From positions 1 to 64,000 of the forward strand of contig NZ_VLOG01000037.1 in assembly GCF_007655305.1 (NCBI RefSeq): 64,000 bases of DNA, read 5' to 3'. Below the pieces are notes generated by a model, which had not been told where the DNA came from, searched no databases, and saw nothing but the letters and a program-made list of their open reading frames with translations. The translations under genes were made by a program, and so were the position numbers. Source of the DNA: Algoriphagus algorifonticola. Its GTDB lineage: Bacteria; Bacteroidota; Bacteroidia; Cytophagales; Cyclobacteriaceae. This document shows positions 1 to 64,000 of the stretch, piece after piece. Positions within the stretch are counted from its first letter, which is position 1. Every line of letters starts with the position of its first letter.

Positions 1-801
1 TGAAGTAGGCGTAACGGTATAAGTTGCAGTCTGTGTTGAATTGGTAGGGTTATTCAGGGTACCGGAAATGCTGTTAGCTCCACTACCTGCAGCTCCACCG
101 GTGATTCCCCCTGTTACGGATGGAGCCGACCAGGAATAGGTGGTTCCTGCCGGAACGACTCCATTGGTACCGTTGGCAGGGGTTAAGGAGAAAGAGTCCC
201 CGCTACAAACAGTTGCTGTCATATTTGTGACAGCAATATTTGGAGTAACGGTTCCGTTAAATGTAAAGTCTAGAATAGAAAAAGTACGAGAAGAATTATT
301 AGCACCCCAAGCATATAGTCTAAAAGTGATTGGAGTTGAAATGTTTTGAAAGGCTGCACCACTTAAATTGATGGTTGTTCCATCCCAAGTAGGAGTTCCT
401 ATAGGGGTGGTAAATCCATCTAAGCTAGACCGAAATTCAAAGTTATTTATAGAATTATGACCTCTAGTCGCAGTGTAAATAAAACTAGTTAAATTAACTA
501 GTCTACAAGAATTAGGTGAAATTGTCCACTCAAAATAATTGTTCAAATTCAAAACTCCAGTATCCCAGCCAGACGCCATATATTCATCAATCGCGTTTTG
601 TCCAGTTATTCCGGTCCCGCGACCAATACCAGAAACTGTAATTCCTGAATTAACAGTTTGTCCAGCTGTATATGGATTACTAGTATTGGGATTTGTACCT
701 GTAATTGGGTTTGTAAAAATACTTTGCCCATACGCATCCAACCCGACAAAAATCAGAATAGCTAAAAATAAAGATGTAAGTAGATTTCTTCTCATACTCA
801 T
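1..801 (-). CDS. Secreted adhesin-like protein with PKD/Ig-like repeats, 3' part outside window
   Basis: The reading frame stays open on the minus strand from an ATG at 801 (MSMRRN; a second ATG lies at 795) to the window edge, so the C-terminus is missing. The first ~25 residues are a signal peptide (LFLAILIFVGLDAYGQ). A ~150-residue domain follows, rich in N, T, G and aromatic residues. The end of the visible part (ATYTVTPTS, preceded by GGAAGSGANSISGTL) is typical of the PKD-like repeats found in very large Bacteroidota surface proteins. Such proteins are usually exported by the type IX secretion system, with a sorting domain at the far C-terminus, which cannot be seen here. Role inferred: cell-surface or secreted structural protein or adhesin. 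The plus-strand open frames in this stretch are shadows. Confidence 0.8.
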   Translation of the reverse strand, partial: MSMRRNLLTSLFLAILIFVGLDAYGQSIFTNPITGTNPNTSNPYTAGQTVNSGITVSGIGRGTGITGQNAIDEYMASGWDTGVLNLNNYFEWTISPNSCRLVNLTSFIYTATRGHNSINNFEFRSSLDGFTTPIGTPTWDGTTINLSGAAFQNISTPITFRLYAWGANNSSRTFSILDFTFNGTVTPNIAVTNMTATVCSGDSFSLTPANGTNGVVPAGTTYSWSAPSVTGGITGGAAGSGANSISGTLNNPTNSTQTATYTVTPTS

Positions 802-842
802 CTCCAGATTAAAATGTTTTTTAAATCAATAAAAATGCATTT

Positions 843-872
843 CAAATATACTGGTTTTTTTCTTATTTTCAA
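843..872 (-). promoter_or_regulatory. Bacteroidota-type promoter of the surface protein at 1-801
   Basis: Read on the minus strand, a -33 TTG (870-872) is followed by a 19-nt spacer and TATATTTG (843-850). This matches the Bacteroidota sigma-ABfr consensus TTG-N17-23-TAnnTTTG. The predicted start of transcription is near 836, giving a leader of about 35 nt. Confidence 0.65.
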
Positions 873-1399
873 GAATGGAAATAAAAGTTCATTAAAATAA
901 ATTGTTGATAATCAGTTATTAGTATATCTCATCCCTGAGTAGAATGAGAAAGCTCCAGATGTTAGAAAATTTCTAGTGCATATTTGAGTAGATAAAATAC
1001 ATTTTTAGGCAGGTGAACAAATTATATTCTTTTTTATAGGGTAAAACTTCTTAAAAATATATTTTTTAACTAATTAAACAAAATAAAATATGTTTTTTTC
1101 AAACCTTTTAAGTAGTGTTTCTGATTTCTCGTTTTTTCATTAAAAAAATATTCGACTATGGACTCAAAAAAGCCGGATAGAGTTTGAAAATGACTGTGTC
1201 GAAATTTAGTACTGCATTGAGTAGGTGAGGTAAAGTAAATTCAAATTTCGCTCTTCAACTAATTGGAGAAGTGCACACAAGGAATTAGAAGGGTTAAATT
1301 AAAGCAATTCAAGAGAGTACTTAGCGAAATCAAAGTATCTAACTTCTTGGTAATAATAGCTTTGGTTGTTGTTTTTACGGATTTTCGGTGAAAAGGACA
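873..1399. other. AT-rich intergenic stretch, nothing recognisable
   Basis: This stretch lies upstream of the gene at 1-801 and downstream of the one at 1400-2713. It is very AT-rich with many A and T runs. I see no open frame with coding character, no tRNA-like fold and no convincing terminator hairpin for the gene at 1400. Confidence 0.5.
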
Positions 1400-2713
1400 T
1401 TACTTCCTCAACACCTTAAACTGCTGATTTTTATCAGCCCAGCTTAAATCAATTAAATAAAGCCCTGCTGGCTGATCGTTAAAATAGCTTTTAACTACCT
1501 CCTGCACCTCTAAGATATTTTTTAAAAATAAAGAGGTTCCAAATCCTTTGGAGTTGCTGATCCTTAGGATGATTTGTTCCTCCTTCCAACCTTGTGGCTC
1601 TCTCCATTCAATGTTAACCTCTTCCTGTATCAGAGAAGGATTAGGATACAGAACCCAAGGATTTTTTCCAGGAATTGCATCTATTTGTACAGCCTTTACA
1701 GGGCTATAACTGAAGGATCCATCGAAATCAATTTGCTTAAGTCTATAAAAAATATTTCCGGCGGATACTGGAAGATTCCAGTCTACGAATTCATATTTTA
1801 CTTCTCCATCTGAATATCCTTGACCTGAAACAGATCCAACAGATGACCATTCTTGGATGGAATTAAATGATCTTTCAATTTCGAAGTGAGAGTTTTCCCA
1901 CTCTTTCTGGGTTGACCAGCTCAATTTTGCAAATCGCTCATTATTGTTAATTGATAAGTCAAATTTTGCAAACTCTACAGGCAGTACCCTACTTCCTAAA
2001 ATTTCACAGATATTTTTTGTGTTACTAGTCCATCTAATATTCCCAGATTGGAAACCGGAAGGAGGTGTTGTTCCATCACAAAGCTCATTCCCCGTCCAAC
2101 CATTAATATCTAATCCTAATGAGCCGATCTGAATATCAGCGTTTCTAAAATCCAATATTGAGGTGTTATCAGCAAGAGTTATCAACACATTATTGAAACT
2201 TATATCATCCCTATTTCCAGGGCTAGGATTAGTGAAATTACTGTCAAAAATGATACGCGCACCCGGTTCGAGACAAATAGCGACATTCTCAAGCTCTGTG
2301 TAGTAAGCGAGGTTTAATGTTGCTGATGATTTTACCGTGATGCATCCATTTTCGATTCTAAAGGCAACGCTTTGATTATTGTTGGACCTTCCAAGTTCTA
2401 ACGTAACTCCAGCTTCTAAAATCAAACCAGCCAATTGCTCGCTAGAACCACCTCCTACTTGCCACAAATAAGAGCCCGCATTTGGAAACCTTGCTATATT
2501 ATTGCTACCGGGGACTCCTGAAGGATTCCAACTTGCAGTATTATAGGCATTGTTACCATTATTTACATTTCCATTTACAGGCAGCCTAGTATAACTTTTG
2601 ACGCTAATTGAACCTGAGTTGGGGCATGACGCACATTGACCCATGGCTATTTGGTTAACAAATACCATTAGTATCAATACCAGACCGATATTAATGCAAT
2701 AATTACCTTTCAA
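1400..2713 (-). CDS. Secreted protein with C-terminal T9SS sorting domain
   Basis: 437 residues. An N-terminal signal peptide (GLVLILMVFVNQIAMGQ) is followed by a Cys-containing mature start and a beta-helix-like region of about 200 residues. Residues ~240-345 begin LPVEFAKFDLSI and continue with LSWSTQKEWENSHFEIERS, a fibronectin-like module common just before Bacteroidota sorting domains. The last ~80 residues start WVLYPNPS and end in KVLRK, which is the type A T9SS C-terminal sorting signal. The protein should therefore cross the outer membrane by type IX secretion and be anchored or released. The start is TTG; no in-frame ATG lies upstream, and the next ATG is inside the signal peptide. 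Substrate and function are unknown. Confidence 0.85.
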   Translation of the reverse strand: MKGNYCINIGLVLILMVFVNQIAMGQCASCPNSGSISVKSYTRLPVNGNVNNGNNAYNTASWNPSGVPGSNNIARFPNAGSYLWQVGGGSSEQLAGLILEAGVTLELGRSNNNQSVAFRIENGCITVKSSATLNLAYYTELENVAICLEPGARIIFDSNFTNPSPGNRDDISFNNVLITLADNTSILDFRNADIQIGSLGLDINGWTGNELCDGTTPPSGFQSGNIRWTSNTKNICEILGSRVLPVEFAKFDLSINNNERFAKLSWSTQKEWENSHFEIERSFNSIQEWSSVGSVSGQGYSDGEVKYEFVDWNLPVSAGNIFYRLKQIDFDGSFSYSPVKAVQIDAIPGKNPWVLYPNPSLIQEEVNIEWREPQGWKEEQIILRISNSKGFGTSLFLKNILEVQEVVKSYFNDQPAGLYLIDLSWADKNQQFKVLRK

Positions 2714-2748
2714 AGTGTCAAGTGTTAGGGTGTGTTGAGTGATTAGGA

Positions 2749-2777
2749 CAAAATAACTGCCAAAATTGTTTTGTCAA
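2749..2777 (-). promoter_or_regulatory. Possible promoter of the T9SS-sorted protein
   Basis: On the minus strand TTG (2775-2777) is followed by an 18-nt spacer and TTATTTTG (2749-2756), one mismatch from TAnnTTTG. It lies about 36 nt upstream of the TTG start codon. Weak match. Confidence 0.3.
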
Positions 2778-2852
2778 TTTGATAAAAAGCAAAAAAATGA
2801 TATTCAACTTCAAATAATATGGTTTGGATACAGTTTTTTAAATGATGCAAAA

Positions 2853-2887
2853 TAAAAAACCATCCCTCAATCAATAAGGGATGGTTT
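2853..2887 (-). terminator. Intrinsic terminator of the rho gene
   Basis: On the minus strand AAACCATCCCT and AGGGATGGTTT form a perfect 11-bp stem around a 9-nt loop, followed by a run of T. It lies 45 bp past the rho stop codon. Confidence 0.85.
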
Positions 2888-2932
2888 CGAATTTTTCCAG
2901 ATTTTGGAATCTTAATCTTTTATTTGGAATGA

Positions 2933-4708
2933 TTAGCCATTCATACTGATCAAAAACTCAGCATTGTCACGGGTACCTTTCATTCGCTGAAGCAGGAATT
3001 CCATAGACTCCTGAGAGGTCATATCGCTCATCAGTTTTCTCAAAATCCAAACTCGTTGCATTTCTTCTCTATCCATTAATAAGTCCTCTCGTCTCGTGCC
3101 TGAGCTTAGTACATCAATGGCCGGATAAATTCTTCGATTGGCAAGCTTGCGATCCAAGGCCAGCTCCATATTACCGGTACCTTTGAATTCCTCAAATATT
3201 ACCTCATCCATCTTAGAACCTGTCTCCACCAAGGCGGTCGCGATGATAGTCAAAGAACCTCCGTTCTCAACATTTCTCGCCGCACCAAAGAATCTCTTTG
3301 GTTTGTGCAATGCATTCGCATCCACACCACCGGACAGGATCTTTCCTGAACTTGGTACTACTGTGTTATGTGCTCTGGCTAATCTGGTGATTGAATCCAA
3401 TAGAATTACCACATCGTGTCCAACCTCCACCATTCTTTTAGCTTTTTCCAAAACGATATTGGATACTTTCACGTGCCTGTCTGCGGTCTCATCAAATGTG
3501 GAGGAAATTACTTCAGCACGCACAGATCTAGCCATGTCAGTAACTTCTTCAGGGCGCTCATCGATCAAAAGGATCATCAAATGAACTTCGGGGTGATTCT
3601 GTGTAATGGCATTGGCGATTTGCTGCAATAGAACCGTTTTACCAGTCTTTGGCTGGGCCACAATCATTCCTCTTTGGCCTTTCCCAATTGGAGCAAACAA
3701 GTCCAAAATCCGAGTCGAATAGCCATCTGATTTAGTTGATAGGTTTAATCTCTCTTCAGGGAAAAGGGGAGTGAGGTATTCAAAAGGAATCCTGTCTCTG
3801 ATTTCGTCAGTAGTCTTCCCATTTACTGTTCCTATTTTTAGCAAGGCAAAATATTTTTCACCTTCCTTAGGGGGTCTGATGGACCCTTTGATATGGTCCC
3901 CTGTTTTGAGACCAAAAAGTTTAACCTGACTTGGAGAAACATAAATATCATCAGGTGATGCGAGGTAGTTATAATCTAGGGATCTCAGGAATCCGTATCC
4001 TTCCTGCATCATTTCTAAAACTCCTTCGTTTTCGATTACTCCATCAAATTCTCTAGGACTTACGAAAGGTTTTTTTCTATTGCTAGAAACTGTTTCAGCT
4101 GCCGGAGCCATTACCTCATCCTGAGATTTGAAGTTTTTTCTTTTAGGAAGTTCAACTTCAGCCTCCGGTTTAGGATCCCTTTGCTTGGATTCTTGTGCTT
4201 TTGGCCTTTCTTCAGTTTCTGCGTCTTCGGAGACATTTACTTCTTCAAAAACCTTTCTTCTTGGACGAAAAGTCTTGTTTTCTTTTTCCTCAACAGGCTT
4301 GTCCTGAGATTCTTTCTTTTCAGCTTTTACAGGCTCTGCTTCCTTTTTAGGTCTAGGCTCTGGATTGTGTTTTGGCTTTTCAGCTTTTTCAACCTTTTTT
4401 GATTCTTCTTCCGCCTGAATTTCAGTTACGTTCTGTCTTCTAAACTTAGGCTTGAATTCAGGTTCTTCTTTGCTTTCAGGTTTTCCAGACTTTTTTTCTT
4501 CTGGTTGGGAAGCTGCAGGCTCTTGAGCTTCTGCGAGGGAGGGCTTTTTCTTAGGGAGGGCTTGCTCTGGGGTGATTGCTTGTTGATCCAAAATGGCGTA
4601 GACTAATTCGTCTTTTTTGAGTGATTTGTGGTTTTTGACACCTAACTCTTCAGCGATCTCCTTCAGTTCAGATAAAAGCCTGATTCTGAGTTCTTCTATG
4701 TTGTACAT
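2933..4708 (-). CDS. rho: Transcription termination factor Rho
   Basis: 591 residues from the ATG at 4708, where the Rho N-terminal helical domain begins ([20 protein letters not shown]). The frame is open further upstream to 4825, but those 39 residues do not resemble Rho. Residues ~55-230 are an E/K/P/R-rich insertion, as usual in Bacteroidota Rho, which is therefore longer than the ~420-residue E. coli protein. The cold-shock-like RNA-binding domain follows ([16 protein letters not shown]). The RecA-type ATPase has a Walker A QPKTGKT near residue 354 and a Walker [14 protein letters not shown]. Rho is the hexameric RNA-dependent helicase that ends transcription at C-rich sites. A strong hairpin terminator follows the gene. 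Confidence 0.97.
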
Positions 4709-4839
4709 AAAGAGAGTATGAAATAAATAATTTGTGGTAAAATGCGAATATGGAATCGTGGATGATTTTCTGAGCAAAAAAGGTCTGCAGGAAAAACTCA
4801 AGTCAAAGTGGGCTGACTTGCTCATTCACGGTGATAGCA

Positions 4840-4871
4840 CAATATTAAGCCTTCCAAATTGAATTCGCAAA
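4840..4871 (-). promoter_or_regulatory. Possible promoter of rho
   Basis: On the minus strand TTTG (4868-4871) is followed by a 20-nt spacer and TAATATTG (4840-4847), one mismatch from TAnnTTTG. It would give a leader of about 125 nt to the rho ATG at 4708. Confidence 0.3.
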
Positions 4872-4911
4872 TTTTTGGCAATACAAGAAGAAATAAATAA
4901 GGTCTTTTTGA

Positions 4912-5601
4912 TCAAGCCATCAGTTGCCTAAGGATAGCCATTGATTTCCAGGGACTTGAATTATCGAGTTGCTCGCTGAAAAAATTGAGCAAATAGTCTA
5001 ATAATTTTCTCCTGATCTGGATTCCTGCCTTAAAATCACATAGAAAACCTTCCTCAATCAACTTTTCCAAATATTCATGGACTAAGGGTAACTCTTCTGG
5101 ACTGAAGGGAAGGGTTCTGCTTTCTTCTAAATAATCTGATGCTATTTCCGGACCGAAACCCAGATAGTTGGCTTCTTGAATTAAAAAAACCAGCGGGAAG
5201 TGCTTGATATCAATATTTTTTTGGTCCAGCTGTTTCAAGCTACTTTTTAAAAAGTCAAAGAGCCACTCGTTTTGATAGTTTTCATAGAGAGTCTTGGAAC
5301 AAACCTCCGCCATAAACATCAAAATGCCGGAACGCACGAAGTCAAAAGGGATTAGCTGATAGGCATAATCTATTTTCGCCTCTGATATTCTTTGTAAACC
5401 AGCTCCTTCTTTTTCATATACAACCAAATCTAAAAGGGTCATGGGTTGATATAATGCTGCTTTGGATTTGGCACCCTGGGTTCTTACTCCATTAATAATA
5501 TAGGATTTAAGACCTAATTCACGGCTGAAGATTCTAACAATAATGCTGCTTTCCTTGTAGCGAATGGCACTCAATACAACTCCCTTTGTCTTCTTCAGCA
5601 T
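4912..5601 (-). CDS. recO: DNA repair protein RecO
   Basis: 229 residues, close to the usual RecO length. The N-terminal OB-fold begins MLKKTKGVVLSAIRYKESSIIVRIFSRELG and continues to GLQRISEAKI, the typical RecO pattern. An all-helical C-terminal domain follows. The zinc-binding cysteines of some RecO proteins are not present. RecO works with RecR to load RecA onto SSB-coated single-stranded DNA in the RecF pathway. It is 8 bp downstream of tdk and on the same strand, so the two are probably co-transcribed. Confidence 0.93.
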   Translation of the reverse strand: MLKKTKGVVLSAIRYKESSIIVRIFSRELGLKSYIINGVRTQGAKSKAALYQPMTLLDLVVYEKEGAGLQRISEAKIDYAYQLIPFDFVRSGILMFMAEVCSKTLYENYQNEWLFDFLKSSLKQLDQKNIDIKHFPLVFLIQEANYLGFGPEIASDYLEESRTLPFSPEELPLVHEYLEKLIEEGFLCDFKAGIQIRRKLLDYLLNFFSEQLDNSSPWKSMAILRQLMA

Positions 5602-5609
5602 TTTGCTTT

Positions 5610-6194
5610 TTATTTTTTATCCTCAAAAAAGCACTTTCTGCATCTCGCCTCGTAACTGTCTTTTTCGCCTAACATTACTTTTTGCCTGGCATCTGAAAGG
5701 CGCAAAGAGAAGGCTGCTAAGTCGCCACATTTCATACAGATGGCGTGAACTTTCGTGACATACTCAGCCACCGCCATCAACTTGGGCATAGGCTCAAAAG
5801 GCAAACCTTCAAAATCCATATCCAAGCCCGCTAAAATTACTCTTTTCCCCTGATTGGCTAATTTTTGTGCCACTGCCACAATCTGATCATCAAAAAATTG
5901 AACTTCATCTATCCCTACCACATCACAATTCCCACTGAGTAAAAGAATATCTTCTGCAAAATTTACCGGAGTGGAACGTATGCTGTTCTCATTATGAGAA
6001 ACCACATCCTCTTCATGATATCGTTTATCAATACCAGGCTTAAAAATCTCAACTTTTTGTCTTGCTATTTTTGCTCTGTTTAATCGTCGGATCAATTCTT
6101 CGGTCTTTCCCGAAAACATGGACCCACAAATTACTTCTATTTGACCTTTTTTCTCAGGGTTGTTTTTTCTGCCTATGGAAGGTTCTATGAACAT
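5610..6194 (-). CDS. tdk: Thymidine kinase
   Basis: 194 residues. The P-loop is [11 protein letters not shown] (residues ~24-34) and the DExx-like segment is [10 protein letters not shown]. The lasso loop carries the Cys pairs CMKC and CRKC expected for the structural zinc of type II (TK1-like) thymidine kinases. It phosphorylates thymidine in the pyrimidine salvage pathway. It lies between the ferredoxin gene (2-bp gap) and recO (8-bp gap) on the same strand, which suggests one transcript. Confidence 0.96.
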
Positions 6195-6196
6195 GC

Positions 6197-6523
6197 CTAC
6201 TCGCTATATTCTACGTGAGGAAACTTATTGATTTCAGCTACTTTAATTCGCAGCTCACCTTTTTTTAAAATGGATTGGCAAGATAATCGTTCGTTAGCTC
6301 TTAATCGGTTTTGTTTACGATAAAAAAGTTCTCGTTCATTCGGATCGTTAAGATTTTCCATTCCGGACAAGACTATCATTTTACAACTGGTACATCTTCC
6401 CTTTTTCCCACAGGCATGCATCCAGTCAATATTATTTTCATGAATTAATTCAATAACTTTACGATCACTTGCCTCGGAATTAATTTTACGATTAAATAGA
6501 TTTTCTATGACTATTCTGGGCAT
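6197..6523 (-). CDS. Small 2Fe-2S ferredoxin-like protein
   Basis: 108 residues from the ATG at 6523 (MPRIVIENL). A TTG at 6556 would add 11 residues, but its first base is also the first base of the divergent gene's ATG. The plant-type cluster motif is visible as [10 protein letters not shown] followed by a distant Cys in RLSCQSI (C-x5-C-x2-C-x34-C). It should be a soluble one-electron carrier; its partner is not evident. It starts the ferredoxin-tdk-recO run. The promoter is not obvious and must fit within the short divergent gap or overlap the neighbouring gene. Confidence 0.88.
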
Positions 6524-6555
6524 TTCTTCGTTGACTTTTGTAAACGCTATCCTCA

Positions 6556-7668
6556 ATGACAGTTCAAATTAACAGCAATTATTTAGAAAAATATGCCGAA
6601 GAGTACGCCGCAATAGTTTGTGAGCGGTATTATTCGGGCAAACAGTTTATCACAGGCCAGGATATTATTCAGTTAACCAGCTCCATTCAGGTTAACTTTT
6701 TCGTGATCAAAAGGCTATTTGAGCTTTGGCAGGAAGAATTAAATAAGCTCAAGAGTAACCCCTATTTTGATTACAGAGATATCAGTGTTCATGAAGCTTT
6801 GACTCAATTTATGAATGTGCTTTCCAGAAGAATTAAAGTGGAAAAGGGTCATCTTCAGCCACTGGTGAAGCATGCTTTAATGCAGTCAGTTCAGGTTGCT
6901 ACAGATCCTGTATCATTTTATCAAAAGGAAATAGACAAAGCACCTTCAGGCAAAATCAATGAATACTTAAAAGAGAACAAGAAGTATTACAAGTGGAATA
7001 CTCAGGTAATTTCTTTTTTGATTGATAAAGCGGGATTCGGTCATGATGAGTCTGCTTACAAAAGAGCAATTGCTGCAAATTATCAGGTGATTTCTGAAAA
7101 TTTGGAATCAGTTAATTTATTGATTGCGACTCTGGGAGATGTTAAGGCTTTTGACCTCGACGCCTATCTGATACAAAATGACACACCAGCTAGTTTGGAA
7201 AAAGAACCCGAGCAAGAGGTGTCAAATAAAGAAGAGAGGTCATTTTTTGATGAAGTAGAGAAAGATACCTCACCGTCTCCAGAAATTCCAGTCAAAACAG
7301 AAATCAAAGAAGAAACTAAAGCGGTTGTCACTATGGAAAGACCAAAACCGTCTAGCACTTCCTCTTCCATCAGTGCATCAGAATTGAAGCATAGATTCTC
7401 AGCAGAAACTTACAGAGGGATGAAAGGTGTGATCGGTGAATTGTCTGAAGGATTGGCAATCAATCAGCGCTTTATGTTTACCAAGGAATTGTTTGACGGG
7501 AATGCAGACCTCTTGAGCCATGCCTTGAAATCTATAGACAACTGCAATTCTTTTGATCAGGCGATTGAATTGATCAATCAGCGGTATGTCGGTGAATTGG
7601 GTTGGGAAGGCTCCAGCGAAGAAGTTCAGGAGTTTCTCCAGCTAGTTTACAGAAGGTTTCTGGATTAA
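6556..7668 (+). CDS. Conserved Bacteroidota protein of unknown function
   Basis: 370 residues. I do not recognise a named family. Residues 1-200 are predicted mostly helical, without signal peptide or membrane segment. Residues ~210-275 are a low-complexity linker rich in E, K, P and S (ending SSTSSSISASEL), so probably disordered. The last ~85 residues form a compact module, with FMFTKELFDGNADLLSHAL and a further helix ending in RRFLD. From memory this C-terminal pattern recurs in other Bacteroidota proteins of unknown function; I could not check this. Divergent from the ferredoxin gene, it ends 7 bp before the converging rodA. A cytoplasmic role is likely. Confidence 0.75.
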   Translation: MTVQINSNYLEKYAEEYAAIVCERYYSGKQFITGQDIIQLTSSIQVNFFVIKRLFELWQEELNKLKSNPYFDYRDISVHEALTQFMNVLSRRIKVEKGHLQPLVKHALMQSVQVATDPVSFYQKEIDKAPSGKINEYLKENKKYYKWNTQVISFLIDKAGFGHDESAYKRAIAANYQVISENLESVNLLIATLGDVKAFDLDAYLIQNDTPASLEKEPEQEVSNKEERSFFDEVEKDTSPSPEIPVKTEIKEETKAVVTMERPKPSSTSSSISASELKHRFSAETYRGMKGVIGELSEGLAINQRFMFTKELFDGNADLLSHALKSIDNCNSFDQAIELINQRYVGELGWEGSSEEVQEFLQLVYRRFLD

Positions 7669-7675
7669 AAATTGA

Positions 7676-8950
7676 TCAATTGATTCTTCCAAGCTGTTGC
7701 GCTCTGGAAGAATCAAGCTTGATAAAAATAAACAGCAATACAGTAAAAGACCAAAGAGAAGAACCACCATAGCTAAAGAAAGGCAATGGGATTCCCACTA
7801 CCGGAAAAAGCCCGATTGTCATAGCAATATTGATCATAAAGTGAAATAGCAGGATAGAAATCACTGAGTATCCGTAGATTCTTGAGAATCTTGTTTTTTG
7901 GCGCTCTGCCATGACTACCAGGCGGTAGAGTAGGGCAAGAAAGAGTAAAATCACCACTAAGCTTCCAATCCATCCAAACTCTTCTCCCAGAGTACAGAAG
8001 ATAAAGTCAGTATGTTGTTCTGGAACGAAGTCAAATTTGGTTTGGGTTCCTTGCAAATACCCTTTTCCCCATAGTCCTCCTGATCCAATAGCAATTTTGG
8101 ACTGAGTTACATTCCATCCTACACCTAAAGGATCCAAATCAGGGTTGAACAGAACCATTATCCGGTTTTGCTGGTGCTCCGGAAGCTTGGACACAACGAA
8201 GTCGATACTGTAACTATAGGCAATTGCTCCAAGGCCAATTAAGGAAAAAGCGACAATTCTCTGCCAGGATTTTTTCCCCAATAAAATCAAAAAGATTACG
8301 AGGGCGGTAATTCCGAATACGATATAAATGTTCTCTTTTATTCCCAGAGAAAGTAGACTCAAAGCAATAAATCCCAAGCCTAAAATATAGTAGCGCTGGG
8401 GGAGTCCCTCTCTATAAAACATGATTAGAAAGGAAAAGTAAACCATCGCAGTACCTGTATCCGGTTGTAAAAGGATTAAAAGCACAGGGAGCAACAGCAC
8501 TCCAAAAGCCACCATTTGGTTTTTTGTCTTGGATAAATCAAAAGTGGGGCGCTCCATAATTTTTGCTAAAGCGAGCGCAGTAGCAAATTTTGCAAATTCC
8601 CCAGGTTGAATTCTAAATGATCCAAACCCTATGGACAGAGTTTGTCCATTCACTTCTTTCCCAAAAAATGGAGTGACTATCAAAATCCCTATGAAAATGA
8701 GGTAAATGATGATGGATAGGTTTTCAAAGAGCCGATGATCTGCCACCATAATCACCGTGATCAATACAATGGCAGTAAAAATCCAAACCAACTGCATCCC
8801 GGAGTTAATGGAGAAATCGAAAATGCTTTTCTCAGCCTGTCCATCATACACCGCTGCATAGATATTGAACCAACCAATCATTACTAAAGCAAAGTATAGT
8901 AATACGGTCACCCAATCGACTCGGTTGATATGGATATCAGACTCCCTCAT
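7676..8950 (-). CDS. rodA: Rod-shape peptidoglycan polymerase RodA
   Basis: 424 residues with about ten membrane segments, a SEDS family member. Conserved stretches include QPDTGTAMVYFSFLI, the loop GSGGLWGKGYLQGTQT and the C-terminal GIPLPFFSYGGSSL. RodA polymerises glycan strands from lipid II during side-wall growth and works with PBP2. It follows mrdA directly, with start 8950 adjoining the mrdA stop, as the last gene of the mreBCD-mrdA-rodA operon. Confidence 0.97.
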   Translation of the reverse strand: MRESDIHINRVDWVTVLLYFALVMIGWFNIYAAVYDGQAEKSIFDFSINSGMQLVWIFTAIVLITVIMVADHRLFENLSIIIYLIFIGILIVTPFFGKEVNGQTLSIGFGSFRIQPGEFAKFATALALAKIMERPTFDLSKTKNQMVAFGVLLLPVLLILLQPDTGTAMVYFSFLIMFYREGLPQRYYILGLGFIALSLLSLGIKENIYIVFGITALVIFLILLGKKSWQRIVAFSLIGLGAIAYSYSIDFVVSKLPEHQQNRIMVLFNPDLDPLGVGWNVTQSKIAIGSGGLWGKGYLQGTQTKFDFVPEQHTDFIFCTLGEEFGWIGSLVVILLFLALLYRLVVMAERQKTRFSRIYGYSVISILLFHFMINIAMTIGLFPVVGIPLPFFSYGGSSLWSFTVLLFIFIKLDSSRAQQLGRIN

Positions 8951-10753
8951 TTAATAAATAAAATTTCCAGCCAGTACATATTCCTGCAGTGCAGGTCTGC
9001 TGATTTCTCCTTTGATATATTTTTCTATCATCAAGGAAGCTGTACTCGCAGCCGCTCTACCTCCCCAGCCAGCATTTTCCACATAAACTGCGATGGCAAT
9101 TTTAGGATCATCTTTGGGAGCAAAAGCCACGAAAACCGAGTGATCTTCACCATGAGGATTTTGAGCTGTTCCGGTTTTTCCGGCAATCACCAAATCTTTG
9201 ATCACGGCTCTATTGGCTGTTCCATAAAGCGCCTCTGCCATTGCATCCTGAATCAAATCGAAATGTCTGGCATCAACTCCCACTTCATTTTTGTATCTAT
9301 ATTGGGCAGGAATCTTAGATGGATCTCCGTCTACTGCTTTGATTAAGTGAGGAGTGTAATAGTATCCCTTGTTTGCAAAAATCGCTGCCAAATTGGCCAT
9401 CTGCAAAGGAGTTACCAGCATCTCTCCCTGTCCAATGGATAAGGAATAAATGGTGGAATATTTCCAGCGACCTTCTCCGTAAATGCGATTGTATAATTTA
9501 CTGGACGGAATATCTCCCCCTTTTTCACCGACAATATCTACTCCCAATGCGGATCCAAGACCGAATTTTAGCACCTTGTCCCTCCAGTCATTTAGGCCAA
9601 TTTCTGTGTCTTTAAAGGTATTGCTGGAAACCTCTCTATTGATGATTTTTCGGAATGCCTGATGATAATAAGGATTACAGGAGTTTCGAATCGCTCCGAA
9701 TAAATTCACAGGCGATGGGTGATTGTGACAGGCTACCAGAGATCTGTTGCAGGCAAAGGTTGTTTCGGGCACAAGGATACCATCCTGCAATCCGATCAGG
9801 CTTTGTACTATTTTGAAAATTGAACCCGGTGGATACATCGCCATAATCGGGCGATTGAACAGAGGCTTTGTCTCTAATCGGTTAAGCCTGGTATAGGTTT
9901 TTCCAAAATCCGATCCTGTCAATTGGTTGGGATCATAAAAAGGGGCTGAAATCATAGCCAAGATTTCTCCAGTCTTTGGTTCGATAGCAACCACAGAACC
10001 AGTTTTACCCTGCATGAGCATTTCACCATAAAGCTGAAGCTCCCGGTCAATTGTGGAGGTTAGATTGATTCCTGCTACGGAAGCGGTATCGTATTCACCA
10101 TCTTTGAAGGGGCCCTTATCGATACCTCTTACATTGACCATTTTGTATTTCACTCCTTTGACTCCCCGGAGCTCTTTTTCATAATAGCGCTCAATTCCGC
10201 TTAAGCCAACATAATCACCTTGAGAGTAATATTTTAAGGTATCACGCTCGAGTTGCCCGGCACTGATTTCTCCAATATATCCCAAAGCGTGTGCAGCAAT
10301 GGGTTCTGGATAAGACCTGACAGATCGGGTCATGATGAACAACCCTGGATAATCGATCAAAAAGTCCTGAATCTTGGCAAAGTCTGTAGTAGAAATCTGC
10401 TTAATCATGGGGGAGGGTTTCACCCATGAATATTTCCTGGCTGCATTATACGATTCTATCAAATGCTCTTTAGTAATTCCAAAAAGCTCTAAAAATCGGG
10501 TGGTATCTTTAACTTGAAATTCCTTGGGTACGACCATCAAGTCGAATATGGGATTATTATAAACCAATAATTTCCCGTTTCGATCATAAATTAAACCTCT
10601 GTAAGGATGGTCTACGACACGCTGAATAGCATTCCGTTCAGCCTTTTTCATAAAGCTGTCATCCACCACCTGAATCATGAATAGTTTTGTCAATAAAACT
10701 GCACCAATCAGGAAAATGAAGATAAGAATAACTACAGGTCTCTGATCATTCAT
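8951..10753 (-). CDS. mrdA: Penicillin-binding protein 2, elongation transpeptidase
   Basis: 600 residues. One N-terminal membrane anchor (residues ~7-28) is followed by the pedestal domain with RGLIYDRNG and then the transpeptidase domain. Active-site motifs are S311-I-F-K (in YPPGSIFK), S358-C-N and KTG (GKTGTAQ, near residue 530). It cross-links peptidoglycan made by RodA during elongation. The start ATG overlaps the mreD stop by one base, implying translational coupling. The length is normal for PBP2. Confidence 0.97.
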   Translation of the reverse strand: MNDQRPVVILIFIFLIGAVLLTKLFMIQVVDDSFMKKAERNAIQRVVDHPYRGLIYDRNGKLLVYNNPIFDLMVVPKEFQVKDTTRFLELFGITKEHLIESYNAARKYSWVKPSPMIKQISTTDFAKIQDFLIDYPGLFIMTRSVRSYPEPIAAHALGYIGEISAGQLERDTLKYYSQGDYVGLSGIERYYEKELRGVKGVKYKMVNVRGIDKGPFKDGEYDTASVAGINLTSTIDRELQLYGEMLMQGKTGSVVAIEPKTGEILAMISAPFYDPNQLTGSDFGKTYTRLNRLETKPLFNRPIMAMYPPGSIFKIVQSLIGLQDGILVPETTFACNRSLVACHNHPSPVNLFGAIRNSCNPYYHQAFRKIINREVSSNTFKDTEIGLNDWRDKVLKFGLGSALGVDIVGEKGGDIPSSKLYNRIYGEGRWKYSTIYSLSIGQGEMLVTPLQMANLAAIFANKGYYYTPHLIKAVDGDPSKIPAQYRYKNEVGVDARHFDLIQDAMAEALYGTANRAVIKDLVIAGKTGTAQNPHGEDHSVFVAFAPKDDPKIAIAVYVENAGWGGRAAASTASLMIEKYIKGEISRPALQEYVLAGNFIY

Positions 10754-11274
10754 TAAATACCCCTCCTTTTTTTAAAAAAAAGCAACTGTACAAGTATAGC
10801 CAAAAGGAAAGTTAAAGTCGAGGAAAAGAAGCTTTTGTTCAATACTCCGAAAAATCCTCCCGTACCCCATTGATCGATTGAGAAAAAGATCAACGAAAAG
10901 AAAAAAATCATAGGTACAGCATAGGTAAAATACCAACCCATACCCATTTCTTTTAGAGTGGGTTCATTACTGTCATCATAGCCTCCCGTGGGGCTGATTA
11001 CCTTCAGCCAATACGGCCTGATAAATCCTATGAATGTAGCTGAAGCTGCATGTATACCCATTGTATCATAGAACATGTCAATAAACAATCCAATTCCAAA
11101 ACTTAACAGAATTAAAGGAATGTGGCCAATGGAAACCGGAAGGGAAAGGATAATTAACAGGTACAGAAAGCATAGAGCTACTCCAAACAGAGCCAGGTTT
11201 TTAAGCAGAAAAATCTGCACGGCGACTAATATTAGTCCCATCAGGAAAAAAGAAATGAAGGTTCTAATATTCAT
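10753..11274 (-). CDS. mreD: Rod shape-determining protein MreD
   Basis: 173 residues, about five membrane segments with few charged residues. Sequence conservation in MreD is low; the call rests on the helix pattern (FLMGLILVAVQIFLLKNLAL, IGLFIDMFYDTMGIHA) and on the position between mreC and mrdA. MreD is an inner-membrane partner of MreC in the elongasome. It overlaps mreC by 11 bp and mrdA by 1 bp. Confidence 0.93.
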   Translation of the reverse strand: MNIRTFISFFLMGLILVAVQIFLLKNLALFGVALCFLYLLIILSLPVSIGHIPLILLSFGIGLFIDMFYDTMGIHAASATFIGFIRPYWLKVISPTGGYDDSNEPTLKEMGMGWYFTYAVPMIFFFSLIFFSIDQWGTGGFFGVLNKSFFSSTLTFLLAILVQLLFFKKRRGI

Positions 11275-12100
11275 TGCGGATCTCTGCTTGTTGATATAAG
11301 GAGTCTAATTCCCCAATCTGAGTATTTTCTACCAGATACACATAATTGATTCTGCTAAAGTCAGCACTCAGTGCAATCAAGATATCCAGATAGTTTTGCT
11401 CTTTTCCAGGGTTAATCTCTTTGATGGTTCCAATTTGTATTCCGCTAGGAAAGATGGAATTGAAACCAGAAGTAATAATTGTATCCCCTACACTTGCCTT
11501 TACGTGTCTAGGTACATAGAGCAATTTTGCCTCGTCCGGATTTTTGCCGTCCCAATTCACCGAACCAAAAACGTCATTAGACTTGATTTTGGAGGATATC
11601 AATAAGCCGGTATTCAATAAGGAAATCCCCACGGAATAATTTTTCGAAACAGTTTTGACTCTTCCCACGACACCATCCTGATTAAAGATTCCCATTCCTG
11701 GCTTTATTCCGTCTTTCTCCCCCTTATTTAAAGTGATATGATTTTGAGCAAAACGAAGAGTTTGACTAATGACTCTGGCGCTCTTGAATTTGAAACTTGC
11801 CTCAAAGGCAGAATCAAGTTCAAAGGTCACGCTGTCAGACGCAGGGTTGATCCGAGTCAGCTTTTCCAGCAACGCAGCGTTTTGTTCTGTCAGTTCCTTA
11901 TTTGCTTCAGCCAAAGTGAAAAAATCCACAACATCGGACTGGGTTTTTAATACGGAACCTGTCAGAGCTGTTGATGAATTAAAGAAAGCTGCACCCTGGG
12001 GGGAATTATTGGAGACAATCATCCAGACTGCCACCACTTCCAGCAAAACAAAAAGAAGAAAAGACCTGAGACTATAAAGGAATTGGAGGATGCGTAGCAT
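11264..12100 (-). CDS. mreC: Rod shape-determining protein MreC
   Basis: 278 residues. One N-terminal membrane segment (FLLFVLLEVVAVWMIV), a short coiled coil near residues 55-75 and then two beta-barrel subdomains. Recognisable stretches are LNKGEKDGIKPGMGIFNQDGVVGRV and DTIITSGFNSIFPSGIQIGTI. MreC bridges MreB and PBP2 from the periplasmic side. It starts 7 bp after the mreB stop and overlaps mreD. Confidence 0.96.
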   Translation of the reverse strand: MLRILQFLYSLRSFLLFVLLEVVAVWMIVSNNSPQGAAFFNSSTALTGSVLKTQSDVVDFFTLAEANKELTEQNAALLEKLTRINPASDSVTFELDSAFEASFKFKSARVISQTLRFAQNHITLNKGEKDGIKPGMGIFNQDGVVGRVKTVSKNYSVGISLLNTGLLISSKIKSNDVFGSVNWDGKNPDEAKLLYVPRHVKASVGDTIITSGFNSIFPSGIQIGTIKEINPGKEQNYLDILIALSADFSRINYVYLVENTQIGELDSLYQQAEIRNEY

Positions 12101-12107
12101 TCAGGTT

Positions 12108-13136
12108 TTAGGTCATCAATACGGTTCTGAAATTCTGTACATTTTTCAATGCAGTGCCCGTTCCTCTTACAACAGCTCTAAGTGGGTCTTCTGCAATGTG
12201 AATTGGAAGTTTGGTTTTCTGATGTAATCGCTTATCCAAACCTTTTAAAAGTGCTCCACCACCTGTCAGGTGAATACCGTTATCATAAATATCAGCGGAT
12301 AGTTCCGGTGGTGCAATTTCCAAAGCTTTGAGAACAGCCTCTTCGATCTTTGAAACAGATTTGTCCAAAGCAAAAGCAATCTCTGAGTAGGAAACCTTAA
12401 TAACCTTAGGGATACCTGTCATTAAATCTCTCCCTCTGATTTCATAGTCTTCGGGAGCATCATCCAATTCGGTCAAGGCAGACCCGATGGCAATTTTTAC
12501 CTTCTCAGCAGACCTCTCACCGATCAATAAATTGTGCTGACGTCTCATGTAATCCAAGATGTCTTTAGTAAATGTATCACCCGCCACACGGATGGACTGG
12601 TCGGCTACAATTCCCGATAAAGCAATCAAAGCAATTTCTGTGGTTCCCCCTCCGATATCTACAATCATAGAGCCCATTGGCTTTTCGATATCAATGCCGA
12701 TACCAATTGCAGCTGCAATTGGCTCAAAAATCATATAGACCTCCTTAGCACCTGCATGCTCAGCCGAGTCACGAACGGCCCTTTTTTCAACTTCAGTAAT
12801 TCCGGAAGGAATACAGATCACCATGCGATGAGATTGAGGAAACATTCCCTTTTTCTGACCGGGAATCATTTTGATCAAACCTCGGATCATCTGCTCTGCA
12901 GCGTAGAAATCAGCAATTACTCCATCTTTTAAAGGACGGATTGTTTTAATATTTTCATGGGTTTTCTCATGCATGTTCATGGCTTCGCGACCAACAGCGA
13001 GCACCCGGTTGTTGGTCTTGTCGATTGCGATGATAGACGGTTCGTCGACCACGATTTTGTCCTTGTGTATGATCAGGGTATTTGCAGTACCTAGGTCAAT
13101 GGCTATATCGCTTGAGAAAAAATCAAATAATCCCAT
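12108..13136 (-). CDS. mreB: Rod shape-determining actin homologue MreB
   Basis: 342 residues, normal MreB length. Actin-fold nucleotide motifs are present: phosphate-1 IDLGTANTLI, phosphate-2 IVDIGGGTTEIALI and adenosine motif HLTGGGALLKGLD. MreB filaments direct side-wall synthesis at the inner membrane. It is the first gene of a five-gene minus-strand operon (mreB, mreC, mreD, mrdA, rodA). The spacing within the operon is from an 11-bp overlap to 7 bp. Confidence 0.98.
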   Translation of the reverse strand: MGLFDFFSSDIAIDLGTANTLIIHKDKIVVDEPSIIAIDKTNNRVLAVGREAMNMHEKTHENIKTIRPLKDGVIADFYAAEQMIRGLIKMIPGQKKGMFPQSHRMVICIPSGITEVEKRAVRDSAEHAGAKEVYMIFEPIAAAIGIGIDIEKPMGSMIVDIGGGTTEIALIALSGIVADQSIRVAGDTFTKDILDYMRRQHNLLIGERSAEKVKIAIGSALTELDDAPEDYEIRGRDLMTGIPKVIKVSYSEIAFALDKSVSKIEEAVLKALEIAPPELSADIYDNGIHLTGGGALLKGLDKRLHQKTKLPIHIAEDPLRAVVRGTGTALKNVQNFRTVLMT

Positions 13137-13213
13137 TTTGTATGATTGGCTTTTTGAAATTGAGGTTTATGGTTTAATATAACATGAATCGATGCATATT
13201 AAACGAGGGTCGG

Positions 13214-13221
13214 CAAAATTA
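13214..13221 (-). promoter_or_regulatory. Possible -7 box for the mreB operon
   Basis: On the minus strand TAATTTTG matches TAnnTTTG exactly, 78 bp upstream of the mreB ATG. No TTG is found at the right distance for a -33 box, so this is a partial match only. Confidence 0.35.
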
Positions 13222-13376
13222 TTATGTTCATCCCATAAAATGCAGTGATTCCCGATATTTTTTGAATTTAAATTTAAGAAATCTCTTGAAGGCAAGTTAA
13301 TTAATCTTTTAGCAATCAATCCTTTTTGGAAAAGACTCCATTACATTTAATTCATTCGCTTGATTTTTAGTGCTAA

Positions 13377-13407
13377 TTGTTTTTCGAATAAAATTATTTT
13401 ACCTTTG
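13377..13407 (+). promoter_or_regulatory. Promoter of rimP-nusA-infB
   Basis: TTG at 13377-13379, a 20-nt spacer and TACCTTTG at 13400-13407 fit the Bacteroidota consensus. The predicted transcription start, near 13414, lies inside the longest rimP open frame. It therefore excludes the start at 13370 and supports one at 13457 or 13466. Confidence 0.7.
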
Positions 13408-13427
13408 TGCCGTATTCGAAAGTTTCT

Positions 13428-13450
13428 GGAGGGGACACCATGTCCCCTCT
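13428..13450 (+). promoter_or_regulatory. Hairpin in the rimP leader
   Basis: GAGGGGACA (13429-13437) and TGTCCCCTC (13441-13449) make a perfect 9-bp stem with a CCA loop, extendable by one G-T pair. It sits ~15 nt after the predicted transcription start and ~7 nt before the first possible rimP ATG. The stem is GC-rich and followed only by TTTC, so it is not a standard terminator. A regulatory or RNA-stabilising role is inferred. Confidence 0.6.
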
Positions 13451-13465
13451 TTCATTATGCATACT

Positions 13466-13939
13466 ATGTCGGATTTAAAAGGAACATTAGCACAAATCGT
13501 TGAGAAGCATCTTCCAGATGAAAGCCACTTCCTTGTGGACTTAAGTTTGGGGCAAAAGGGTAATCAAAGTACCCTCAATATCCTCATTGATGCAGATCAG
13601 GGGGTGACTATTGAGGCTTGTGCCAAGGTAAGCCGGGCGGTTTCAGATGAAATTGAATCGCAGAATTTGATAGAGGATGCATATAGAATAGAAGTTTCTT
13701 CACCTGGAGTGGATTTCCCATTGACCGGCAAGAGACAATATATGAAAAATGTCGGAAGAACACTGAAAGTTTTATTGGTGTCAGGTCAGGAAGTAAAAGG
13801 AAAATTGAAGGAAGCTGACGATGCCAACATCACCATGTTGGTGAGCAAAAAAGAAAAAGGAAAAAAAGCCCAGGAAGAGGAAGTGAGCCTCTCCTATGAA
13901 GACATAAAAAAATCAGTTGTACAAGTATCTTTTAAATAA
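13466..13939 (+). CDS. rimP: Ribosome maturation factor RimP
   Basis: 157 residues from the ATG at 13466 (MSDLKGTLAQIVEKHL); an ATG at 13457 would add MHT. The frame is open from 13370, but the promoter lies inside that part. Conserved RimP features are LNILIDADQGVTIEACAKVS in the N-terminal domain, YRIEVSSPGVDFPLT, and the SH3-like C-terminal domain. RimP binds pre-30S particles and helps their maturation. It leads the rimP-nusA-infB operon, an order conserved across bacteria; nusA starts 5 bp after its stop. Confidence 0.95.
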   Translation: MSDLKGTLAQIVEKHLPDESHFLVDLSLGQKGNQSTLNILIDADQGVTIEACAKVSRAVSDEIESQNLIEDAYRIEVSSPGVDFPLTGKRQYMKNVGRTLKVLLVSGQEVKGKLKEADDANITMLVSKKEKGKKAQEEEVSLSYEDIKKSVVQVSFK

Positions 13940-13944
13940 ATAAA

Positions 13945-15189
13945 ATGGATGCCAAAGTCTTAATAGAATCCTTCGCTGAATTTGCGAGATCTAAAAATGT
14001 GGATCGACCAACCATGATCCGTATTCTGGAAGATGTTTTCAGAGCCATGATTCGCAAGAAGTTTGAAACTGATGAGAACTTCGATGTGACAATCAATGCG
14101 GACAAGGGAGACTTGGAGATTTTCCGTATTCGGGAAATAGTGGATGATAACTCTGAGGATATCTGGGATTTTGATAAAATCAGCTTGACAGATGCCCGTA
14201 AGATCGAACCTGATTTTGAGATCGGTGAAGAGGTATATGAAAAAATCGAATTGGAAGAGTTTGGAAGAAGAGCGGTACAGATGGCTCGTCAGACCCTGAT
14301 CCAAAGAATCAAAGATTTGGAGAAAGATATCCTTTTCAATAAATACGAAGAGCAGGTTGGAGAAATCGTTTCTGCTGAAGTATACCAAATCTTAGGTCGT
14401 GAAGTATTGTTGATGGACGGTGAAGGAAATGAATTGATATTACCTAAAGGAGAACAAATTCCGAAGGATAGATTTAGAAAAGGGGATACCGTAAAGGCAA
14501 TCGTCCACAAAGTGGATATGATGAACGGAAATCCAAAAATTATCCTTTCCAGAACATCTCCGGTTTTCTTGGAAAGACTTTTTGAGAACGAAGTTCCTGA
14601 AGTCTATGATGGCTTGATCACCATCGTAAAAATCGTGAGAGAACCAGGGGAAAGAGCGAAAGTTGCGGTTGAATCCTACGATGATAGAATTGACCCAGTT
14701 GGAGCATGTGTTGGTATGAAAGGTTCCAGAATCCATGCAGTAGTGCGTGAGCTTCAGAACGAAAATATCGATGTGATCAATTTCACAGACAACTTGGACT
14801 TGTATGTTTCAAGAGCATTGAGTCCAGCCAAAGTTTCATCCTTGACGGTCAATGAAGAGACTAAGAGAATTTCTGTTTTCTTGAAGCCAGACCAAGTGTC
14901 TTTGGCAATTGGTAAAGGAGGATATAACATCAAGTTGGCCAGCCGTTTGGTAGGTTACGAAATTGATGTGTTCCGTGAGTTGAACGAAAATGAGGAGGAA
15001 GATGTAGACCTAGCAGAATTCGATGATGAAATCGAAGCTTGGATCATCGATGAGTTGAAGAAAACCGGTTTGGATACGGCCAAGAGTGTTTTGGCACTGA
15101 ATAAAGAAGATTTGTTGAGAAGAACCGAGCTGGAAGAAGGAACAATTGACGAAATATTCAGAATTCTCCGACAAGAATTTGAACAGTAA
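13945..15189 (+). CDS. nusA: Transcription termination/antitermination factor NusA
   Basis: 414 residues. The N-terminal RNA-polymerase-binding domain (residues 1-~130) is followed by an S1 domain (GEIVSAEVYQILGREVLLMDG). Two KH domains come next (GACVGMKGSRIHAVVRELQNE and LAIGKGGYNIKLASRLVGY). The C-terminus is acidic with one short helical repeat, shorter than in E. coli and as usual in Bacteroidota. NusA binds RNA polymerase and modulates pausing, termination and antitermination. Second gene of the operon. Confidence 0.97.
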   Translation: MDAKVLIESFAEFARSKNVDRPTMIRILEDVFRAMIRKKFETDENFDVTINADKGDLEIFRIREIVDDNSEDIWDFDKISLTDARKIEPDFEIGEEVYEKIELEEFGRRAVQMARQTLIQRIKDLEKDILFNKYEEQVGEIVSAEVYQILGREVLLMDGEGNELILPKGEQIPKDRFRKGDTVKAIVHKVDMMNGNPKIILSRTSPVFLERLFENEVPEVYDGLITIVKIVREPGERAKVAVESYDDRIDPVGACVGMKGSRIHAVVRELQNENIDVINFTDNLDLYVSRALSPAKVSSLTVNEETKRISVFLKPDQVSLAIGKGGYNIKLASRLVGYEIDVFRELNENEEEDVDLAEFDDEIEAWIIDELKKTGLDTAKSVLALNKEDLLRRTELEEGTIDEIFRILRQEFEQ

Positions 15190-15250
15190 TGGGTTAAATG
15201 CCCAAATAATTACCCAATTTTAAATAAGATTTCGAAAGAGGTTTTTGCTT

Positions 15251-18034
15251 ATGTCAGAAGAAAAAATGATGCGATTAGGCCAAATAGCCAGAAAACTCAA
15301 CGTGGGTACGGCAACCATCGTCGAGACACTGGCCAAAAAAGGCTTTGATGTGCAGGACAATCCGAATTCTAAAATCAACATGGAGCAGGTAGATATGTTG
15401 ACCAAGGAATTCAAGTCCTCAGCACTTGAAAAGGAAGAGGCTTCCCACCTCTCGATAGGGAAAAGGCATGAAACAGTCTCCCTTGAGACTGAAACCAAGC
15501 CAGAGCCAGCTCCGGAACCAACTCCGGAACCTGCGCCAAAACCTGCGCCTGCACCTGAGGCGAAGAAAGAAGAGCCAAAACCTGCTCCGGCTCCAAGTCC
15601 AGAACCTGAAAAAGTTGCTCCTGAAGCTCCAAAGCTTGAGGGTATCAAAGTTCTAGGAAAAATTGATTTAAATAAGAAGCCGAATCCGGCTCCAAAACCT
15701 GCGGCACCTGCGAAGGCTCCTGAAGTAAAAGCATCACCAAAACCTGAGGCCAGAAAAGAGCCTCAAGCGCCGAAGACAGAAGCAAAACCAGCTCCTAAAC
15801 CGCAACATCAGCAAAAGCCGAAAGAAACTCCTCCTCAACCTAGAGTTGAGAAAAAGGATCAAAAGGAGGTTCAAAAACCAGCTCCGAGTGAATTGATTTC
15901 AGCAAAAGCGGATTCTCTGAAGGGATTAACTGTTTTGGGCAAAATCGAATTGCCGGTTGAAAAATCCAAGAAAAAAGGTGGTCCTGTAGCCTCCTCTGAT
16001 GAAAGAGCCAGAGATAAGAAGCGTCCAAGAAAACGCATTGATAAAAGTGGTGGAAATAGAAATCAGGGGAATAACCAAGGAAATAGAAACCAAGGTCAAA
16101 GGGGAGGTCAAAAAGGAGGACAGCAAGGTAGAACCCAAAAAGCTGAACCTACCCAAAAGGAAATCCAAGATCAAATCAAACAAACTCTTGCTAGACTTCA
16201 GGGTAAAAGCTCAGGAGGCAAAAAGAGCCGAAGAGATAAGAAAGCAGAACGTGATCGTGAGGTTGATGTAGAAAACGAAGAAACCAAAATCCTAAAGGTT
16301 ACTGAATTTATTTCAGCTAATGACCTTGCAGCATTGATGGATTTGTCTGTGAATCAGATTATCTCTGCTTGTATGTCCTTAGGAATGTTCGTTTCTATCA
16401 ATCAGCGACTAGATGCTGAAGCAATTACCATTATTGCTGATGAATTTGGATACGATGTAGAGTTTACCAAATCTATTGAGGACGAAATTGAAGTAGAAGA
16501 GGAAGATTCTGAGGAGGATTTGGTAGAAAGAGCTCCAATTGTCACTATCATGGGTCACGTTGACCATGGTAAAACATCCTTGTTGGATTATATCCGAATG
16601 TCAAAAGTAACTGCGGATGAAGCAGGAGGAATTACACAGCACATTGGTGCATATGATGTAATGACCAAAACAGGGCATAAAATTGCCTTCTTGGATACTC
16701 CGGGTCACGAAGCATTTACCGCAATGAGAGCGAGAGGTGCCAAAATCACTGACGTTGCAATTATTGTAATCGCAGCTGATGATAGTATCATGCCTCAGAC
16801 CAAAGAAGCTATCAACCACGCACAGGTTGCTGGCGTTCCAATGATTTTTGCAATCAACAAAGTGGATAAGCCTAATGCGAATCCGAATAAAATCAAGGAA
16901 GAACTTGCCAATATGAATCTATTGGTAGAAGAATGGGGTGGTAAATACCAATCCCAAGACATCTCTGCCAAAACAGGTCAAGGTGTAGACGAACTCCTTG
17001 AAAAAGTTTTACTAGAGGCTGAAATTCTTGAATTGAAAGCTAATCCTGATAAAAATGCAGTTGGTACAGTGATAGAAGCATCCTTGGATAAAGGCCGAGG
17101 TTATGTAGCTACTATGATGATTCAGGCTGGTACTCTTAAAGTTGGAGACGTCATGCTTGCTGGTCAACATTATGGTCGTGTGAAGGCTATGTTTGACCAC
17201 AAGGGGAAGAAGATGAAAGAAGCTGGACCATCAACTCCTGTACAGGTATTGGGTCTAAGTGGCGCTCCTCAAGCTGGTGATACAGTGAAAGTATACGATT
17301 CTGAGAGAGAAGCACGAGAAATTGCCAACTCAAGAGAACAGATACAAAGAGAGCAAAGCTTAAGAACCAAAAAGCATATTACGTTGGATGAAATCGGTCG
17401 TCGTTTGGCAATTGGTTCATTCAAAGAATTGAACATCATCATCAAAGGTGACGTGGATGGTTCTGTAGAAGCACTTTCGGATTCCTTGTTGAAACTATCC
17501 AAAGAGGAAGTAAAAGTATCCATTATTCATAAAGGTGTAGGACAGATTTCCGAATCCGATGTCTTATTGGCTTCTGCTTCAGATGCGATTATCATCGGTT
17601 TCCAGGTAAGACCTTCTTCCAATGCCAAAAAATTGGCAGAGCAAGAGGAAATCGAAATCCGTCACTACTCCATCATCTACGATGCAATCAATCAGATCAA
17701 GGATGCGATCGAAGGTATGCTTGAGCCTGAGTTTGAAGAGGTGATCACGGGTAATATCCAAGTGAGAGAAGTCTTCAAAATCTCTAAAGTCGGAACGGTT
17801 GCAGGTTCTTACGTAACAGATGGATACATTACCAGAAAAAATAAGATCCGTGTGATCCGAGACGGTATTGTAATTCATGAAGGTGAAATCGATCAATTGA
17901 AGCGATTCAAAGACGATGTAGCTGAGGTAAAAGCTGGTTACGAATGCGGTATTTCCATCAAAAACTTCAATAATATCGAAGTAGATGATACCATTGAAGG
18001 TTATGAGATGAGAGAAATCAAAAGAAAGAAATAA
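15251..18034 (+). CDS. infB: Translation initiation factor IF-2
   Basis: 927 residues from the ATG at 15251 ([19 protein letters not shown]); a TTG two codons upstream is less likely. After an N-terminal helical module there is a long P/A/K/E-rich region (residues ~75-340) with Q/G/R-rich tracts, probably disordered. The GTPase domain starts near residue 430: G1 [10 protein letters not shown]3 DTPGHEAF, G4 NKVDKP. Domains II to IV follow. IF-2 places initiator tRNA on the 30S subunit. It is the last gene of the rimP operon, followed by a terminator. Confidence 0.98.
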
Positions 18035-18054
18035 GTAGAACGCTTATTGATAAG

Positions 18055-18088
18055 AAAAAGGAACGGTGAAAGCTGTTCCTTTTTTATT
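18055..18088 (+). terminator. Intrinsic terminator after infB
   Basis: AAAAAGGAAC and GTTCCTTTTT flank a 10-nt loop and run into a T tract. It ends the rimP-nusA-infB operon, 20 bp after the infB stop. Confidence 0.85.
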
Positions 18089-18096
18089 TTTATGGC

Positions 18097-18291
18097 ATGC
18101 TAGAAGCAATGGTATTCATAGTAAAGATTTTACTGATTTTTTCAGGTATAAATCTAATCTTAGGCTTAATACGGCCCGTATTAGTTCTTTGGTTTCTGGA
18201 TCGTTTTAATAGATGGAAGGTAGTCAAGGTTTATGGCCTAGGGATCCTCGTTTCATGTTTTTTGTTGCTTTTATTGAGAGCAATTTTCTGA
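18097..18291 (+). CDS. Small two-helix membrane protein, unknown
   Basis: 64 residues with two hydrophobic helices (MVFIVKILLIFSGINLILGL and YGLGILVSCFLLLLLRAIF). They are joined by an amphipathic, positively charged stretch (LDRFNRWKVVKVYG). The hydrophobic pattern and the ATG placed just after a terminator argue for a real gene, but I do not recognise the family. A second ATG at 18109 would drop four residues. No function can be given. Confidence 0.5.
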   Translation: MLEAMVFIVKILLIFSGINLILGLIRPVLVLWFLDRFNRWKVVKVYGLGILVSCFLLLLLRAIF

Positions 18292-18554
18292 AAGCATCAC
18301 TGCATAGTTTTTGGAACTATCTAAATAGATATACACCCTTCCGAGGATTATGGATATGCAGGAATGTTTTTATGTTTCTATAGCTAAACTTTTGCCGACC
18401 CTGTTTCATCCTTAACTTACCAAACTCAAATATTTTTTGGCATAATTGGACTAAACAGATAATCATCGCTATTTCTGCTTATCAGGCGGAAATATATTCT
18501 ATGAATTTTGATTTTATCAAAATTTAGCCGGTACTTTCTAAAAATAATATTCAT

Positions 18555-19103
18555 TTGAGATCAGTAGTATCCATATTGCTTTTGGTTTGCTTTGCCAGTT
18601 ATCATTTTGGCTACTATCTATTTTATTATTCTCATCAATACCATTTGGAATCTAAGTGGACTGAGAAAATTTATACAGATCAAGTAGAAGGATTGGAAGA
18701 GCGAATGATGGTCATTCCACTTTCTGCACCTTATATGTCTAATCAGGAGCACTTTCAAAATACAAATACTCGCTTCGAAAAAGACGGCAAATTTTATAGA
18801 GCTATTAAGCAGCGGTACCAAAATGATTCCTTGGAAATTATTTATGTGCCCGATACTGCTAGAAAATCGCTAGAGTCCACTGTTCAAAAATGGATTTCCG
18901 CAGTTACAGATGGCGATTTAGATTCAGAACAGTCAAATTCGAAATCATTCAAAAGCTTTGTAAAAGACTATATTCAAACAGTTTCACATGAGTTTCAAGG
19001 AGTCAATTCAAAGGCTTCTGTTGCTACACTAGGGTTTATTTTTTCACCTTATCAAAATCCATTATACACTTTTGATTCTCCACCTCCCCAACTTTTAGGT
19101 TGA
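18555..19103 (+). CDS. Exported or membrane-anchored protein, unknown
   Basis: 182 residues from a TTG start. The N-terminal hydrophobic segment (VVSILLLVCFASYHFGYYLFYY) may be a signal anchor. The rest is soluble, with a tail rich in P, S and F. No motif is recognised. It lies 87 bp upstream of an outer-membrane barrel gene on the same strand, so the two may work together. The start codon is uncertain, since no ATG is available near the N-terminus. Confidence 0.6.
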   Translation: MRSVVSILLLVCFASYHFGYYLFYYSHQYHLESKWTEKIYTDQVEGLEERMMVIPLSAPYMSNQEHFQNTNTRFEKDGKFYRAIKQRYQNDSLEIIYVPDTARKSLESTVQKWISAVTDGDLDSEQSNSKSFKSFVKDYIQTVSHEFQGVNSKASVATLGFIFSPYQNPLYTFDSPPPQLLG

Positions 19104-19190
19104 ACTTCATCTTAGGGGCTTTTAGCTTCATTTACATCTTTTTAAGGCTTCAGTATCCTGTCGCCTTTTCAACCTATTACGTTATTTATC

Positions 19191-20300
19191 ATGAAAAAAT
19201 TATTTCTATCTGGGATAATAGGAGCTTATTTGTTTCTATTCCCGGAATTTGGCTATGCTCAAGGATGCGTAGCCATTCGCCAATTTTCTGGAGTTGGCAA
19301 TGCTGTGGGACAAGGTAATTTTCAAAATCAAGGAGATTGGAACATCAGTGCTAATTACCGGTATTTTAAATCGTTTCGTCATTTTCGGGGAACACATGAG
19401 GAGCCTGAAAGGATAGAAAATGGAACACAGGTGATCAATTGGTCTCATGGTATGGACCTTTCTGTCAGTTATTCCTTTACTTCAAGAATTTATGCGCTGG
19501 CTTCTATCCCTTTTGCATATAATGAACGCTCCTCTCTATATGAACACGGAAGAACTGAACGTCACACTACATACAGTTCGGGTTTGGGTGATGTTAGAAT
19601 TGGAGCTGGCTATTGGTTATTCCCCGAGTCAGAAAATAGAAAAGGAAATATGGCTGTGGGGTTAGGGATTAAAATTCCCAGTGGAAATTTCCGGGCGGAG
19701 GATACATTCTACAATGTAGGTGTAGGAGGTCAACCTGAAATTCGACCTGTTGATCAATCTATACAGTTAGGAGATGGTGGATTCGGGTTCAATGTAGATT
19801 TTCAGGGTATTTGGGGTTTAAATTCCTCCCTTTTCGCTTATTACAGTGGTTTTTATCTCTTTAATCCAAAAAACACCAATGGCACAAGGACTTTTAGAAG
19901 CAGAGAAAGTGAATCCATTATGAGTGTTCCCGATCAATATGCGCTTCGCGGAGGGGCTTTTTATTCTGTAAAGCAAGTCCATGGTTTAGGCTTCTTGCTT
20001 GGTGGTAGAATAGAAGGTATTCCAGTTAGCGATTTACTGGGCGAAAGTGATGGCTTTCGTAGACCTGGCTATGTCATTTCGGTAGAACCTGGAGCAAGCT
20101 ATATGCTCAAAAATATAACTGGGACATTGACTGTGCCTTTAGCTTTGGTTAGAAATAGAACTAGAAGTCTTACCGATATAGCTGATTCTACTCCTGAAAA
20201 CAGAAGACATGGAGATGCTGCCTTTGCAGATTATGTGATCAATTTTTCCCTAGCCTGGAGAATACCAAAAAAGGTACCTCAGGTTTTTAACACTTTATAA
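19191..20300 (+). CDS. Outer-membrane beta-barrel transporter-like protein
   Basis: 369 residues. A signal peptide (KKLFLSGIIGAYLFLFPEFGYAQ) is followed by repeated amphipathic strands with aromatic girdle residues. Examples are YSFTSRIYALASIPFAYNERSS and SGLGDVRIGAGYWLF, and it ends ADYVINFSLAWRIPKK. The pattern fits the MetA-pathway phenol-degradation/transporter-like barrel family (PF13557 type). It should form a small barrel or channel in the outer membrane; the substrate cannot be told. The upstream exported protein may be a partner. A hairpin terminator starts 10 bp after the stop. Confidence 0.72.
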   Translation: MKKLFLSGIIGAYLFLFPEFGYAQGCVAIRQFSGVGNAVGQGNFQNQGDWNISANYRYFKSFRHFRGTHEEPERIENGTQVINWSHGMDLSVSYSFTSRIYALASIPFAYNERSSLYEHGRTERHTTYSSGLGDVRIGAGYWLFPESENRKGNMAVGLGIKIPSGNFRAEDTFYNVGVGGQPEIRPVDQSIQLGDGGFGFNVDFQGIWGLNSSLFAYYSGFYLFNPKNTNGTRTFRSRESESIMSVPDQYALRGGAFYSVKQVHGLGFLLGGRIEGIPVSDLLGESDGFRRPGYVISVEPGASYMLKNITGTLTVPLALVRNRTRSLTDIADSTPENRRHGDAAFADYVINFSLAWRIPKKVPQVFNTL

Positions 20301-20310
20301 ATAGGGTAGA

Positions 20311-20348
20311 AATCAAAGGGCTTTCGAAGGCTCTTTGATTTCTTTTTT
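20311..20348 (+). terminator. Terminator after the beta-barrel gene
   Basis: AATCAAAGGGCT and GGCTCTTTGATT make a 12-bp stem (two G-T pairs) around TTCGAA, followed by TCTTTTTT. It overlaps the last codons of the converging cstA gene. Confidence 0.8.
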
Positions 20349-21947
20349 GATACTCTTGGTTGCCAATACCATTAGAGAAATCGCTAATACAAAAAGTAAA
20401 GCAGCGATGATGGATAAGACATAGACTTCTTCCTGAAAGTTTTTCCATGCAAATAAACCCAAAGAGGCCAATGTTACTGTAAACATGAAAAACATGGGAA
20501 GCGTGACGAACAGAGCATTTTTCTTTTTTCTAATCATCCATACTGCAATAGTTAAGAGCGCCAAGGCTGCTAATAGTTGATTTGCTGAGCCAAATATGGG
20601 CCAAAGGGTAGTGAACTCTCCCGAAAGCAAGAGAAGAACCGAAAAAACAACGACTAAACCTGTACTTATAAAACGATTCTTAGAAATGTATTTGGCACTG
20701 GGCTGAGGAAGGTCTTCAAAATACTCCTGCAATGTAAACCTTGCCAAACGGGTACAGGTATCGAGCGTAGTTAGCGCAAAGGCTGAGACGGTCAGCGCTA
20801 CAAAGCCTACCGCAAAAGATTCAGAAATTCCTAAACTTGCGATCATGCCTCCCAAGCCAGTGGAGAAAAGTGAAACGGGCCCCTCTCCTGAGAGTCTTTC
20901 TAGGTATTCCGTCTTAGACAAAACGATCACAGCGCCTACTGATATAATTGCCAAAAAGGATTCAATCAACATCCCTCCAAACCCTACCACCTTGGCATCA
21001 GATTCTTTGTCCAATTGTTTGGAAGTAGTCCCCGAAGCTACCAAAGAGTGAAAGCCCGAAATTGCTCCACAGGCGATAGTCACGAATAAAACAGGAAATA
21101 TATAGCCAAGATTTTCCGTGGAAACAGTCACCTCCGAACTCATTTTAATTTCAGGATTGGCGATAAAAACACCCAAGATGGCAGCAATCATCATCCCATA
21201 GAGTAAAAAGCTATTGAGGTAATCCCTTGGCTGAAGCAGTAGACTTACCGGTGTAACTGAAGCAATGAAGGCATAAGCCAATAAGGCCAAAATCCAAATC
21301 TTGTAATCTAATACAAAAGGAACTTGCATGCCGAGATACACAAAAAAGTACATCAAGATTACTCCTATCACACTTATAATTATAAAGGTGATTTTTTTGT
21401 CTCCAACTGTTCTATTCACAATTCCGAATACGATGGCCAAAAAAATGAAAAAAATAGAGGCCGATGCTACACCGGGATTGCTGACGAATGTTTTGGCAAT
21501 AATATCTGCAAAAACCCCGATGACTAGAATTAGGGTAGAGAAGCTGAAAATCACAAAGAGTTGCTTTCCCTGGAGACCTATTTGTTTTCTGATGATCACA
21601 CCTATGGACTTACCTTCAGTTCGCAAGGAAGCTGCCATACTGCCCAAATCATGAACTGCACCAAAAAAAATTCCCCCAATCAAAATCCATAGAACTGCTG
21701 GAATCCATCCAAAAGTAACTGCGATGATGGGGCCTACGATAGGCCCAGCCCCTGCAATGGAAGCAAAATGATGCCCTAAAACCACAATTGGCTTGCTTGG
21801 CTCGTAATCTACGCCATCTCTTAGGGTATGAGAAGGAGCTTTGTTCTCATCGGAAAGTCCAAACTTCTTATACACATAGCTGCCATAAAATTTATAAGCG
21901 AGAATCAGAATGATAGCCGAAAGGACCAGCAGGAGAGCAAGATTCAT
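20313..21947 (-). CDS. cstA: Carbon starvation protein CstA family transporter
   Basis: 544 residues with about 15 membrane helices. Diagnostic stretches are KPIVVLGHHFASIAGAGPIV near the N-terminus, GLGGMIASLGISESFAVGF, and FALTTLDTCTRLARFTLQEY. CstA/BtsT proteins take up pyruvate or peptides when carbon is short; the substrate here is not determined. This is the short form without the extra C-terminal segment of E. coli CstA. It stands alone on the minus strand and converges on the barrel gene. Confidence 0.93.
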   Translation of the reverse strand: MNLALLLVLSAIILILAYKFYGSYVYKKFGLSDENKAPSHTLRDGVDYEPSKPIVVLGHHFASIAGAGPIVGPIIAVTFGWIPAVLWILIGGIFFGAVHDLGSMAASLRTEGKSIGVIIRKQIGLQGKQLFVIFSFSTLILVIGVFADIIAKTFVSNPGVASASIFFIFLAIVFGIVNRTVGDKKITFIIISVIGVILMYFFVYLGMQVPFVLDYKIWILALLAYAFIASVTPVSLLLQPRDYLNSFLLYGMMIAAILGVFIANPEIKMSSEVTVSTENLGYIFPVLFVTIACGAISGFHSLVASGTTSKQLDKESDAKVVGFGGMLIESFLAIISVGAVIVLSKTEYLERLSGEGPVSLFSTGLGGMIASLGISESFAVGFVALTVSAFALTTLDTCTRLARFTLQEYFEDLPQPSAKYISKNRFISTGLVVVFSVLLLLSGEFTTLWPIFGSANQLLAALALLTIAVWMIRKKKNALFVTLPMFFMFTVTLASLGLFAWKNFQEEVYVLSIIAALLFVLAISLMVLATKSIKKEIKEPSKAL

Positions 21948-22122
21948 GAGGAATATTTTGGGTTTACTTAAATCTAAAAGAAAAAATTTCTTGAAGACCT
22001 ATTCAAAATAAAGCAAAATTTGTGGCCTCTAAAAGGAATACTACAGGAATGAAATTAGAGGTTTTTCATACCTATGGAATGCAGAGAAATGAGGATCAGT
22101 TTTATTTCACAGATATAAGGAC

Positions 22123-22130
22123 TAAATTTG
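22123..22130 (+). promoter_or_regulatory. Possible -7 box of accD
   Basis: TAAATTTG matches TAnnTTTG exactly, 40 bp upstream of the accD ATG. Only a T-rich stretch without TTG lies at the -33 position. Confidence 0.4.
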
Positions 22131-22169
22131 TATCCTTTGACTCGTCAAAAATCATTTTAAAAACTCAAT

Positions 22170-23012
22170 ATGGCTTGGTTTAAAAGAACTGATAAAGGGA
22201 TCAAAACCTCCACAGCAGAGAAGAAAGATGCGCCGGATGGATTGTGGTTCAAAACCCCCAACGGAAACATCATTCATACAAGAGAGCTTAAAAACAACGC
22301 TTATGTATGTCCAGATGATGATTTCCACGTTAAAATCGGATCCAAGGAATATTTTGAAATCCTTTTTGATAACAACAAATTCACGGAATTAGACAAGGAT
22401 ATGAAGTCTGGAGACCCTTTGAAGTTTTCAGATACAAAACCTTACACTTCCAGAATTGCTGCTACTATAGATAAAACCGAACTCAATGATGCTGTAAGGA
22501 CTGCTTATGGCAAAATGAATGGGCTTGATTTGGTAGTGGCCTGTATGGATTTCAATTTTATCGGTGGTTCTATGGGCTCTGTAGTTGGAGAAAAAATTGC
22601 CAGAGCTATCGATCACTCTCTGAAAAATAAAGTGCCATTTTTAATGATTTCCAAGTCAGGTGGTGCTAGAATGATGGAAGCTGGTTTCTCTCTCATGCAA
22701 ATGGCAAAAACCTCTGCCAAATTGGCCCTGTTGGATCAAGCTGGAATTCCATACATTTCACTTTTAACAGATCCGACAACCGGAGGCGTAACTGCTTCGT
22801 ACGCTATGCTAGGTGATTTTAACATTGCTGAGCCTGAAGCATTAATCGGTTTTGCAGGCCCAAGAGTAATCCGGGAGACAATCGGTAAAGATTTGCCGAA
22901 AGGTTTTCAAAGTTCTGAATTTGTTTTGGAACACGGATTTCTTGATTTCATCATCGATAGACGACAGTTGAAAAGCAGGTTGACCACTTTGTTAAACCTC
23001 TTGAACAATTAA
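22170..23012 (+). CDS. accD: Acetyl-CoA carboxylase carboxyltransferase subunit beta
   Basis: 280 residues. The crotonase-fold domain is clear: [20 protein letters not shown] and [17 protein letters not shown], with the oxyanion-hole glycines, followed by [14 protein letters not shown]. With AccA it moves the carboxyl group from biotin to acetyl-CoA, the first step of fatty-acid synthesis. The N-terminal zinc ribbon is degenerate: of the four cysteines in the E. coli protein only C47 remains, and the others align with T29, a gap or N31, and D50. From memory this loss is common in Bacteroidota. accA is not in the window. Confidence 0.96.
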
Positions 23013-23065
23013 TCAGTTATCTTAAAAAAATCTATGCTTGAATAGGCTCAAATTTGAAAAGCAAA

Positions 23066-23098
23066 TTGGCCTGTTTTATTGATTAATAGATATATTTG
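23066..23098 (+). promoter_or_regulatory. Promoter of nqrF
   Basis: TTG at 23066-23068, a 22-nt spacer and TATATTTG at 23091-23098 fit the Bacteroidota consensus. It lies 49 bp before the nqrF ATG, so nqrF can be transcribed separately from accD. Confidence 0.6.
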
Positions 23099-23147
23099 TG
23101 CACCGAAAACGGATTTCAATCCATACGAAAAGTAAAACCAAAATTTC

Positions 23148-24452
23148 ATGGGTTCTGTAATTATTACATCCATTGTAGCATTTACCTTAATCATATTGCT
23201 ACTGGTATTTATTCTCTTGTTTGCCCAGTCTAAACTGGTCAATTCAGGAGATGTGAAAATTGTCATCAACGGAGATGAAAGCAATGCTATCACTACCTCA
23301 GCAGGGGTGAGTTTGCTGTCTACGCTTGGTAACCAAAAAATCTTCCTTCCTTCTGCCTGTGGTGGAGGAGGTACTTGCGCTATGTGTAAGTGCGTTGTGG
23401 AAGAAGGTGGTGGAGAAGTTCTTCCTACCGAAGTTGGTCACCTTAGCAGAGCAGAACAGCAAACTAATGTGAGATTAGCTTGCCAGGTAAAGGTAAAGCA
23501 GGATATGAAAATCCGCGTACCTGAAGAAATCTTCGGAATTAAGAAGTGGGAGTGTGAGGTTGTGTCTAACTACAACGTTTCAACTTTCATCAAGGAATTT
23601 AAGGTTAAACTTCCTGAGGGAGAAAACTTAGATTTCGAATCCGGAGGCTATATTCAGATTGATGTTCCACCAATTACTGTAAACTTCAAGGATATGGATA
23701 TCACTCCACATCCTGATTTGGGACACCCTGATGATGTTTACAAAAGTGACTGGGATAAATTCGGTCTCTGGGACTTAGTCATGAAGAATGACGAGGAGCT
23801 ATTCAGAGCTTACTCCATGGCCAATCACCCAGCTGAAGGTAACATCATCATGTTGACTATCCGAATCGCAACTCCACCGTGGGATAGAGCAAACAACAAA
23901 TGGATGGATGTCAACCCAGGAGTTTGTTCTTCGTATGTTTTCGCAAGAAAGCCTGGAGATAAAGTAACTATCTCAGGTCCTTACGGGGAATTCCATATCA
24001 ACCCTACCCAAAGAGAAATGATCTACATAGGTGGTGGTGCAGGTATGGCTCCATTGAGGTCTCATATATTCCATCTATTCCATACTGAGAAAACCGACAG
24101 AAAAGTATCTTATTGGTATGGTGGCCGATCTAAAAAAGAATTGTTTTACACTCCTCAGTTTAGAGCAATTGAAAAAGATTTCCCGAACTTCAATTTCCAC
24201 ATTGGACTTTCTGAGCCACTTCCTGAAGATAACTGGAAAATCAAGAAATCTTTGGACGATAAAGAAGGTGATGGATATGTAGGTTTCATCCACCAAGTAT
24301 TATATGACAACTACTTGAAGGATCATCCTGAGCCAGATGAGGTAGAGTATTACCTATGTGGTCCTCCTTTGATGAATGCAGCAGTTCTTAAGTTGCTAGA
24401 CGATTTAGGAATTCCTCAAGAAAATATCCGCTTCGATGATTTCGGAGGATAA
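23148..24452 (+). CDS. nqrF: Na+-translocating NADH:quinone reductase subunit F
   Basis: 434 residues. An N-terminal membrane helix ([16 protein letters not shown]) is followed by a 2Fe-2S domain with [12 protein letters not shown] and a later ACQ cysteine. The FAD-binding domain carries the flavin motif RAYSMANHP. The NADH-binding domain follows ([24 protein letters not shown]). NqrF takes electrons from NADH and feeds the sodium-pumping complex. Subunits A to E are not beside it; it has its own promoter and terminator, so it is a single-gene unit here. The full domain set makes an alternative such as a phenol-hydroxylase reductase unlikely. Confidence 0.95.
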
Positions 24453-24461
24453 TCCAAACTT

Positions 24462-24487
24462 AAAATCCCGCTTCGGCGGGATTTTTT
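24462..24487 (+). terminator. Terminator after nqrF
   Basis: AAAATCCCGC-TTCG-GCGGGATTTT forms a perfect stem with a stable UUCG loop and continues into a T run. Confidence 0.9.
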
Positions 24488-24533
24488 ATTTGTGGTCACA
24501 TTTTTGATTATTTTTACCCAACATCACACCCTT

Positions 24534-25685
24534 ATGAATATTCAGTCTTTTTTCGATCCCGTCGCGGACTTTCTTTGGCAGAAAAAATATCCGGAAAACT
24601 CCTTTTTCCGACAAATCCACTGGTATGGAGAAGAATTCCCTGACCTCAAAGGTATTCAAATTGCCCTAGTAGGGCTAAAAGAAGCCAGGGGAATTCAAAA
24701 ATCTGAAAGTGTAGAGCGAGGCTCCCTTGAAATCCGTGAAAAACTGTATGAATTAAAGCGCGGAGTGGGTCCTTACAGAGTGGCTGATTTGGGAGATCTA
24801 ATTCCCGGCGACACTTTAGATGAGACCTACCAAAAAATGCAAAAGGTCGGAGAGTATTTAATGAAGCAACAGATCCTTCCGATTTATTTTGGAGGCACTC
24901 ATGATTTGGATTATGGCCAATATCTCTCCTATCAAAAAATGAAAAAGCTGGTCAGCTTATTGACTGTCGATGCCAAGCTAGACATGGAAGAAGAGGGGCC
25001 ACTTTCAGACCAACACACGCAGGAGATTATTTTACATCAGCCGAATTTCCTCTTTTCCTATTCTCATTTGGCCTATCAAAGCTTTTTAGTAGACCCTTCT
25101 TTGATCAATGTAGTGGAGAAGCTTTATTTTGATCACATGAGGTTGGGGCTGGTTAGGAAAGAATTTAAAGAAATCGAGCCATTGATCAGAAATGCTGACT
25201 TTTTGAGTTTTGACCTATGTGCTATTCAGTCCTCTGATGCTCCAGGAGCTGTGGATCCGCAGCCATTTGGATTGACAGCCGAAGAAGCTTGTCAAATCTG
25301 CTGGTTTGCCGGAATGAATGAGAAATTGAGTTCCATTGGAATTTATGGGTACGAACCGTATTTTGATGATGCCTCTAACAAGACGGCTAAAGTTAGCGCT
25401 GTCATGATCTGGTATTTTATCGAAGGTTTTTATTCCAGAAAAGACAGCCTTTCTTTTAAGAGTAGTGATTATACCAAATACACGGTTTCTCTGGATACGA
25501 AGCCTAATACACTGGTCTTTTATAAAAGTAAAAGAAGCGGAAAGTGGTGGATGGAGATTCCTCATAATGAAACGGAGAAGTTTGATAGAGTTAGTACAGT
25601 TCCTTGTAGCTACTCTGATTACCAAGTGGCACAAAAAGGAGAAATTCCGGAGCGTTGGATCAATGCTCAGATCAAGTTATTGTGA
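24534..25685 (+). CDS. Arginase/formimidoylglutamase-fold protein with an altered metal site
   Basis: 383 residues from the ATG at 24534 (MNIQSFFDPVADFL); the frame is open from a GTG at 24492. The ureohydrolase fold is recognised from FGGTHDLDYGQYLSY, LLTVDAKLDME and FLSFDLCAIQSSDAPG. Compared with arginase, the ligands of the first manganese are kept (H123, D146, D150, D227). The two specific to the second are replaced, His by K148 and Asp by C229. A normal binuclear hydrolase activity is therefore doubtful. The stop overlaps the start of the next gene (ATGA). Confidence 0.82.
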   Translation: MNIQSFFDPVADFLWQKKYPENSFFRQIHWYGEEFPDLKGIQIALVGLKEARGIQKSESVERGSLEIREKLYELKRGVGPYRVADLGDLIPGDTLDETYQKMQKVGEYLMKQQILPIYFGGTHDLDYGQYLSYQKMKKLVSLLTVDAKLDMEEEGPLSDQHTQEIILHQPNFLFSYSHLAYQSFLVDPSLINVVEKLYFDHMRLGLVRKEFKEIEPLIRNADFLSFDLCAIQSSDAPGAVDPQPFGLTAEEACQICWFAGMNEKLSSIGIYGYEPYFDDASNKTAKVSAVMIWYFIEGFYSRKDSLSFKSSDYTKYTVSLDTKPNTLVFYKSKRSGKWWMEIPHNETEKFDRVSTVPCSYSDYQVAQKGEIPERWINAQIKLL

Positions 25686-25912
25686 TGAAAGAGTACACGA
25701 GGCAACAATTGGCCTTGAGGAATGGGCAAGACAAGCCTGAAGTATGGGTCTCTTACAAGGGTTTGATTTACGATGTTAGTACTTCTAGGCTATGGAAGAA
25801 GGGTACTCACTATGAGCATTGGGCTGGACAGGATCTGACGGAGGAATTGAAAGACGCTCCCCATACAGAAAAAGTTTTTGAAAAATTTCAGCCCATAGGG
25901 CGATTAATTTGA
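25685..25912 (+). CDS. Cytochrome b5-like haem/steroid-binding domain protein
   Basis: 75 residues from the ATG at 25685, which overlaps the stop of the arginase-like gene (ATGA). The fold is seen in YTRQQLALRNGQDKPEVWVSYKG, LIYDVSTSRLWKKGTHYEHWAGQDLT and APHTEKVFEKF. H42 or H45 and H60 could be axial haem ligands. It lacks a signal peptide or anchor, so it should be cytoplasmic. The four-base overlap with the upstream gene suggests the two are made together. Haem binding is inferred from the family. Confidence 0.8.
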   Translation: MKEYTRQQLALRNGQDKPEVWVSYKGLIYDVSTSRLWKKGTHYEHWAGQDLTEELKDAPHTEKVFEKFQPIGRLI

Positions 25913-25913
25913 A

Positions 25914-26756
25914 ATGATATTAATAGCAGATAGCGGTTCCAGTAAGACAGACTGGAGAGTAATTCATCAGGATGGAAAAATTTCCCAGCATAGAGGTGTT
26001 GGATTCAATCCCTATTATCAGACGGCCGAAGAAATGGCTATTCAAATGCGGGATGAGTTTCTTCAGAATCTATCTGATGAAATTGAGCAGATTTACTACT
26101 ACGGAGCGGGCTGTTCTGCACCCGAAAGAAAAGCCGAAGTAGTACAAGCCTTAAAATCCATTTTTCCTGATTCTGCTATAGAAATTGATCATGATTTAGC
26201 TGCTGCTGCTCATGCTACCTGTGGACATCAAGCTGGGATAGCTTGTATTTTGGGCACAGGTTCTAATAGCTGCGATTATGACGGAGCAAAAATTGTGGAT
26301 TCCAGACCGGCTCCTGGCTATATTTTAGGAGACGAGGGAGGCGGAGGATATATTGGAAGAAAGTTGCTTAGGGACTTTATCAATCAGGAAATGCCTTCTG
26401 AAATTCACCAAGAATTGAAAGCAAGGTTTCACCTCACTCAAGCGATTATTCAGGATCATGTGTACAGGCAGCCCTTTCCTAATAGGTACATGGCTAGTTT
26501 TTGTCGATTTATCACTGAGCATGCCTCTAATCCTTACTGCTATCACTTATTCTATGACTCTTTTATTGAATTCTTCGAAAAGCATATCTTTAAGTATAAA
26601 GACTGCAAGTCTAAACAAGTTAATTTTGTCGGCTCCATTGCCTTCTATAACTCAGATATTTTGAGAAAAGCAGCGAGGGATCAAGGCTTACAAGTAAATT
26701 TGATTATAGAAAGCCCCATAGCAGGATTGACTCTGTATCATCAGAATAAATTATAA
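25914..26756 (+). CDS. BadF/BadG-type sugar kinase, probable GlcNAc/MurNAc kinase
   Basis: 280 residues of the ASKHA kinase fold. Phosphate-1 motif ADSGSSKTDWRVI, glycine-rich ILGTGSNSCDYDG, then PAPGYILGDEGGGGYIGRKLL and the late VGSIAFYNSDIL. Members of this family phosphorylate N-acetylglucosamine, and in some Bacteroidota also N-acetylmuramic acid. The gene is followed by murQ (83-bp gap), so a role in re-using cell-wall amino sugars is likely: kinase, then etherase, giving GlcNAc-6-phosphate. It starts right after the cytochrome b5-like gene stop. Confidence 0.85.
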   Translation: MILIADSGSSKTDWRVIHQDGKISQHRGVGFNPYYQTAEEMAIQMRDEFLQNLSDEIEQIYYYGAGCSAPERKAEVVQALKSIFPDSAIEIDHDLAAAAHATCGHQAGIACILGTGSNSCDYDGAKIVDSRPAPGYILGDEGGGGYIGRKLLRDFINQEMPSEIHQELKARFHLTQAIIQDHVYRQPFPNRYMASFCRFITEHASNPYCYHLFYDSFIEFFEKHIFKYKDCKSKQVNFVGSIAFYNSDILRKAARDQGLQVNLIIESPIAGLTLYHQNKL

Positions 26757-26839
26757 ATCTATTCTAGGACAAAGAGTCCTCATTCCTTTGGTTTGGAGCA
26801 TTCAAAAAAGATATAGCGACCCAAAAAAATCTATCAAAA

Positions 26840-27649
26840 ATGAAAGTGACAGAAAGTACCTCTTATTATGATAATCTGGAGCAAATGTCTATTCCGGAAT
26901 TATTGGAAAATATCAACCGGGAAGATTATAGAGTACCTGAGGCTGTCAAAGAGGTTATCCCTGTTATTTCATCCTTGGTAGAAGAGATTGTACCGAGGAT
27001 GGAAAGGGGAGGGAGACTAATCTATATTGGTGCCGGTACTTCTGGCCGCTTAGGCATTTTGGATGCCTCTGAATGCCCTCCCACCTATGGAGTGCCTCAT
27101 GATTGGGTCATTGGATTGATTGCTGGAGGGGATGCCGCTATTCGCAAAGCCGTAGAAAATGCCGAGGATGATGCAAATCAAGCCTGGAAAGATATTCAGG
27201 AATATGGATTCAACCCAGATGACACGATCATTGGAATAGCCGCTTCTGGCACTACTCCCTATGTAATTGGAGGTGTGAAAACAGCCAAAGAAAATGAACT
27301 TCTAACCGCCTGTATTACCTGTAATCCAAATTCTCCCTTAAGTCAGGAAGTGGACTTTGCAATAGAAGTAGTCGTAGGTCCTGAGTTTGTCACAGGAAGC
27401 ACTAGAATGAAGGCCGGAACTGCCCAAAAATTAGTGTTGAATATGATTTCTACTACGGTGATGATCAAATTGGGAAGAGTAAAAGGGAATAAAATGGTGG
27501 ATATGCAGCTTTCCAATGCCAAGCTAATAAACAGAGGTACCTTGATGATCATGGAGGCTACGGGCTTGGACGAGGAAAAAGCAAGAGAATTGCTCCTTTC
27601 TCAAGGTTCAGTAAGAAAAGCAACAGAATACCATTATAAAAACAAGTAA
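26840..27649 (+). CDS. murQ: N-acetylmuramic acid 6-phosphate etherase
   Basis: 269 residues with a SIS (sugar isomerase) fold. The signature GAGTSGRLGILDASECPPTYG is intact, as are GIAASGTTPYVIGG and GPEFVTGSTRMKAGTAQKL. MurQ splits the lactyl ether of MurNAc-6-phosphate to give GlcNAc-6-phosphate and lactate. It is slightly shorter than the E. coli protein (about 300 residues), which has an extra C-terminal helical part. It follows a probable amino-sugar kinase gene. Confidence 0.96.
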   Translation: MKVTESTSYYDNLEQMSIPELLENINREDYRVPEAVKEVIPVISSLVEEIVPRMERGGRLIYIGAGTSGRLGILDASECPPTYGVPHDWVIGLIAGGDAAIRKAVENAEDDANQAWKDIQEYGFNPDDTIIGIAASGTTPYVIGGVKTAKENELLTACITCNPNSPLSQEVDFAIEVVVGPEFVTGSTRMKAGTAQKLVLNMISTTVMIKLGRVKGNKMVDMQLSNAKLINRGTLMIMEATGLDEEKARELLLSQGSVRKATEYHYKNK

Positions 27650-27687
27650 ATCTCTTACTTAACTAGTAAATATCCTTGGAATGGCTG

Positions 27688-27695
27688 TATCTTTG
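27688..27695 (+). promoter_or_regulatory. Possible -7 box of rluB
   Basis: TATCTTTG matches TAnnTTTG; no clear TTG sits at -33. It would give a ~230-nt leader holding the dispersed repeat described at 27735-27900. The same sequence plus CAGC recurs before serS at 41794. Confidence 0.4.
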
Positions 27696-27734
27696 CAGCC
27701 CAATTAAACGATTGAAATCCAATTGTTTATTTAA

Positions 27735-27900
27735 AGTATATATATCCGCTTTTTTTCCGCTGAATGGAAAAAATTGTTCAGTATCAGCCTTATGGATCAG
27801 AATCTGAAAACTTCGCCTGCCAGCTGTGGCCGGGTCTTCAGTCTTCTAGCTCGATGAACAAAGAAAATATGTCAATTGGAAGGATTGGCGGATGATCAGT
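27735..27900 (+). repeat. Dispersed intergenic repeat, copy A
   Basis: About 165 bp between murQ and rluB. It aligns by eye with 44650-44840. Shared blocks in the same order are ATATCCGCTTT, GGATCAGAATC, CTTCGCCTGCCAGC, CAAAGAAAATA and GATnATCAG. Spacer lengths differ and copy B carries an extra ~25-bp insert. No conserved open frame spans both copies, so it looks non-coding. Confidence 0.6.
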
Positions 27901-27933
27901 TAAAAATTAATACAGCAGTGATGTTGCATACTT

Positions 27934-29214
27934 ATGAAAAAAGATAATTCAAGAAAACCATTTTTTGACTCCAAAAAATCTGATTCCTCAGATTCCAAAA
28001 AATTCCAAAAAGGCAAGCCGGCTCCTAAGTCCAAGTTCGGTTCAAAAGACTCCGATAAAAAGAGTTTTGGACCAAAAAAAGACTGGAAAAAATCTGACGC
28101 TTCAGCTAAATGGGATAAAGAAGACAAGCCTGGAAAAAGACCAAATTTCAGAAAAGATGAGGGCAAGTTCCCGAATTCCGATCAAGGAATGGAAAAGAAG
28201 CGCTTTTTTGGAGCTAAGCCTGAATCGGGTTCCGAATCAGGTGACTTCAAAAGAGAGCCTTTCAAAAAATCATTCAAGAAAGATTTCCAAGCAAAGCCTG
28301 AAGGAGATAAGCCAAGAGCTTATTTAGGAAGAGGGAAGGATCAAAAGCCTATTTATGGAGAAAAGGAAGTAGGCAGAAGCCCTAAACTTGCGGGAAAAAA
28401 GGGATTCGGGAAAAACCGTCCCAATCGATTTGAAATGGATCAAAACCGTCCAGATTATAATTTCGATGCTTTACCTGCGAAAAAATCTAAGGGGTCCGAA
28501 GGATCTGATTTAATTCGATTGAATAAATACATTGCCAATTCCGGAATTTGCAGTAGGAGAGAGGCTGACGAATTGATCGCTCAGGGATTGGTCACAGTGA
28601 ATAATGAGGTCATCACCGAGCTAGGATATAAAGTAAAGAAAGCAGACCGAGTAGTATATCAAGGAAGAAGAATTAATCCTGAAAAGCCGGTGTACGTTCT
28701 ATTGAATAAGCCTAAGGACTTTATCACTACGACCGAGGATCCAATGGAGCGTAAAACAGTAATGAAGTTGGTGGAAAACGCCTGTGAAGAAAGAATATTT
28801 CCAGTAGGTAGATTGGATAGAAATACTACTGGACTGCTATTATTTACCAATGATGGAGAATTGGCTGCCAAGCTTTCTCACCCTTCCAATGAGATCAAAA
28901 AAATCTATCAGGTAACCTTAGATAAACCTTTGACCAAAAAGGATGAAGAAGCTGTTTTGGAAGGCTTGACATTGGAAGATGGTCCGGCTAATGTAGATGA
29001 CATGCAAGTGCTATCTAAGGATCGTAAAATTCTAGGTCTTGAAATTCACATTGGACGAAACAGAATTGTGAGAAGGATTTTCGCTCACCTTGGCTATGAA
29101 GTGACCGCCTTGGATAGAGTGATGTTTGCCGGATTGGATAAAAAAGACTTAAAACGGGGTCATTACCGTTTCTTATCCGAAAAGGAAGTTATCAAACTGA
29201 AATTCTTTGTTTAA
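27934..29214 (+). CDS. rluB: RNA pseudouridine synthase of the RsuA/RluB family
   Basis: 426 residues. Residues 1-~185 are a low-complexity tail rich in K, S, D, F, P and G (for example SKKSDSSDSKKFQKGKPAPK), probably disordered and RNA-binding. An S4 domain follows (IRLNKYIANSGICSRREADELI). The catalytic domain carries VGRLDRNTTGLLLFTND, with the essential Asp, and ends KEVIKLKFF. Members make a single pseudouridine in 23S or 16S rRNA; RluB is the closest name but RluE/RluF/RsuA cannot be excluded. The charged extension is typical for Bacteroidota. Confidence 0.9.
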   Translation: MKKDNSRKPFFDSKKSDSSDSKKFQKGKPAPKSKFGSKDSDKKSFGPKKDWKKSDASAKWDKEDKPGKRPNFRKDEGKFPNSDQGMEKKRFFGAKPESGSESGDFKREPFKKSFKKDFQAKPEGDKPRAYLGRGKDQKPIYGEKEVGRSPKLAGKKGFGKNRPNRFEMDQNRPDYNFDALPAKKSKGSEGSDLIRLNKYIANSGICSRREADELIAQGLVTVNNEVITELGYKVKKADRVVYQGRRINPEKPVYVLLNKPKDFITTTEDPMERKTVMKLVENACEERIFPVGRLDRNTTGLLLFTNDGELAAKLSHPSNEIKKIYQVTLDKPLTKKDEEAVLEGLTLEDGPANVDDMQVLSKDRKILGLEIHIGRNRIVRRIFAHLGYEVTALDRVMFAGLDKKDLKRGHYRFLSEKEVIKLKFFV

Positions 29215-29221
29215 AATAGAA

Positions 29222-29247
29222 AAGCTCCTTAACCGGGAGCTTTTTTC
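29222..29247 (+). terminator. Terminator after rluB
   Basis: AAAAGCTCC and GGAGCTTTT form a stem around a short loop and end in TTTTTT, 8 bp after the rluB stop. Confidence 0.85.
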
Positions 29248-29401
29248 ATATTTAGCCTTTCAAGGCCTTTTCAATTCAGACGTTGTGAAAAAAATGGAAT
29301 ACTAGGTATAATAGTGGGGTCCATCCGGAAGAGATTGAACATGATGACTTACTACTGTTGGATTCCCTTAGGTCGGTTGGCAGGGGGATAGTATCTTAAA
29401 C

Positions 29402-30132
29402 CAATTGCATCCCGATCCTTCGGGATGGTTTGGATAATAGGGTAGGACAAGGGTTTTAGAAATCTTCCCTTTGGAAGATTTTAACCTTGGGCCAGCATGC
29501 AGGGCGGGCAAATTCCACCCAGCCCATAGCAATGATTTGACCACGCTGAGGCGGGGGGGCAAATTCCACTCAGTCGCCACAATCATTTGACTACACTCAG
29601 TGGGGATATTGTAAAAAGACGGTGAAGCCGTCGAACCTTTCAATAGCCCTAGGTGAAACCTAGGGAATGAAAACGATAAATAATTTAGTTTTGGCAACCC
29701 TGAAAGGGTTGAACGATAGGTGTTCTATTTGCAAATTCTAAAAAATGAAATCAATACAAGCCTCAAAAAATTGACCCATCAAGCGTCATTTTAGCTTTAC
29801 CAGATTGTAGGTAAGGAAATATACGTTTACACTAATGTTTATTCTATGTTCAAAGGGGGTGGGTTGAAAATAACTTCTCCATATTGTTCGACCCCTTCAG
29901 GGTCTGTAAGTACCAAATAAATTGTATTACCCTGTAACCATGGGTTGCACCCATGGCTATTCAAAGGTTGGACCCCTCTCGGGGTCATTATCATTGTTCC
30001 GGAGGAATGGATAAAAGACGGTGAAGCCGTCTACTTCTGAAAAGCCTTCGGCCTTCCTCTACCGGCTGGTCGGCGGAACCGGCGGAAAAATAAATTCTTG
30101 TTGGATTGAATTTGACAACCCTGAAAGAGTTA
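29402..30132. repeat. Mosaic of short palindromic hairpins, mostly with a GAA loop
   Basis: A gene-free stretch packed with inverted repeats. Plus-strand stem-GAA-stem units: GACGGT/GCCGTC at 29618-29632 and again at 30017-30031, CCCTAGGT/ACCTAGGG at 29647-29665, CAACCCT/AGGGTTG at 29695-29711, and a decayed copy at 30116-30132. Minus-strand GAA units: GACCCT/GGGGTC at 29890-29904 and AAGGCC/GGCTTT at 30041-30055. Related units: CCATGGGT-TGC-ACCCATGG at 29938-29956, GACCCC-TCTC-GGGGTC at 29971-29986, AATCTTCC-CTTT-GGAAGATT at 29461-29480, and ATCCCGA/TCGGGAT at 29409-29426. Open frames across it have no protein-like composition. Confidence 0.75.
29506..29607. repeat. Two tandem copies of a ~51-bp unit
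   Basis: Copies start with GGGCAAATTCCAC at 29506 and 29557, exactly 51 bp apart. Both contain ATnATTTGAC and end in a G run. By eye most positions agree, with scattered substitutions. It is part of the palindrome mosaic and not coding. Confidence 0.65.
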
Positions 30133-30260
30133 AACTTTGGAAATGGAATTACTCCCGACAGTTGTACAGGGTTTTAGGAGGTATAAAACCGTTTTGTTCC
30201 AGAGAGCTTGCAGAATACGCTTTGTCCATAGCATGCATTCCAAACATAGGCGAATGGGGG

Positions 30261-30298
30261 CATAGTTTGACAAGGACCGCACCATTCCGGAAAAAATC
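30261..30298 (-). pseudogene. Probable fragment of a decayed thioredoxin gene
   Basis: On the minus strand 30284-30261 encodes WCGPCQTM, identical to the active site of the intact thioredoxin at 30756-31061. The five nucleotide differences from that gene are all at third codon positions. Just upstream, GATTTTTTC then CGGAATGG reads DFF-xEW if one base was lost, as in a thioredoxin VDFFAEWCGPC. No full frame survives. A possible 3' end of the same gene, encoding IEKALKG-stop, lies at 29252-29275 (intact gene: LEKTLKGFT). The mosaic repeat lies between them. Confidence 0.4.
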
Positions 30299-30499
30299 GG
30301 GTTTCGGGACTAATGTAGATCTGATGCTTCTCTATTCCGGAAATATTGGGATTAAAACTCCTTTTTCTGGGAGGAAATTCAATCAAAAAAGGCTCAATAT
30401 TCGATTCTATTCCTTCTTGAACCAGACACAAAATCAGAACTATTTTTTATCACAAGTGTTAAATAGTAGTAAGAGTAAACTTTTAAACATACAACCATT

Positions 30500-30697
30500 A
30501 TGGAAATTACTAGAAAAGCTAAAGAAGAATTGGAAAATAGAATCGATAGAATTGAAGAGTTTATCGGCAAAAAAGGATTGGGATCAAACTACCTACAAAA
30601 GGCAAAAAAAACGCAAAGGGATATCAATTTGGCTTTGGCAGTAGGAGGAGTGATTATGATTGCCGGGTTAATACTATGGATGAAAAGTAAAGATTAA
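30500..30697 (+). CDS. Small membrane protein, unknown
   Basis: 65 residues. Residues 1-42 are charged and helical (MEITRKAKEELENRIDRIEEF, then KKGLGSNYLQKAKKTQ). A single membrane helix follows (INLALAVGGVIMIAGLILWM) with a positive tail KSKD. The clean N-out or N-in anchor layout and coding-like composition support a real gene, though it borders the repeat mosaic. I do not recognise the family. It converges on the thioredoxin gene. Confidence 0.55.
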   Translation: MEITRKAKEELENRIDRIEEFIGKKGLGSNYLQKAKKTQRDINLALAVGGVIMIAGLILWMKSKD

Positions 30698-30755
30698 TAG
30701 GCCATTTTTTCTTAACATTCATTTACCGGACGCTAGCCTATAAATAGAGTCTTTT

Positions 30756-31061
30756 TTAAGTAAAACCTTTCAAGGTCTTTTCCAAATCTCTTTTAGTAAT
30801 AATCCCCCCCTTTCTCCAAAGAATTTTACCTCGTTTGAAAAGAATGTAATGAGGAATAGACCGCACGGCAAATTGCTGTGCAAGCTGAGGATATTTATCA
30901 ACGTTCAGTTTTAAAAGCTTTATTTTCCCGTCGAGCTCTTCGAGAACCTCGGAAATAATTGGATCCATGGTTTGGCATGGGCCACACCAATCCGCGTAAA
31001 AATCCACTAAAATGGCATCTTGGCTTTTGCTGAGTTTATCCTTAATCGATTCCTTAGGCAT
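30756..31061 (-). CDS. trxA: Thioredoxin
   Basis: 101 residues, cytoplasmic. The redox motif is ADWCGPCQTMDPI, followed by LNVDKYPQLAQQFAVRSIPHYILFKRG with the conserved cis-proline (SIPH), then EKTLKGFT. It is a general disulfide reductase. The gene stands alone between a small membrane protein and the OmpH genes. A fragment resembling its active site is found at 30261-30298. trxA is a family-level name; several thioredoxins are likely in this genome. Confidence 0.93.
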   Translation of the reverse strand: MPKESIKDKLSKSQDAILVDFYADWCGPCQTMDPIISEVLEELDGKIKLLKLNVDKYPQLAQQFAVRSIPHYILFKRGKILWRKGGIITKRDLEKTLKGFT

Positions 31062-31138
31062 GCAGTAAAAGTAAATGATTCTCTAGAGCTTCGAAAACTC
31101 AAACAAAAGTTAGCTCAGATCAATTTGGCCTAAACAAA

Positions 31139-31200
31139 AAAGAGACTGTCTCATAAATAGCTCTAATGTGACAAATTGCACTTTTGAGACAGCCTCTTCT
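31139..31200 (-). terminator. Long-stem terminator or small inverted-repeat element after the ompH genes
   Basis: AAGAGACTGTCTCA and TGAGACAGCCTCTT form a 13-bp stem with one mismatch around a 31-nt loop. On the minus strand it is followed by a T run, so it can end the bamA-ompH transcript. The ends resemble the terminal repeats of some insertion sequences (GAGGCTGTCTCAAAAGTG), so it may derive from a mobile element. Confidence 0.7.
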
Positions 31201-31217
31201 TTATATTCTTGGAGTAA

Positions 31218-31787
31218 TTATTCCTGCATTCTTGGTCTGGTAGAGTCCAAAGTGGCAGGTGCAGTTGGCATTTCTACTCCTAATTTTGCCAAAACCAACT
31301 CAGTAAACTTATCTTCTTCTTTGGTATAAAGAAGGATAGGAGCTTGTCCTGCAGTCTCAGCAAATACATGAGTATAGTTATTTTCAGCAGCTACAGCATT
31401 AATTGCATTGATTACTTTAGTCTGTACAGGGTCTAATAGTTCCTGTAATTTTCTTTGATAGCTAACTTGAGCGTCTTGCTCATATTTCTGCAAATCTTGC
31501 TGAAGTTTAGTAAGCTCTTGCTCTTTTGCAGCTCTAGCCTGCTCAGTCATAGTACCAGCTGCTTGCTGATAAGACTGTACTTGTCTTTGGAAATCCTGAG
31601 CTTTTGTTTGAATATTTGTTTGAAGTTGGGTTTGATAATCCTGAATGTCAGCACCGATTTGCTCCATTTCAGGCATCAAGTCCATGATAAATTCTACATT
31701 GGTATAACCAATTTTTACTTCCTGCGCTTGGGCGACAAATCCTACGCAAAGCAATGCGATTGCGGAAAGGATAACTTTAACTTTCAT
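31218..31787 (-). CDS. OmpH/Skp-family periplasmic chaperone
   Basis: 189 residues. Signal peptide (KVKVILSAIALLCVGFVAQAQ), then the Skp-like start VKIGYTNVEFIMDLMPEMEQ. A long coiled coil of Q/K/E-rich heptads covers residues ~45-125, and a beta segment with NYTHVFAETAG and a flexible tail closes the protein. Skp/OmpH trimers hold unfolded outer-membrane proteins. It lies 17 bp downstream of a second ompH-like gene and after bamA, the usual order. Confidence 0.92.
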   Translation of the reverse strand: MKVKVILSAIALLCVGFVAQAQEVKIGYTNVEFIMDLMPEMEQIGADIQDYQTQLQTNIQTKAQDFQRQVQSYQQAAGTMTEQARAAKEQELTKLQQDLQKYEQDAQVSYQRKLQELLDPVQTKVINAINAVAAENNYTHVFAETAGQAPILLYTKEEDKFTELVLAKLGVEMPTAPATLDSTRPRMQE

Positions 31788-31804
31788 ACGTTTAGATTTT
31801 AATT

Positions 31805-32335
31805 TTAATTGTTGTCTTCTATTCCTAACTCTTCCAAAACAAACTCTGAATAGTCATGTCTTGGGTCTGTATAAATAATTCCCGAAGGTACGGAGGCTTT
31901 GTCAAATAACATGGCCAAATTGTTTTTTCTGGACACCCGCTCTATGGCATCATAGATCTTTGACTGCAAAGGTTGTAAAAGCTCCGCCTGCTTTTGGAAA
32001 TATTGTCCGTCAATACCGAATATACGGCTATTGAATTCCTGAGATGCCTTCTCTTTTTTCTTGATCTCCTGCATCCTATTTTGATACATTTCCTCTGTCA
32101 ATAGAACTTCTTCAGCCTTTAGCTGAACGTACATTTCTTTGATCTCTTTATCCAAACTTTGTGCCTCTTTCTTCCAGTTGTCACTGAGCTTTTGTAGCTC
32201 CTGCTGCACAATTTTGTAATCTGGATGCTTATTTAAGATATACTCTGAATCTATATAACCGAACTTTTGTGCCTTTAGAGAGCCAGAAAGCAGGATTAAG
32301 AAAAGCAAAAGTACAATTTTCGATGAGTTATTCAT
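31805..32335 (-). CDS. OmpH/Skp-family periplasmic chaperone
   Basis: 176 residues with an N-terminal signal peptide (KIVLLLFLILLSGSLKAQ). The start KFGYIDSEYILNKHPDYKIVQ and a central coiled coil (residues ~40-110) are typical of OmpH. The C-terminus contains NNLAMLFDKASVPSGIIYTDP. It is the paralogue of the next gene and lies 89 bp downstream of bamA. Paired ompH genes next to bamA are common in Bacteroidota. Confidence 0.92.
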   Translation of the reverse strand: MNNSSKIVLLLFLILLSGSLKAQKFGYIDSEYILNKHPDYKIVQQELQKLSDNWKKEAQSLDKEIKEMYVQLKAEEVLLTEEMYQNRMQEIKKKEKASQEFNSRIFGIDGQYFQKQAELLQPLQSKIYDAIERVSRKNNLAMLFDKASVPSGIIYTDPRHDYSEFVLEELGIEDNN

Positions 32336-32424
32336 GTGACATCAATTTGAAGATTCAGCTCTTAAACGAGCTTTGTTCCCTTAAATTTTGACATAAATTA
32401 ACTAATCTCGCACTCATTTCAAGC

Positions 32425-35121
32425 TTATCTAAACTGCTGACCAATGGTAAAGTGGAATTGTGGACCACTTCTTCTGGTTTCTCCAGGTATTTGGTCAAAT
32501 CCATAACCCCAGTCTACACCTAATAACCCGAAGGCTGGCATGAAGATTCTTGCACCCACACCTGCTGATTTTTTCAGATCATACGGATTAAAGTCCTTAT
32601 AAGATCCCCAGTTGTTTCCTGCTTCAGCAAAGGTTAACAAGAATATCGTTGCTGATGGGTTTGGAGAAACCAAGAATCTAAGCTCCATAACATATTTGTT
32701 GTAAACCACACCACCAAATGGATCAGGGTTAGCCGTACCTCTCGTTTCTCTTCCTGGAGTAATTGATTGATTTTCGTATCCTCTCAATCCGATAATTTCC
32801 TGCCCCAAAGCAAAGTTATTGAAGGTCATACCGTCACCACCCATAACAAATCTTTCCAAAGGAATCAATCCAATTCTATTTCCATAAGACCCCAAGAAGC
32901 CCATGTGTGCTCTGGCACTTGCCACAAATTTGGTGGATCCAAATAGGGGAGTATAGACAGAAGCATCAAACATCCACTTATGGTATTCCAACCACTTATA
33001 TTTTTCCTCATCACTTGACTCCGAATTCAAGTTCTGATTCAAAGAAGTATAAGGTGGAGTAAATGAAGTGGATAACATGATATTCGATCCAAATCTTGGA
33101 TAGATTGGATTATCCACGTTATTTCTAGCAATCGTATTGTTGATTGTTAAGCTATTAGATCTTCCGGTTGGATAACTTAACCCGAAGGATGTTCCAAATT
33201 GATCGAACTCATAAATCTGGAACTGAAGCGAGTTGGAAACACTAAAGTAATCATCTGGCCAGGTTACTCTTTTTGCTAATCCTAGAGTTGCTCCGGTGAT
33301 CTTGAAAAAGCCTAATTCATTTCCAAAGTTTGCTCTATTGAAGAAGTCAACCTGTCTTTGTACAGAGTGGTTAAAGCTAAAGCTCAAGGCATTTGGTTTC
33401 TTGCCTCCAAACCATGGCTCGGTCAAGGAAAGAGAATAGTTTTGGAAAGAACGCCCATTAGCCTGAACTCTCAAGGATAATTTTTGTCCATCTCCTACAG
33501 GAAGTGGATCCCATTTATCGAAATTGCCGATGTTTTTGATGGAGAAGTTGTTGAATGTAAGTCCAACAGTTCCAACGAATCCAAAGAAGCCTCCCCATCC
33601 ACCGGATAGTTCGATCTGATCATTTGGTCTTTCTTCCAGTTCGAAAGTGATATCCACCGTCGCTGCTTCGAAATTAGGGCGAAGGTCCGGATTGATTTTC
33701 TCAGGGTCAAAGTATCCTAATTGGGATAATTCCCGGATCGTACGTACCAATAAGGCTCTGTTGAATTTTTGACCAGGGAGAATCCGGATTTCACGCATCA
33801 CCACGTGATCAGAAGTTCTTTCATTTCCCTTGATGCTGACAGAATTTACAGTTACCTGCGGGCCTTCAAAAATCCTCATTTCCAAATCAATGGAATCGCC
33901 GACAACATTAACTTCTATCGGCTGTATATTGAAGAACAAATAACCATTATCCTGATAAAGGGAACTGACATCATCTCCCTTTTGAGGATCATAATTCAGG
34001 CGCTTATCGAGCTTTTCTTTATCGTAAACGTCACCTTTTTGAATACCAAGTTTGGCAGCTAACACCTCATCAGGGTGAATGAAATTACCGGTGAATTCAA
34101 TATTTCTGTAATAATACTTTCTTCCCTCTTCTAGCTCTATGTCAATGTTGATCTCATCTTTTCCAAACTTGTAAACAGAGTCTTCGACAATTTTGGCATC
34201 TCTGAACCCCTTGCTTTGGTAGAAGTTGATGACATTTTCTTTATCATTCCTATATTCCTTGGGAATGTATTTGGACCCGGCAAAGAAATTAAGCTTGAAG
34301 TTTTTGTTGATGTAAGTTTTTGCATCCTCTTTGGAAGCAGAATCAGTATGTAAAACTGCATTCCCAATGTCCTCAGGAGTAGCAGCCGTAACTCTGGAAT
34401 AAATATCCCGGAACACGCTTACCCGCGCATGCTCTTTGGTTTTCTTCAACTTTCCCTTCACTTTGGAATCAGCGATCTCCTCATTTCCAAAGATTCTGAT
34501 TTCATTGATCTTTACTTTCGAATTTTGATTAACATCGAATCGAAGCTTGACAGAATTGGGAAGTGTGGTATCTCGTTCTTGAGTCACTTTTACATCTGTA
34601 TTCAAAAAGCCTTTGTCCACAAAGTACTTTTGGATATTTCGCTGCGCGGTGTTGAGTACGTCCTCTCGAACTACTCTTCCACGAATATTGACTTTGTCTC
34701 TCAGTTCACTTTCCTGAGTTTTATTCACTCCCTTGAATTCTACTCTGGAAAATCTAGGTCTTTCAGTTAAATCTAATAGCAGAGAGATGTCCTCACCTTC
34801 CACTTTGGTCACTAAGATTTTTACATCTCCGATGATCCCTTGATTCCAAAGCTTTTTCAAAGCATTCGAAATAGCCTCTCCGGGAACTTCAATTCTATCA
34901 TCGACTTTCAAGCCGGAAAGGGATAGAATGGCGGTTTCGTCCAAAGTGGTAAGACCAACTGCTTTTATTTCTGCGATTCTATAGGTTTCTGGTTTGGAAT
35001 AATTTAATTCCAAAATATTCACCGGTCTAGACGATGTATAACGGCTTTGACCCAAACGAATTTGAGCCATTGCAGAACTTGCCCAGATCAGACAAAACAG
35101 AATCAGTAAACTTCTTTTCAT
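32425..35121 (-). CDS. bamA: Outer-membrane protein assembly factor BamA
   Basis: 898 residues. A signal peptide (SLLILFCLIWASSAMAQ) is followed by five POTRA domains over residues ~40-480 (e.g. YRNIEFTGNFIHPDEVLAAKLGIQKGDVYD, VNSVSIKGNERTSDHVVMREIRI). A 16-strand barrel follows, with the loop-6 motif in IIGLRGYENQSITP. It ends FTIGQQFR. BamA inserts beta-barrel proteins into the outer membrane. Downstream of uppS and upstream of the two ompH genes in the same direction. Confidence 0.97.
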   Translation of the reverse strand: MKRSLLILFCLIWASSAMAQIRLGQSRYTSSRPVNILELNYSKPETYRIAEIKAVGLTTLDETAILSLSGLKVDDRIEVPGEAISNALKKLWNQGIIGDVKILVTKVEGEDISLLLDLTERPRFSRVEFKGVNKTQESELRDKVNIRGRVVREDVLNTAQRNIQKYFVDKGFLNTDVKVTQERDTTLPNSVKLRFDVNQNSKVKINEIRIFGNEEIADSKVKGKLKKTKEHARVSVFRDIYSRVTAATPEDIGNAVLHTDSASKEDAKTYINKNFKLNFFAGSKYIPKEYRNDKENVINFYQSKGFRDAKIVEDSVYKFGKDEINIDIELEEGRKYYYRNIEFTGNFIHPDEVLAAKLGIQKGDVYDKEKLDKRLNYDPQKGDDVSSLYQDNGYLFFNIQPIEVNVVGDSIDLEMRIFEGPQVTVNSVSIKGNERTSDHVVMREIRILPGQKFNRALLVRTIRELSQLGYFDPEKINPDLRPNFEAATVDITFELEERPNDQIELSGGWGGFFGFVGTVGLTFNNFSIKNIGNFDKWDPLPVGDGQKLSLRVQANGRSFQNYSLSLTEPWFGGKKPNALSFSFNHSVQRQVDFFNRANFGNELGFFKITGATLGLAKRVTWPDDYFSVSNSLQFQIYEFDQFGTSFGLSYPTGRSNSLTINNTIARNNVDNPIYPRFGSNIMLSTSFTPPYTSLNQNLNSESSDEEKYKWLEYHKWMFDASVYTPLFGSTKFVASARAHMGFLGSYGNRIGLIPLERFVMGGDGMTFNNFALGQEIIGLRGYENQSITPGRETRGTANPDPFGGVVYNKYVMELRFLVSPNPSATIFLLTFAEAGNNWGSYKDFNPYDLKKSAGVGARIFMPAFGLLGVDWGYGFDQIPGETRRSGPQFHFTIGQQFR

Positions 35122-35218
35122 AAGACTATAATTTGACCAAGATGGTCATATGGAATCTTGCTTTACAATCTTCATTTGCTGAAATGAGAATTGAATCAAG
35201 CTTGACTACATTCATTAT

Positions 35219-35956
35219 CTAAGGTTTAACTTGCTCTCCGGTTTTACCAAATCTTCTTTCCCTTTTTTGGAAATCCAAGATGGCTGCTTCCAGATGCTCT
35301 CTTCTAAAATCCGGCCATAAAACAGGAGTAAAATGTAACTCTGTATAGGCCAGTTGCCACAGGAGAAAATTACTAATCCTGTACTCCCCACTGGTTCGGA
35401 TCATCAATTCAGGATCTGGTATTCCTGCGGTTTCTAAATGTTCCGCTACCAAATTTTGATTGATATCCTCAACCTTCAATTTCCCCTCAGAGATTTTTTG
35501 AGCAATGCGTTTGGTCGCTTGGGTTAATTCCCACTGTCCACTGTAGCTTAATGCCAAGATGACGGTGAGACCGGAATTGGTAGAGGTTATTTTTTTAGCC
35601 TCCATTAGTTTTTCGTATGCCGAAGGAGGGAGGCTGTCAATATCGCCTATGCTTTCTAATCGGATATTGTTATTCATCATCATGGGCACTTCATCGGTAA
35701 TGGTTTTTACCAATAATTCCATGAGACCATTCACTTCATCTTGAGGTCGGGACCAGTTCTCGGTGGAGAAAGAAAATAGGGTTAGATATTTCACTCCCAG
35801 GTTTTCTGCTCCCTCTATTGCATCTTTTACAGCCTGAATCGCATGTCTGTGGCCGAATATCCTCATGGCGCCTTTTTTCTTGGCCCAACGGCCATTGCCG
35901 TCCATGATAATTGCAATATGTCTGGGGATCCGCTCTCTGTCTAGTACTTCCTTCAT
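35219..35956 (-). CDS. uppS: Undecaprenyl diphosphate synthase
   Basis: 245 residues. The cis-prenyltransferase signature HIAIIMDGNGRWAKKKG is followed by the catalytic region FGHRHAIQAV, FSTENWSRP, and the conserved late motif PDPELMIRTSGEYRISNFLLWQ. It makes the C55 lipid carrier used for peptidoglycan and surface glycans. It sits between the DUF6089 gene and bamA, an envelope-assembly cluster. Confidence 0.97.
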   Translation of the reverse strand: MKEVLDRERIPRHIAIIMDGNGRWAKKKGAMRIFGHRHAIQAVKDAIEGAENLGVKYLTLFSFSTENWSRPQDEVNGLMELLVKTITDEVPMMMNNNIRLESIGDIDSLPPSAYEKLMEAKKITSTNSGLTVILALSYSGQWELTQATKRIAQKISEGKLKVEDINQNLVAEHLETAGIPDPELMIRTSGEYRISNFLLWQLAYTELHFTPVLWPDFRREHLEAAILDFQKRERRFGKTGEQVKP

Positions 35957-36039
35957 TACTTGGGTTCAGAATACCTTACATTTTTGGAGGTACAAAAATG
36001 CTATTTCTTTTCCAATAATTAAGCCTAAGACTCAATTAA

Positions 36040-36789
36040 TTAATAGGCGTAGCATTTGGTGGAAGCGATGGTATAGCTCAATGTCACACCCAAAAAGTAA
36101 TACCAGTCCTTGTCATATGGGTTTCCAAAATTAATCCCATAGGGTTGATTAGGATTGGCCGGATCCTGAAATCTGGGTATAGGCGGTGTTCTACTATCTA
36201 TCTTATCTAGATAATCCGTAAATGTAGCTCTAATGCCAGCTTCGACTGCCAGTGTCCACCTATCATTAAGCCTGTATTTTACCCCTCCTCCAAATGGAAT
36301 TACCACGGTACCTACGTTATACCTTTCCGAAAATTGGAAAGCGTAAGTATTTCCTTTTGAAAAGAAGTGAGAATAACCTATTCCAAAGAATGCATAAGGA
36401 GACCAGAAAAATTCAGAATCATTCCGAAGAAAATCCAGGAAATTAAATTCCATAATGGCTGTTCCTTCAATAATCCCTCCTCTGAATCTTGCATCTCTTC
36501 TCTCTGCTGCCAGGTCATAAGGCCTTACACTATCGGTAGCTCTAAGAGTACCGGCTGTCAAACCAAGCCGAAGCGTCCATACATTGTCAAAATTTCTCTT
36601 GCCAAACAACGTGCCGTGAAGACCTAAATGGTCCAGATCAATTTTCCTCAGGATATCCCCGGTATATGCCGTGGTACCCAATCCACCACCTATTTCATAT
36701 TTCTGAGCCTTTGTCTCTGAAAGAAAACAAAGACCAAGTATAGAAATACAGACTAGTGTTTTGAAAATCTGAAAATTGACCTTTTTCAA
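36040..36789 (-). CDS. Outer-membrane beta-barrel protein of the DUF6089 family
   Basis: 249 residues from a TTG start, with no ATG available in frame upstream. A signal peptide (TLVCISILGLCFLSETKAQ) is followed by an eight-strand-like barrel pattern: YEIGGGLGTTAYTGDILRKID, WTLRLGLTAGTLRATDS and FGIGYSHFFSKGNTYAF. It ends YFLGVTLSYTI and a short Lys/Cys/Tyr tail. The family is found in Bacteroidota next to uppS and bamA; its role is unknown. Confidence 0.85.
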   Translation of the reverse strand: MKKVNFQIFKTLVCISILGLCFLSETKAQKYEIGGGLGTTAYTGDILRKIDLDHLGLHGTLFGKRNFDNVWTLRLGLTAGTLRATDSVRPYDLAAERRDARFRGGIIEGTAIMEFNFLDFLRNDSEFFWSPYAFFGIGYSHFFSKGNTYAFQFSERYNVGTVVIPFGGGVKYRLNDRWTLAVEAGIRATFTDYLDKIDSRTPPIPRFQDPANPNQPYGINFGNPYDKDWYYFLGVTLSYTIASTKCYAY

Positions 36790-36892
36790 GACGATGCAAG
36801 TTATGAAGTACCCAACGTTTAAAAAACGCTGTCTAGTATGATTGCGGTTAATATTTGTTAAGCTAAAATTGGCATTTTTTTACCTTTTAGCC

Positions 36893-37768
36893 TCAATTTC
36901 TCATATCAAAACCCCAATTTAATTTATACCGCAAGGTATCAAAAAAATTGTAGCTGGGTAATTTGACAAGCCGGGCACAGAATTGTTCTTTTTTTACCTT
37001 CAACTTCAAGTCTGAAGAAATGGAGGTAGATCTGGAGTCCAATGAAATCAAAAACTTCTCTGCCCTTCCTTCTATTTCGAAGGTAATCTCGCTTTCATCT
37101 GAAACGATGATAGGCCTCACATTTAAATTATGAGGACTTACCGGAGTGATGACTAGGTTTTTTGCTTCTGGAGAAATTAAAGGTCCTCCGCAACTCAAAG
37201 AGTATCCGGTAGAGCCGGTTGGAGTTGCTACAATAAGTCCGTCTGCCCAATAGCTATTCAGATACTTTCCGTCAATGTAAGTATGCACAGTGATCATGGA
37301 AGAAGTATCCCTTTTGTGAATGGTAAATTCGTTCAATCCGAAATTCAACCCATTGAAAAGTTTTCTTTTTGCATCCAGAGATACGAGGCTTCTATTTTCA
37401 ATTTGGTAATTATTCTCGCTCAAGTTTCTAACTGCCTCGTCGATTTTATCTGTAGATACAGTGGCCAAAAATCCTAACCTACCTGTATTCAAGCCCAAAA
37501 TCGGAGTTTCTACTTCTCCCACCTGACATACGGAGTCCAGCAAAGTACCATCACCGCCGATGGAAATTAAAAAATCCATCTGGCTCATATCATCCGTACC
37601 GTCCAGCAGCCAATAATTCAGCCCGGTATTTCCGTGCATTCGAAGTTGCCTGTCAAACTGTTCCGTGACAAATATTTCGAACTGATGATTCTGTAAGGCT
37701 GTGAATAAAGCTTTGACGTCATTCAAAAATTCTATCTTGAGCGCCAAGCCGTGCAAAGCGACTTTCAT
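36893..37768 (-). CDS. nadK: NAD kinase
   Basis: 291 residues. The diacylglycerol-kinase-like fold carries SIGGDGTLLDSV (GGDGT loop), GLNTGRLGFLA, and VATPTGSTGYSLSCGGP. NadK phosphorylates NAD to NADP. The ATG at 37768 lies inside a 20-bp sequence that is duplicated ~104 bp upstream (see the repeat at 37763-37886), so the leader has been rearranged. The downstream neighbours on the same strand are the DUF6089 gene and uppS. Confidence 0.97.
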   Translation of the reverse strand: MKVALHGLALKIEFLNDVKALFTALQNHQFEIFVTEQFDRQLRMHGNTGLNYWLLDGTDDMSQMDFLISIGGDGTLLDSVCQVGEVETPILGLNTGRLGFLATVSTDKIDEAVRNLSENNYQIENRSLVSLDAKRKLFNGLNFGLNEFTIHKRDTSSMITVHTYIDGKYLNSYWADGLIVATPTGSTGYSLSCGGPLISPEAKNLVITPVSPHNLNVRPIIVSDESEITFEIEGRAEKFLISLDSRSTSISSDLKLKVKKEQFCARLVKLPSYNFFDTLRYKLNWGFDMRN

Positions 37769-37886
37769 CTGTTTATAATTTGTTTTTTAGAGGTCAGATG
37801 GAATCTCGCACCGGTTCCCCGATACATCGGGGCATGCCTGTGTGTGAGGTTTTCCCCCGTGCTCGATTTCATCTGTTTATAATTTG
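37763..37886. repeat. ~104-bp inserted element flanked by 20-bp direct repeats
   Basis: TTTCATCTGTTTATAATTTG occurs at 37763-37782 and again at 37867-37886. Between them lie 84 bp with a central palindrome CCCCGAT-AC-ATCGGGG. The outer parts of the region are imperfect inverted repeats: CAGATGGAATC at ~37795 against CAGATGAAATC read in reverse from ~37876. The first copy contains the nadK start codon. This looks like a small hairpin element with a target duplication, or a local duplication. Confidence 0.6.
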
Positions 37887-38007
37887 GATTTATTTGGCAT
37901 AAAATCCCTCTTTAATCTGCAAAAAAGCAGGGTTTTTAATAGGTATTGAATCAAAAAAGATAAGTATTCCTTTAAGGTGGGGAATACTCATTTCTTGAAT
38001 TCATAGC

Positions 38008-38673
38008 CTAAATATCTAAAAATCTTAGCAAGTTACCGATTCTGTCTTCTTCACTACTCACACCGGTTTCCTCCTGGTAATGGTCTAGGATCTTATAACC
38101 AAAGCGCTCCAAGGTAGCTTTGATATGTCGGAGCTCAGGCTTGTCTAGCTTCAGCGTAAGCTTGATTTTGGAATCATCCAAAGGATCACTGCTGATAAAT
38201 GAACTCAATACCTTAGTGTTTTCTGTTTCAATTACTCTACTGATTTCTGCCAATGAATAATCCGTCATATTTAACGAAAGTATCAATACCGAGCCTTGGG
38301 ATTGGATAGAAAGGCTATCTGCAAAGGCAGAGATGGCATCCTCCATAGTCACTACCCCCAGGTAGGTCATGTCTCTATCTACTACTGCAACAATATTGGA
38401 ATGATGCTCTGCACTCGCCTTGAGTACATCATAAATATGCTTGTCACTGAATACCCAACAATTTGGATTTTCAGGAACAATACCCAAGATGTCTTTATCC
38501 AAATCATTCAATTCAAAAATCATTTCATCTCGGAGAAGCCCTAAAAAATGACCTTGATCCACCACGGGTAAAACATCCGTTCGGATCTCTTCCATCCAAG
38601 CCAATGCCTTTCTGGTCTTGTCGCTTAGCTTCAATGGAGGAATAAGGTTATTGATAAATTCGTAGGCCTGCAT
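38008..38673 (-). CDS. CBS-domain protein
   Basis: 221 residues. Two CBS motifs are visible (TDVLPVVDQGHFLGLLRDEMIF and HSNIVAVVDRDMTYLGVVTMEDAI). An ACT-like C-terminal part follows (SVLILSLNMTDYSLAEISRVIE, ending at GNLLRFLDI). CBS pairs bind adenosyl ligands and regulate a partner; none is attached here. The gene is upstream of nadK on the same strand, a neighbourhood I recall as common in this group. Confidence 0.85.
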   Translation of the reverse strand: MQAYEFINNLIPPLKLSDKTRKALAWMEEIRTDVLPVVDQGHFLGLLRDEMIFELNDLDKDILGIVPENPNCWVFSDKHIYDVLKASAEHHSNIVAVVDRDMTYLGVVTMEDAISAFADSLSIQSQGSVLILSLNMTDYSLAEISRVIETENTKVLSSFISSDPLDDSKIKLTLKLDKPELRHIKATLERFGYKILDHYQEETGVSSEEDRIGNLLRFLDI

Positions 38674-38765
38674 AAAGGAAATATAGGAAATGATTTACGG
38701 TTTTAAAACGTCTAAAGCCTTATTCTTGTTCCTTTTTGATGTGATATACCTTTTTCGTTCTAAGA

Positions 38766-39962
38766 TTAGGAAAGAAAATTCACTCCAATTCCTAATAAAA
38801 TACCTCCCAAAATGATTAGAGGGGAAGATATTTTAGTGAATTGCAAGAGGCAATAGGTTCCCAATATCATTAAAATATTAACTAGGTTAGCTTCTAATGG
38901 CTCAAAAAGTAAATAAGCTGCAGCGATCAACATCCCGCAGGATACAGCATTGATTCCTTCCAGCGCGGCTCTTACAGGTCTGTATTTTTTCAGTTGATCC
39001 CAAAATCGAATCACAAAGAAGATCATAAATATTCCAGGCAGGAATATCCCCGCAGCAGCGATTAATCCGCCAGTTAGAAAACCAATCAATCCAAACTCTT
39101 TCATGGAAAATGCTCCTACAAAAGACGAAAAAGAAAAAGTGGGTCCCGGTACTCCTTGTGAAATAGCGTATCCAGTCAGAAATTCTTCCGAACTGAGAAA
39201 GTTTTTGAAATCCACAAATTCAGTGTACAGGTAAGGCACCAATACTTGACCTCCTCCAAAAATCAAGCTCCCGTTTCGGTAGAAATTCTCAAATAAGATG
39301 ACAGGTTGGTATTTGGTCAAAGCACCTAGAGTTGCCGCCAATACCAAAACCCCTCCCCATAGGTAGAAGTTAGCCCATTGGATGACCAAGGGCTCATCTT
39401 TTTCATACTTGGGTTGATTTTTATATTTGATAGAGGTGCTTAGTCCCCCAGCCAAAAGAAGAATAGGGAATACATAAGGAGAGCTGTAGAAAAATGAAAT
39501 GAAGGTAGAGATCAAAACCAAAACCATGGCTTCAGTGGTCTGTACCATTTTTGAAATCGTTTTTTGCGCAGCAAAAATGATAAAACCTATCGCCATGGGC
39601 TGAATGAATTTGGCGAAGTTTAAAGCCCCTGGGGTATTTTCTTCTAAAAAGTAAATCAATGCAGCTGCAGAGGTCATCAGCAGAGTAGCAGGGATTATCC
39701 AAACTAGTAGCGCCAAATAAGCGAGGTTAGGACCTCCAACTCTGAAGCCTATTGCCGAAACCAATTGCGTAGAGGAGGGACCGGGTAGCATATTGCATAA
39801 GGCATTGAGCTCCCAGAGTTCTTCCTCGGTTATATAGTTTCTAGAATGGACCATGCGATCAATCAGCATGGCTAAAAATGCCTGAGGCCCACCAAAGGCT
39901 GTCAAAGAAAGGGTCAGAATGTCCCTTAGAAATAGGTAGTATCTGACCCTTTTAACTGACAT
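38766..39962 (-). CDS. chrA: Chromate transporter (ChrA) family protein
   Basis: 398 residues, about ten to twelve membrane helices in two homologous halves. The N-half has TAFGGPQAFLAMLIDRMV and LCNMLPGPSSTQLVSAIGF; the C-half has FGGGQVLVPYLYTEF and ISQGVPGPTFSFSSFVG. ChrA exports chromate, probably by proton antiport; the physiological substrate here could also be another anion. It starts 2 bp after the oxygenase gene stop, so the two are probably one transcript. Confidence 0.92.
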   Translation of the reverse strand: MSVKRVRYYLFLRDILTLSLTAFGGPQAFLAMLIDRMVHSRNYITEEELWELNALCNMLPGPSSTQLVSAIGFRVGGPNLAYLALLVWIIPATLLMTSAAALIYFLEENTPGALNFAKFIQPMAIGFIIFAAQKTISKMVQTTEAMVLVLISTFISFFYSSPYVFPILLLAGGLSTSIKYKNQPKYEKDEPLVIQWANFYLWGGVLVLAATLGALTKYQPVILFENFYRNGSLIFGGGQVLVPYLYTEFVDFKNFLSSEEFLTGYAISQGVPGPTFSFSSFVGAFSMKEFGLIGFLTGGLIAAAGIFLPGIFMIFFVIRFWDQLKKYRPVRAALEGINAVSCGMLIAAAYLLFEPLEANLVNILMILGTYCLLQFTKISSPLIILGGILLGIGVNFLS

Positions 39963-39964
39963 GA

Positions 39965-40942
39965 TTATTTACGAAGGCCTAGTTCCCGAAGTCTTTCTTC
40001 CAAAAACTCCCCAGCCGTGGCGTCTTTGAATTGCTTCGGATTTTGCTCATCTATACAGCTTTCCAGGCAGGTCAAATCCATATCGGATCTTGGATGCATA
40101 AAGAAAGGAATAGAATACCTACTTGTGTTCATCAATTCGCGCGGTGGATTCACTACTCGGTGAATAGTAGATTTCAGTTTTTTATTGGTTAATCTTTCCA
40201 GCATATCGCCCACATTGACCACCAACTGATCAGGAAGTGCAGTAATTGGAATCCATTTGCCATCCTTTCTTAAGACCTGCAAACCATCCGCACTTGCACC
40301 CATCAATAGCGTGATCAAATTGATATCTCCATGTTCCGCTGCACGAACAGCATCGGCCGGAACCTCATCGGGATTAGTGATCGGGAAATAATGAATCTGT
40401 CTCAAAATCGAATTTCCGTGAGCCACTTTTTGCTCAAAGTAATCTTCCGGTAAATCCAAGTTAAGGGCAATAGCTCTCAACATGGCTTTGCCGGCATTTT
40501 CCAAAGTTCTATAAGCCTCTAGCGCATCATTTTTAAACTCAGGGAGCTCATCCGGCCAGATATTTTCAGGATACTCTGCTTTGATAGGATCTGAGTCTGG
40601 AATTTGTGCCAACTCTTGTCCTACATGATAAAATTCTTTTAAGTCTCCGGTGTTTCTACCTTTTGCATGCTCTTTCCCTTTTCCGGTATATCCTCTTTGA
40701 AAACCGATTTCAGGTTTTTCATATTTGGATTTTACTTCATCAGGTAAAGCGAAAAATGATTTGATACTACCATATAATCTGTCTTGTAGATCTTGGGACA
40801 ATCCATGGTTTTTGATCGCCACAAAACCTATGTTTTGATAAGCTTCGCCTAATTTTTTGACGAAAGCTGCTTTTTGTTCTGGTGTTCCTGAGGTAAAGTC
40901 TGCCAAATCCAGACTTGGAATCTCGTCGAATAGGATGTCCAT
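39965..40942 (-). CDS. 2-oxoglutarate/Fe(II) oxygenase, isopenicillin N synthase-like
   Basis: 325 residues. The N-terminal cap motif GFVAIKNHGLSQDLQDRLY is followed by the jelly-roll core with HGDINLITLLMG (Fe ligands His and Asp), STIHRVVNP (third ligand His) and RYSIPFFMHP (R-x-S for 2-oxoglutarate). It should oxidise a small organic substrate; which one cannot be told. It is co-directional with chrA and divergent from a lipoprotein gene. Confidence 0.9.
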   Translation of the reverse strand: MDILFDEIPSLDLADFTSGTPEQKAAFVKKLGEAYQNIGFVAIKNHGLSQDLQDRLYGSIKSFFALPDEVKSKYEKPEIGFQRGYTGKGKEHAKGRNTGDLKEFYHVGQELAQIPDSDPIKAEYPENIWPDELPEFKNDALEAYRTLENAGKAMLRAIALNLDLPEDYFEQKVAHGNSILRQIHYFPITNPDEVPADAVRAAEHGDINLITLLMGASADGLQVLRKDGKWIPITALPDQLVVNVGDMLERLTNKKLKSTIHRVVNPPRELMNTSRYSIPFFMHPRSDMDLTCLESCIDEQNPKQFKDATAGEFLEERLRELGLRK

Positions 40943-41017
40943 CGTAATTTTCTGTTAGGTATGATTTCCTGAAATTTTGCCCTAAAAATAATACCTTTAG
41001 TATCAAAACCCCGCGGT

Positions 41018-41788
41018 ATGAAAAAAAACCTGTTATGGATGCCCGTTTTGATCCTTTTTATTTGGGCTTGTAGTGAGGAAAAGAAAAAAATCAACGAGGA
41101 AGTTATGGAGATTTCTCAGGACTCTCTATCTCTTGACCTAAGCCAGCAGAAGGTTACCTTTTATCAATACGAGGATTCTTCAGATTACCCGGATGCGATT
41201 CTCGAATTATATACGCCGCTTGGTAATCAGGTCTTCCGGCCCGGAAAAGTACCTTTTGAATTTAATATCAAAAACTTCCCTTTCGAGGAGCAGACCGTAG
41301 AGCGCTTTTTGCTATTCAATATTCTGAATGGTGGTGATCCGGCTGGTTTTCGCACACCCATTTTTCAAAGACAATTAGAAGAAGGAAGCTATAGGGTAGT
41401 AGCCTATTTGGTAGATGAAGAGGGATTGGCCTTAAAAAATTTCGGAAATTATGTTGACAGAGATTTTCAGGTGGGGGACTCCAGACCATTTCCGTACTCA
41501 GCAGAACCCTGTCTTGCAGTCAACCTGCCTAGAAATAATCAGATTGTGGATCCTGAGCATGAGTTGATTATTGACTTTTTGGTAGTAGGAGGAGATATGA
41601 AACTAGATGGGCTGAAGGTAAGAATTGAGATAGGGGAGTTTTCCTACGAAATAGATCACATGGCCCCTGTGCGGGTAGCCAATTTGCTTCCAGGAAGCTA
41701 CCAAGTTCAAATTTCCCTATTGAGAAATGATGGAAAAGAGCTAGAAGGCCCTTTCTCCTCTGTCACAAAGACCATCATTGTGAGATAA
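41018..41788 (+). CDS. Lipoprotein of unknown function
   Basis: 256 residues. A signal peptide ends in the lipobox ILFIWAC, so it is lipid-anchored. The mature part holds two beta-rich halves (FYQYEDSSDYPDAILELYTPLG and CLAVNLPRNNQIVDPEHELIIDFLVVGG). Each has several short strands, like Ig-like domains. I do not know the family. Divergent from the 2-oxoglutarate oxygenase and 38 bp upstream of serS. Confidence 0.75.
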   Translation: MKKNLLWMPVLILFIWACSEEKKKINEEVMEISQDSLSLDLSQQKVTFYQYEDSSDYPDAILELYTPLGNQVFRPGKVPFEFNIKNFPFEEQTVERFLLFNILNGGDPAGFRTPIFQRQLEEGSYRVVAYLVDEEGLALKNFGNYVDRDFQVGDSRPFPYSAEPCLAVNLPRNNQIVDPEHELIIDFLVVGGDMKLDGLKVRIEIGEFSYEIDHMAPVRVANLLPGSYQVQISLLRNDGKELEGPFSSVTKTIIVR

Positions 41789-41793
41789 GTCCT

Positions 41794-41801
41794 TATCTTT
41801 G
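41794..41801 (+). promoter_or_regulatory. Possible -7 box of serS
   Basis: TATCTTTG followed by CAGC, 25 bp before the serS ATG, matches TAnnTTTG. The nearest TTG is only 13 nt upstream, so the -33 box is not convincing. Confidence 0.35.
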
Positions 41802-41826
41802 CAGCTTTCTAAAGAATACCTTTTCC

Positions 41827-43098
41827 ATGCTATTAACAAATCATATTCGAGATAATTTCGAGGCCGTTTTAGCAGGTCTTAATAAAAGAAATTTCCCCAA
41901 TGCTGAATCATTGTTGAATCAGGTGATTCAATTGGATGATCAGCGAAAGTCCTCCCAAACTCAGAGAGATCAGATTCAGGCTGAATCAAATGCTATTTCC
42001 AAACAAATTGGCATGCTGATGAAGGAAGGAAAAAGGGAAGAGGCAGAAAAGGCAAAAGCCCGAACAGCTGAGATAAAAGCTCAAATCAAAGAGTTGGATG
42101 ATGAAAACTCAAGAGCTGAGGAGGATTTAAAAACACTTTTATATACTATTCCGAATATCCCTCATTCTTCCGTTCCTTCAGGGAAATCAGCTGAAGATAA
42201 TGAAGTGGTCTTAGAGCATGGTGAAATCCCCAATCTATATGATGGAAAGCAACCCCATTGGGAGCTGATCAAGAAGTACGATATCATTGACTTCGATCTA
42301 GGAGTAAAAATTACCGGCGCGGGCTTCCCTGTTTACAAGGGGAAAGGCGCTCGCCTACAGAGAGCTCTGATCAACTTCTTTTTGGATGAGGCCTTGAAAG
42401 CTGGCTTTATGGAAGTTCAGCCGCCAATTTTAGTGAATGAGGATTCAGGATACGGTACTGGCCAGCTTCCGGATAAGGAAGGGCAGATGTACCATGCGAC
42501 TGCAGATAATTTGTATTTAATTCCTACCGCTGAAGTTCCAATTACGAATTTATACAGAGATGTCATCGTAGCTGAGGATCAATTACCGATTAAGAATGTC
42601 GGATATACCCCTTGTTTCCGAAGAGAAGCAGGTAGCTGGGGGGCTCACGTTAGAGGATTGAACCGTCTGCATCAATTTGATAAGGTAGAGATCGTTCAAA
42701 TAACTCATCCGGATAAGTCCTATGAAGCTTTGGAGGATATGAGCAGCTATGTTCAAGGTTTGCTTCAAAAACTTGAACTTCCTTACAGGGTGTTAAGATT
42801 GTGTGGGGGAGATATGGGCTTTACTTCTGCTTTGACTTACGATATGGAAGTTTATTCTGCTGCTCAGGAAAGATGGCTGGAGGTGAGTTCTGTTTCTAAT
42901 TTTGAAACTTATCAGACCAATCGATTAAAACTTCGATTTAAAGGTGAGGATAAGAAAACTCAATTGGCTCATTCACTCAACGGATCTGCGCTTGCCTTGC
43001 CAAGAATTGTTGCCGCTATTTTGGAAAACAATCAGACAGAAGAAGGAATTAAAATGCCAAAAGTTCTTCATTCGTACTTGGGTTTTGAAATGATATAA
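41827..43098 (+). CDS. serS: Serine--tRNA ligase
   Basis: 423 residues. An N-terminal antiparallel coiled coil (residues ~30-110) is followed by the class II catalytic core. Motif 2 is CFRREAGSWGAHVRGLNRLHQF; motif 3 ends LNGSALALPRIVAAILENNQ. It charges tRNA-Ser and tRNA-Sec. Normal length. A terminator follows the gene. Confidence 0.98.
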   Translation: MLLTNHIRDNFEAVLAGLNKRNFPNAESLLNQVIQLDDQRKSSQTQRDQIQAESNAISKQIGMLMKEGKREEAEKAKARTAEIKAQIKELDDENSRAEEDLKTLLYTIPNIPHSSVPSGKSAEDNEVVLEHGEIPNLYDGKQPHWELIKKYDIIDFDLGVKITGAGFPVYKGKGARLQRALINFFLDEALKAGFMEVQPPILVNEDSGYGTGQLPDKEGQMYHATADNLYLIPTAEVPITNLYRDVIVAEDQLPIKNVGYTPCFRREAGSWGAHVRGLNRLHQFDKVEIVQITHPDKSYEALEDMSSYVQGLLQKLELPYRVLRLCGGDMGFTSALTYDMEVYSAAQERWLEVSSVSNFETYQTNRLKLRFKGEDKKTQLAHSLNGSALALPRIVAAILENNQTEEGIKMPKVLHSYLGFEMI

Positions 43099-43126
43099 TC
43101 TCAAAAAAACATAACTATTTGATCAT

Positions 43127-43157
43127 AAGGTTACTCAGAGAATGGGTAGCCTTTTTT
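43127..43157 (+). terminator. Terminator after serS
   Basis: AAGGTTACTC and GGGTAGCCTT make a 10-bp stem with two G-T pairs, followed by a T run, ~29 bp after the serS stop. Confidence 0.8.
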
Positions 43158-43359
43158 ATTGTTTTTGACAATTGGCAATAGAATAATTCAATCTATCAAA
43201 GTAAGTTTTGTCCGCAAAGGATTGCGAGTTCTTAAGAGTTCTATTGAATTTCATTTTAAAAAATAATATTTTAAAAAAAAGATAAAACAAAAATATAATA
43301 CTGTATATATATTCATAAAAAACTTAATTCGATAGTTTATTCTTTTTATTCTGTACACT

Positions 43360-43390
43360 GTTGTTTAATTTCGTATTAGAATTAAACAAC
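43360..43390 (+). promoter_or_regulatory. Perfect 11-bp inverted repeat, likely operator of the peroxiredoxin operon
   Basis: GTTGTTTAATT-N9-AATTAAACAAC is a perfect dyad that ends 5 bp before the peroxiredoxin ATG. A near-consensus -7 box (TAATTTCG, 43366-43373) lies within its left arm, so a protein bound here would block or affect transcription. The stem is AT-rich and has no T tract after it, so a DNA-binding site is more likely than an RNA terminator. The regulator is unknown. Confidence 0.6.
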
Positions 43391-43395
43391 TATAT

Positions 43396-44028
43396 ATGGC
43401 ACTTGTAGGTAAAAAAGCTCCTTTGTTTTCTGTAGGAGCAGTAATTAACGGAGAAGAAATCATTGAAAACTTCAGCCTAGAGCAGTATCTGGGTAAGAAG
43501 AATGTTGTTCTTTTCTTCTATCCAAAAGATTTCACTTTTGTTTGTCCAACAGAGCTTCATGCTTTTCAAGAAAAATTAGCTGAGTTTGAAAAGAGAGATA
43601 CCGTGGTTATCGGATGTTCTACCGATACAGAAGAGACTCACTTGGCTTGGTTGATGACACCAAAAGGTGAAGGTGGAATTGAAGGAGTGACTTACCCTAT
43701 TTTGGCAGATGCAGCTAAAACCATCGCATTAAATTACGGGGTTTTGGCAGGTAAATATTCATTCGATGCTGAAACTAATTTCTGGTCTTTTGAAGGGACT
43801 CCTGTAGCTTACAGAGGAACTTTCTTGATCGATAAAGAAGGAACAGTACGTCATGAATCAATCAATGATCTTCCACTTGGAAGAAATATCGATGAGTACT
43901 TGAGACTTTTGGATGCTTTGCTTCACGTAGAAAAATTTGGTGAAGTATGTCCTGCCAACTGGGAGGAAGGAAAAGAAGCGATGCAGGCTACTAATGAAGG
44001 TGTAGCTAATTATTTATCCAATAATTAA
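43396..44028 (+). CDS. 2-Cys peroxiredoxin (AhpC/Prx1 type)
   Basis: 210 residues. Peroxidatic C50 lies in KDFTFVCPTELHAF, and resolving C185 in GEVCPANWEEG. The reduction signature AYRGTFLIDKEGTVRHESINDLPLGRN is intact. It reduces peroxides with electrons from thioredoxin. It starts an operon with a thioredoxin-like protein (8-bp gap) and a DUF6952 protein. Confidence 0.95.
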   Translation: MALVGKKAPLFSVGAVINGEEIIENFSLEQYLGKKNVVLFFYPKDFTFVCPTELHAFQEKLAEFEKRDTVVIGCSTDTEETHLAWLMTPKGEGGIEGVTYPILADAAKTIALNYGVLAGKYSFDAETNFWSFEGTPVAYRGTFLIDKEGTVRHESINDLPLGRNIDEYLRLLDALLHVEKFGEVCPANWEEGKEAMQATNEGVANYLSNN

Positions 44029-44036
44029 TCAAAACC

Positions 44037-44348
44037 ATGATAGAACTAACTGAAGATACGCTACAAGAACTTGTAGCATCAAACGAGGAGGTAATCGTGC
44101 AGTATTCTGCTGGCTGGTGTGGAAATTGCCGAATTATGAAGCCTAAATTCAGAAGACTGGCAGGAGAAAATGCAGATAAGGTATTTGTGGTAGTTGACGC
44201 TGAGAAATTTCCTCAATCTAGAAAGCTGGCACAAGTCAATAACTTGCCGACTTTCGCCTCATTCAAAGGAGGTCAGTTGGTCAAGCAAATTCAAACAAAT
44301 AAGGAAGATCAATTAAAAGCCTTAATCAATGAAATTGCCAGTAATTAA
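44037..44348 (+). CDS. Thioredoxin-like protein
   Basis: 103 residues. The active site is SAGWCGNCRIMKPKF, CxxC with the unusual GN pair, and the cis-proline is in VNNLPTFASFKGG. It is likely the electron donor for the peroxiredoxin encoded just upstream. The 3' end overlaps the next gene by 20 bp. Cytoplasmic. Confidence 0.92.
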   Translation: MIELTEDTLQELVASNEEVIVQYSAGWCGNCRIMKPKFRRLAGENADKVFVVVDAEKFPQSRKLAQVNNLPTFASFKGGQLVKQIQTNKEDQLKALINEIASN

Positions 44349-44577
44349 AACCATTCAGAGAACTTGTGCTCCTGAGCAGATTGAAACAGCTCTGGAAGTT
44401 TTAGAAAATATCTCTGAAGCTCCTTCTCTAAAAGAAAATGAGCTAGATGTGATTGGTGAGTTAATTTCCAATCTCTGTGGTGCGTTGGAGGTTCATGAAA
44501 TGGTAGCCTCTGGTATGTCTGAAAAAGACGCTGGAAACGCCTTTATGAAAAAGGTATTGAGCTCAATTGATCGATAA
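44329..44577 (+). CDS. DUF6952 family protein
   Basis: 82 residues, mostly helical (EQIETALEVLENI, ISNLCGALEVHEMVASG, EKDAGNAFMKKVL). I recall it as a Bacteroidota family found beside thioredoxin and peroxiredoxin genes. Its function is unknown. It overlaps the thioredoxin-like gene by 20 bp, which points to coupled translation. A terminator follows. Confidence 0.8.
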   Translation: MKLPVIKTIQRTCAPEQIETALEVLENISEAPSLKENELDVIGELISNLCGALEVHEMVASGMSEKDAGNAFMKKVLSSIDR

Positions 44578-44600
44578 TTAAGGGTCTATAGTTGATTAAA

Positions 44601-44630
44601 AAAGGAACTCTATTAGGGTTCCTTTTTTTG
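44601..44630 (+). terminator. Terminator after the peroxiredoxin operon
   Basis: AAAGGAAC and GTTCCTTT pair around a ~9-nt loop and run into TTTTTTT. It ends the three-gene unit, ~24 bp after the DUF6952 stop. Confidence 0.85.
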
Positions 44631-44649
44631 TTAAAATGAATTATATGGA

Positions 44650-44840
44650 TATCCGCTTTCTTACCAGTATTGACAAAAATACGGCTTCTTGTCTGCTGAA
44701 AGGATCAGAATCCGGAAGCTTCGCCTGCCAGCGTGGATCTTCGGTCATCGGTCGCCCGTGCTGAGCGAAGTCGAAGCATCCAGCCAGTCAAGCAAAGAAA
44801 ATAAGGCAACTGGCATGATTGCAGATAATCAGAATGAATT
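44650..44840 (+). repeat. Dispersed intergenic repeat, copy B
   Basis: It aligns by eye with the sequence at 27735-27900 (shared blocks listed there). It also holds CCGTGCTGAGCGAAGTCGAA, a short sequence I recall from intergenic regions of many Bacteroidota. A 60-codon open frame across it encodes SPVLSEVEAS, the usual spurious translation of this motif. The rest of the gap to 44926 shows no other feature. Confidence 0.6.
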
Positions 44841-44926
44841 ATCAAAACTTGTTCAAAAGTATGGGCCATAAAACATTTTCCTCCCGATTAATCGTTTATT
44901 GAAAAGTTGAATCTTACTCCAAAGAC

Positions 44927-45349
44927 ATGAAGAAACTTATACTACTCTTTTTTCTTTTGAGCTTATGTGAGCTTTCATTTGCCCAAGAACAATCAGACAG
45001 AGATCTAATCACTAAAACTGTACAATTGTATTTTGACGGAATGATTGAGCGAGATAAAGAAAAGCTCGAGAAGGCATTTCTCCCTGAAGCAAGGTTGATT
45101 GGGTATAGAGGAACAAATCTCACTATCACGGATTTCCCAACTTGGGCAGAAGCTACTTCCAAAGGCGAAAAAAGAAATCCTTCCAACTATAAAAATGAGA
45201 TTATTTCCATCAGAGTTCAGGGAAATACCGCTTCAGTTGAGACCGAGTTATTTTGGCCGGGAATTTATTATTATGACTTTCTAACTCTGATATTAGTAGA
45301 AGGCAATTGGAAAATCGTCCATAAAAGCTGGTGGGAAAAATCCTTATGA
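44927..45349 (+). CDS. Exported NTF2-like (lumazine-binding-like) protein
   Basis: 140 residues with a signal peptide (KLILLFFLLSLCELSFAQ). The cystatin/NTF2-like fold is seen in ITKTVQLYFDGMIERDKEKLEKAF and the final LILVEGNWKIVHKSWW. Members of this group are small periplasmic or secreted proteins of varied or unknown function. It ends in a 6-bp overlap with the converging coaE gene, with no terminator in between. Confidence 0.8.
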   Translation: MKKLILLFFLLSLCELSFAQEQSDRDLITKTVQLYFDGMIERDKEKLEKAFLPEARLIGYRGTNLTITDFPTWAEATSKGEKRNPSNYKNEIISIRVQGNTASVETELFWPGIYYYDFLTLILVEGNWKIVHKSWWEKSL

Positions 45350-45940
45350 TTGGAGTTTTTGATGGATTTCTAAGACTTGGGGAATCAGCATCTTGTTCTC
45401 CGTGTTTTTGATGACAAAATCAGCTCTTTCGTTTTTGTCTTCATCTGGGATTTGCTGATCAATAATCTGATTGATTTGCTCCAAGGATCGGTGAGGGTCT
45501 CTCATGAGTACCCGGTTTACTCGTATTTTGAGAGGCGAACTGACATTGATGACGGCATCGAGTTTCTTTTCTCCGCCAGTTTCAAAAATTAATGCCGCCT
45601 CTTTTAGCACATAAGGAGTACTTTGACTACCTGCCCAGGTTTCAAAATCCCTTCCTACAGCTGGATGAACCATGCTATTGATCTTTTTTACTTTTTCGGG
45701 ATCAGAGAAAACGGTGGATGCTAAATACTTTCTATTTAAGTCCCCTTCTGAATTATAGCTTTCTTCTCCGAATTCTTGGATGATTTGCTTTTTTAATTCC
45801 GAGTCATGGTTCATCAGAGATTTGGCTCTATCGTCTGCATAGTAAACAGGGATTCCCAATATTTCAAAAATTTTAGCTACGGTGGATTTTCCAGAACCTA
45901 TTCCCCCCGTTATTCCGACAAGCTTTGGCTTAGGGCTCAT
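45344..45940 (-). CDS. coaE: Dephospho-CoA kinase
   Basis: 198 residues. P-loop GITGGIGSGKSTVAKIF, then YYADDRAK, MVHPAVG and LIFETGGEKKLDAVINVSSP. It catalyses the last step of coenzyme A synthesis. It overlaps ybbR by 11 bp, and is the last gene of the nusB-ytxH-DUF1573-yajC-ybbR-coaE run. Confidence 0.96.
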   Translation of the reverse strand: MSPKPKLVGITGGIGSGKSTVAKIFEILGIPVYYADDRAKSLMNHDSELKKQIIQEFGEESYNSEGDLNRKYLASTVFSDPEKVKKINSMVHPAVGRDFETWAGSQSTPYVLKEAALIFETGGEKKLDAVINVSSPLKIRVNRVLMRDPHRSLEQINQIIDQQIPDEDKNERADFVIKNTENKMLIPQVLEIHQKLQS

Positions 45941-46898
45941 ATTTCAGTCTTAACAGTGGAGGCTCCACTCTTACTTGATCTAAAAAGGAGGGGAGTGGCT
46001 TGATTTGTACGGATATAGTGGAGTCCTGTCGGTTTCTTTTGGAGTAGTCCAAAATTGCTTCAAACTCCATTTCCTTCAGCTCCTGGGTTTTTCGCTCATC
46101 CACCAAGTAGTACATCATGATCAATGGATCTTCTTCTTCCAGGCTGACTGTTCTGGGAAAGTTGATTTTTTTAACCTTCAGTCTTTTATTTCCTTCTAAA
46201 AAAGCCACCAGATCCAGTTTCACCTGAATGACTTCATCTTTGATGGTGATGAATTGCTGAATATTTTCACCTACTTCTAATTTGACGGTTTTTTCTAGGT
46301 CTTTGTTGAGCCTATTTTCCTTAAGCTGAACAGGGAATTTACCCTCAAAAAGGTCGATAATAGAGCTCGGTCCAACTACTGTCACTTGAGAAGGTTCGAA
46401 AACCGGTTTTTCTAATAATCTGTAGTTTTTTGCTAAGGAGTAGCTTAAGGAATCCAACTCAGGCTGGAGGGTGACAGTTTGAATTCTGTCAATTTCATAT
46501 TCTAGAGAATCTCTTACTAAAGAAATAAGCTGGGTTGGGGAAATAAATTCAGAGATTCCTCGCTTGATATCAGAAGTCAGAATAAAGTTTCTGGAAGTAG
46601 GATTACTTAATTCTATGACATAGGGATTGTTGTTGAAGTTGAAGTACTTCCTTAACAAATCCCACCCGTTGCCGGATATTTCGATTTCCACGCTTTTTGG
46701 CAAAGGTCTGACTGCCATAAACTTCTCCTGATTAAAAGAGAATTCTATAGGATAATCGACAATAGTCGTATAGTCGTCCTTATTCAGGGCGTTTAAAATC
46801 CAAAAAGTGGTAGCCGCTGCAACGCAGAGAACTACCACTTTTAGATTAGAGAGTTTTTTCGGTGAAATCCCGCTAGAGGATTTTTTAGTATCCGGCAA
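45930..46898 (-). CDS. YbbR-like domain protein
   Basis: 322 residues from a TTG start (an upstream stop lies two codons before). One N-terminal membrane segment (KVVVLCVAAATTFWILNAL) is followed by YbbR-like repeats (e.g. PSQVTVVGPSSIIDLF, FPRTVSL). The C-terminal part ends VEPPLLRLKY. YbbR proteins are anchored to the inner membrane with the domains outside; some regulate cyclic-dinucleotide synthesis. The link here to a target is unknown. Confidence 0.82.
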   Translation of the reverse strand: MPDTKKSSSGISPKKLSNLKVVVLCVAAATTFWILNALNKDDYTTIVDYPIEFSFNQEKFMAVRPLPKSVEIEISGNGWDLLRKYFNFNNNPYVIELSNPTSRNFILTSDIKRGISEFISPTQLISLVRDSLEYEIDRIQTVTLQPELDSLSYSLAKNYRLLEKPVFEPSQVTVVGPSSIIDLFEGKFPVQLKENRLNKDLEKTVKLEVGENIQQFITIKDEVIQVKLDLVAFLEGNKRLKVKKINFPRTVSLEEEDPLIMMYYLVDERKTQELKEMEFEAILDYSKRNRQDSTISVQIKPLPSFLDQVRVEPPLLRLKYEP

Positions 46899-46909
46899 AA
46901 TTCAATGTT

Positions 46910-47221
46910 TTATTTTGTTGGTTTCTTAGAGAAATCCATGGAGATAGCTGATTTTTCAACTTTGACTTTGAATCCTCTATCTAATTCAAGAATTACCACA
47001 TCACCTTCAACCGAACTCACTTTACCGTGAAGTCCTCCGATTGTGACTACGTCTTCTCCTTTTTTGATTTCTTCTATAAATTTCTTGGTCTCTTTTTGTT
47101 TCTTCTGTTGAGGTCGAATCATAAAGAAATACATGATCAAAATGATCGATCCGAACAGAAAAACCTGTCCCATAATGCCTGCGCCACCGCCCGAAGCCTG
47201 CGCTAAAACTGTTGCTACCAT
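46910..47221 (-). CDS. yajC: Preprotein translocase subunit YajC
   Basis: 103 residues from the ATG at 47221. One membrane helix (IMGQVFLFGSIILIMYFFMI) is followed by RPQQKKQKETKKFIEEIKKGEDVVTIGGLHGKV, the YajC signature. It associates with SecDF and the Sec translocase. It starts 3 bp before the DUF1573 stop end and is followed by ybbR. Confidence 0.95.
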   Translation of the reverse strand: MVATVLAQASGGGAGIMGQVFLFGSIILIMYFFMIRPQQKKQKETKKFIEEIKKGEDVVTIGGLHGKVSSVEGDVVILELDRGFKVKVEKSAISMDFSKKPTK

Positions 47222-47224
47222 CAA

Positions 47225-47767
47225 TTATCTTTTTACCGGTCCTACTGGAGCTCCTGCAGCACCTGCACCAGGTGTAACAGTACCCTTCATTTGAAGACGG
47301 GTTACAGTTGGATTGGTATTAGCTTGAATAGTTACAGTTGGAGCCTGAGCACCTGACTTCGCAGTAGAGTTGAATACTACTTTCACGAAACCTTTTTCTC
47401 CTGGATTTACAGGGGTTTTAGTCCAATCAGGGCTAGTACATCCGCAAGAAGCAGTGATGTTGGAAATCACCAAAGGAGCCTGTCCATTATTGGTGAAGTT
47501 AAAGATATGCTCAATCACTTCTCCTTCTTTGATAGTACCAAAGTTGTACTCCATTTCTGAAAACTCAAATGCACCTAGAGTGCTTGGATCAGCAGTTTGG
47601 GTAGTTTGAGCGTTTACAGGGGTGATGGAAGAACTACCAGCTTCAAGCTGTGCGATTTTATCTTCCAATGCTTGAATTTTAGCGTCCTGATCGTTTTTCT
47701 GGCTGCAAGAAGTACCTAATGCAATCATTAGGGCTAATGCAGCTACACTCAAGAGTTTAGCTTTCAT
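47225..47767 (-). CDS. DUF1573 lipoprotein
   Basis: 180 residues. Signal peptide with lipobox ALGTSC, then a short coiled coil (IQALEDKIAQLE). The DUF1573 domain carries FSEMEYNFGTIKEGEVIEHIFNFTNNG and SCGCTSPDWTKTPVNPGEKG. The domain is Ig-like (ASH/MSP fold) and common in Bacteroidota envelopes; function is unknown. Adjacent to ytxH and yajC in one transcript. Confidence 0.88.
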   Translation of the reverse strand: MKAKLLSVAALALMIALGTSCSQKNDQDAKIQALEDKIAQLEAGSSSITPVNAQTTQTADPSTLGAFEFSEMEYNFGTIKEGEVIEHIFNFTNNGQAPLVISNITASCGCTSPDWTKTPVNPGEKGFVKVVFNSTAKSGAQAPTVTIQANTNPTVTRLQMKGTVTPGAGAAGAPVGPVKR

Positions 47768-47768
47768 A

Positions 47769-48071
47769 TTAGTTTTTGTCTTTGTTTATTTGGTCAATTA
47801 ATTTATTCACGTCACTCAGAAGGTTTTCTGCCTTATTTTTGGCTTCTGTGATCACTCTTTTTCCTTCTGTTTTAGCCTCGTTAAGGTGAAGTTCTTTTCC
47901 CTCTACTAATTCTTCGATCAATTCTTCCAGTTCCTTTTTATATTTTGAAAGTCTGAAAGAAAGTTTGTCTCTTGTATTTGAACCGCTATCCGGTGCGAAA
48001 AGTACACCCAATGCCGCACCTACACCGGCTCCAATGACAAATGCGATGAGTGAATTACTGTTTTTGCTCAT
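47769..48071 (-). CDS. YtxH-like small membrane-associated protein
   Basis: 100 residues from the ATG at 48071; the frame is open 12 codons further, into the nusB end. A glycine-rich hydrophobic segment (LIAFVIGAGVGAALGVLFAP) is followed by a coiled coil (SKYKKELEELIEELVEGKEL and EAKNKAENLLSDVNKLIDQI). This is the YtxH/GvpP-like pattern. Role unknown, possibly envelope stress. It begins 7 bp after the nusB stop. Confidence 0.82.
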   Translation of the reverse strand: MSKNSNSLIAFVIGAGVGAALGVLFAPDSGSNTRDKLSFRLSKYKKELEELIEELVEGKELHLNEAKTEGKRVITEAKNKAENLLSDVNKLIDQINKDKN

Positions 48072-48078
48072 AGTTGTA

Positions 48079-49263
48079 TTATTTATTGTCCAAAAGTCCT
48101 CGTCCACTTTTACGAATTTTACCGCTTTCGGTTAATTCTTTCGCCATGACATCCAATAATCCGTTGACGAATTGCTTACTCTTTGGAGTACTGTATGTCT
48201 TGGAGATATCAATGTATTCATTGATACTTACTTTGACAGGGATGCTCGGGAAGTTTTGCATTTCAGTAATCGCCATTGAAATGATGACTTTATCTGTAAA
48301 TGCCAATCGATCAATATCCCAGTTTTTGGTTTTTTGACTAATTAACGCCTTGTTTTCCCTGTCATTTTCAATGGTGAAGTTAAAGATATTTTGAAAAAAC
48401 TCCTTATCCTCATCCCAGTTCATTGCAATTTCAGGCATTTGCCCGTCTGAATCTTCTCCGAGACCCGCCGCATTTTTCAGAACCTTTGATGCCAAGCTGC
48501 GAACGACTGACTTGTTCTCTGTCCAATTAAGGTCTTTTTCAGAAAAGTAGTTCAATATTACGTCGTTTTTGAAAAGAATCTTCTTCAAAAGCTCATCTGA
48601 AGCATGCAAATCTTCTTCTACGGAAGGATTACTCAACTTAATATATGCCTGGTATTCCTCAGAAGGTTTGATATAATCTCTAAACCATTCTCTGATTTCC
48701 AATTCCAAATCATCCAGGTTTGCATTGTTTTTAGCTACTGCTGCACGATAGATATCAGATTCTCGAAGGTTAGCCAGAACCCTATTGTTTGTCAGATTCA
48801 GCTCATTGGCAAATGCCACAGGACTCCCCGCCTGAAGCTTTTTTTTCTTTTCAATCTCTATACCGGCTTGCTTGGAAAATGCCTGCAATAATTCGATAGC
48901 TAAAAGATAAAGTTGGGGGATTCTTTCCGCGGAAGCGATCATGTTTTTCAACAGAAAATCCTGATCTTTTTTATTGGAAGAATGGAAAGTGTTGATTGCC
49001 TCCAATACGACCTTTTTGATTTTTGGACTTCCGTCAGAAGCTTGAAGCTGACTTTTGCTGTCTACGCTTTGTTCGAATAATTGGATAGCTGACTGGGCAT
49101 CCCTAGAGAGGGCAGCCTTGTCCTGGACTTCCATACTATTCAAATCTGGTAGAAAGGACTCCTTGATGTAATCTTTTGCAAGGTTAAAATTGGAACCTTT
49201 GCACTGCTCATAGGCATAAAGATTTTGAAAAGCTTTGACCCTGAGGATTCTTCTGTTTAGCAT
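48079..49263 (-). CDS. nusB: Transcription antitermination factor NusB, long form
   Basis: 394 residues, against ~140 for E. coli NusB. The N-terminal start MLNRRILRVKAFQNLYAYEQ resembles NusB; a helical region with low similarity to known folds fills most of the protein. A clear NusB-like C-terminal part follows (WDIDRLAFTDKVIISMAITEM and PVKVSINEYIDISKTYSTPKSKQFVNGLLD). Long NusB forms occur in Bacteroidota. It helps antitermination in rRNA transcription. Confidence 0.92.
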   Translation of the reverse strand: MLNRRILRVKAFQNLYAYEQCKGSNFNLAKDYIKESFLPDLNSMEVQDKAALSRDAQSAIQLFEQSVDSKSQLQASDGSPKIKKVVLEAINTFHSSNKKDQDFLLKNMIASAERIPQLYLLAIELLQAFSKQAGIEIEKKKKLQAGSPVAFANELNLTNNRVLANLRESDIYRAAVAKNNANLDDLELEIREWFRDYIKPSEEYQAYIKLSNPSVEEDLHASDELLKKILFKNDVILNYFSEKDLNWTENKSVVRSLASKVLKNAAGLGEDSDGQMPEIAMNWDEDKEFFQNIFNFTIENDRENKALISQKTKNWDIDRLAFTDKVIISMAITEMQNFPSIPVKVSINEYIDISKTYSTPKSKQFVNGLLDVMAKELTESGKIRKSGRGLLDNK

Positions 49264-49326
49264 AGTTTGAGAAACGAGCTGTAAATATAGACATTTTGAC
49301 CGGGCTTCACCCTGCCATATGAAGAC

Positions 49327-49360
49327 AAAAAACCACCGAAAGGTCCTTCCGGTGGTTTTT
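49327..49360 (-). terminator. Terminator of the leucine dehydrogenase gene
   Basis: AAAACCACCG and CGGTGGTTTT form a stem around a short loop. The T run on the minus strand lies between leucine dehydrogenase and nusB. Confidence 0.85.
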
Positions 49361-49376
49361 ATAAAGTTATTTTTAT

Positions 49377-50477
49377 TTAAAAGGAGAGCTTCACTCTTCC
49401 AATTGCTTCGATACGCTCCTTAGCAGCTTCGATAGCAGCCTGCTGAGCAGGAATATTTTCTTTTTCAGACTTATTCAAGATGTATAAACAAGTGTCGTAG
49501 ATCTTTTCTGCCTGCTTGTATACAATTTCTCTATTGTAACCGCCGAAATACTCTGCTCCAACATTAATCACGCCACCAGCATTGATGAGAAAATCTGGAG
49601 CGTAGATAATTCCTTTTTCTAAAAGAATCTGACCATGCTTGGCTTCGTCTTTCAATTGATTGTTGGCTCCACCGGCAATGACAGCACATTTCAGTCGATC
49701 AATGGTATCATCATTGATAGTAGCTCCCAAAGCGCAAGGTGCGTAGATGTCCATATCCATGTCATAAATCAGATTAGGATCAATTGCTACAGCTCCCGTA
49801 TCAAGGGCTACTTTCTTCAGTTTATCTTCGAAAATATCGGTGATCAATACTTCAGCACCTTCTTTGATCAAGTATTCGATCAAATATTTACCTACCTGAC
49901 CTACTCCCTGAACACAGATTTTTTTACCGGATAATGAATCTGAGCCGAATGCTTTTTTCGCGGCAGCTTTCATTCCCATGTAGGTTCCATAAGCAGTGAC
50001 AGGGGATGGATCACCACCACCGCCTTTGATCTCAGGAAGCCCTGTTACATGTTTGGTTTCCATGGCGATGTACTCCATGTCTGATGTCTTCATGTTGACA
50101 TCTTCTGCAGTTACATATCTGCCTCCCAAACTCTGAACAAAACGACCAAATCTTCTAAGAAATGCTTCATTTTTCAGTTTTGGATCGCCAATAATTACTG
50201 CTTTTCCTCCTCCAAGATTTAATCCGGCAAGTGCATTTTTGAAAGTCATTCCTCGGGAAAGACGCAACACATCAGTAATCGCCTCTTCTTCTGTAGCGTA
50301 AGGCCACATGCGGGTACCTCCGAGTGCAGGGCCCAAGGTGGTATTATGAATGCCTATCAAGGCTTTAAGGCCGGTGGCCTCGTCATGGCAAACCACGAGC
50401 TGCTCGTGATCCATGCTACTGATTTGTCCAAAGATGGATCCTTCTTTCACGGTTTGCGAAGCTTTAATCTCTAACAT
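49377..50477 (-). CDS. Leucine dehydrogenase (Glu/Leu/Phe/Val family)
   Basis: 366 residues. The catalytic lysine is in NALAGLNLGGGKAVIIGDP, then TAEDVNMKTSDMEYIA and GGGGDPSPVTAYGTYMGMKA. The Rossmann fold follows (KKICVQGVGQVGKYLIEYL). The length and the motif series fit leucine dehydrogenase, which deaminates branched-chain amino acids with NAD. It is a stand-alone gene with its own promoter and terminator. Confidence 0.93.
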   Translation of the reverse strand: MLEIKASQTVKEGSIFGQISSMDHEQLVVCHDEATGLKALIGIHNTTLGPALGGTRMWPYATEEEAITDVLRLSRGMTFKNALAGLNLGGGKAVIIGDPKLKNEAFLRRFGRFVQSLGGRYVTAEDVNMKTSDMEYIAMETKHVTGLPEIKGGGGDPSPVTAYGTYMGMKAAAKKAFGSDSLSGKKICVQGVGQVGKYLIEYLIKEGAEVLITDIFEDKLKKVALDTGAVAIDPNLIYDMDMDIYAPCALGATINDDTIDRLKCAVIAGGANNQLKDEAKHGQILLEKGIIYAPDFLINAGGVINVGAEYFGGYNREIVYKQAEKIYDTCLYILNKSEKENIPAQQAAIEAAKERIEAIGRVKLSF

Positions 50478-50538
50478 GTGAACTTAGCTTTTTAGAATGT
50501 GTTATATTTGGGTTGTTCCTTCTATACCAAGGCTGATA

Positions 50539-50568
50539 CAAAATTAAATACTTTTATTAGCCTTCAAA
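50539..50568 (-). promoter_or_regulatory. Promoter of leucine dehydrogenase
   Basis: On the minus strand TTTG (50565-50568) is followed by an 18-nt spacer and TAATTTTG (50539-50546). It matches the Bacteroidota consensus and gives a leader of about 55 nt. Confidence 0.65.
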
Positions 50569-50624
50569 GAATTAATCTAACTAGAATAATTAATCCAATT
50601 CCTCGATTTTAAAGTTTTTATTTG

Positions 50625-52421
50625 GTGAAGCCGCTCTGGAGACTCAATAAGTATTTATACAAATACAAGGGCTTATTGCTTTTGGGAATACTATTTACTG
50701 TAATCTCAAATATATTCGTAATTATTCCTGCCCAACTCGTAAGACTTGCCATAGATTATGTGGTGGAAAGTTCTGTGATATTTAAGCCTTTGGAACTGGG
50801 AGGATTGGGAGATATTGCCTCTGAAAATTTTTTAAAATTTGTTCTGGTCTTTGGTGTATTAATTTTAGTTATGGCCCTTTTACGGGGTTTCTTCCTTTTT
50901 CTCATCAGGCAAACTATCATCATCATGTCCAGAAGGATAGAGTATGATATGAAGAATGAGATTTTTGAAAAGTATCAAAACCTGTCTTTATCCTTCTACA
51001 GAAAAAATAGCACGGGAGACCTGATGGCTAGAATCACAGAGGATGTAAGTAGAGTCCGTATGTATTTGGGGCCTGCCATCATGTATGGACTAAACTTGCT
51101 GATTCTTTTTCCATTGGTAATTTCGTACATGATCATGGTCAATCCTGAATTGACACTGTATTCATTATTGCCGCTACCGGTACTCTCCATAAGTATTTAT
51201 TTTGTCAATAACCTGATCAATGAGCGCTCGGAAAAAATCCAAAGAAGCCTTTCTAATTTGAGCACATTTACGCAAGAAGCTTTTTCGGGAATCAGAGTAC
51301 TAAAGGCATTTGTGCGTGAAAATGACAGTGTCAGAGACTTTTCGGATGCCAGTGAAGAATACAAAGTGAAATCCATCAGGCTGACACGGGTGAATGCTTT
51401 GTTCTTTCCTTTGATCATGGCCTTGGTGGGGATTTCAACCATCATCACTGTATACATCGGTGGCCTGCAAGTGATCAATGGGGATATTGGATATGGTGTG
51501 ATTGCGGAGTTTATTCTATATGTGAACATGCTGACTTGGCCTGTGACATCTTTGGGATGGGTAACGAGTATAGTGCAGCGGGCTGCAGCTTCCCAGACTC
51601 GAATCAATGAATTTTTGGATGAGGAAAATCATATCATCAGCACTGAAGAGGCCAAAGATGAAATACAGGGTACCATAGAATTGAAAAATCTTTCGTTCGT
51701 CTATCCTGACTCTGGAGTAAAGGCGCTAGATCAAGTTTCCTTTTCAATTCAATCGGGACAAACATTGGGAATTATTGGTACTACTGGCTCTGGGAAGTCT
51801 ACTATTGCCAATTTATTGATGCGGATGTATGATCCCGCCGAGGGTCAAATTTTAATTGATGGCAAACCCATTGAATCCTTTGATATTTCACATCTGAGGA
51901 AAAATATAGGTTATGTGCCTCAGGATGTATTCCTCTTCTCTGATACCATTGGAAATAATATAGCTTTTGGTTTGGATCAAACAGAGAAGGAAATCGTGGA
52001 ACAGGCAGCAAAAGATGCGGATGTTTACAAGAATATTGTGGACTTTCCAAAAGGTTTTGAAACCATGCTGGGGGAGAGAGGGATTACACTTTCAGGAGGT
52101 CAAAAACAAAGAGTGTCCATAGCCAGAGCTATAGCTAAGGAGCCTAAGATTTTGATTTTGGATGATTGCCTGTCAGCAGTGGATACTAAAACAGAAAATG
52201 TCATCCTCAATGCCCTGAAGAAAATCATGAAAAACAGAACTTCTGTGATTATTTCTCATCGGGTTTCTTCGGCCAAACTGGCTGACCAAATCATTGTTTT
52301 GGATGATGGTAAAATCATAGAACGTGGAAATCATCAGTCTTTGATGGAGCAAAAAGGCGTTTATGCTGAGCTTTATGAAAAGCAAACCCAGGCAGGGGAA
52401 TCGGTGGATTCCGATCTTTAA
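50625..52421 (+). CDS. ABC-type exporter, membrane and ATPase domains fused
   Basis: 598 residues from the GTG at 50625 (VKPLWRLNKYLYKYKG); a TTG one codon upstream is possible. Six membrane helices occupy residues ~15-320. The ATPase domain has Walker A GTTGSGKST, signature LSGGQKQR and Walker B ILILDDCLSAVD, with a downstream His (IISHRVSS). This is the MsbA/LmrA/MDR type; the substrate (lipid or drug) cannot be told. Divergent from leucine dehydrogenase. Confidence 0.93.
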   Translation: MKPLWRLNKYLYKYKGLLLLGILFTVISNIFVIIPAQLVRLAIDYVVESSVIFKPLELGGLGDIASENFLKFVLVFGVLILVMALLRGFFLFLIRQTIIIMSRRIEYDMKNEIFEKYQNLSLSFYRKNSTGDLMARITEDVSRVRMYLGPAIMYGLNLLILFPLVISYMIMVNPELTLYSLLPLPVLSISIYFVNNLINERSEKIQRSLSNLSTFTQEAFSGIRVLKAFVRENDSVRDFSDASEEYKVKSIRLTRVNALFFPLIMALVGISTIITVYIGGLQVINGDIGYGVIAEFILYVNMLTWPVTSLGWVTSIVQRAAASQTRINEFLDEENHIISTEEAKDEIQGTIELKNLSFVYPDSGVKALDQVSFSIQSGQTLGIIGTTGSGKSTIANLLMRMYDPAEGQILIDGKPIESFDISHLRKNIGYVPQDVFLFSDTIGNNIAFGLDQTEKEIVEQAAKDADVYKNIVDFPKGFETMLGERGITLSGGQKQRVSIARAIAKEPKILILDDCLSAVDTKTENVILNALKKIMKNRTSVIISHRVSSAKLADQIIVLDDGKIIERGNHQSLMEQKGVYAELYEKQTQAGESVDSDL

Positions 52422-52573
52422 TATTCCTTTATTCCATTCTTTGAAATAAATTGGTTAACTTATTAACTCAATAAAAACCAGATTTTTAGCTATGAAATGC
52501 TCTTGAGAAATCTTGCATAAAACGAGAAAATATCCAGAGTATTCCATCTGAACATTTAAAAACAAATTAACAG

Positions 52574-52891
52574 ATGAAGACAAACAATAAAGGTATTTCG
52601 GAAATTGAAGCTACCCTTCAGGAGATCGGTCACAAAATAGAGGAACTGGTCCAAAAAGGAAAAGATGCAGGCTCAGAAGTTAAAGAAGAGATTGATAAGA
52701 AAATCAGTGAGTTGAAAGCGAACAAAACTTCTTTAGAGGCTGAGTTGAAAAAAGGAAAAGCAATGCTTGAGAAGGAGTATGAAGAAAGAAAAAAGAACCT
52801 AGAACCCAAACTCAAAGAATCAAAGGGCTTTTTTAAAGAAGGATTCAAGCAAATCGGAATGGCATTTAAAACGCTTTTTAGCAAAAAGTAA
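52574..52891 (+). CDS. Coiled-coil protein, unknown
   Basis: 105 residues, almost entirely charged helix (IEATLQEIGHKIEELVQKG, EIDKKISELKANKTSLEAEL). It ends in an amphipathic, partly hydrophobic tail (FKEGFKQIGMAFKTLFSKK). There is no signal peptide. A strong terminator ends 13 bp past its stop. The codon pattern and clear start and stop argue for a real gene; function unknown. Confidence 0.65.
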   Translation: MKTNNKGISEIEATLQEIGHKIEELVQKGKDAGSEVKEEIDKKISELKANKTSLEAELKKGKAMLEKEYEERKKNLEPKLKESKGFFKEGFKQIGMAFKTLFSKK

Positions 52892-52903
52892 TTCTTATGT
52901 ATC

Positions 52904-52941
52904 AAAAAAAGGGGGCTGATTATTTATCAGCCCCCTTTTTT
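52904..52941. terminator. Bidirectional terminator
   Basis: AAAAAAAGGGGGCTGAT and ATCAGCCCCCTTTTTT form a perfect stem with A and T tracts on both sides. It lies between the converging coiled-coil gene and the SurA-like gene and can stop both. Confidence 0.9.
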
Positions 52942-54308
52942 CATTTCCTTTCTACCAATGCATTGCATCGGTCGTATGCAGGGTCTATATCTATAAAGAC
53001 GTCTTCTTTGGCAGTTACAAACCAAGTACTTAGAATTTCATCTTCTTTCTTTCTCAAAGCCGCTGCTTTCATCTTCTCGTAATCATCATTGAGGTTAGCT
53101 CTATGAGCTGGATATTTGGCTTTATAATAAAGAATTCTAACCTTGGTTCCTTCTCTAGGATCTTCAAATCGAATTGGTTTGGAAATGGATCCCACCTTCA
53201 TACTGTCGATTGTGAAATACAATACAGGATCCTCTAATGTTCGAAGCGTTAATCGGTTAGAGCTTGTTCCCGGATCAGTAAAAAATCCGCCATTATCACT
53301 GGTGTTTCTATCATCAGAATAGTCCTTGGCTGCTTTCGCAAATTCCAATCTACCAGCCTCAATTTCTGTCTTCAAGCTATCCAAGTAGCGTTCGGTTTTT
53401 TTGATATCATCTTCCGTAGCTTGAGGAATTCTTAAAATATGCCTGGTATTGTAACTCCCTCCTTTATTTTCAAGAAGTTGGATCATATGAAATCCAAATT
53501 GGGTTTCTACGGGATCAGAGATTTCACCTTGTCTCAAACTTAATGCAGTTGCCTCATATTCTGGAGCCAATTCCCCTCTGCGGAAAAAACCAAGGTCACC
53601 TCCTTGAGCACCTGAGCCTGGATCCTCAGAATACCTTCTGGCCAAGTCAGCAAAGTCTGCTCTTCCTGCCAATATATCCTCTTTGAATTGCTTAAGCTGG
53701 TTGTAAATATTTTCTTTTACTTGAGGATTTACCTCAGGCTTCTTTACAATTTGTCCTACGGTCACTTCTGCAGAAAAGAATGGGAGGGAGTCCTGAGGTA
53801 TGCTTTGGAAAAATGACCGAACTTCTGCAGGAGATACAGTTAGTCCCTGTGTGATTTTATCGCGCATTCTTTGAACTGTCAACTGCTCCTTCATGACGTC
53901 ATAGATTTCATTTTTTAGCTGCTCAGCAGTTTTGCCATAGACTTGAAGTAATGTGTTTTCATCTCCGCCGATTTGCTGCAATACCATATTGAATCGGTTA
54001 TCTGCCTGAAGCATTACCTCAGCTTCTGTTACGATTACGGAATCTATTTCAGCTTTTGCAACCATCAGCTTATTGATCAAAAGCGTCTCGAAAACATCAC
54101 ATCTAGATGGAGGTGTCATGCCTTGCTGCGATTGGGCCACAGCTTCCAAAAAGGTCTTTTGTACATCTGATTCCAGCAAGATGTTATTATCTACTTTGGC
54201 GACAATTTTGTCCAGAACCTGCCCGGAAACCGAGCTCTCCTGAGCAATTGCCTGCTGGGTGAAGAATAAGCTGAAAAGGATTAAAGTAAGTAGGTTTAGT
54301 TTATTCAT
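52941..54308 (-). CDS. SurA-like periplasmic peptidyl-prolyl isomerase
   Basis: 455 residues. Signal peptide (LLTLILFSLFFTQQAIAQ), then the SurA N-domain (VDNNILLESDVQKTFLE). Two parvulin domains follow (ADLARRYSEDPGSGAQGGDLGFF and EFAKAAKDYSDDRNTSDNGGFF). SurA escorts outer-membrane proteins to BamA. It is 36 bp downstream of the PpiC-type isomerase gene, likely one transcript. Confidence 0.93.
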   Translation of the reverse strand: MNKLNLLTLILFSLFFTQQAIAQESSVSGQVLDKIVAKVDNNILLESDVQKTFLEAVAQSQQGMTPPSRCDVFETLLINKLMVAKAEIDSVIVTEAEVMLQADNRFNMVLQQIGGDENTLLQVYGKTAEQLKNEIYDVMKEQLTVQRMRDKITQGLTVSPAEVRSFFQSIPQDSLPFFSAEVTVGQIVKKPEVNPQVKENIYNQLKQFKEDILAGRADFADLARRYSEDPGSGAQGGDLGFFRRGELAPEYEATALSLRQGEISDPVETQFGFHMIQLLENKGGSYNTRHILRIPQATEDDIKKTERYLDSLKTEIEAGRLEFAKAAKDYSDDRNTSDNGGFFTDPGTSSNRLTLRTLEDPVLYFTIDSMKVGSISKPIRFEDPREGTKVRILYYKAKYPAHRANLNDDYEKMKAAALRKKEDEILSTWFVTAKEDVFIDIDPAYDRCNALVERK

Positions 54309-54344
54309 GGATGATAATTCCGACCTGAATCGGTGTAATTGAAT

Positions 54345-56336
54345 TTATTGATTCAGCGCAATGAAAGCCTCTTCTTTTACGCTCTTGTTCACTTTGATGG
54401 GATATTTTTTGCGAAGCGACTGAATAAGTTGCTCGTCTAAGTATTCTTGATAATCTCTGATAACCGGGCCTCGTGTTTCTTCAAATGCCATGGGGCCGGG
54501 AGGAACTTTAGATCCCACCACCACTAGGTGAAGGTGTCCATCGGCTTCTATTTCTTGGAAAGACTTGGATAAATCAGCTTTGGAAAGAATGGTATTATCT
54601 GCAATTTCAATCAATCCTGACTGAGTTTGGTAAGCTAGTGGATCATTGTTTTTATAAAACTCTTCAAATTCATTCACCAAGCTTTCAGAATAAGCATTTC
54701 CCTGAAGTCTGGATTTGGCCTGCTCTAATTTATATATATCTAATACCTTGACGATGAAAGCATTTACTCTTTCCCCCCATTGATAATCTCTGATATTTTG
54801 TTCGTAATAGGCTCTTTGACCAATGGAATCTTGTATTCCTTTTTGCCACACCTCTTCATTCATCAAGCTGAATAGCAGGATTCCATCCCTATACTCCTTG
54901 AGAAGCATGGCGTACTCTTTATTATTAGCCTCTAAGTCTTGTTCCTCTATTTGCGCCAACAATTCACCTGCAAACCTATCATACCAAATATCGAATGTTC
55001 CTCCTTTAGTTTTTGGAGAGACTTCATCGGTTTCCATATAAGTAAGCATATCTTCGGTGGAATATGCCTTTCCTTTCAATGTAAATAGGTTAGAAGCACT
55101 CATTCCCAAAGCCTCTATCTCAGGTTGGAATTCCTTTTTTTTCTTGGTATTCAAAGAAGCTCTTAATTTTTCGACATTGGCTTCATTTTCTTTGAATCCA
55201 TATCTGGCTTTCTGGATAGCCAGTACCTGAGATTGGATCATGGTTGATCTGGAATCTCTCAAGATTCGGGATCGAATCATATCCTCCATTTCTTCGAAGG
55301 AATCTATTGGCTTTTTATTTTCTAATCTTAGAATGTGATATCCATATCTGGTTTTCACTGGAGGAGATACTTCTCCAAGTTCAGTAAGTGAAAACGCTGC
55401 CATTTCAAATTCCGGAATCATGTTTCCAACAGAGAACCAAGGCAAAAGCCCTCCCTTCTTACTGGTAGCTGGATCTTCTGAGTAGTTTTTCACAATATCC
55501 TCCCAAAGCGTAGTAGGCTTTTGAATTTCAGTGTAAATATCTGAAATCTTTCTCCGGGCTTGATTTTCCGAATTAGGATCATTTTCATCTACCCGAACCA
55601 AAATATGAGATACCTGCACCTGTCCCGGGTTGGGTTGCCTTTCTAATACTTTGATGATGTGGTATCCAAAACTCGTCAGAACAGGATCAGAAACCTGTCC
55701 CGGCTGTAGAGTAAATGCTGCATCCTCAAAAGGCTGTACCATCTGGAGAGCGGTAAAATACCCCAAATCCCCCTTATTGATTTTGGCAGAAGGGTCATCT
55801 GAATACTCCACCGCTAATGAATTGATATCTCCTCCGTTTTGAATTTCCTGCTTGACTTTCAAAGCCATTTTCAACACTATCAAACTATCTTCTGAACTGG
55901 CATTGGGTGGAAACTGGAATAGAATATGACTAGCTCTGATGACTTCTTGCATCCTAGAATAGGCCTTCCTTAATTCTCCATCCTCCAAAGAATTTTTAAT
56001 GAGAAAAGGGGATTTGAGGCTTTCTTTGAAGGAGGCGAATTCTCTTTTAAACTCAGTGATCTCATCTAAGCCTAAAGCTTCAGCTTCCCTTACTTTCAAT
56101 TTGTAGTTGATAAAAAGATCCAAATTTTCCTCAAATTCTTCCCTGCTTAATCCAGGTGTATTTGCATCGGAATTTGAACCCTTCCCTATTAAATAGACGA
56201 ATTCGTCTCTAGACACAGGCTTACCACCCACTGTCAAAAGAGGATCTTCCTGTGAAGCTGTCTGGGCAATTGAGCCCGGATTGATATACAGGAAAAGAAA
56301 GGCCGAGAGAATTGCCGAAATGGTTCGGTTAGTCAT
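54345..56336 (-). CDS. PpiC-type peptidyl-prolyl isomerase with two parvulin domains
   Basis: 663 residues with a signal peptide (ILSAFLFLYINPGSIAQ). After a helical N-domain there are two parvulin domains (IRASHILFQFPPNAS to HIIKVLERQP, and VQVSHILVRVDENDP to GYHILRLENKKP). A further C-terminal helical chaperone-like region ends KVNKSVKEEAFIALNQ. It is likely a periplasmic folding factor for outer-membrane proteins, acting with the SurA-like protein of the next gene. Confidence 0.92.
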   Translation of the reverse strand: MTNRTISAILSAFLFLYINPGSIAQTASQEDPLLTVGGKPVSRDEFVYLIGKGSNSDANTPGLSREEFEENLDLFINYKLKVREAEALGLDEITEFKREFASFKESLKSPFLIKNSLEDGELRKAYSRMQEVIRASHILFQFPPNASSEDSLIVLKMALKVKQEIQNGGDINSLAVEYSDDPSAKINKGDLGYFTALQMVQPFEDAAFTLQPGQVSDPVLTSFGYHIIKVLERQPNPGQVQVSHILVRVDENDPNSENQARRKISDIYTEIQKPTTLWEDIVKNYSEDPATSKKGGLLPWFSVGNMIPEFEMAAFSLTELGEVSPPVKTRYGYHILRLENKKPIDSFEEMEDMIRSRILRDSRSTMIQSQVLAIQKARYGFKENEANVEKLRASLNTKKKKEFQPEIEALGMSASNLFTLKGKAYSTEDMLTYMETDEVSPKTKGGTFDIWYDRFAGELLAQIEEQDLEANNKEYAMLLKEYRDGILLFSLMNEEVWQKGIQDSIGQRAYYEQNIRDYQWGERVNAFIVKVLDIYKLEQAKSRLQGNAYSESLVNEFEEFYKNNDPLAYQTQSGLIEIADNTILSKADLSKSFQEIEADGHLHLVVVGSKVPPGPMAFEETRGPVIRDYQEYLDEQLIQSLRKKYPIKVNKSVKEEAFIALNQ

Positions 56337-56426
56337 GAATCAGAAAGCTGAATTTTCAAGATGCAATGTTACAAAATTATCAGGATTTCAAGGGAAATGC
56401 CTTTTGAATTAAGGATTTAACAAGAA

Positions 56427-56840
56427 TTAGGATCGAAAAAGTTTGATTAGCCTACAGGTATTAATTCCTCTGTCACTTTCAAACTCAATTTCGTCCATGA
56501 TTTTACGTACCAAAATGATGCCTAGACCGCCTTTTCGCTTTTCGGAAATTACTTTTTTCAAATCCGGCATTTCATAATCCAATAAATTAAAAGCCTCACC
56601 CTCATCTTTAATTTCAAAAATAAGCTTTTCAGCATCCTTTTCTACTGAAAGGAGAATATGGTCTTCTTCATTACAGCTGTGAGAATGTATGATGAGATTA
56701 GCGCACACTTCTTCCACCGCCAGCGTGACTTGTAAAATATCACTGTCTGACATCCTGGAATCCATGAGGGTCTGATTAAGAAAGTCCCTTAATTCCGAAA
56801 GTGCCGTGGTGCGGCATGCTATCTGAATCTTATGTACCAT
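56427..56840 (-). CDS. RsbW-like anti-sigma/serine kinase ATPase
   Basis: 137 residues, GHKL ATPase fold. The N-box is VEEVCANLIIHS, the G1 box is DEGEAFNLLD and the G2 box KGGLGIILVRKIMDEI. RsbW-type kinases phosphorylate a STAS antagonist and bind an effector. It starts 1 bp after the STAS gene, so it belongs to one unit with the STAS gene and the phosphatase. No alternative sigma gene is nearby. Confidence 0.9.
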   Translation of the reverse strand: MVHKIQIACRTTALSELRDFLNQTLMDSRMSDSDILQVTLAVEEVCANLIIHSHSCNEEDHILLSVEKDAEKLIFEIKDEGEAFNLLDYEMPDLKKVISEKRKGGLGIILVRKIMDEIEFESDRGINTCRLIKLFRS

Positions 56841-56841
56841 G

Positions 56842-57177
56842 TTATACTTCCTGGATCGCTTCTTCTTTAGTGGGGAAAATTGAAATCAATTGATCCAGTC
56901 CCAAAATTTTAAATACCTCAAATACTTTAGGGTCCAGTGCGAAAATTTTTAAACTAACTCCCTGCTCCTGAAAGTCTTCTAAATAAGACATAAATACTCC
57001 CAATCCTGCAGATGAAATATATTCAAGATCAGAACCGTCAACTAAAATCGACTTGGCACCATTATCAGCAAGACTTCGGATGGACTCATCCAGTTGCACT
57101 GAGTTGCTGGCATCAATTTCCCCTTGTATCCGAAGGATGTGGTGGGTATGTTCCTCATGAGTGTGAATCGAAAGCAT
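56842..57177 (-). CDS. STAS-domain anti-sigma factor antagonist (RsbV-like)
   Basis: 111 residues. The STAS fold ends in the switch segment SDLEYISSAGLGVFMSYL, with the phosphorylatable serine in SSAG. It would be phosphorylated by the RsbW-like kinase and dephosphorylated by the RsbU-like protein encoded next to it. It starts 9 bp after the phosphatase stop. Confidence 0.92.
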   Translation of the reverse strand: MLSIHTHEEHTHHILRIQGEIDASNSVQLDESIRSLADNGAKSILVDGSDLEYISSAGLGVFMSYLEDFQEQGVSLKIFALDPKVFEVFKILGLDQLISIFPTKEEAIQEV

Positions 57178-57186
57178 GTTTTTTGA

Positions 57187-59250
57187 TTAATTGAACTTAA
57201 CTACCATGAGAGAATAATCGTCGTCAATCATTCCGTCTCCTTCCACGAAATCGTGCAGTGAGTCGATTAATTTTGTCTGAATCTCTCTCGGTGATAAATG
57301 ATGATAAACTTCTACTAAGGATCGGACTCTTTCAAATCCAAATTGCTGAGATTTTTGATTTTTTGCCTCTACTATACCATCTGTAAACAGCAGCAGTATG
57401 TCTCCTGACTCAAAGCTGAATACCTTTTCCTCAACGTGTTTTTCATACTGCATGTTTCTTAAGATTCCTAAACCCAATCCGTCAACCCCCAAGAAATCAG
57501 CTTTATTTTTGGATTTTTCCCACATTAAAGTAGGTACATGTCCTGCTCGGGCATGTAAAAAAGTATGATTGGAAGTATCAATTATAAATATCGAAGCAGT
57601 AATAAAATGATTTCTTTCCAGGCATCTACTCAAGGCACTATTGGCACGATTCATAAATTCAGAAGCTCCTAAATCCAGTTGAATCAGACTTTGGAATATC
57701 CCTTTCATTTGGGACATGTGAAAGGCTGCCGAAGTTCCCTTTCCGGAAACGTCCCCTATGATCAGTACAAATCGATTTTCGTCCAACTGAAATGTATCGT
57801 AGTAGTCACCCCCAACCTCATCGGCAGCATTGGAATAGGCGCAGATTTCAAAGGATTCATTGTGATCCAATTTCACAGGAAGTAGGGACTTTTGGACCCG
57901 CTGGGCAATTTTCAACTCTTCTTGGTACCGTTCATTCTGAATAGCCTGATTCAGCAATCGGTGATTTTCTACTGCGATACTGGCTTGACGGGTAAAGGTG
58001 CTGATAATATTGATCATCTCTTTGTTGAAACCATCCTTTACTTCCTTGCACAGTACCAATCTGCCGATTACTGACTTATTGACCACCAATGGGATGATTA
58101 GAATGGATTCAAACTTGGGGTGATCCAATCTCAAGGCAAGAGGACTTAGATTATCAGGCTTTGTTTCTGTCTCCCATTGAGAGGCCGCCTTCATACCCGA
58201 AATTTTCTCAGAAAGCTCATTTCTGGTTTCTTCATTGATCCACCTTTCCTGAATAAGCTCTGTTCCTGTTTCCAGTCTATGCATTTCCATCCAGGCAGCA
58301 TCTGCATAAGCAGCACTCATGCAGGAATCAATCAGGATATCCAATACCTGCTCTTCACTTTCTTCTGGCTGAATGGATTGACTTAGTCGCTGAAAATTGA
58401 TCGCCTCTGTCAACTTCTGCTCAAAAACTGAAGATGTGGGTAAATTGAAAAGGGTAACTAGGAAGCTGAATAAGGCATAAATGAGGATGAATAGAAAAAG
58501 TGAAATCAGGAATAAGTTATCCAGAAGATTGATAGGGTAGGTTTGCTGGGCATTGCTAAACTGGCTGGTTTGATAAAATAAATAACTCCCACTCAAAAGT
58601 ATGAAAAACAGGAAAAGTAGGGACTTCCATTTCTCCTTAAAGGTAAGGTATGGGATCCATTTCAAATTTCCTGAAAGAACTATCCCCAAGCCAGTCAATA
58701 TGACTAAACCAAATATAAAGCTGTAATCAAAGGTATTTTTATTGAAAAAAATGAAAAACATGGCCAACAATAAGGCGAACTCGTAAGTCTGCCATTGCTT
58801 GACCACCTGTTTGGATTTTTGATATAGGATCAGATTCTTCCAAAGAATAGCACTCGATATCAAAAATATGGTGACCAAGGCAAAGTGCACATGGTAAAAG
58901 AAATTCCGAAGAAATGGCTCATCGGCCAATCTACTTTCTCCCAACAGGATGTAAAAAAGCTGGACTAAGAGGAAAATTGCTGAGGCAAACATGCCTGTGG
59001 ATGCCGCTCTCCATATCAAACTTAGGAAATCGTTTCTTGCATCCTTATTGATTGCGTAATTGTAGAATCCATACACTGTGATAAAAAATAAGATTTCCAG
59101 TATCCATGTGAATTCAGGCGCTATTCCGGAATTTAAATCGTTGATCGCCCCAAATAATCTGGTAAGGTCTACAAAAAGCAAAGCCAGCCATACTAATATG
59201 GCGAGCAAAAAGCTGAGCTTTCCGATATGTATGCTAGGTAGTTTGATCAT
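57187..59250 (-). CDS. Membrane-bound SpoIIE/RsbU-type protein phosphatase with GAF domain
   Basis: 687 residues. About eight membrane helices in residues ~12-275. A GAF domain follows (residues ~290-435; CMSAAYADAAWMEMHRLETG). The PP2C/SpoIIE phosphatase domain (~445-687) has ADEVGGDYYDTF, GDVSGKGTSAAFHMSQMKG and TDGIVEAKNQ, the metal-binding Asp motifs. It should dephosphorylate the STAS protein in response to a signal sensed by the membrane or GAF part. Confidence 0.92.
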   Translation of the reverse strand: MIKLPSIHIGKLSFLLAILVWLALLFVDLTRLFGAINDLNSGIAPEFTWILEILFFITVYGFYNYAINKDARNDFLSLIWRAASTGMFASAIFLLVQLFYILLGESRLADEPFLRNFFYHVHFALVTIFLISSAILWKNLILYQKSKQVVKQWQTYEFALLLAMFFIFFNKNTFDYSFIFGLVILTGLGIVLSGNLKWIPYLTFKEKWKSLLFLFFILLSGSYLFYQTSQFSNAQQTYPINLLDNLFLISLFLFILIYALFSFLVTLFNLPTSSVFEQKLTEAINFQRLSQSIQPEESEEQVLDILIDSCMSAAYADAAWMEMHRLETGTELIQERWINEETRNELSEKISGMKAASQWETETKPDNLSPLALRLDHPKFESILIIPLVVNKSVIGRLVLCKEVKDGFNKEMINIISTFTRQASIAVENHRLLNQAIQNERYQEELKIAQRVQKSLLPVKLDHNESFEICAYSNAADEVGGDYYDTFQLDENRFVLIIGDVSGKGTSAAFHMSQMKGIFQSLIQLDLGASEFMNRANSALSRCLERNHFITASIFIIDTSNHTFLHARAGHVPTLMWEKSKNKADFLGVDGLGLGILRNMQYEKHVEEKVFSFESGDILLLFTDGIVEAKNQKSQQFGFERVRSLVEVYHHLSPREIQTKLIDSLHDFVEGDGMIDDDYSLMVVKFN

Positions 59251-59358
59251 GAATGCATCCCCAATATTAGTTAATGGGAATGGAAAAAAGACAGTAACCT
59301 CTCGATTGCTTTTTGATGTAAGATGTTAAAAAATTCTAATAACCGTCAAAGGATTATA

Positions 59359-59667
59359 TTAAAGGCAAATAAGCTCTTCAATCATCCCTGCACCAAACCT
59401 CTCGTCAATCAGGTTTAGAATTTTACTTTTATTCATCTGCACTTCCCGCTTGATTGGGCCGGATGAAAGTTTTACAAACAGCTTTTTATCCCGGATAAAG
59501 ACTGATTCGGTTCGAGATGCGATAGTTTTACCGACCAACTCTCCCCAATCGTGGATTAAAGATTTTTCCTGAAATTTCCCCTCTAATCGATAGACCTTGA
59601 GCAAATCTTTGAAAGCATCCTCTAGAGGAGCGGCTTCTTTTTTTCGGCTATTGGGATTATAATTCAT
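59359..59667 (-). CDS. DUF721 protein, DciA-like
   Basis: 102 residues. The DUF721 core is LLKVYRLEGKFQEKSLIHDWGELVGKTIASRTESVFI followed by LFVKLSSGPIKREVQMNK. This family includes DciA, a loader or partner of the replicative helicase DnaB in bacteria lacking DnaC. Function is inferred from the family. It lies 8 bp downstream of hemW. Confidence 0.85.
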   Translation of the reverse strand: MNYNPNSRKKEAAPLEDAFKDLLKVYRLEGKFQEKSLIHDWGELVGKTIASRTESVFIRDKKLFVKLSSGPIKREVQMNKSKILNLIDERFGAGMIEELICL

Positions 59668-59675
59668 AAGTTGAT

Positions 59676-60797
59676 TTAGAAAAACAAGGCTGCTGCTATA
59701 CTATCAGCCAAAAGCATTCCGCTTTTGCTCAAAGATAGGGTATTATCTTTCCAAACAAGCCAGCCCTGCTCTTGAAATTTGGAGATTTCACTCCTTTTCT
59801 CCTCAATCAGATCTTTTTCAAATGTTTGACTTACAAAAGAAATATCCAATCCCCAACTTGTTCGCAGACTGGTTAAAATGTATTCATTTAAGCGGTCAAT
59901 TTCTTCCATTTCCTCTACCTCAAATGGAATTTGATTGGCTTGAATCGCTTGGATGAATTGGATGTTGTTCCTGACGTTTGCTCCCCTTTTCTCTCCGTCA
60001 AATGAGTGTGCTCCTGGGCCTAAACCCAAGTATGGCAGTCCTCTCCAATAGTTGCTGTTATGAATCGCTTCTTTGCCAGAAGAGGCAAAATTGGAGATTT
60101 CGTATTGTCTATAGCCTTTTGTTTCGGTGATTGCCTGCAGAATTTCAAATTGTTCAGCTACAAAATCCTCAGAAGCAGGTTCGAATTTCCCGGTTTTTTC
60201 CCATTTTCCCAGAGCAGTTTTTGGCTCCACACTCAATGCGTAGCAGGATAGATGCCCTGGATCCTGCTCTAATGCGGTACTTAGATCTTTTTCCCAAAGC
60301 TGATGGTTTTGACTAGGGAAGCCATAAATCAGGTCCATACTAAATTTTTCAAAGCCTATTTTGCGGGCTTTGGCTATAGCATCTATGGATTCTTTTGAAT
60401 TGTGCGCTCGATTATAAAATTTTAATATTTTATCGTCAAAACTTTGAATTCCTAAACTCAATCGATCAATACCCATTGATTTCCAGGCTTGCAATTTTTC
60501 AGTTGTCAGATCATCCGGGTTAGCCTCAAGTGTAATTTCTTTCAAATTGAGTTGAAAAATCGTGTTGAGCTTTTCCAATAAAAAATCAATCCACTTGGTT
60601 TCTAAGATGGAGGGAGTGCCTCCGCCAAAGTAAATGGTTTCTATCGTATGTCCTTTGAGATACTCCTTTCTGAGTGCAGCTTCCTTCCCCATCATCTGAA
60701 TCATCTGCTCTAGGTAGCTGGTATTTGTGCTGAAGTGGAAGTCACAATAATGGCAAGCCTGTTTGCAAAAAGGAATATGGATATAGATACCTGCCAT
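59676..60797 (-). CDS. hemW: HemW, radical SAM haem chaperone-like protein
   Basis: 373 residues. The radical SAM motif is IPFCKQACHYCDF (CxxxCxxC) followed by YFGGGTPSIL. HemW family features continue: LEANPDDLTTEKL, RLSLGIQSFDDKIL and YEISNFASSGKEAIHN. It was long annotated as coproporphyrinogen oxidase, but this group binds haem and delivers it to proteins. It is co-directional with dciA. Confidence 0.92.
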   Translation of the reverse strand: MAGIYIHIPFCKQACHYCDFHFSTNTSYLEQMIQMMGKEAALRKEYLKGHTIETIYFGGGTPSILETKWIDFLLEKLNTIFQLNLKEITLEANPDDLTTEKLQAWKSMGIDRLSLGIQSFDDKILKFYNRAHNSKESIDAIAKARKIGFEKFSMDLIYGFPSQNHQLWEKDLSTALEQDPGHLSCYALSVEPKTALGKWEKTGKFEPASEDFVAEQFEILQAITETKGYRQYEISNFASSGKEAIHNSNYWRGLPYLGLGPGAHSFDGEKRGANVRNNIQFIQAIQANQIPFEVEEMEEIDRLNEYILTSLRTSWGLDISFVSQTFEKDLIEEKRSEISKFQEQGWLVWKDNTLSLSKSGMLLADSIAAALFF

Positions 60798-60842
60798 CGA
60801 TTTCTTTTAATTTGCGAATATAATGAATCCTAATTTCCTCAG

Positions 60843-62537
60843 ATGAGACCTATTTGGTTCTTTTTTTTGATTTATTTCCTCCTGAATTTTTCGCTTCAGG
60901 CACAGGAAAAGCTTTGGTTGGGATGGAGCTTGGATGGAGTGGAGTATGAGTGGAGGCAGTTTGAATCCGATAAAGGTCGAGTACAAGGAATCGATTCCCT
61001 TTTACAATCCTATCAGGCACAGGGTTATTTGGGTGCATTTATTCAAAATCAGCGAGTTCAGGGAGATTCGCTCTGGATTAAAGTTGAAACAGGTACAAAA
61101 ATCGAGGAGGTAATTTTGTCTCAGGGGAATTTACCCCAAACCATGAGAAAAGAATTGAGCTTTGGAAAATTGTCATTTTCTCAAGCCAATTTCCTCTTTG
61201 ATAGAATAGTGGAGATTTCTGAAAATCAGGGCTATCCTTTTGCCTCAGTAAGGATGGACAGTCTGGAAAGAACGGAAAACGGAATAAAAGCTTCCATTTT
61301 ATATGATTCAGGTCCCTTGATAGTTTGGGATAGTATTAGTTTGGATGGAACTCCTAAAACTAAGGCCAAATATTTTCAAAGATTTTCCGGGCTGATTCCA
61401 GGTGATCCTTTCTCTCAGAAAGAACTGGAAAGGGCAAGCAGACTTGCGAATCGATCCCCTTATTTTAGACTTAGAAGTCAACCCGAGGTGGGATTTAGGA
61501 TACAAAAGGCTCAGCCTGTATTTAGTTTAATCGAACGGAATTCCAATGTTTTGGATGGGATCATAGGCTTTCTGCCTAATCAAAATGAACCAGGTAAGGT
61601 ATTGATTACCGGTCAGTTGGACTTGCAGTTATTTCATTTAGGGGGGAAAGGAAGAGATGTGGAGGTCAGCTGGCAAAGGTTTAATGAATTAACCCAAAAC
61701 CTAAATATAAAAGCCAAGGAATCGTTTCTTTTCAATAGTCCTTTGGATGTGGGGGGAGAGTTTAGTCTTCTTAAGCAGGATAGTACCTTTATCAATAGAA
61801 ATCTAGGACTTCGGGTGGGTTATAATGCAAGTAGCTCTTTGTACCTGACCTTTTTTACCAACAGAAAGGCAAGTGATTTACTCTCAACTTTTGCATTCAG
61901 GCAGGTGGAGCAATTACCAGATGTAGCAGACTTTAGATGGAATGAATATGGTTTGGGAGTGGATTTCAATGTGTTGGATGATGTGATTGCGCCGAGAAAA
62001 GGCTGGAAGGTTTCTGGGAAGATTTCGGCAGGAAATAAGAGAATACTTCAAAATACAGGGATTCCCGAAGCTGTTTATCAGGATTTGGATTTGAGTAATC
62101 CACAATATTCTGTCAGTCTTATTTGGGAAAAGCATCTGTTTCTTAAACCTTCCTGGGGGATGTACTTTGGGGGTGCCGGAGGTTTTGTGCGAAATGAAAC
62201 AATTTTGGTCAATGATTTATTCAGATTGGGAGGTCTGAAAAGTATTCGAGGCTTTAATGAAAATTTTTTCTTTGCTTCCTCTTTTGCCTATTTGAATGCA
62301 GAGCAGCGATTATTTTTTGGAGAAAATTCATTTCTGCTGGCATTTATAGATCTTGGGATTCTAGAAAACCCTTACTTTGCAAATTCCTTTGACAGGCCGG
62401 TTTCTTTTGGTGCGGGCCTGAATTTTGAGACAGGTTCGGGGATTTTCAGATTTATATACGCGATCGGAAAGTCCAATGAACAACAAGCTTCTTTTTCCCA
62501 ATCAAAAATTCATTTTGGATATTTAGCAAGATTTTAA
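60843..62537 (+). CDS. Omp85-family outer-membrane protein
   Basis: 564 residues. Signal peptide (FFFLIYFLLNFSLQAQ), two or three POTRA-like segments over residues ~40-230 (VEYEWRQFESDKGRVQGI, IVWDSISLDGTPKTKAKYFQ), then a beta-barrel. The barrel has the loop-6 motif LKSIRGFNENFFF. Shorter than BamA and TamA, it is likely a barrel-assembly or transport protein. It is followed 6 bp later by the DUF4271 gene. Confidence 0.85.
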   Translation: MRPIWFFFLIYFLLNFSLQAQEKLWLGWSLDGVEYEWRQFESDKGRVQGIDSLLQSYQAQGYLGAFIQNQRVQGDSLWIKVETGTKIEEVILSQGNLPQTMRKELSFGKLSFSQANFLFDRIVEISENQGYPFASVRMDSLERTENGIKASILYDSGPLIVWDSISLDGTPKTKAKYFQRFSGLIPGDPFSQKELERASRLANRSPYFRLRSQPEVGFRIQKAQPVFSLIERNSNVLDGIIGFLPNQNEPGKVLITGQLDLQLFHLGGKGRDVEVSWQRFNELTQNLNIKAKESFLFNSPLDVGGEFSLLKQDSTFINRNLGLRVGYNASSSLYLTFFTNRKASDLLSTFAFRQVEQLPDVADFRWNEYGLGVDFNVLDDVIAPRKGWKVSGKISAGNKRILQNTGIPEAVYQDLDLSNPQYSVSLIWEKHLFLKPSWGMYFGGAGGFVRNETILVNDLFRLGGLKSIRGFNENFFFASSFAYLNAEQRLFFGENSFLLAFIDLGILENPYFANSFDRPVSFGAGLNFETGSGIFRFIYAIGKSNEQQASFSQSKIHFGYLARF

Positions 62538-62543
62538 AAAAAA

Positions 62544-63659
62544 ATGGCCAGAATCCGGAATTTCTTTCTTTTCACAGTTTTCTTTACTCTTGGTTTTTCC
62601 CTGTCTGCACAGGTTTTGGAAGATTATTCCAAAACTTGGGAGGTAGCTGAAAGAGAGAGTTGGTTTGGAAGCAGTGATAGAATTAGTCAGGAGTTGAATC
62701 TGGCTACTTTTCCAAAGGCTAATTTTTATCTGGAAGTCCCAGAGCAGACGGTGGTATTCGCTGGAGAAAAACTCTGGTTTTACTCCAATTCTGACACTGT
62801 TTTGATTCGAAGGGTAACCGATGTCGCACAAGAATTAGCTCAGGAAAAAGTGACTTTGACCCTATACAAAGAAGGTATTGGAAGCCAAAATATCATTTTG
62901 AAAAAAATGATTGGAACTGAGTTGGATCAGACCACTCCGGAGGAAAGCAAGAATCTCATAAGTATCCGGGAAAAAAAGAGAAGTGTACTCAGGGATTTTT
63001 TCGGACTAGGATTACTTATTGTTTTGTTTTTCATTGCCTTTTACAAGCAAGCATATCCTTTTCTTTTTTCCGGCATGCTGAGACCCAGTGGGCTACTTAG
63101 TGATGAGGATTTTTCTGATGTTGGGAGTTTGCAAAAGTTTTTTTCATTAGACGTTTTGCTATTTGTATTTATGGTCAATTTACTGCTGGCTTTGGTGGGT
63201 ACATTGGGTTTTGTGATCTACAAGGGAGATTTGGTTTTTCAATTGATTGATCAAGATGTGATGTCTCTGATGATTTTCTGGTTAGTTACAACAGTTGGTT
63301 TGCTAATTCTTACAGTATTCAAGTTTATTGGGATTAGAATTGTTGCCTATTTATTTGATTTAAGGAAGCTGGAGTTTCCACACTTTTTCTATTTGCTTCG
63401 CTTAATTGTTTGGGCATGTTTTATTATGATCGGAGTTATCTTCGTTTATCTGATGAATTCCTTTTTTATGCTGGAAAATGTTCTTGAATTATCACTCCAA
63501 GTTTTCTTTTGGCTTTATCTCTTTGGGATTACAGGACTTTTCTTAATTATGATGAATCGCCTATCTTTTAAGAAATACCATTTATTTACTTACCTTTGCA
63601 TCGCAGAATTGGTGCCTTTTCTGATCCTGGCGAAATGGATCATGGTATTAGGTCAATAG
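62544..63659 (+). CDS. DUF4271 membrane protein
   Basis: 371 residues. A signal sequence (LFTVFFTLGFSLSAQ), a soluble stretch, then about seven membrane helices from residue ~150 (FFGLGLLIVLFFIAFYKQ, VLLFVFMVNLLLALVGTLG and others). DUF4271 proteins are known in Bacteroidota beside hemD. Function unknown; the large N-terminal part should face the periplasm. Confidence 0.88.
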   Translation: MARIRNFFLFTVFFTLGFSLSAQVLEDYSKTWEVAERESWFGSSDRISQELNLATFPKANFYLEVPEQTVVFAGEKLWFYSNSDTVLIRRVTDVAQELAQEKVTLTLYKEGIGSQNIILKKMIGTELDQTTPEESKNLISIREKKRSVLRDFFGLGLLIVLFFIAFYKQAYPFLFSGMLRPSGLLSDEDFSDVGSLQKFFSLDVLLFVFMVNLLLALVGTLGFVIYKGDLVFQLIDQDVMSLMIFWLVTTVGLLILTVFKFIGIRIVAYLFDLRKLEFPHFFYLLRLIVWACFIMIGVIFVYLMNSFFMLENVLELSLQVFFWLYLFGITGLFLIMMNRLSFKKYHLFTYLCIAELVPFLILAKWIMVLGQ

Positions 63660-63687
63660 TAGATAAAATTTAAAGAAATTAATAAGC

Positions 63688-64000
63688 ATGAGTGCAGCTA
63701 TTAAGGATCGGTTTAAACCAGTCAAAAGTATTCTTGTCTCTCAACCTAAACCGAACGATGTAAATTCACCTTATTTTCAACTGGCTGAAAAATACAATCT
63801 AAAGATTGATTTTAGACAGTTTATTAAGGTAGAGCCGGTTCCTCCCAAGGAATTCCGAAAGCAAAAAATTGACATTCTTAAGCACACTGCAATCATCTTT
63901 ACGAGCAGAAATGCGATCGATCATTTTTTCAATATCTGTAAAGAATTCAAAATAGAAATGCCTGCTGACATGAAATACTTCTGTATTTCGGATCAAACAG
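63688..64000 (+). CDS. hemD: Uroporphyrinogen-III synthase, cut by the window end
   Basis: 104 visible codons from the ATG at 63688 (MSAAIKDRFKPVKSILVSQPKP). HemD-like stretches are YFQLAEKYNLKIDFRQFIKVEP and HTAIIFTSRNAIDHFF. The C-terminal half is beyond 64000. It cyclises hydroxymethylbilane in haem synthesis; the homologues in this group are divergent, so function should be confirmed with the full gene. It follows the DUF4271 gene by 28 bp. Confidence 0.82.
   Translation, partial: MSAAIKDRFKPVKSILVSQPKPNDVNSPYFQLAEKYNLKIDFRQFIKVEPVPPKEFRKQKIDILKHTAIIFTSRNAIDHFFNICKEFKIEMPADMKYFCISDQT

Follow-up and report, generated by a model that had tools for sequence, protein, structure and literature searches.

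Hairpin doublets in Algoriphagus algorifonticola are probably non-autonomous REP-like elements spread by a subclass 1.2-type transposase

What are the small palindromes that crowd the gap between two convergent genes of Algoriphagus algorifonticola, and how did they come to be there? The gap separates a pseudouridine synthase gene at 27934-29214 from a thioredoxin gene at 30756-31061. It lies in the 64,000-nt stretch of DNA analysed here (the window), which belongs to contig C31; the genome measures 4.45 Mb. An initial annotation had described a hairpin cluster at 29402-30132, and the cluster is real. Counting perfect hairpins with a stem of at least 5 pairs, three or more GC in the arm and a loop of 3-4 nt, we find 6; the 2000 Markov shuffles average 0.63 and never attain that number. 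The GAA/TTC triloops number 2, against 0.0135 in Markov shuffles. The hairpin GACGGT-GAA-GCCGTC, which contains a G.T pair, occurs twice (29618-29632 and 30017-30031), and two imperfect hairpins at 29890-29904 and 30116-30131, recognised by eye and from folds, bring the total to ten. GAA was said to be the loop in most of them; GAA/TTC is indeed the loop or the loop core in six of the ten, but the remaining four have TCCT, CTTT, TGC and TCTC. The gap itself is gene-free, as described, for the 1285 bp from the stop at 29214 to a 65-aa ORF at 30500, although mechanical ORFs of 85-207 aa overlap it; the one of these that we tested (30021-30644) has no Pfam match.

Most of the block resolves into one repeated module. 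The segment 29615-30136 holds three copies of a composite repeat of about 100 nt, in which hairpin H2 is followed by the conserved spacer AACYTYTSAATAR, hairpin H1 by about 30 nt of variable sequence, and hairpin H3 by an AAC tag. We defined this unit, which we call a half-unit, by aligning first 11 and then 7 copies from contigs C33 and C26 and the window, the four that were dropped carrying inserts, and we built a covariance model, R1, from the 7 copies. Half-units are typed on H3 as subtype A (CAACCC-like) or subtype B (CGACCC-like). The features in the window are as follows.

29615-29715, plus strand: half-unit of subtype A (R1 99.3 bits; single-stranded DNA fold z -5.7; one of the 7 training copies)
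29618-29632, plus strand: H2 of the first half-unit, GACGGT-GAA-GCCGTC
29633-29646, plus strand: tag or spacer of the first half-unit, GAACCTTTCAATAG
29647-29665, plus strand: H1 of the first half-unit, CCCTAGGT-GAA-ACCTAGGG, followed by the linker and then H3
29695-29711, plus strand: H3 of the first half-unit, CAACCCT-GAA-AGGGTTG
29712-29714, plus strand: AAC tag of the first half-unit
29716-29884, no strand: 169-nt stretch between half-units, a tail-to-tail junction, the position held by tnpA on contig C33
29885-29989, minus strand: half-unit of subtype B (R1 92.7 bits; single-stranded DNA fold z -4.0; one of the 7 training copies)
29890-29904, minus strand: H3 of the B half-unit, imperfect
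29938-29956, minus strand: H1 of the B half-unit, CCATGGGT-GCA-ACCCATGG on the minus strand
29957-29970, minus strand: spacer of the B half-unit
29971-29986, minus strand: H2 of the B half-unit, GACCCC-GAGA-GGGGTC on the minus strand
29990-30013, no strand: 24-nt centre of the head-to-head doublet made by the minus-strand B half and the plus-strand A half after it, from the spacing of R1 matches
30014-30136, plus strand: degenerate half-unit, subtype A by eye (R1 42.5 bits, E 1.8e-5; outside the training set)
30017-30031, plus strand: H2 of the degenerate half-unit, GACGGT-GAA-GCCGTC
30116-30131, plus strand: H3 of the degenerate half-unit, imperfect; its H1 region carries an insert

The degenerate half-unit folds weakly (z -1.6, with 13 of 200 shuffles as good). 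Identical units had been noticed 399 bp and 421 bp apart, both distances being correct, and they are the H2 and H3 hairpins of the first and third copies of the module. The pairs are thus two copies of one three-hairpin module, and the suggested partial duplication of the block is without support. A tblastn search of the window with the C33 protein (E<=10) finds no match to a tnpA remnant in 29716-29884. The order A, B, A, in which the third copy is typed by eye, fits the alternation of subtypes seen elsewhere, and the block probably represents a doublet and a half of a non-autonomous REP/BIME-like element.

The left part of the block, 29402-29614, lies outside the unit, and the hairpins at 29408-29427 and 29460-29481 belong to no copy of the element. 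The second of these sits in another repeat common to contig C43 (91% over 29432-29524). This separate dispersed repeat, 29432-29565 (AACCTTGGGCCAGCATGCAGGGCGGG..), has matches of 91% over 93 nt at C43:28654 and of 83% at C25:18441, and shorter stretches of it occur at C60 and at C40, where a hairpin is inserted nearby.

The element is not confined to this site, as the initial annotation had anticipated. In the genome, R1 has 24 matches at E<=0.01, which are spread over 11 contigs, and 27 matches at E<=0.1; it also matches in 63 of 72 congeneric genomes. The copies are palindromic and dispersed, as in REP/RAYT systems, their placement relative to genes having been checked at the window and at C33. 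Pairs of half-units follow a heterodimer order. Among the head-to-head pairs within 400 nt (n=51), 46 are AB/BA, 2 are BB, 1 is AA and 2 are untyped, with gaps outside the window of 17-126 nt; among the tail-to-tail pairs (n=20), 19 are BA/AB and 1 is untyped. Only 7 neighbours have the same orientation. Inverted doublets of two alternating subtypes are what characterises BIMEs and REPINs. The sister genome G027 has regular arrays of alternating orientation at L285:1854-3382 (11 half-units, alternating also in subtype) and L286:1823-2797 (6 half-units), and none of the listed relatives of the C33 TnpA lies at either array. In several genomes the H1 loops (L028:1691-1811, L134, L285 and others) often contain a palindromic insert of roughly 24-31 nt.

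A REP-associated transposase had been named as something to look for, and we find a Y1 gene of the IS200/REP superfamily beside the same units on contig C33. This tnpA (1895-2341) is intact, encodes a Y1/HUH protein of 148 aa, and is flanked by R1 matches at 1516-1616, 1691-1811, 2363-2479 and 2509-2630, the arrangement of repeats around a Y1 HUH gene by which REP/RAYT systems are recognised. The protein matches PF01797 (1.1e-22) and passes the IS200 NCBIfam model NF033573 (65.2 bits, cut-off 55); it fails the class 2 TnpAREP model NF047646 (21.4 bits, cut-off 80), and its motif reads YIKNQEAHH, not the Y..NP of class 2. Its sequence matches in the PDB are to IS transposases, the best being 2fyx (E 4.6e-5), with ISHp608 2a6m also found. 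The C33 type is single copy in this genome, where the other listed relatives are 37-38% identical, and its best-scoring named relative among the matches listed is from Algoriphagus boritolerans (82% identity, full length). The genome has seven PF01797 genes (E<=0.001), and the proteins on C33, C4 (two) and C9 combine HUH with Y---Q--HH. The C4 and C9 genes sit amid hairpin repeats of their own; a C9 probe has 11 matches and a C4 probe 10, across contigs and with the gene loci counted. The C4 family includes GTCGC-TAC-GCGAC, ATGCC-GTA-GGCAT and CCAGAGAT-TAAA-ATCTCTGG, and two adjacent, closely similar C4 tnpA copies (L029:6206-6667 and 7487-7948) lie within it. A DDE transposase gene (PF13701, L028:9-1331) adjoins the C33 tnpA array, and the end of that gene recurs at the start of contig C26 (L034:101), near another half-unit.

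Across the genus, the 22 of 72 genomes with a C33-type TnpA (at least 60% identity) have a median of 18.5 R1 matches against 4.5 in the other 50, with a Mann-Whitney p of 1.6e-5 that is only indicative because the genomes are related to each other; G059, with a 79-aa piece of TnpA at a contig end, is left out of the 22, and including it gives p 4.4e-6. Among good-quality genomes (18 vs 32) the medians are 18.5 and 5.5, with a p of 0.005 to be read in the same way. A strict coupling of TnpA type and repeat is ruled out by three genomes: in G067 (31 R1 matches) a search at E<=0.001 finds no relative of the C33 transposase, in G006 (18 matches) the only relative is a weak one, and in G027 (32 matches) all are distant. 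These populations would have to be orphans or be served by another enzyme.

The signature Y---Q--HH is that of TnpAY1 subclass 1.2, as PMC6006769 describes it. The C33 protein resembles this subclass also in having HUH, in being short and of low copy number, and in coming from the Bacteroidota. According to the same source (2018), the subclass is mostly from Cyanobacteria and Bacteroidetes and generally lacks typical IS200 terminal structures, and its abstract states that no subclass apart from those flanked by REPs has a REP association. Among the papers listed in the literature that we searched, which takes in passages of PMC6006769 and few subscription papers, none ties subclass 1.2 genes to hairpin repeats; further sources drawn on are PMC3733652, PMC11194056, PMC7709200, PMC12306157 and PMC2817692. 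Unlike the subclass as published in PMC6006769, most of the genes examined here are flanked by hairpin arrays, and relatives occur in further phyla.

We examined this in 82 loci, namely the best 79 of at least 512 relatives in named genomes together with C33, one C4 gene and C9. The genes in this set come from many phyla, and 79 of the 82 proteins have Y---Q--HH; of the three without it, two are truncated frames. Hairpins (loops 3-5) are dense in the intergenic DNA beside these mostly best-scoring genes, with 318 in 43.0 kb within 600 nt and 82 in 50.2 kb beyond 1.5 kb, that is, 7.40 vs 1.63 per kb or 4.5x; among the 65 loci of the set with enough intergenic DNA, 57 are denser near the gene, 7 far from it, and 1 is a tie (p 3.8e-11). 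They form arrays, not classical IS ends. Perfect triloop hairpins (stem of at least 6) within 600 nt of these best 79 and three added genes are GNA in 187 cases and other in 100, in 94.8 kb, against 34 GNA and 284 other in 1896 kb of shuffles. Beyond 1.5 kb of the same genes there are 21 GNA and 80 other in 332 kb, and in the far intergenic part 10 GNA and 6 other in 23.6 kb, so that 10 of its 16 triloops are GNA. The pair closing the GNA loop is C-G or T-A in 98% of cases in this set. At least one GNA hairpin (stem of at least 6) is present in 59 of the 82 mostly best-scoring loci, and its frequency by identity to C33 (80 of these loci) is 16/16 at 60% or more, then 10/14, 11/14 and 14/22, and 7/14 below 42%.

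While this first set suggested a universal GNA loop, a second sample contradicts it. That sample comprises 30 loci that are the top matches of the phylum to the IS200 model, of which 22 carry the signature. These 22 subclass 1.2 loci have 101 hairpins in 25.3 kb, 19 of them GNA and 82 with other loops (3-5 nt), and GNA is found in only 9 of the 22. Class 2 RAYT controls (30 loci) have 14 GNA and 62 other in 35.0 kb, with GNA in 11 of 30; four IS200-type loci have 0 GNA and 7 other, and four unclassified loci have 4 of each. A tree of 102 proteins (stem of at least 5, loops 3-4) has GNA as the top loop in 62, another loop in 24 and none in 16. Loop class is only mildly clustered on it (26 changes, with 7 of 500 shuffles as low and an unsettled bootstrap), and loci topped by GNA are on both sides of the midpoint root. 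GNA triloops are commonest in the closest relatives and are not universal.

One alternative is that tnpA and its flanking hairpins are an ordinary IS200/IS605-type element whose decayed ends, as internal-deletion MITEs, are the dispersed units. Such MITE-like derivatives of IS200/IS605 are named PATEs. The transposase family and the single-stranded DNA hairpins near the gene are shared with these elements, the C33 protein passes the IS200 model, and tnpA lies between B(+) and A(-) halves, in the tail-to-tail junction, at L028 and L134 (the order is alike at L133, where the upstream unit is untyped), so that B-tnpA-A could be the parent. However, the ends of IS200/IS605 are read on one strand, whereas the hairpins here are inverted around the gene: in the 82 loci, mostly the best 79 of at least 512, the GNA hairpins upstream are 63 on the gene strand and 23 on the opposite one, and those downstream 25 and 76. 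There are also several per side, and they are scattered without the gene; the C33 type is single copy while half-units are on 11 contigs, and multi-unit arrays occur at L285 and L286, places without a listed tnpA. We regard this alternative as unlikely.

The initial annotation had taken the variation of the stems as favouring a selected shape over a copied sequence. In the 7 training copies, 139 of 140 stem cells are paired and 8 of 20 pairs are altered on both sides. In 143 distinct copies, 97.5% of 2816 stem cells are paired, and changes on both sides number 452, against a shuffled mean of 142.8 and at most 62 with partners slid; these values come from an alignment fitted to the structure, made from the best 150 of 173 matches from 47 loci. 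Hairpin shape is therefore kept while stem letters vary, yet the unit is a copied sequence with fixed tags, and only parts of the stems vary: H1 is variable in mid-stem and nearly fixed at base and apex, and H2 is variable mainly in its inner four pairs. The unpaired tags are kept at 97-100% (AAC after H2), 98-100% (AATA before H1) and 97-99% (AAC after H3). On the model strand, G.T mismatches are 84 vs 22 for A.C, mainly from one column of 46, and H3 has no excess (9 vs 10). The H2 loops (n=143) are GAA in 85, GTA in 12, AAA in 9 and GGA in 6, and the H1 loops (n=143) GAA in 68, GCA in 38 and GGA in 8. GAA is thus the commonest loop among R1 copies, to be compared with the series of GNA triloops, which are described as exceptionally stable minihairpins of DNA, with GAA melting some 6 degrees higher than GTA (according to PMC6479982, citing Yoshizawa 1997).

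The pairing could also be kept by mutation, with template switching between the arms of a palindrome copying changes from arm to arm. In favour of this, the stems pair almost perfectly and several of their variants turn up repeatedly as discrete types; quasi-palindrome correction is an established process. Template switching leaves the loops, the unpaired tags, the A/B order and the clustering at tnpA unexplained, however, and could act alongside selection; as the explanation of the pairing we find it improbable.

The history of the site is that of a variable gap. Among 29 other loci fetched at the pseudouridine synthase gene, which reach at most 1.5 kb downstream (L258 less), none has R1 at the corresponding place, and only the locus of this genome does. 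Both genes are in range in 20 of these loci, and there the distance between the convergent stops is 22-44 bp in 16 and 69-465 bp in 4, against 1.5 kb in this genome; in 9 loci the thioredoxin gene is out of range. At this site the sister genome G027 carries 4343 bp of different DNA that lacks R1, so that a gain in this genome and a loss in G027 are both possible; homology resumes at window position 30265. The 29215-30755 gap resembles an insertion hot spot, with 4343 bp in G027 (including a large gene), 2207 bp in G071 and 2070 bp in G045. The part of the insert from 30265 onward is common to G027 only, and G071 and G045 match just the left edge. On the minus strand, 30266-30300 reads, in antisense, PEWCGPCQTMPP, a thioredoxin active-site motif about 0.7 kb from the motif in the real gene, which may be a piece of a duplicated gene or may have arisen by chance. 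Elsewhere, a doublet on C36 is common to this genome and G027, and an array on C62 has 3 half-units here vs 6 in G027. In an empty-site comparison of the C36 and C62 copies (8 genomes), the seven others match the flanks only and give no precise insertion point. Near the C36 doublet, L290:800-885 matches dozens of places in G027 and few in other genomes, and is another high-copy repeat.

That the hairpins are transcribed, as terminators or regulatory RNA between the convergent genes, is very improbable: terminator-like sites number 4 where 1.8 would be expected, and two coincide with H2 hairpins, but a terminator-like hairpin at 29220-29244 (minus) already separates the block from the upstream gene, promoter-like sites are at the shuffled level (4 vs 3.8), and relatives that have the same genes lack the element here. 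An RNA gene is likewise rejected, Rfam (29000-30900, E<=1) giving only two sub-threshold matches, at 29215-29278 and 29190-29249, outside the repeats, and the RNA role that had been offered for the hairpins is without support.

We conclude that these are probably non-autonomous REP-like elements, recognised as single-strand hairpins and spread by a subclass 1.2-type transposase. They resemble class 2 REP/RAYT systems, REPtrons, BIMEs and REPINs in being many short extragenic palindromes with arrays and inverted doublets of two subtypes and, as in class 2 REPtrons, they cluster at a single-copy Y1 HUH gene. Unlike class 2 REPs, they have no GT[AG]G foot (the H1 foot is AATA[G/A], with AAC after H2 and H3) and have three hairpins per half-unit, and they go with a transposase of the class 1 (subclass 1.2) kind. 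Because the foot tetranucleotide and the protein class fail the class 2 tests, the system works like a REP system but outside that class. The REP-like structures of subclass 2.6 (Bacteroidetes) are similarly atypical and without GT[AG]G; subclass 2.6 proteins, however, carry YIH[QN]NP in the table of PMC6006769, as against YIKNQEAHH in the C33 protein.

The hairpins, most of which have GNA loops, would fold on a strand that has become single, as may happen behind a fork. The transposase would bind there, recognising the loop, the shape of the stem and an unpaired tag on the folded strand, and would cut and rejoin it, so that units spread in trans. The stems would drift through compensatory change because recognition would need pairing more than the letters of the stem, and selection would then be the cause of the paired changes. 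For group 3 REPs in vitro, a loop base is essential and stem changes are tolerated more than mismatches, as reported in the part of PMC8266576 that concerns them, and by analogy a subclass 1.2 protein may read loop, pairing and tags on one strand, a claim limited by the orphan copies in G067 and G027 and by the non-GNA loops in other 1.2 lineages. More tentatively, and with a little less than even confidence, we propose that subclass 1.2 proteins are a separate branch of REP transposases in many phyla, whose substrates would be read by an extra-stable d(GNA) or a lineage-specific loop, a paired shape and short tags, not by stem sequence, so that stems may drift freely in each lineage while the enzyme would still fit.

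A transposase class described as being without partner DNA thereby gains a probable partner, and a substrate is offered for HUH proteins whose role was open. The hundreds of copies are a natural covariation record of what the enzyme may need, namely loop, pairing and tags, and they make shape-based recognition of single-strand DNA directly testable. The BIME-like heterodimer order is extended beyond class 2 RAYTs.
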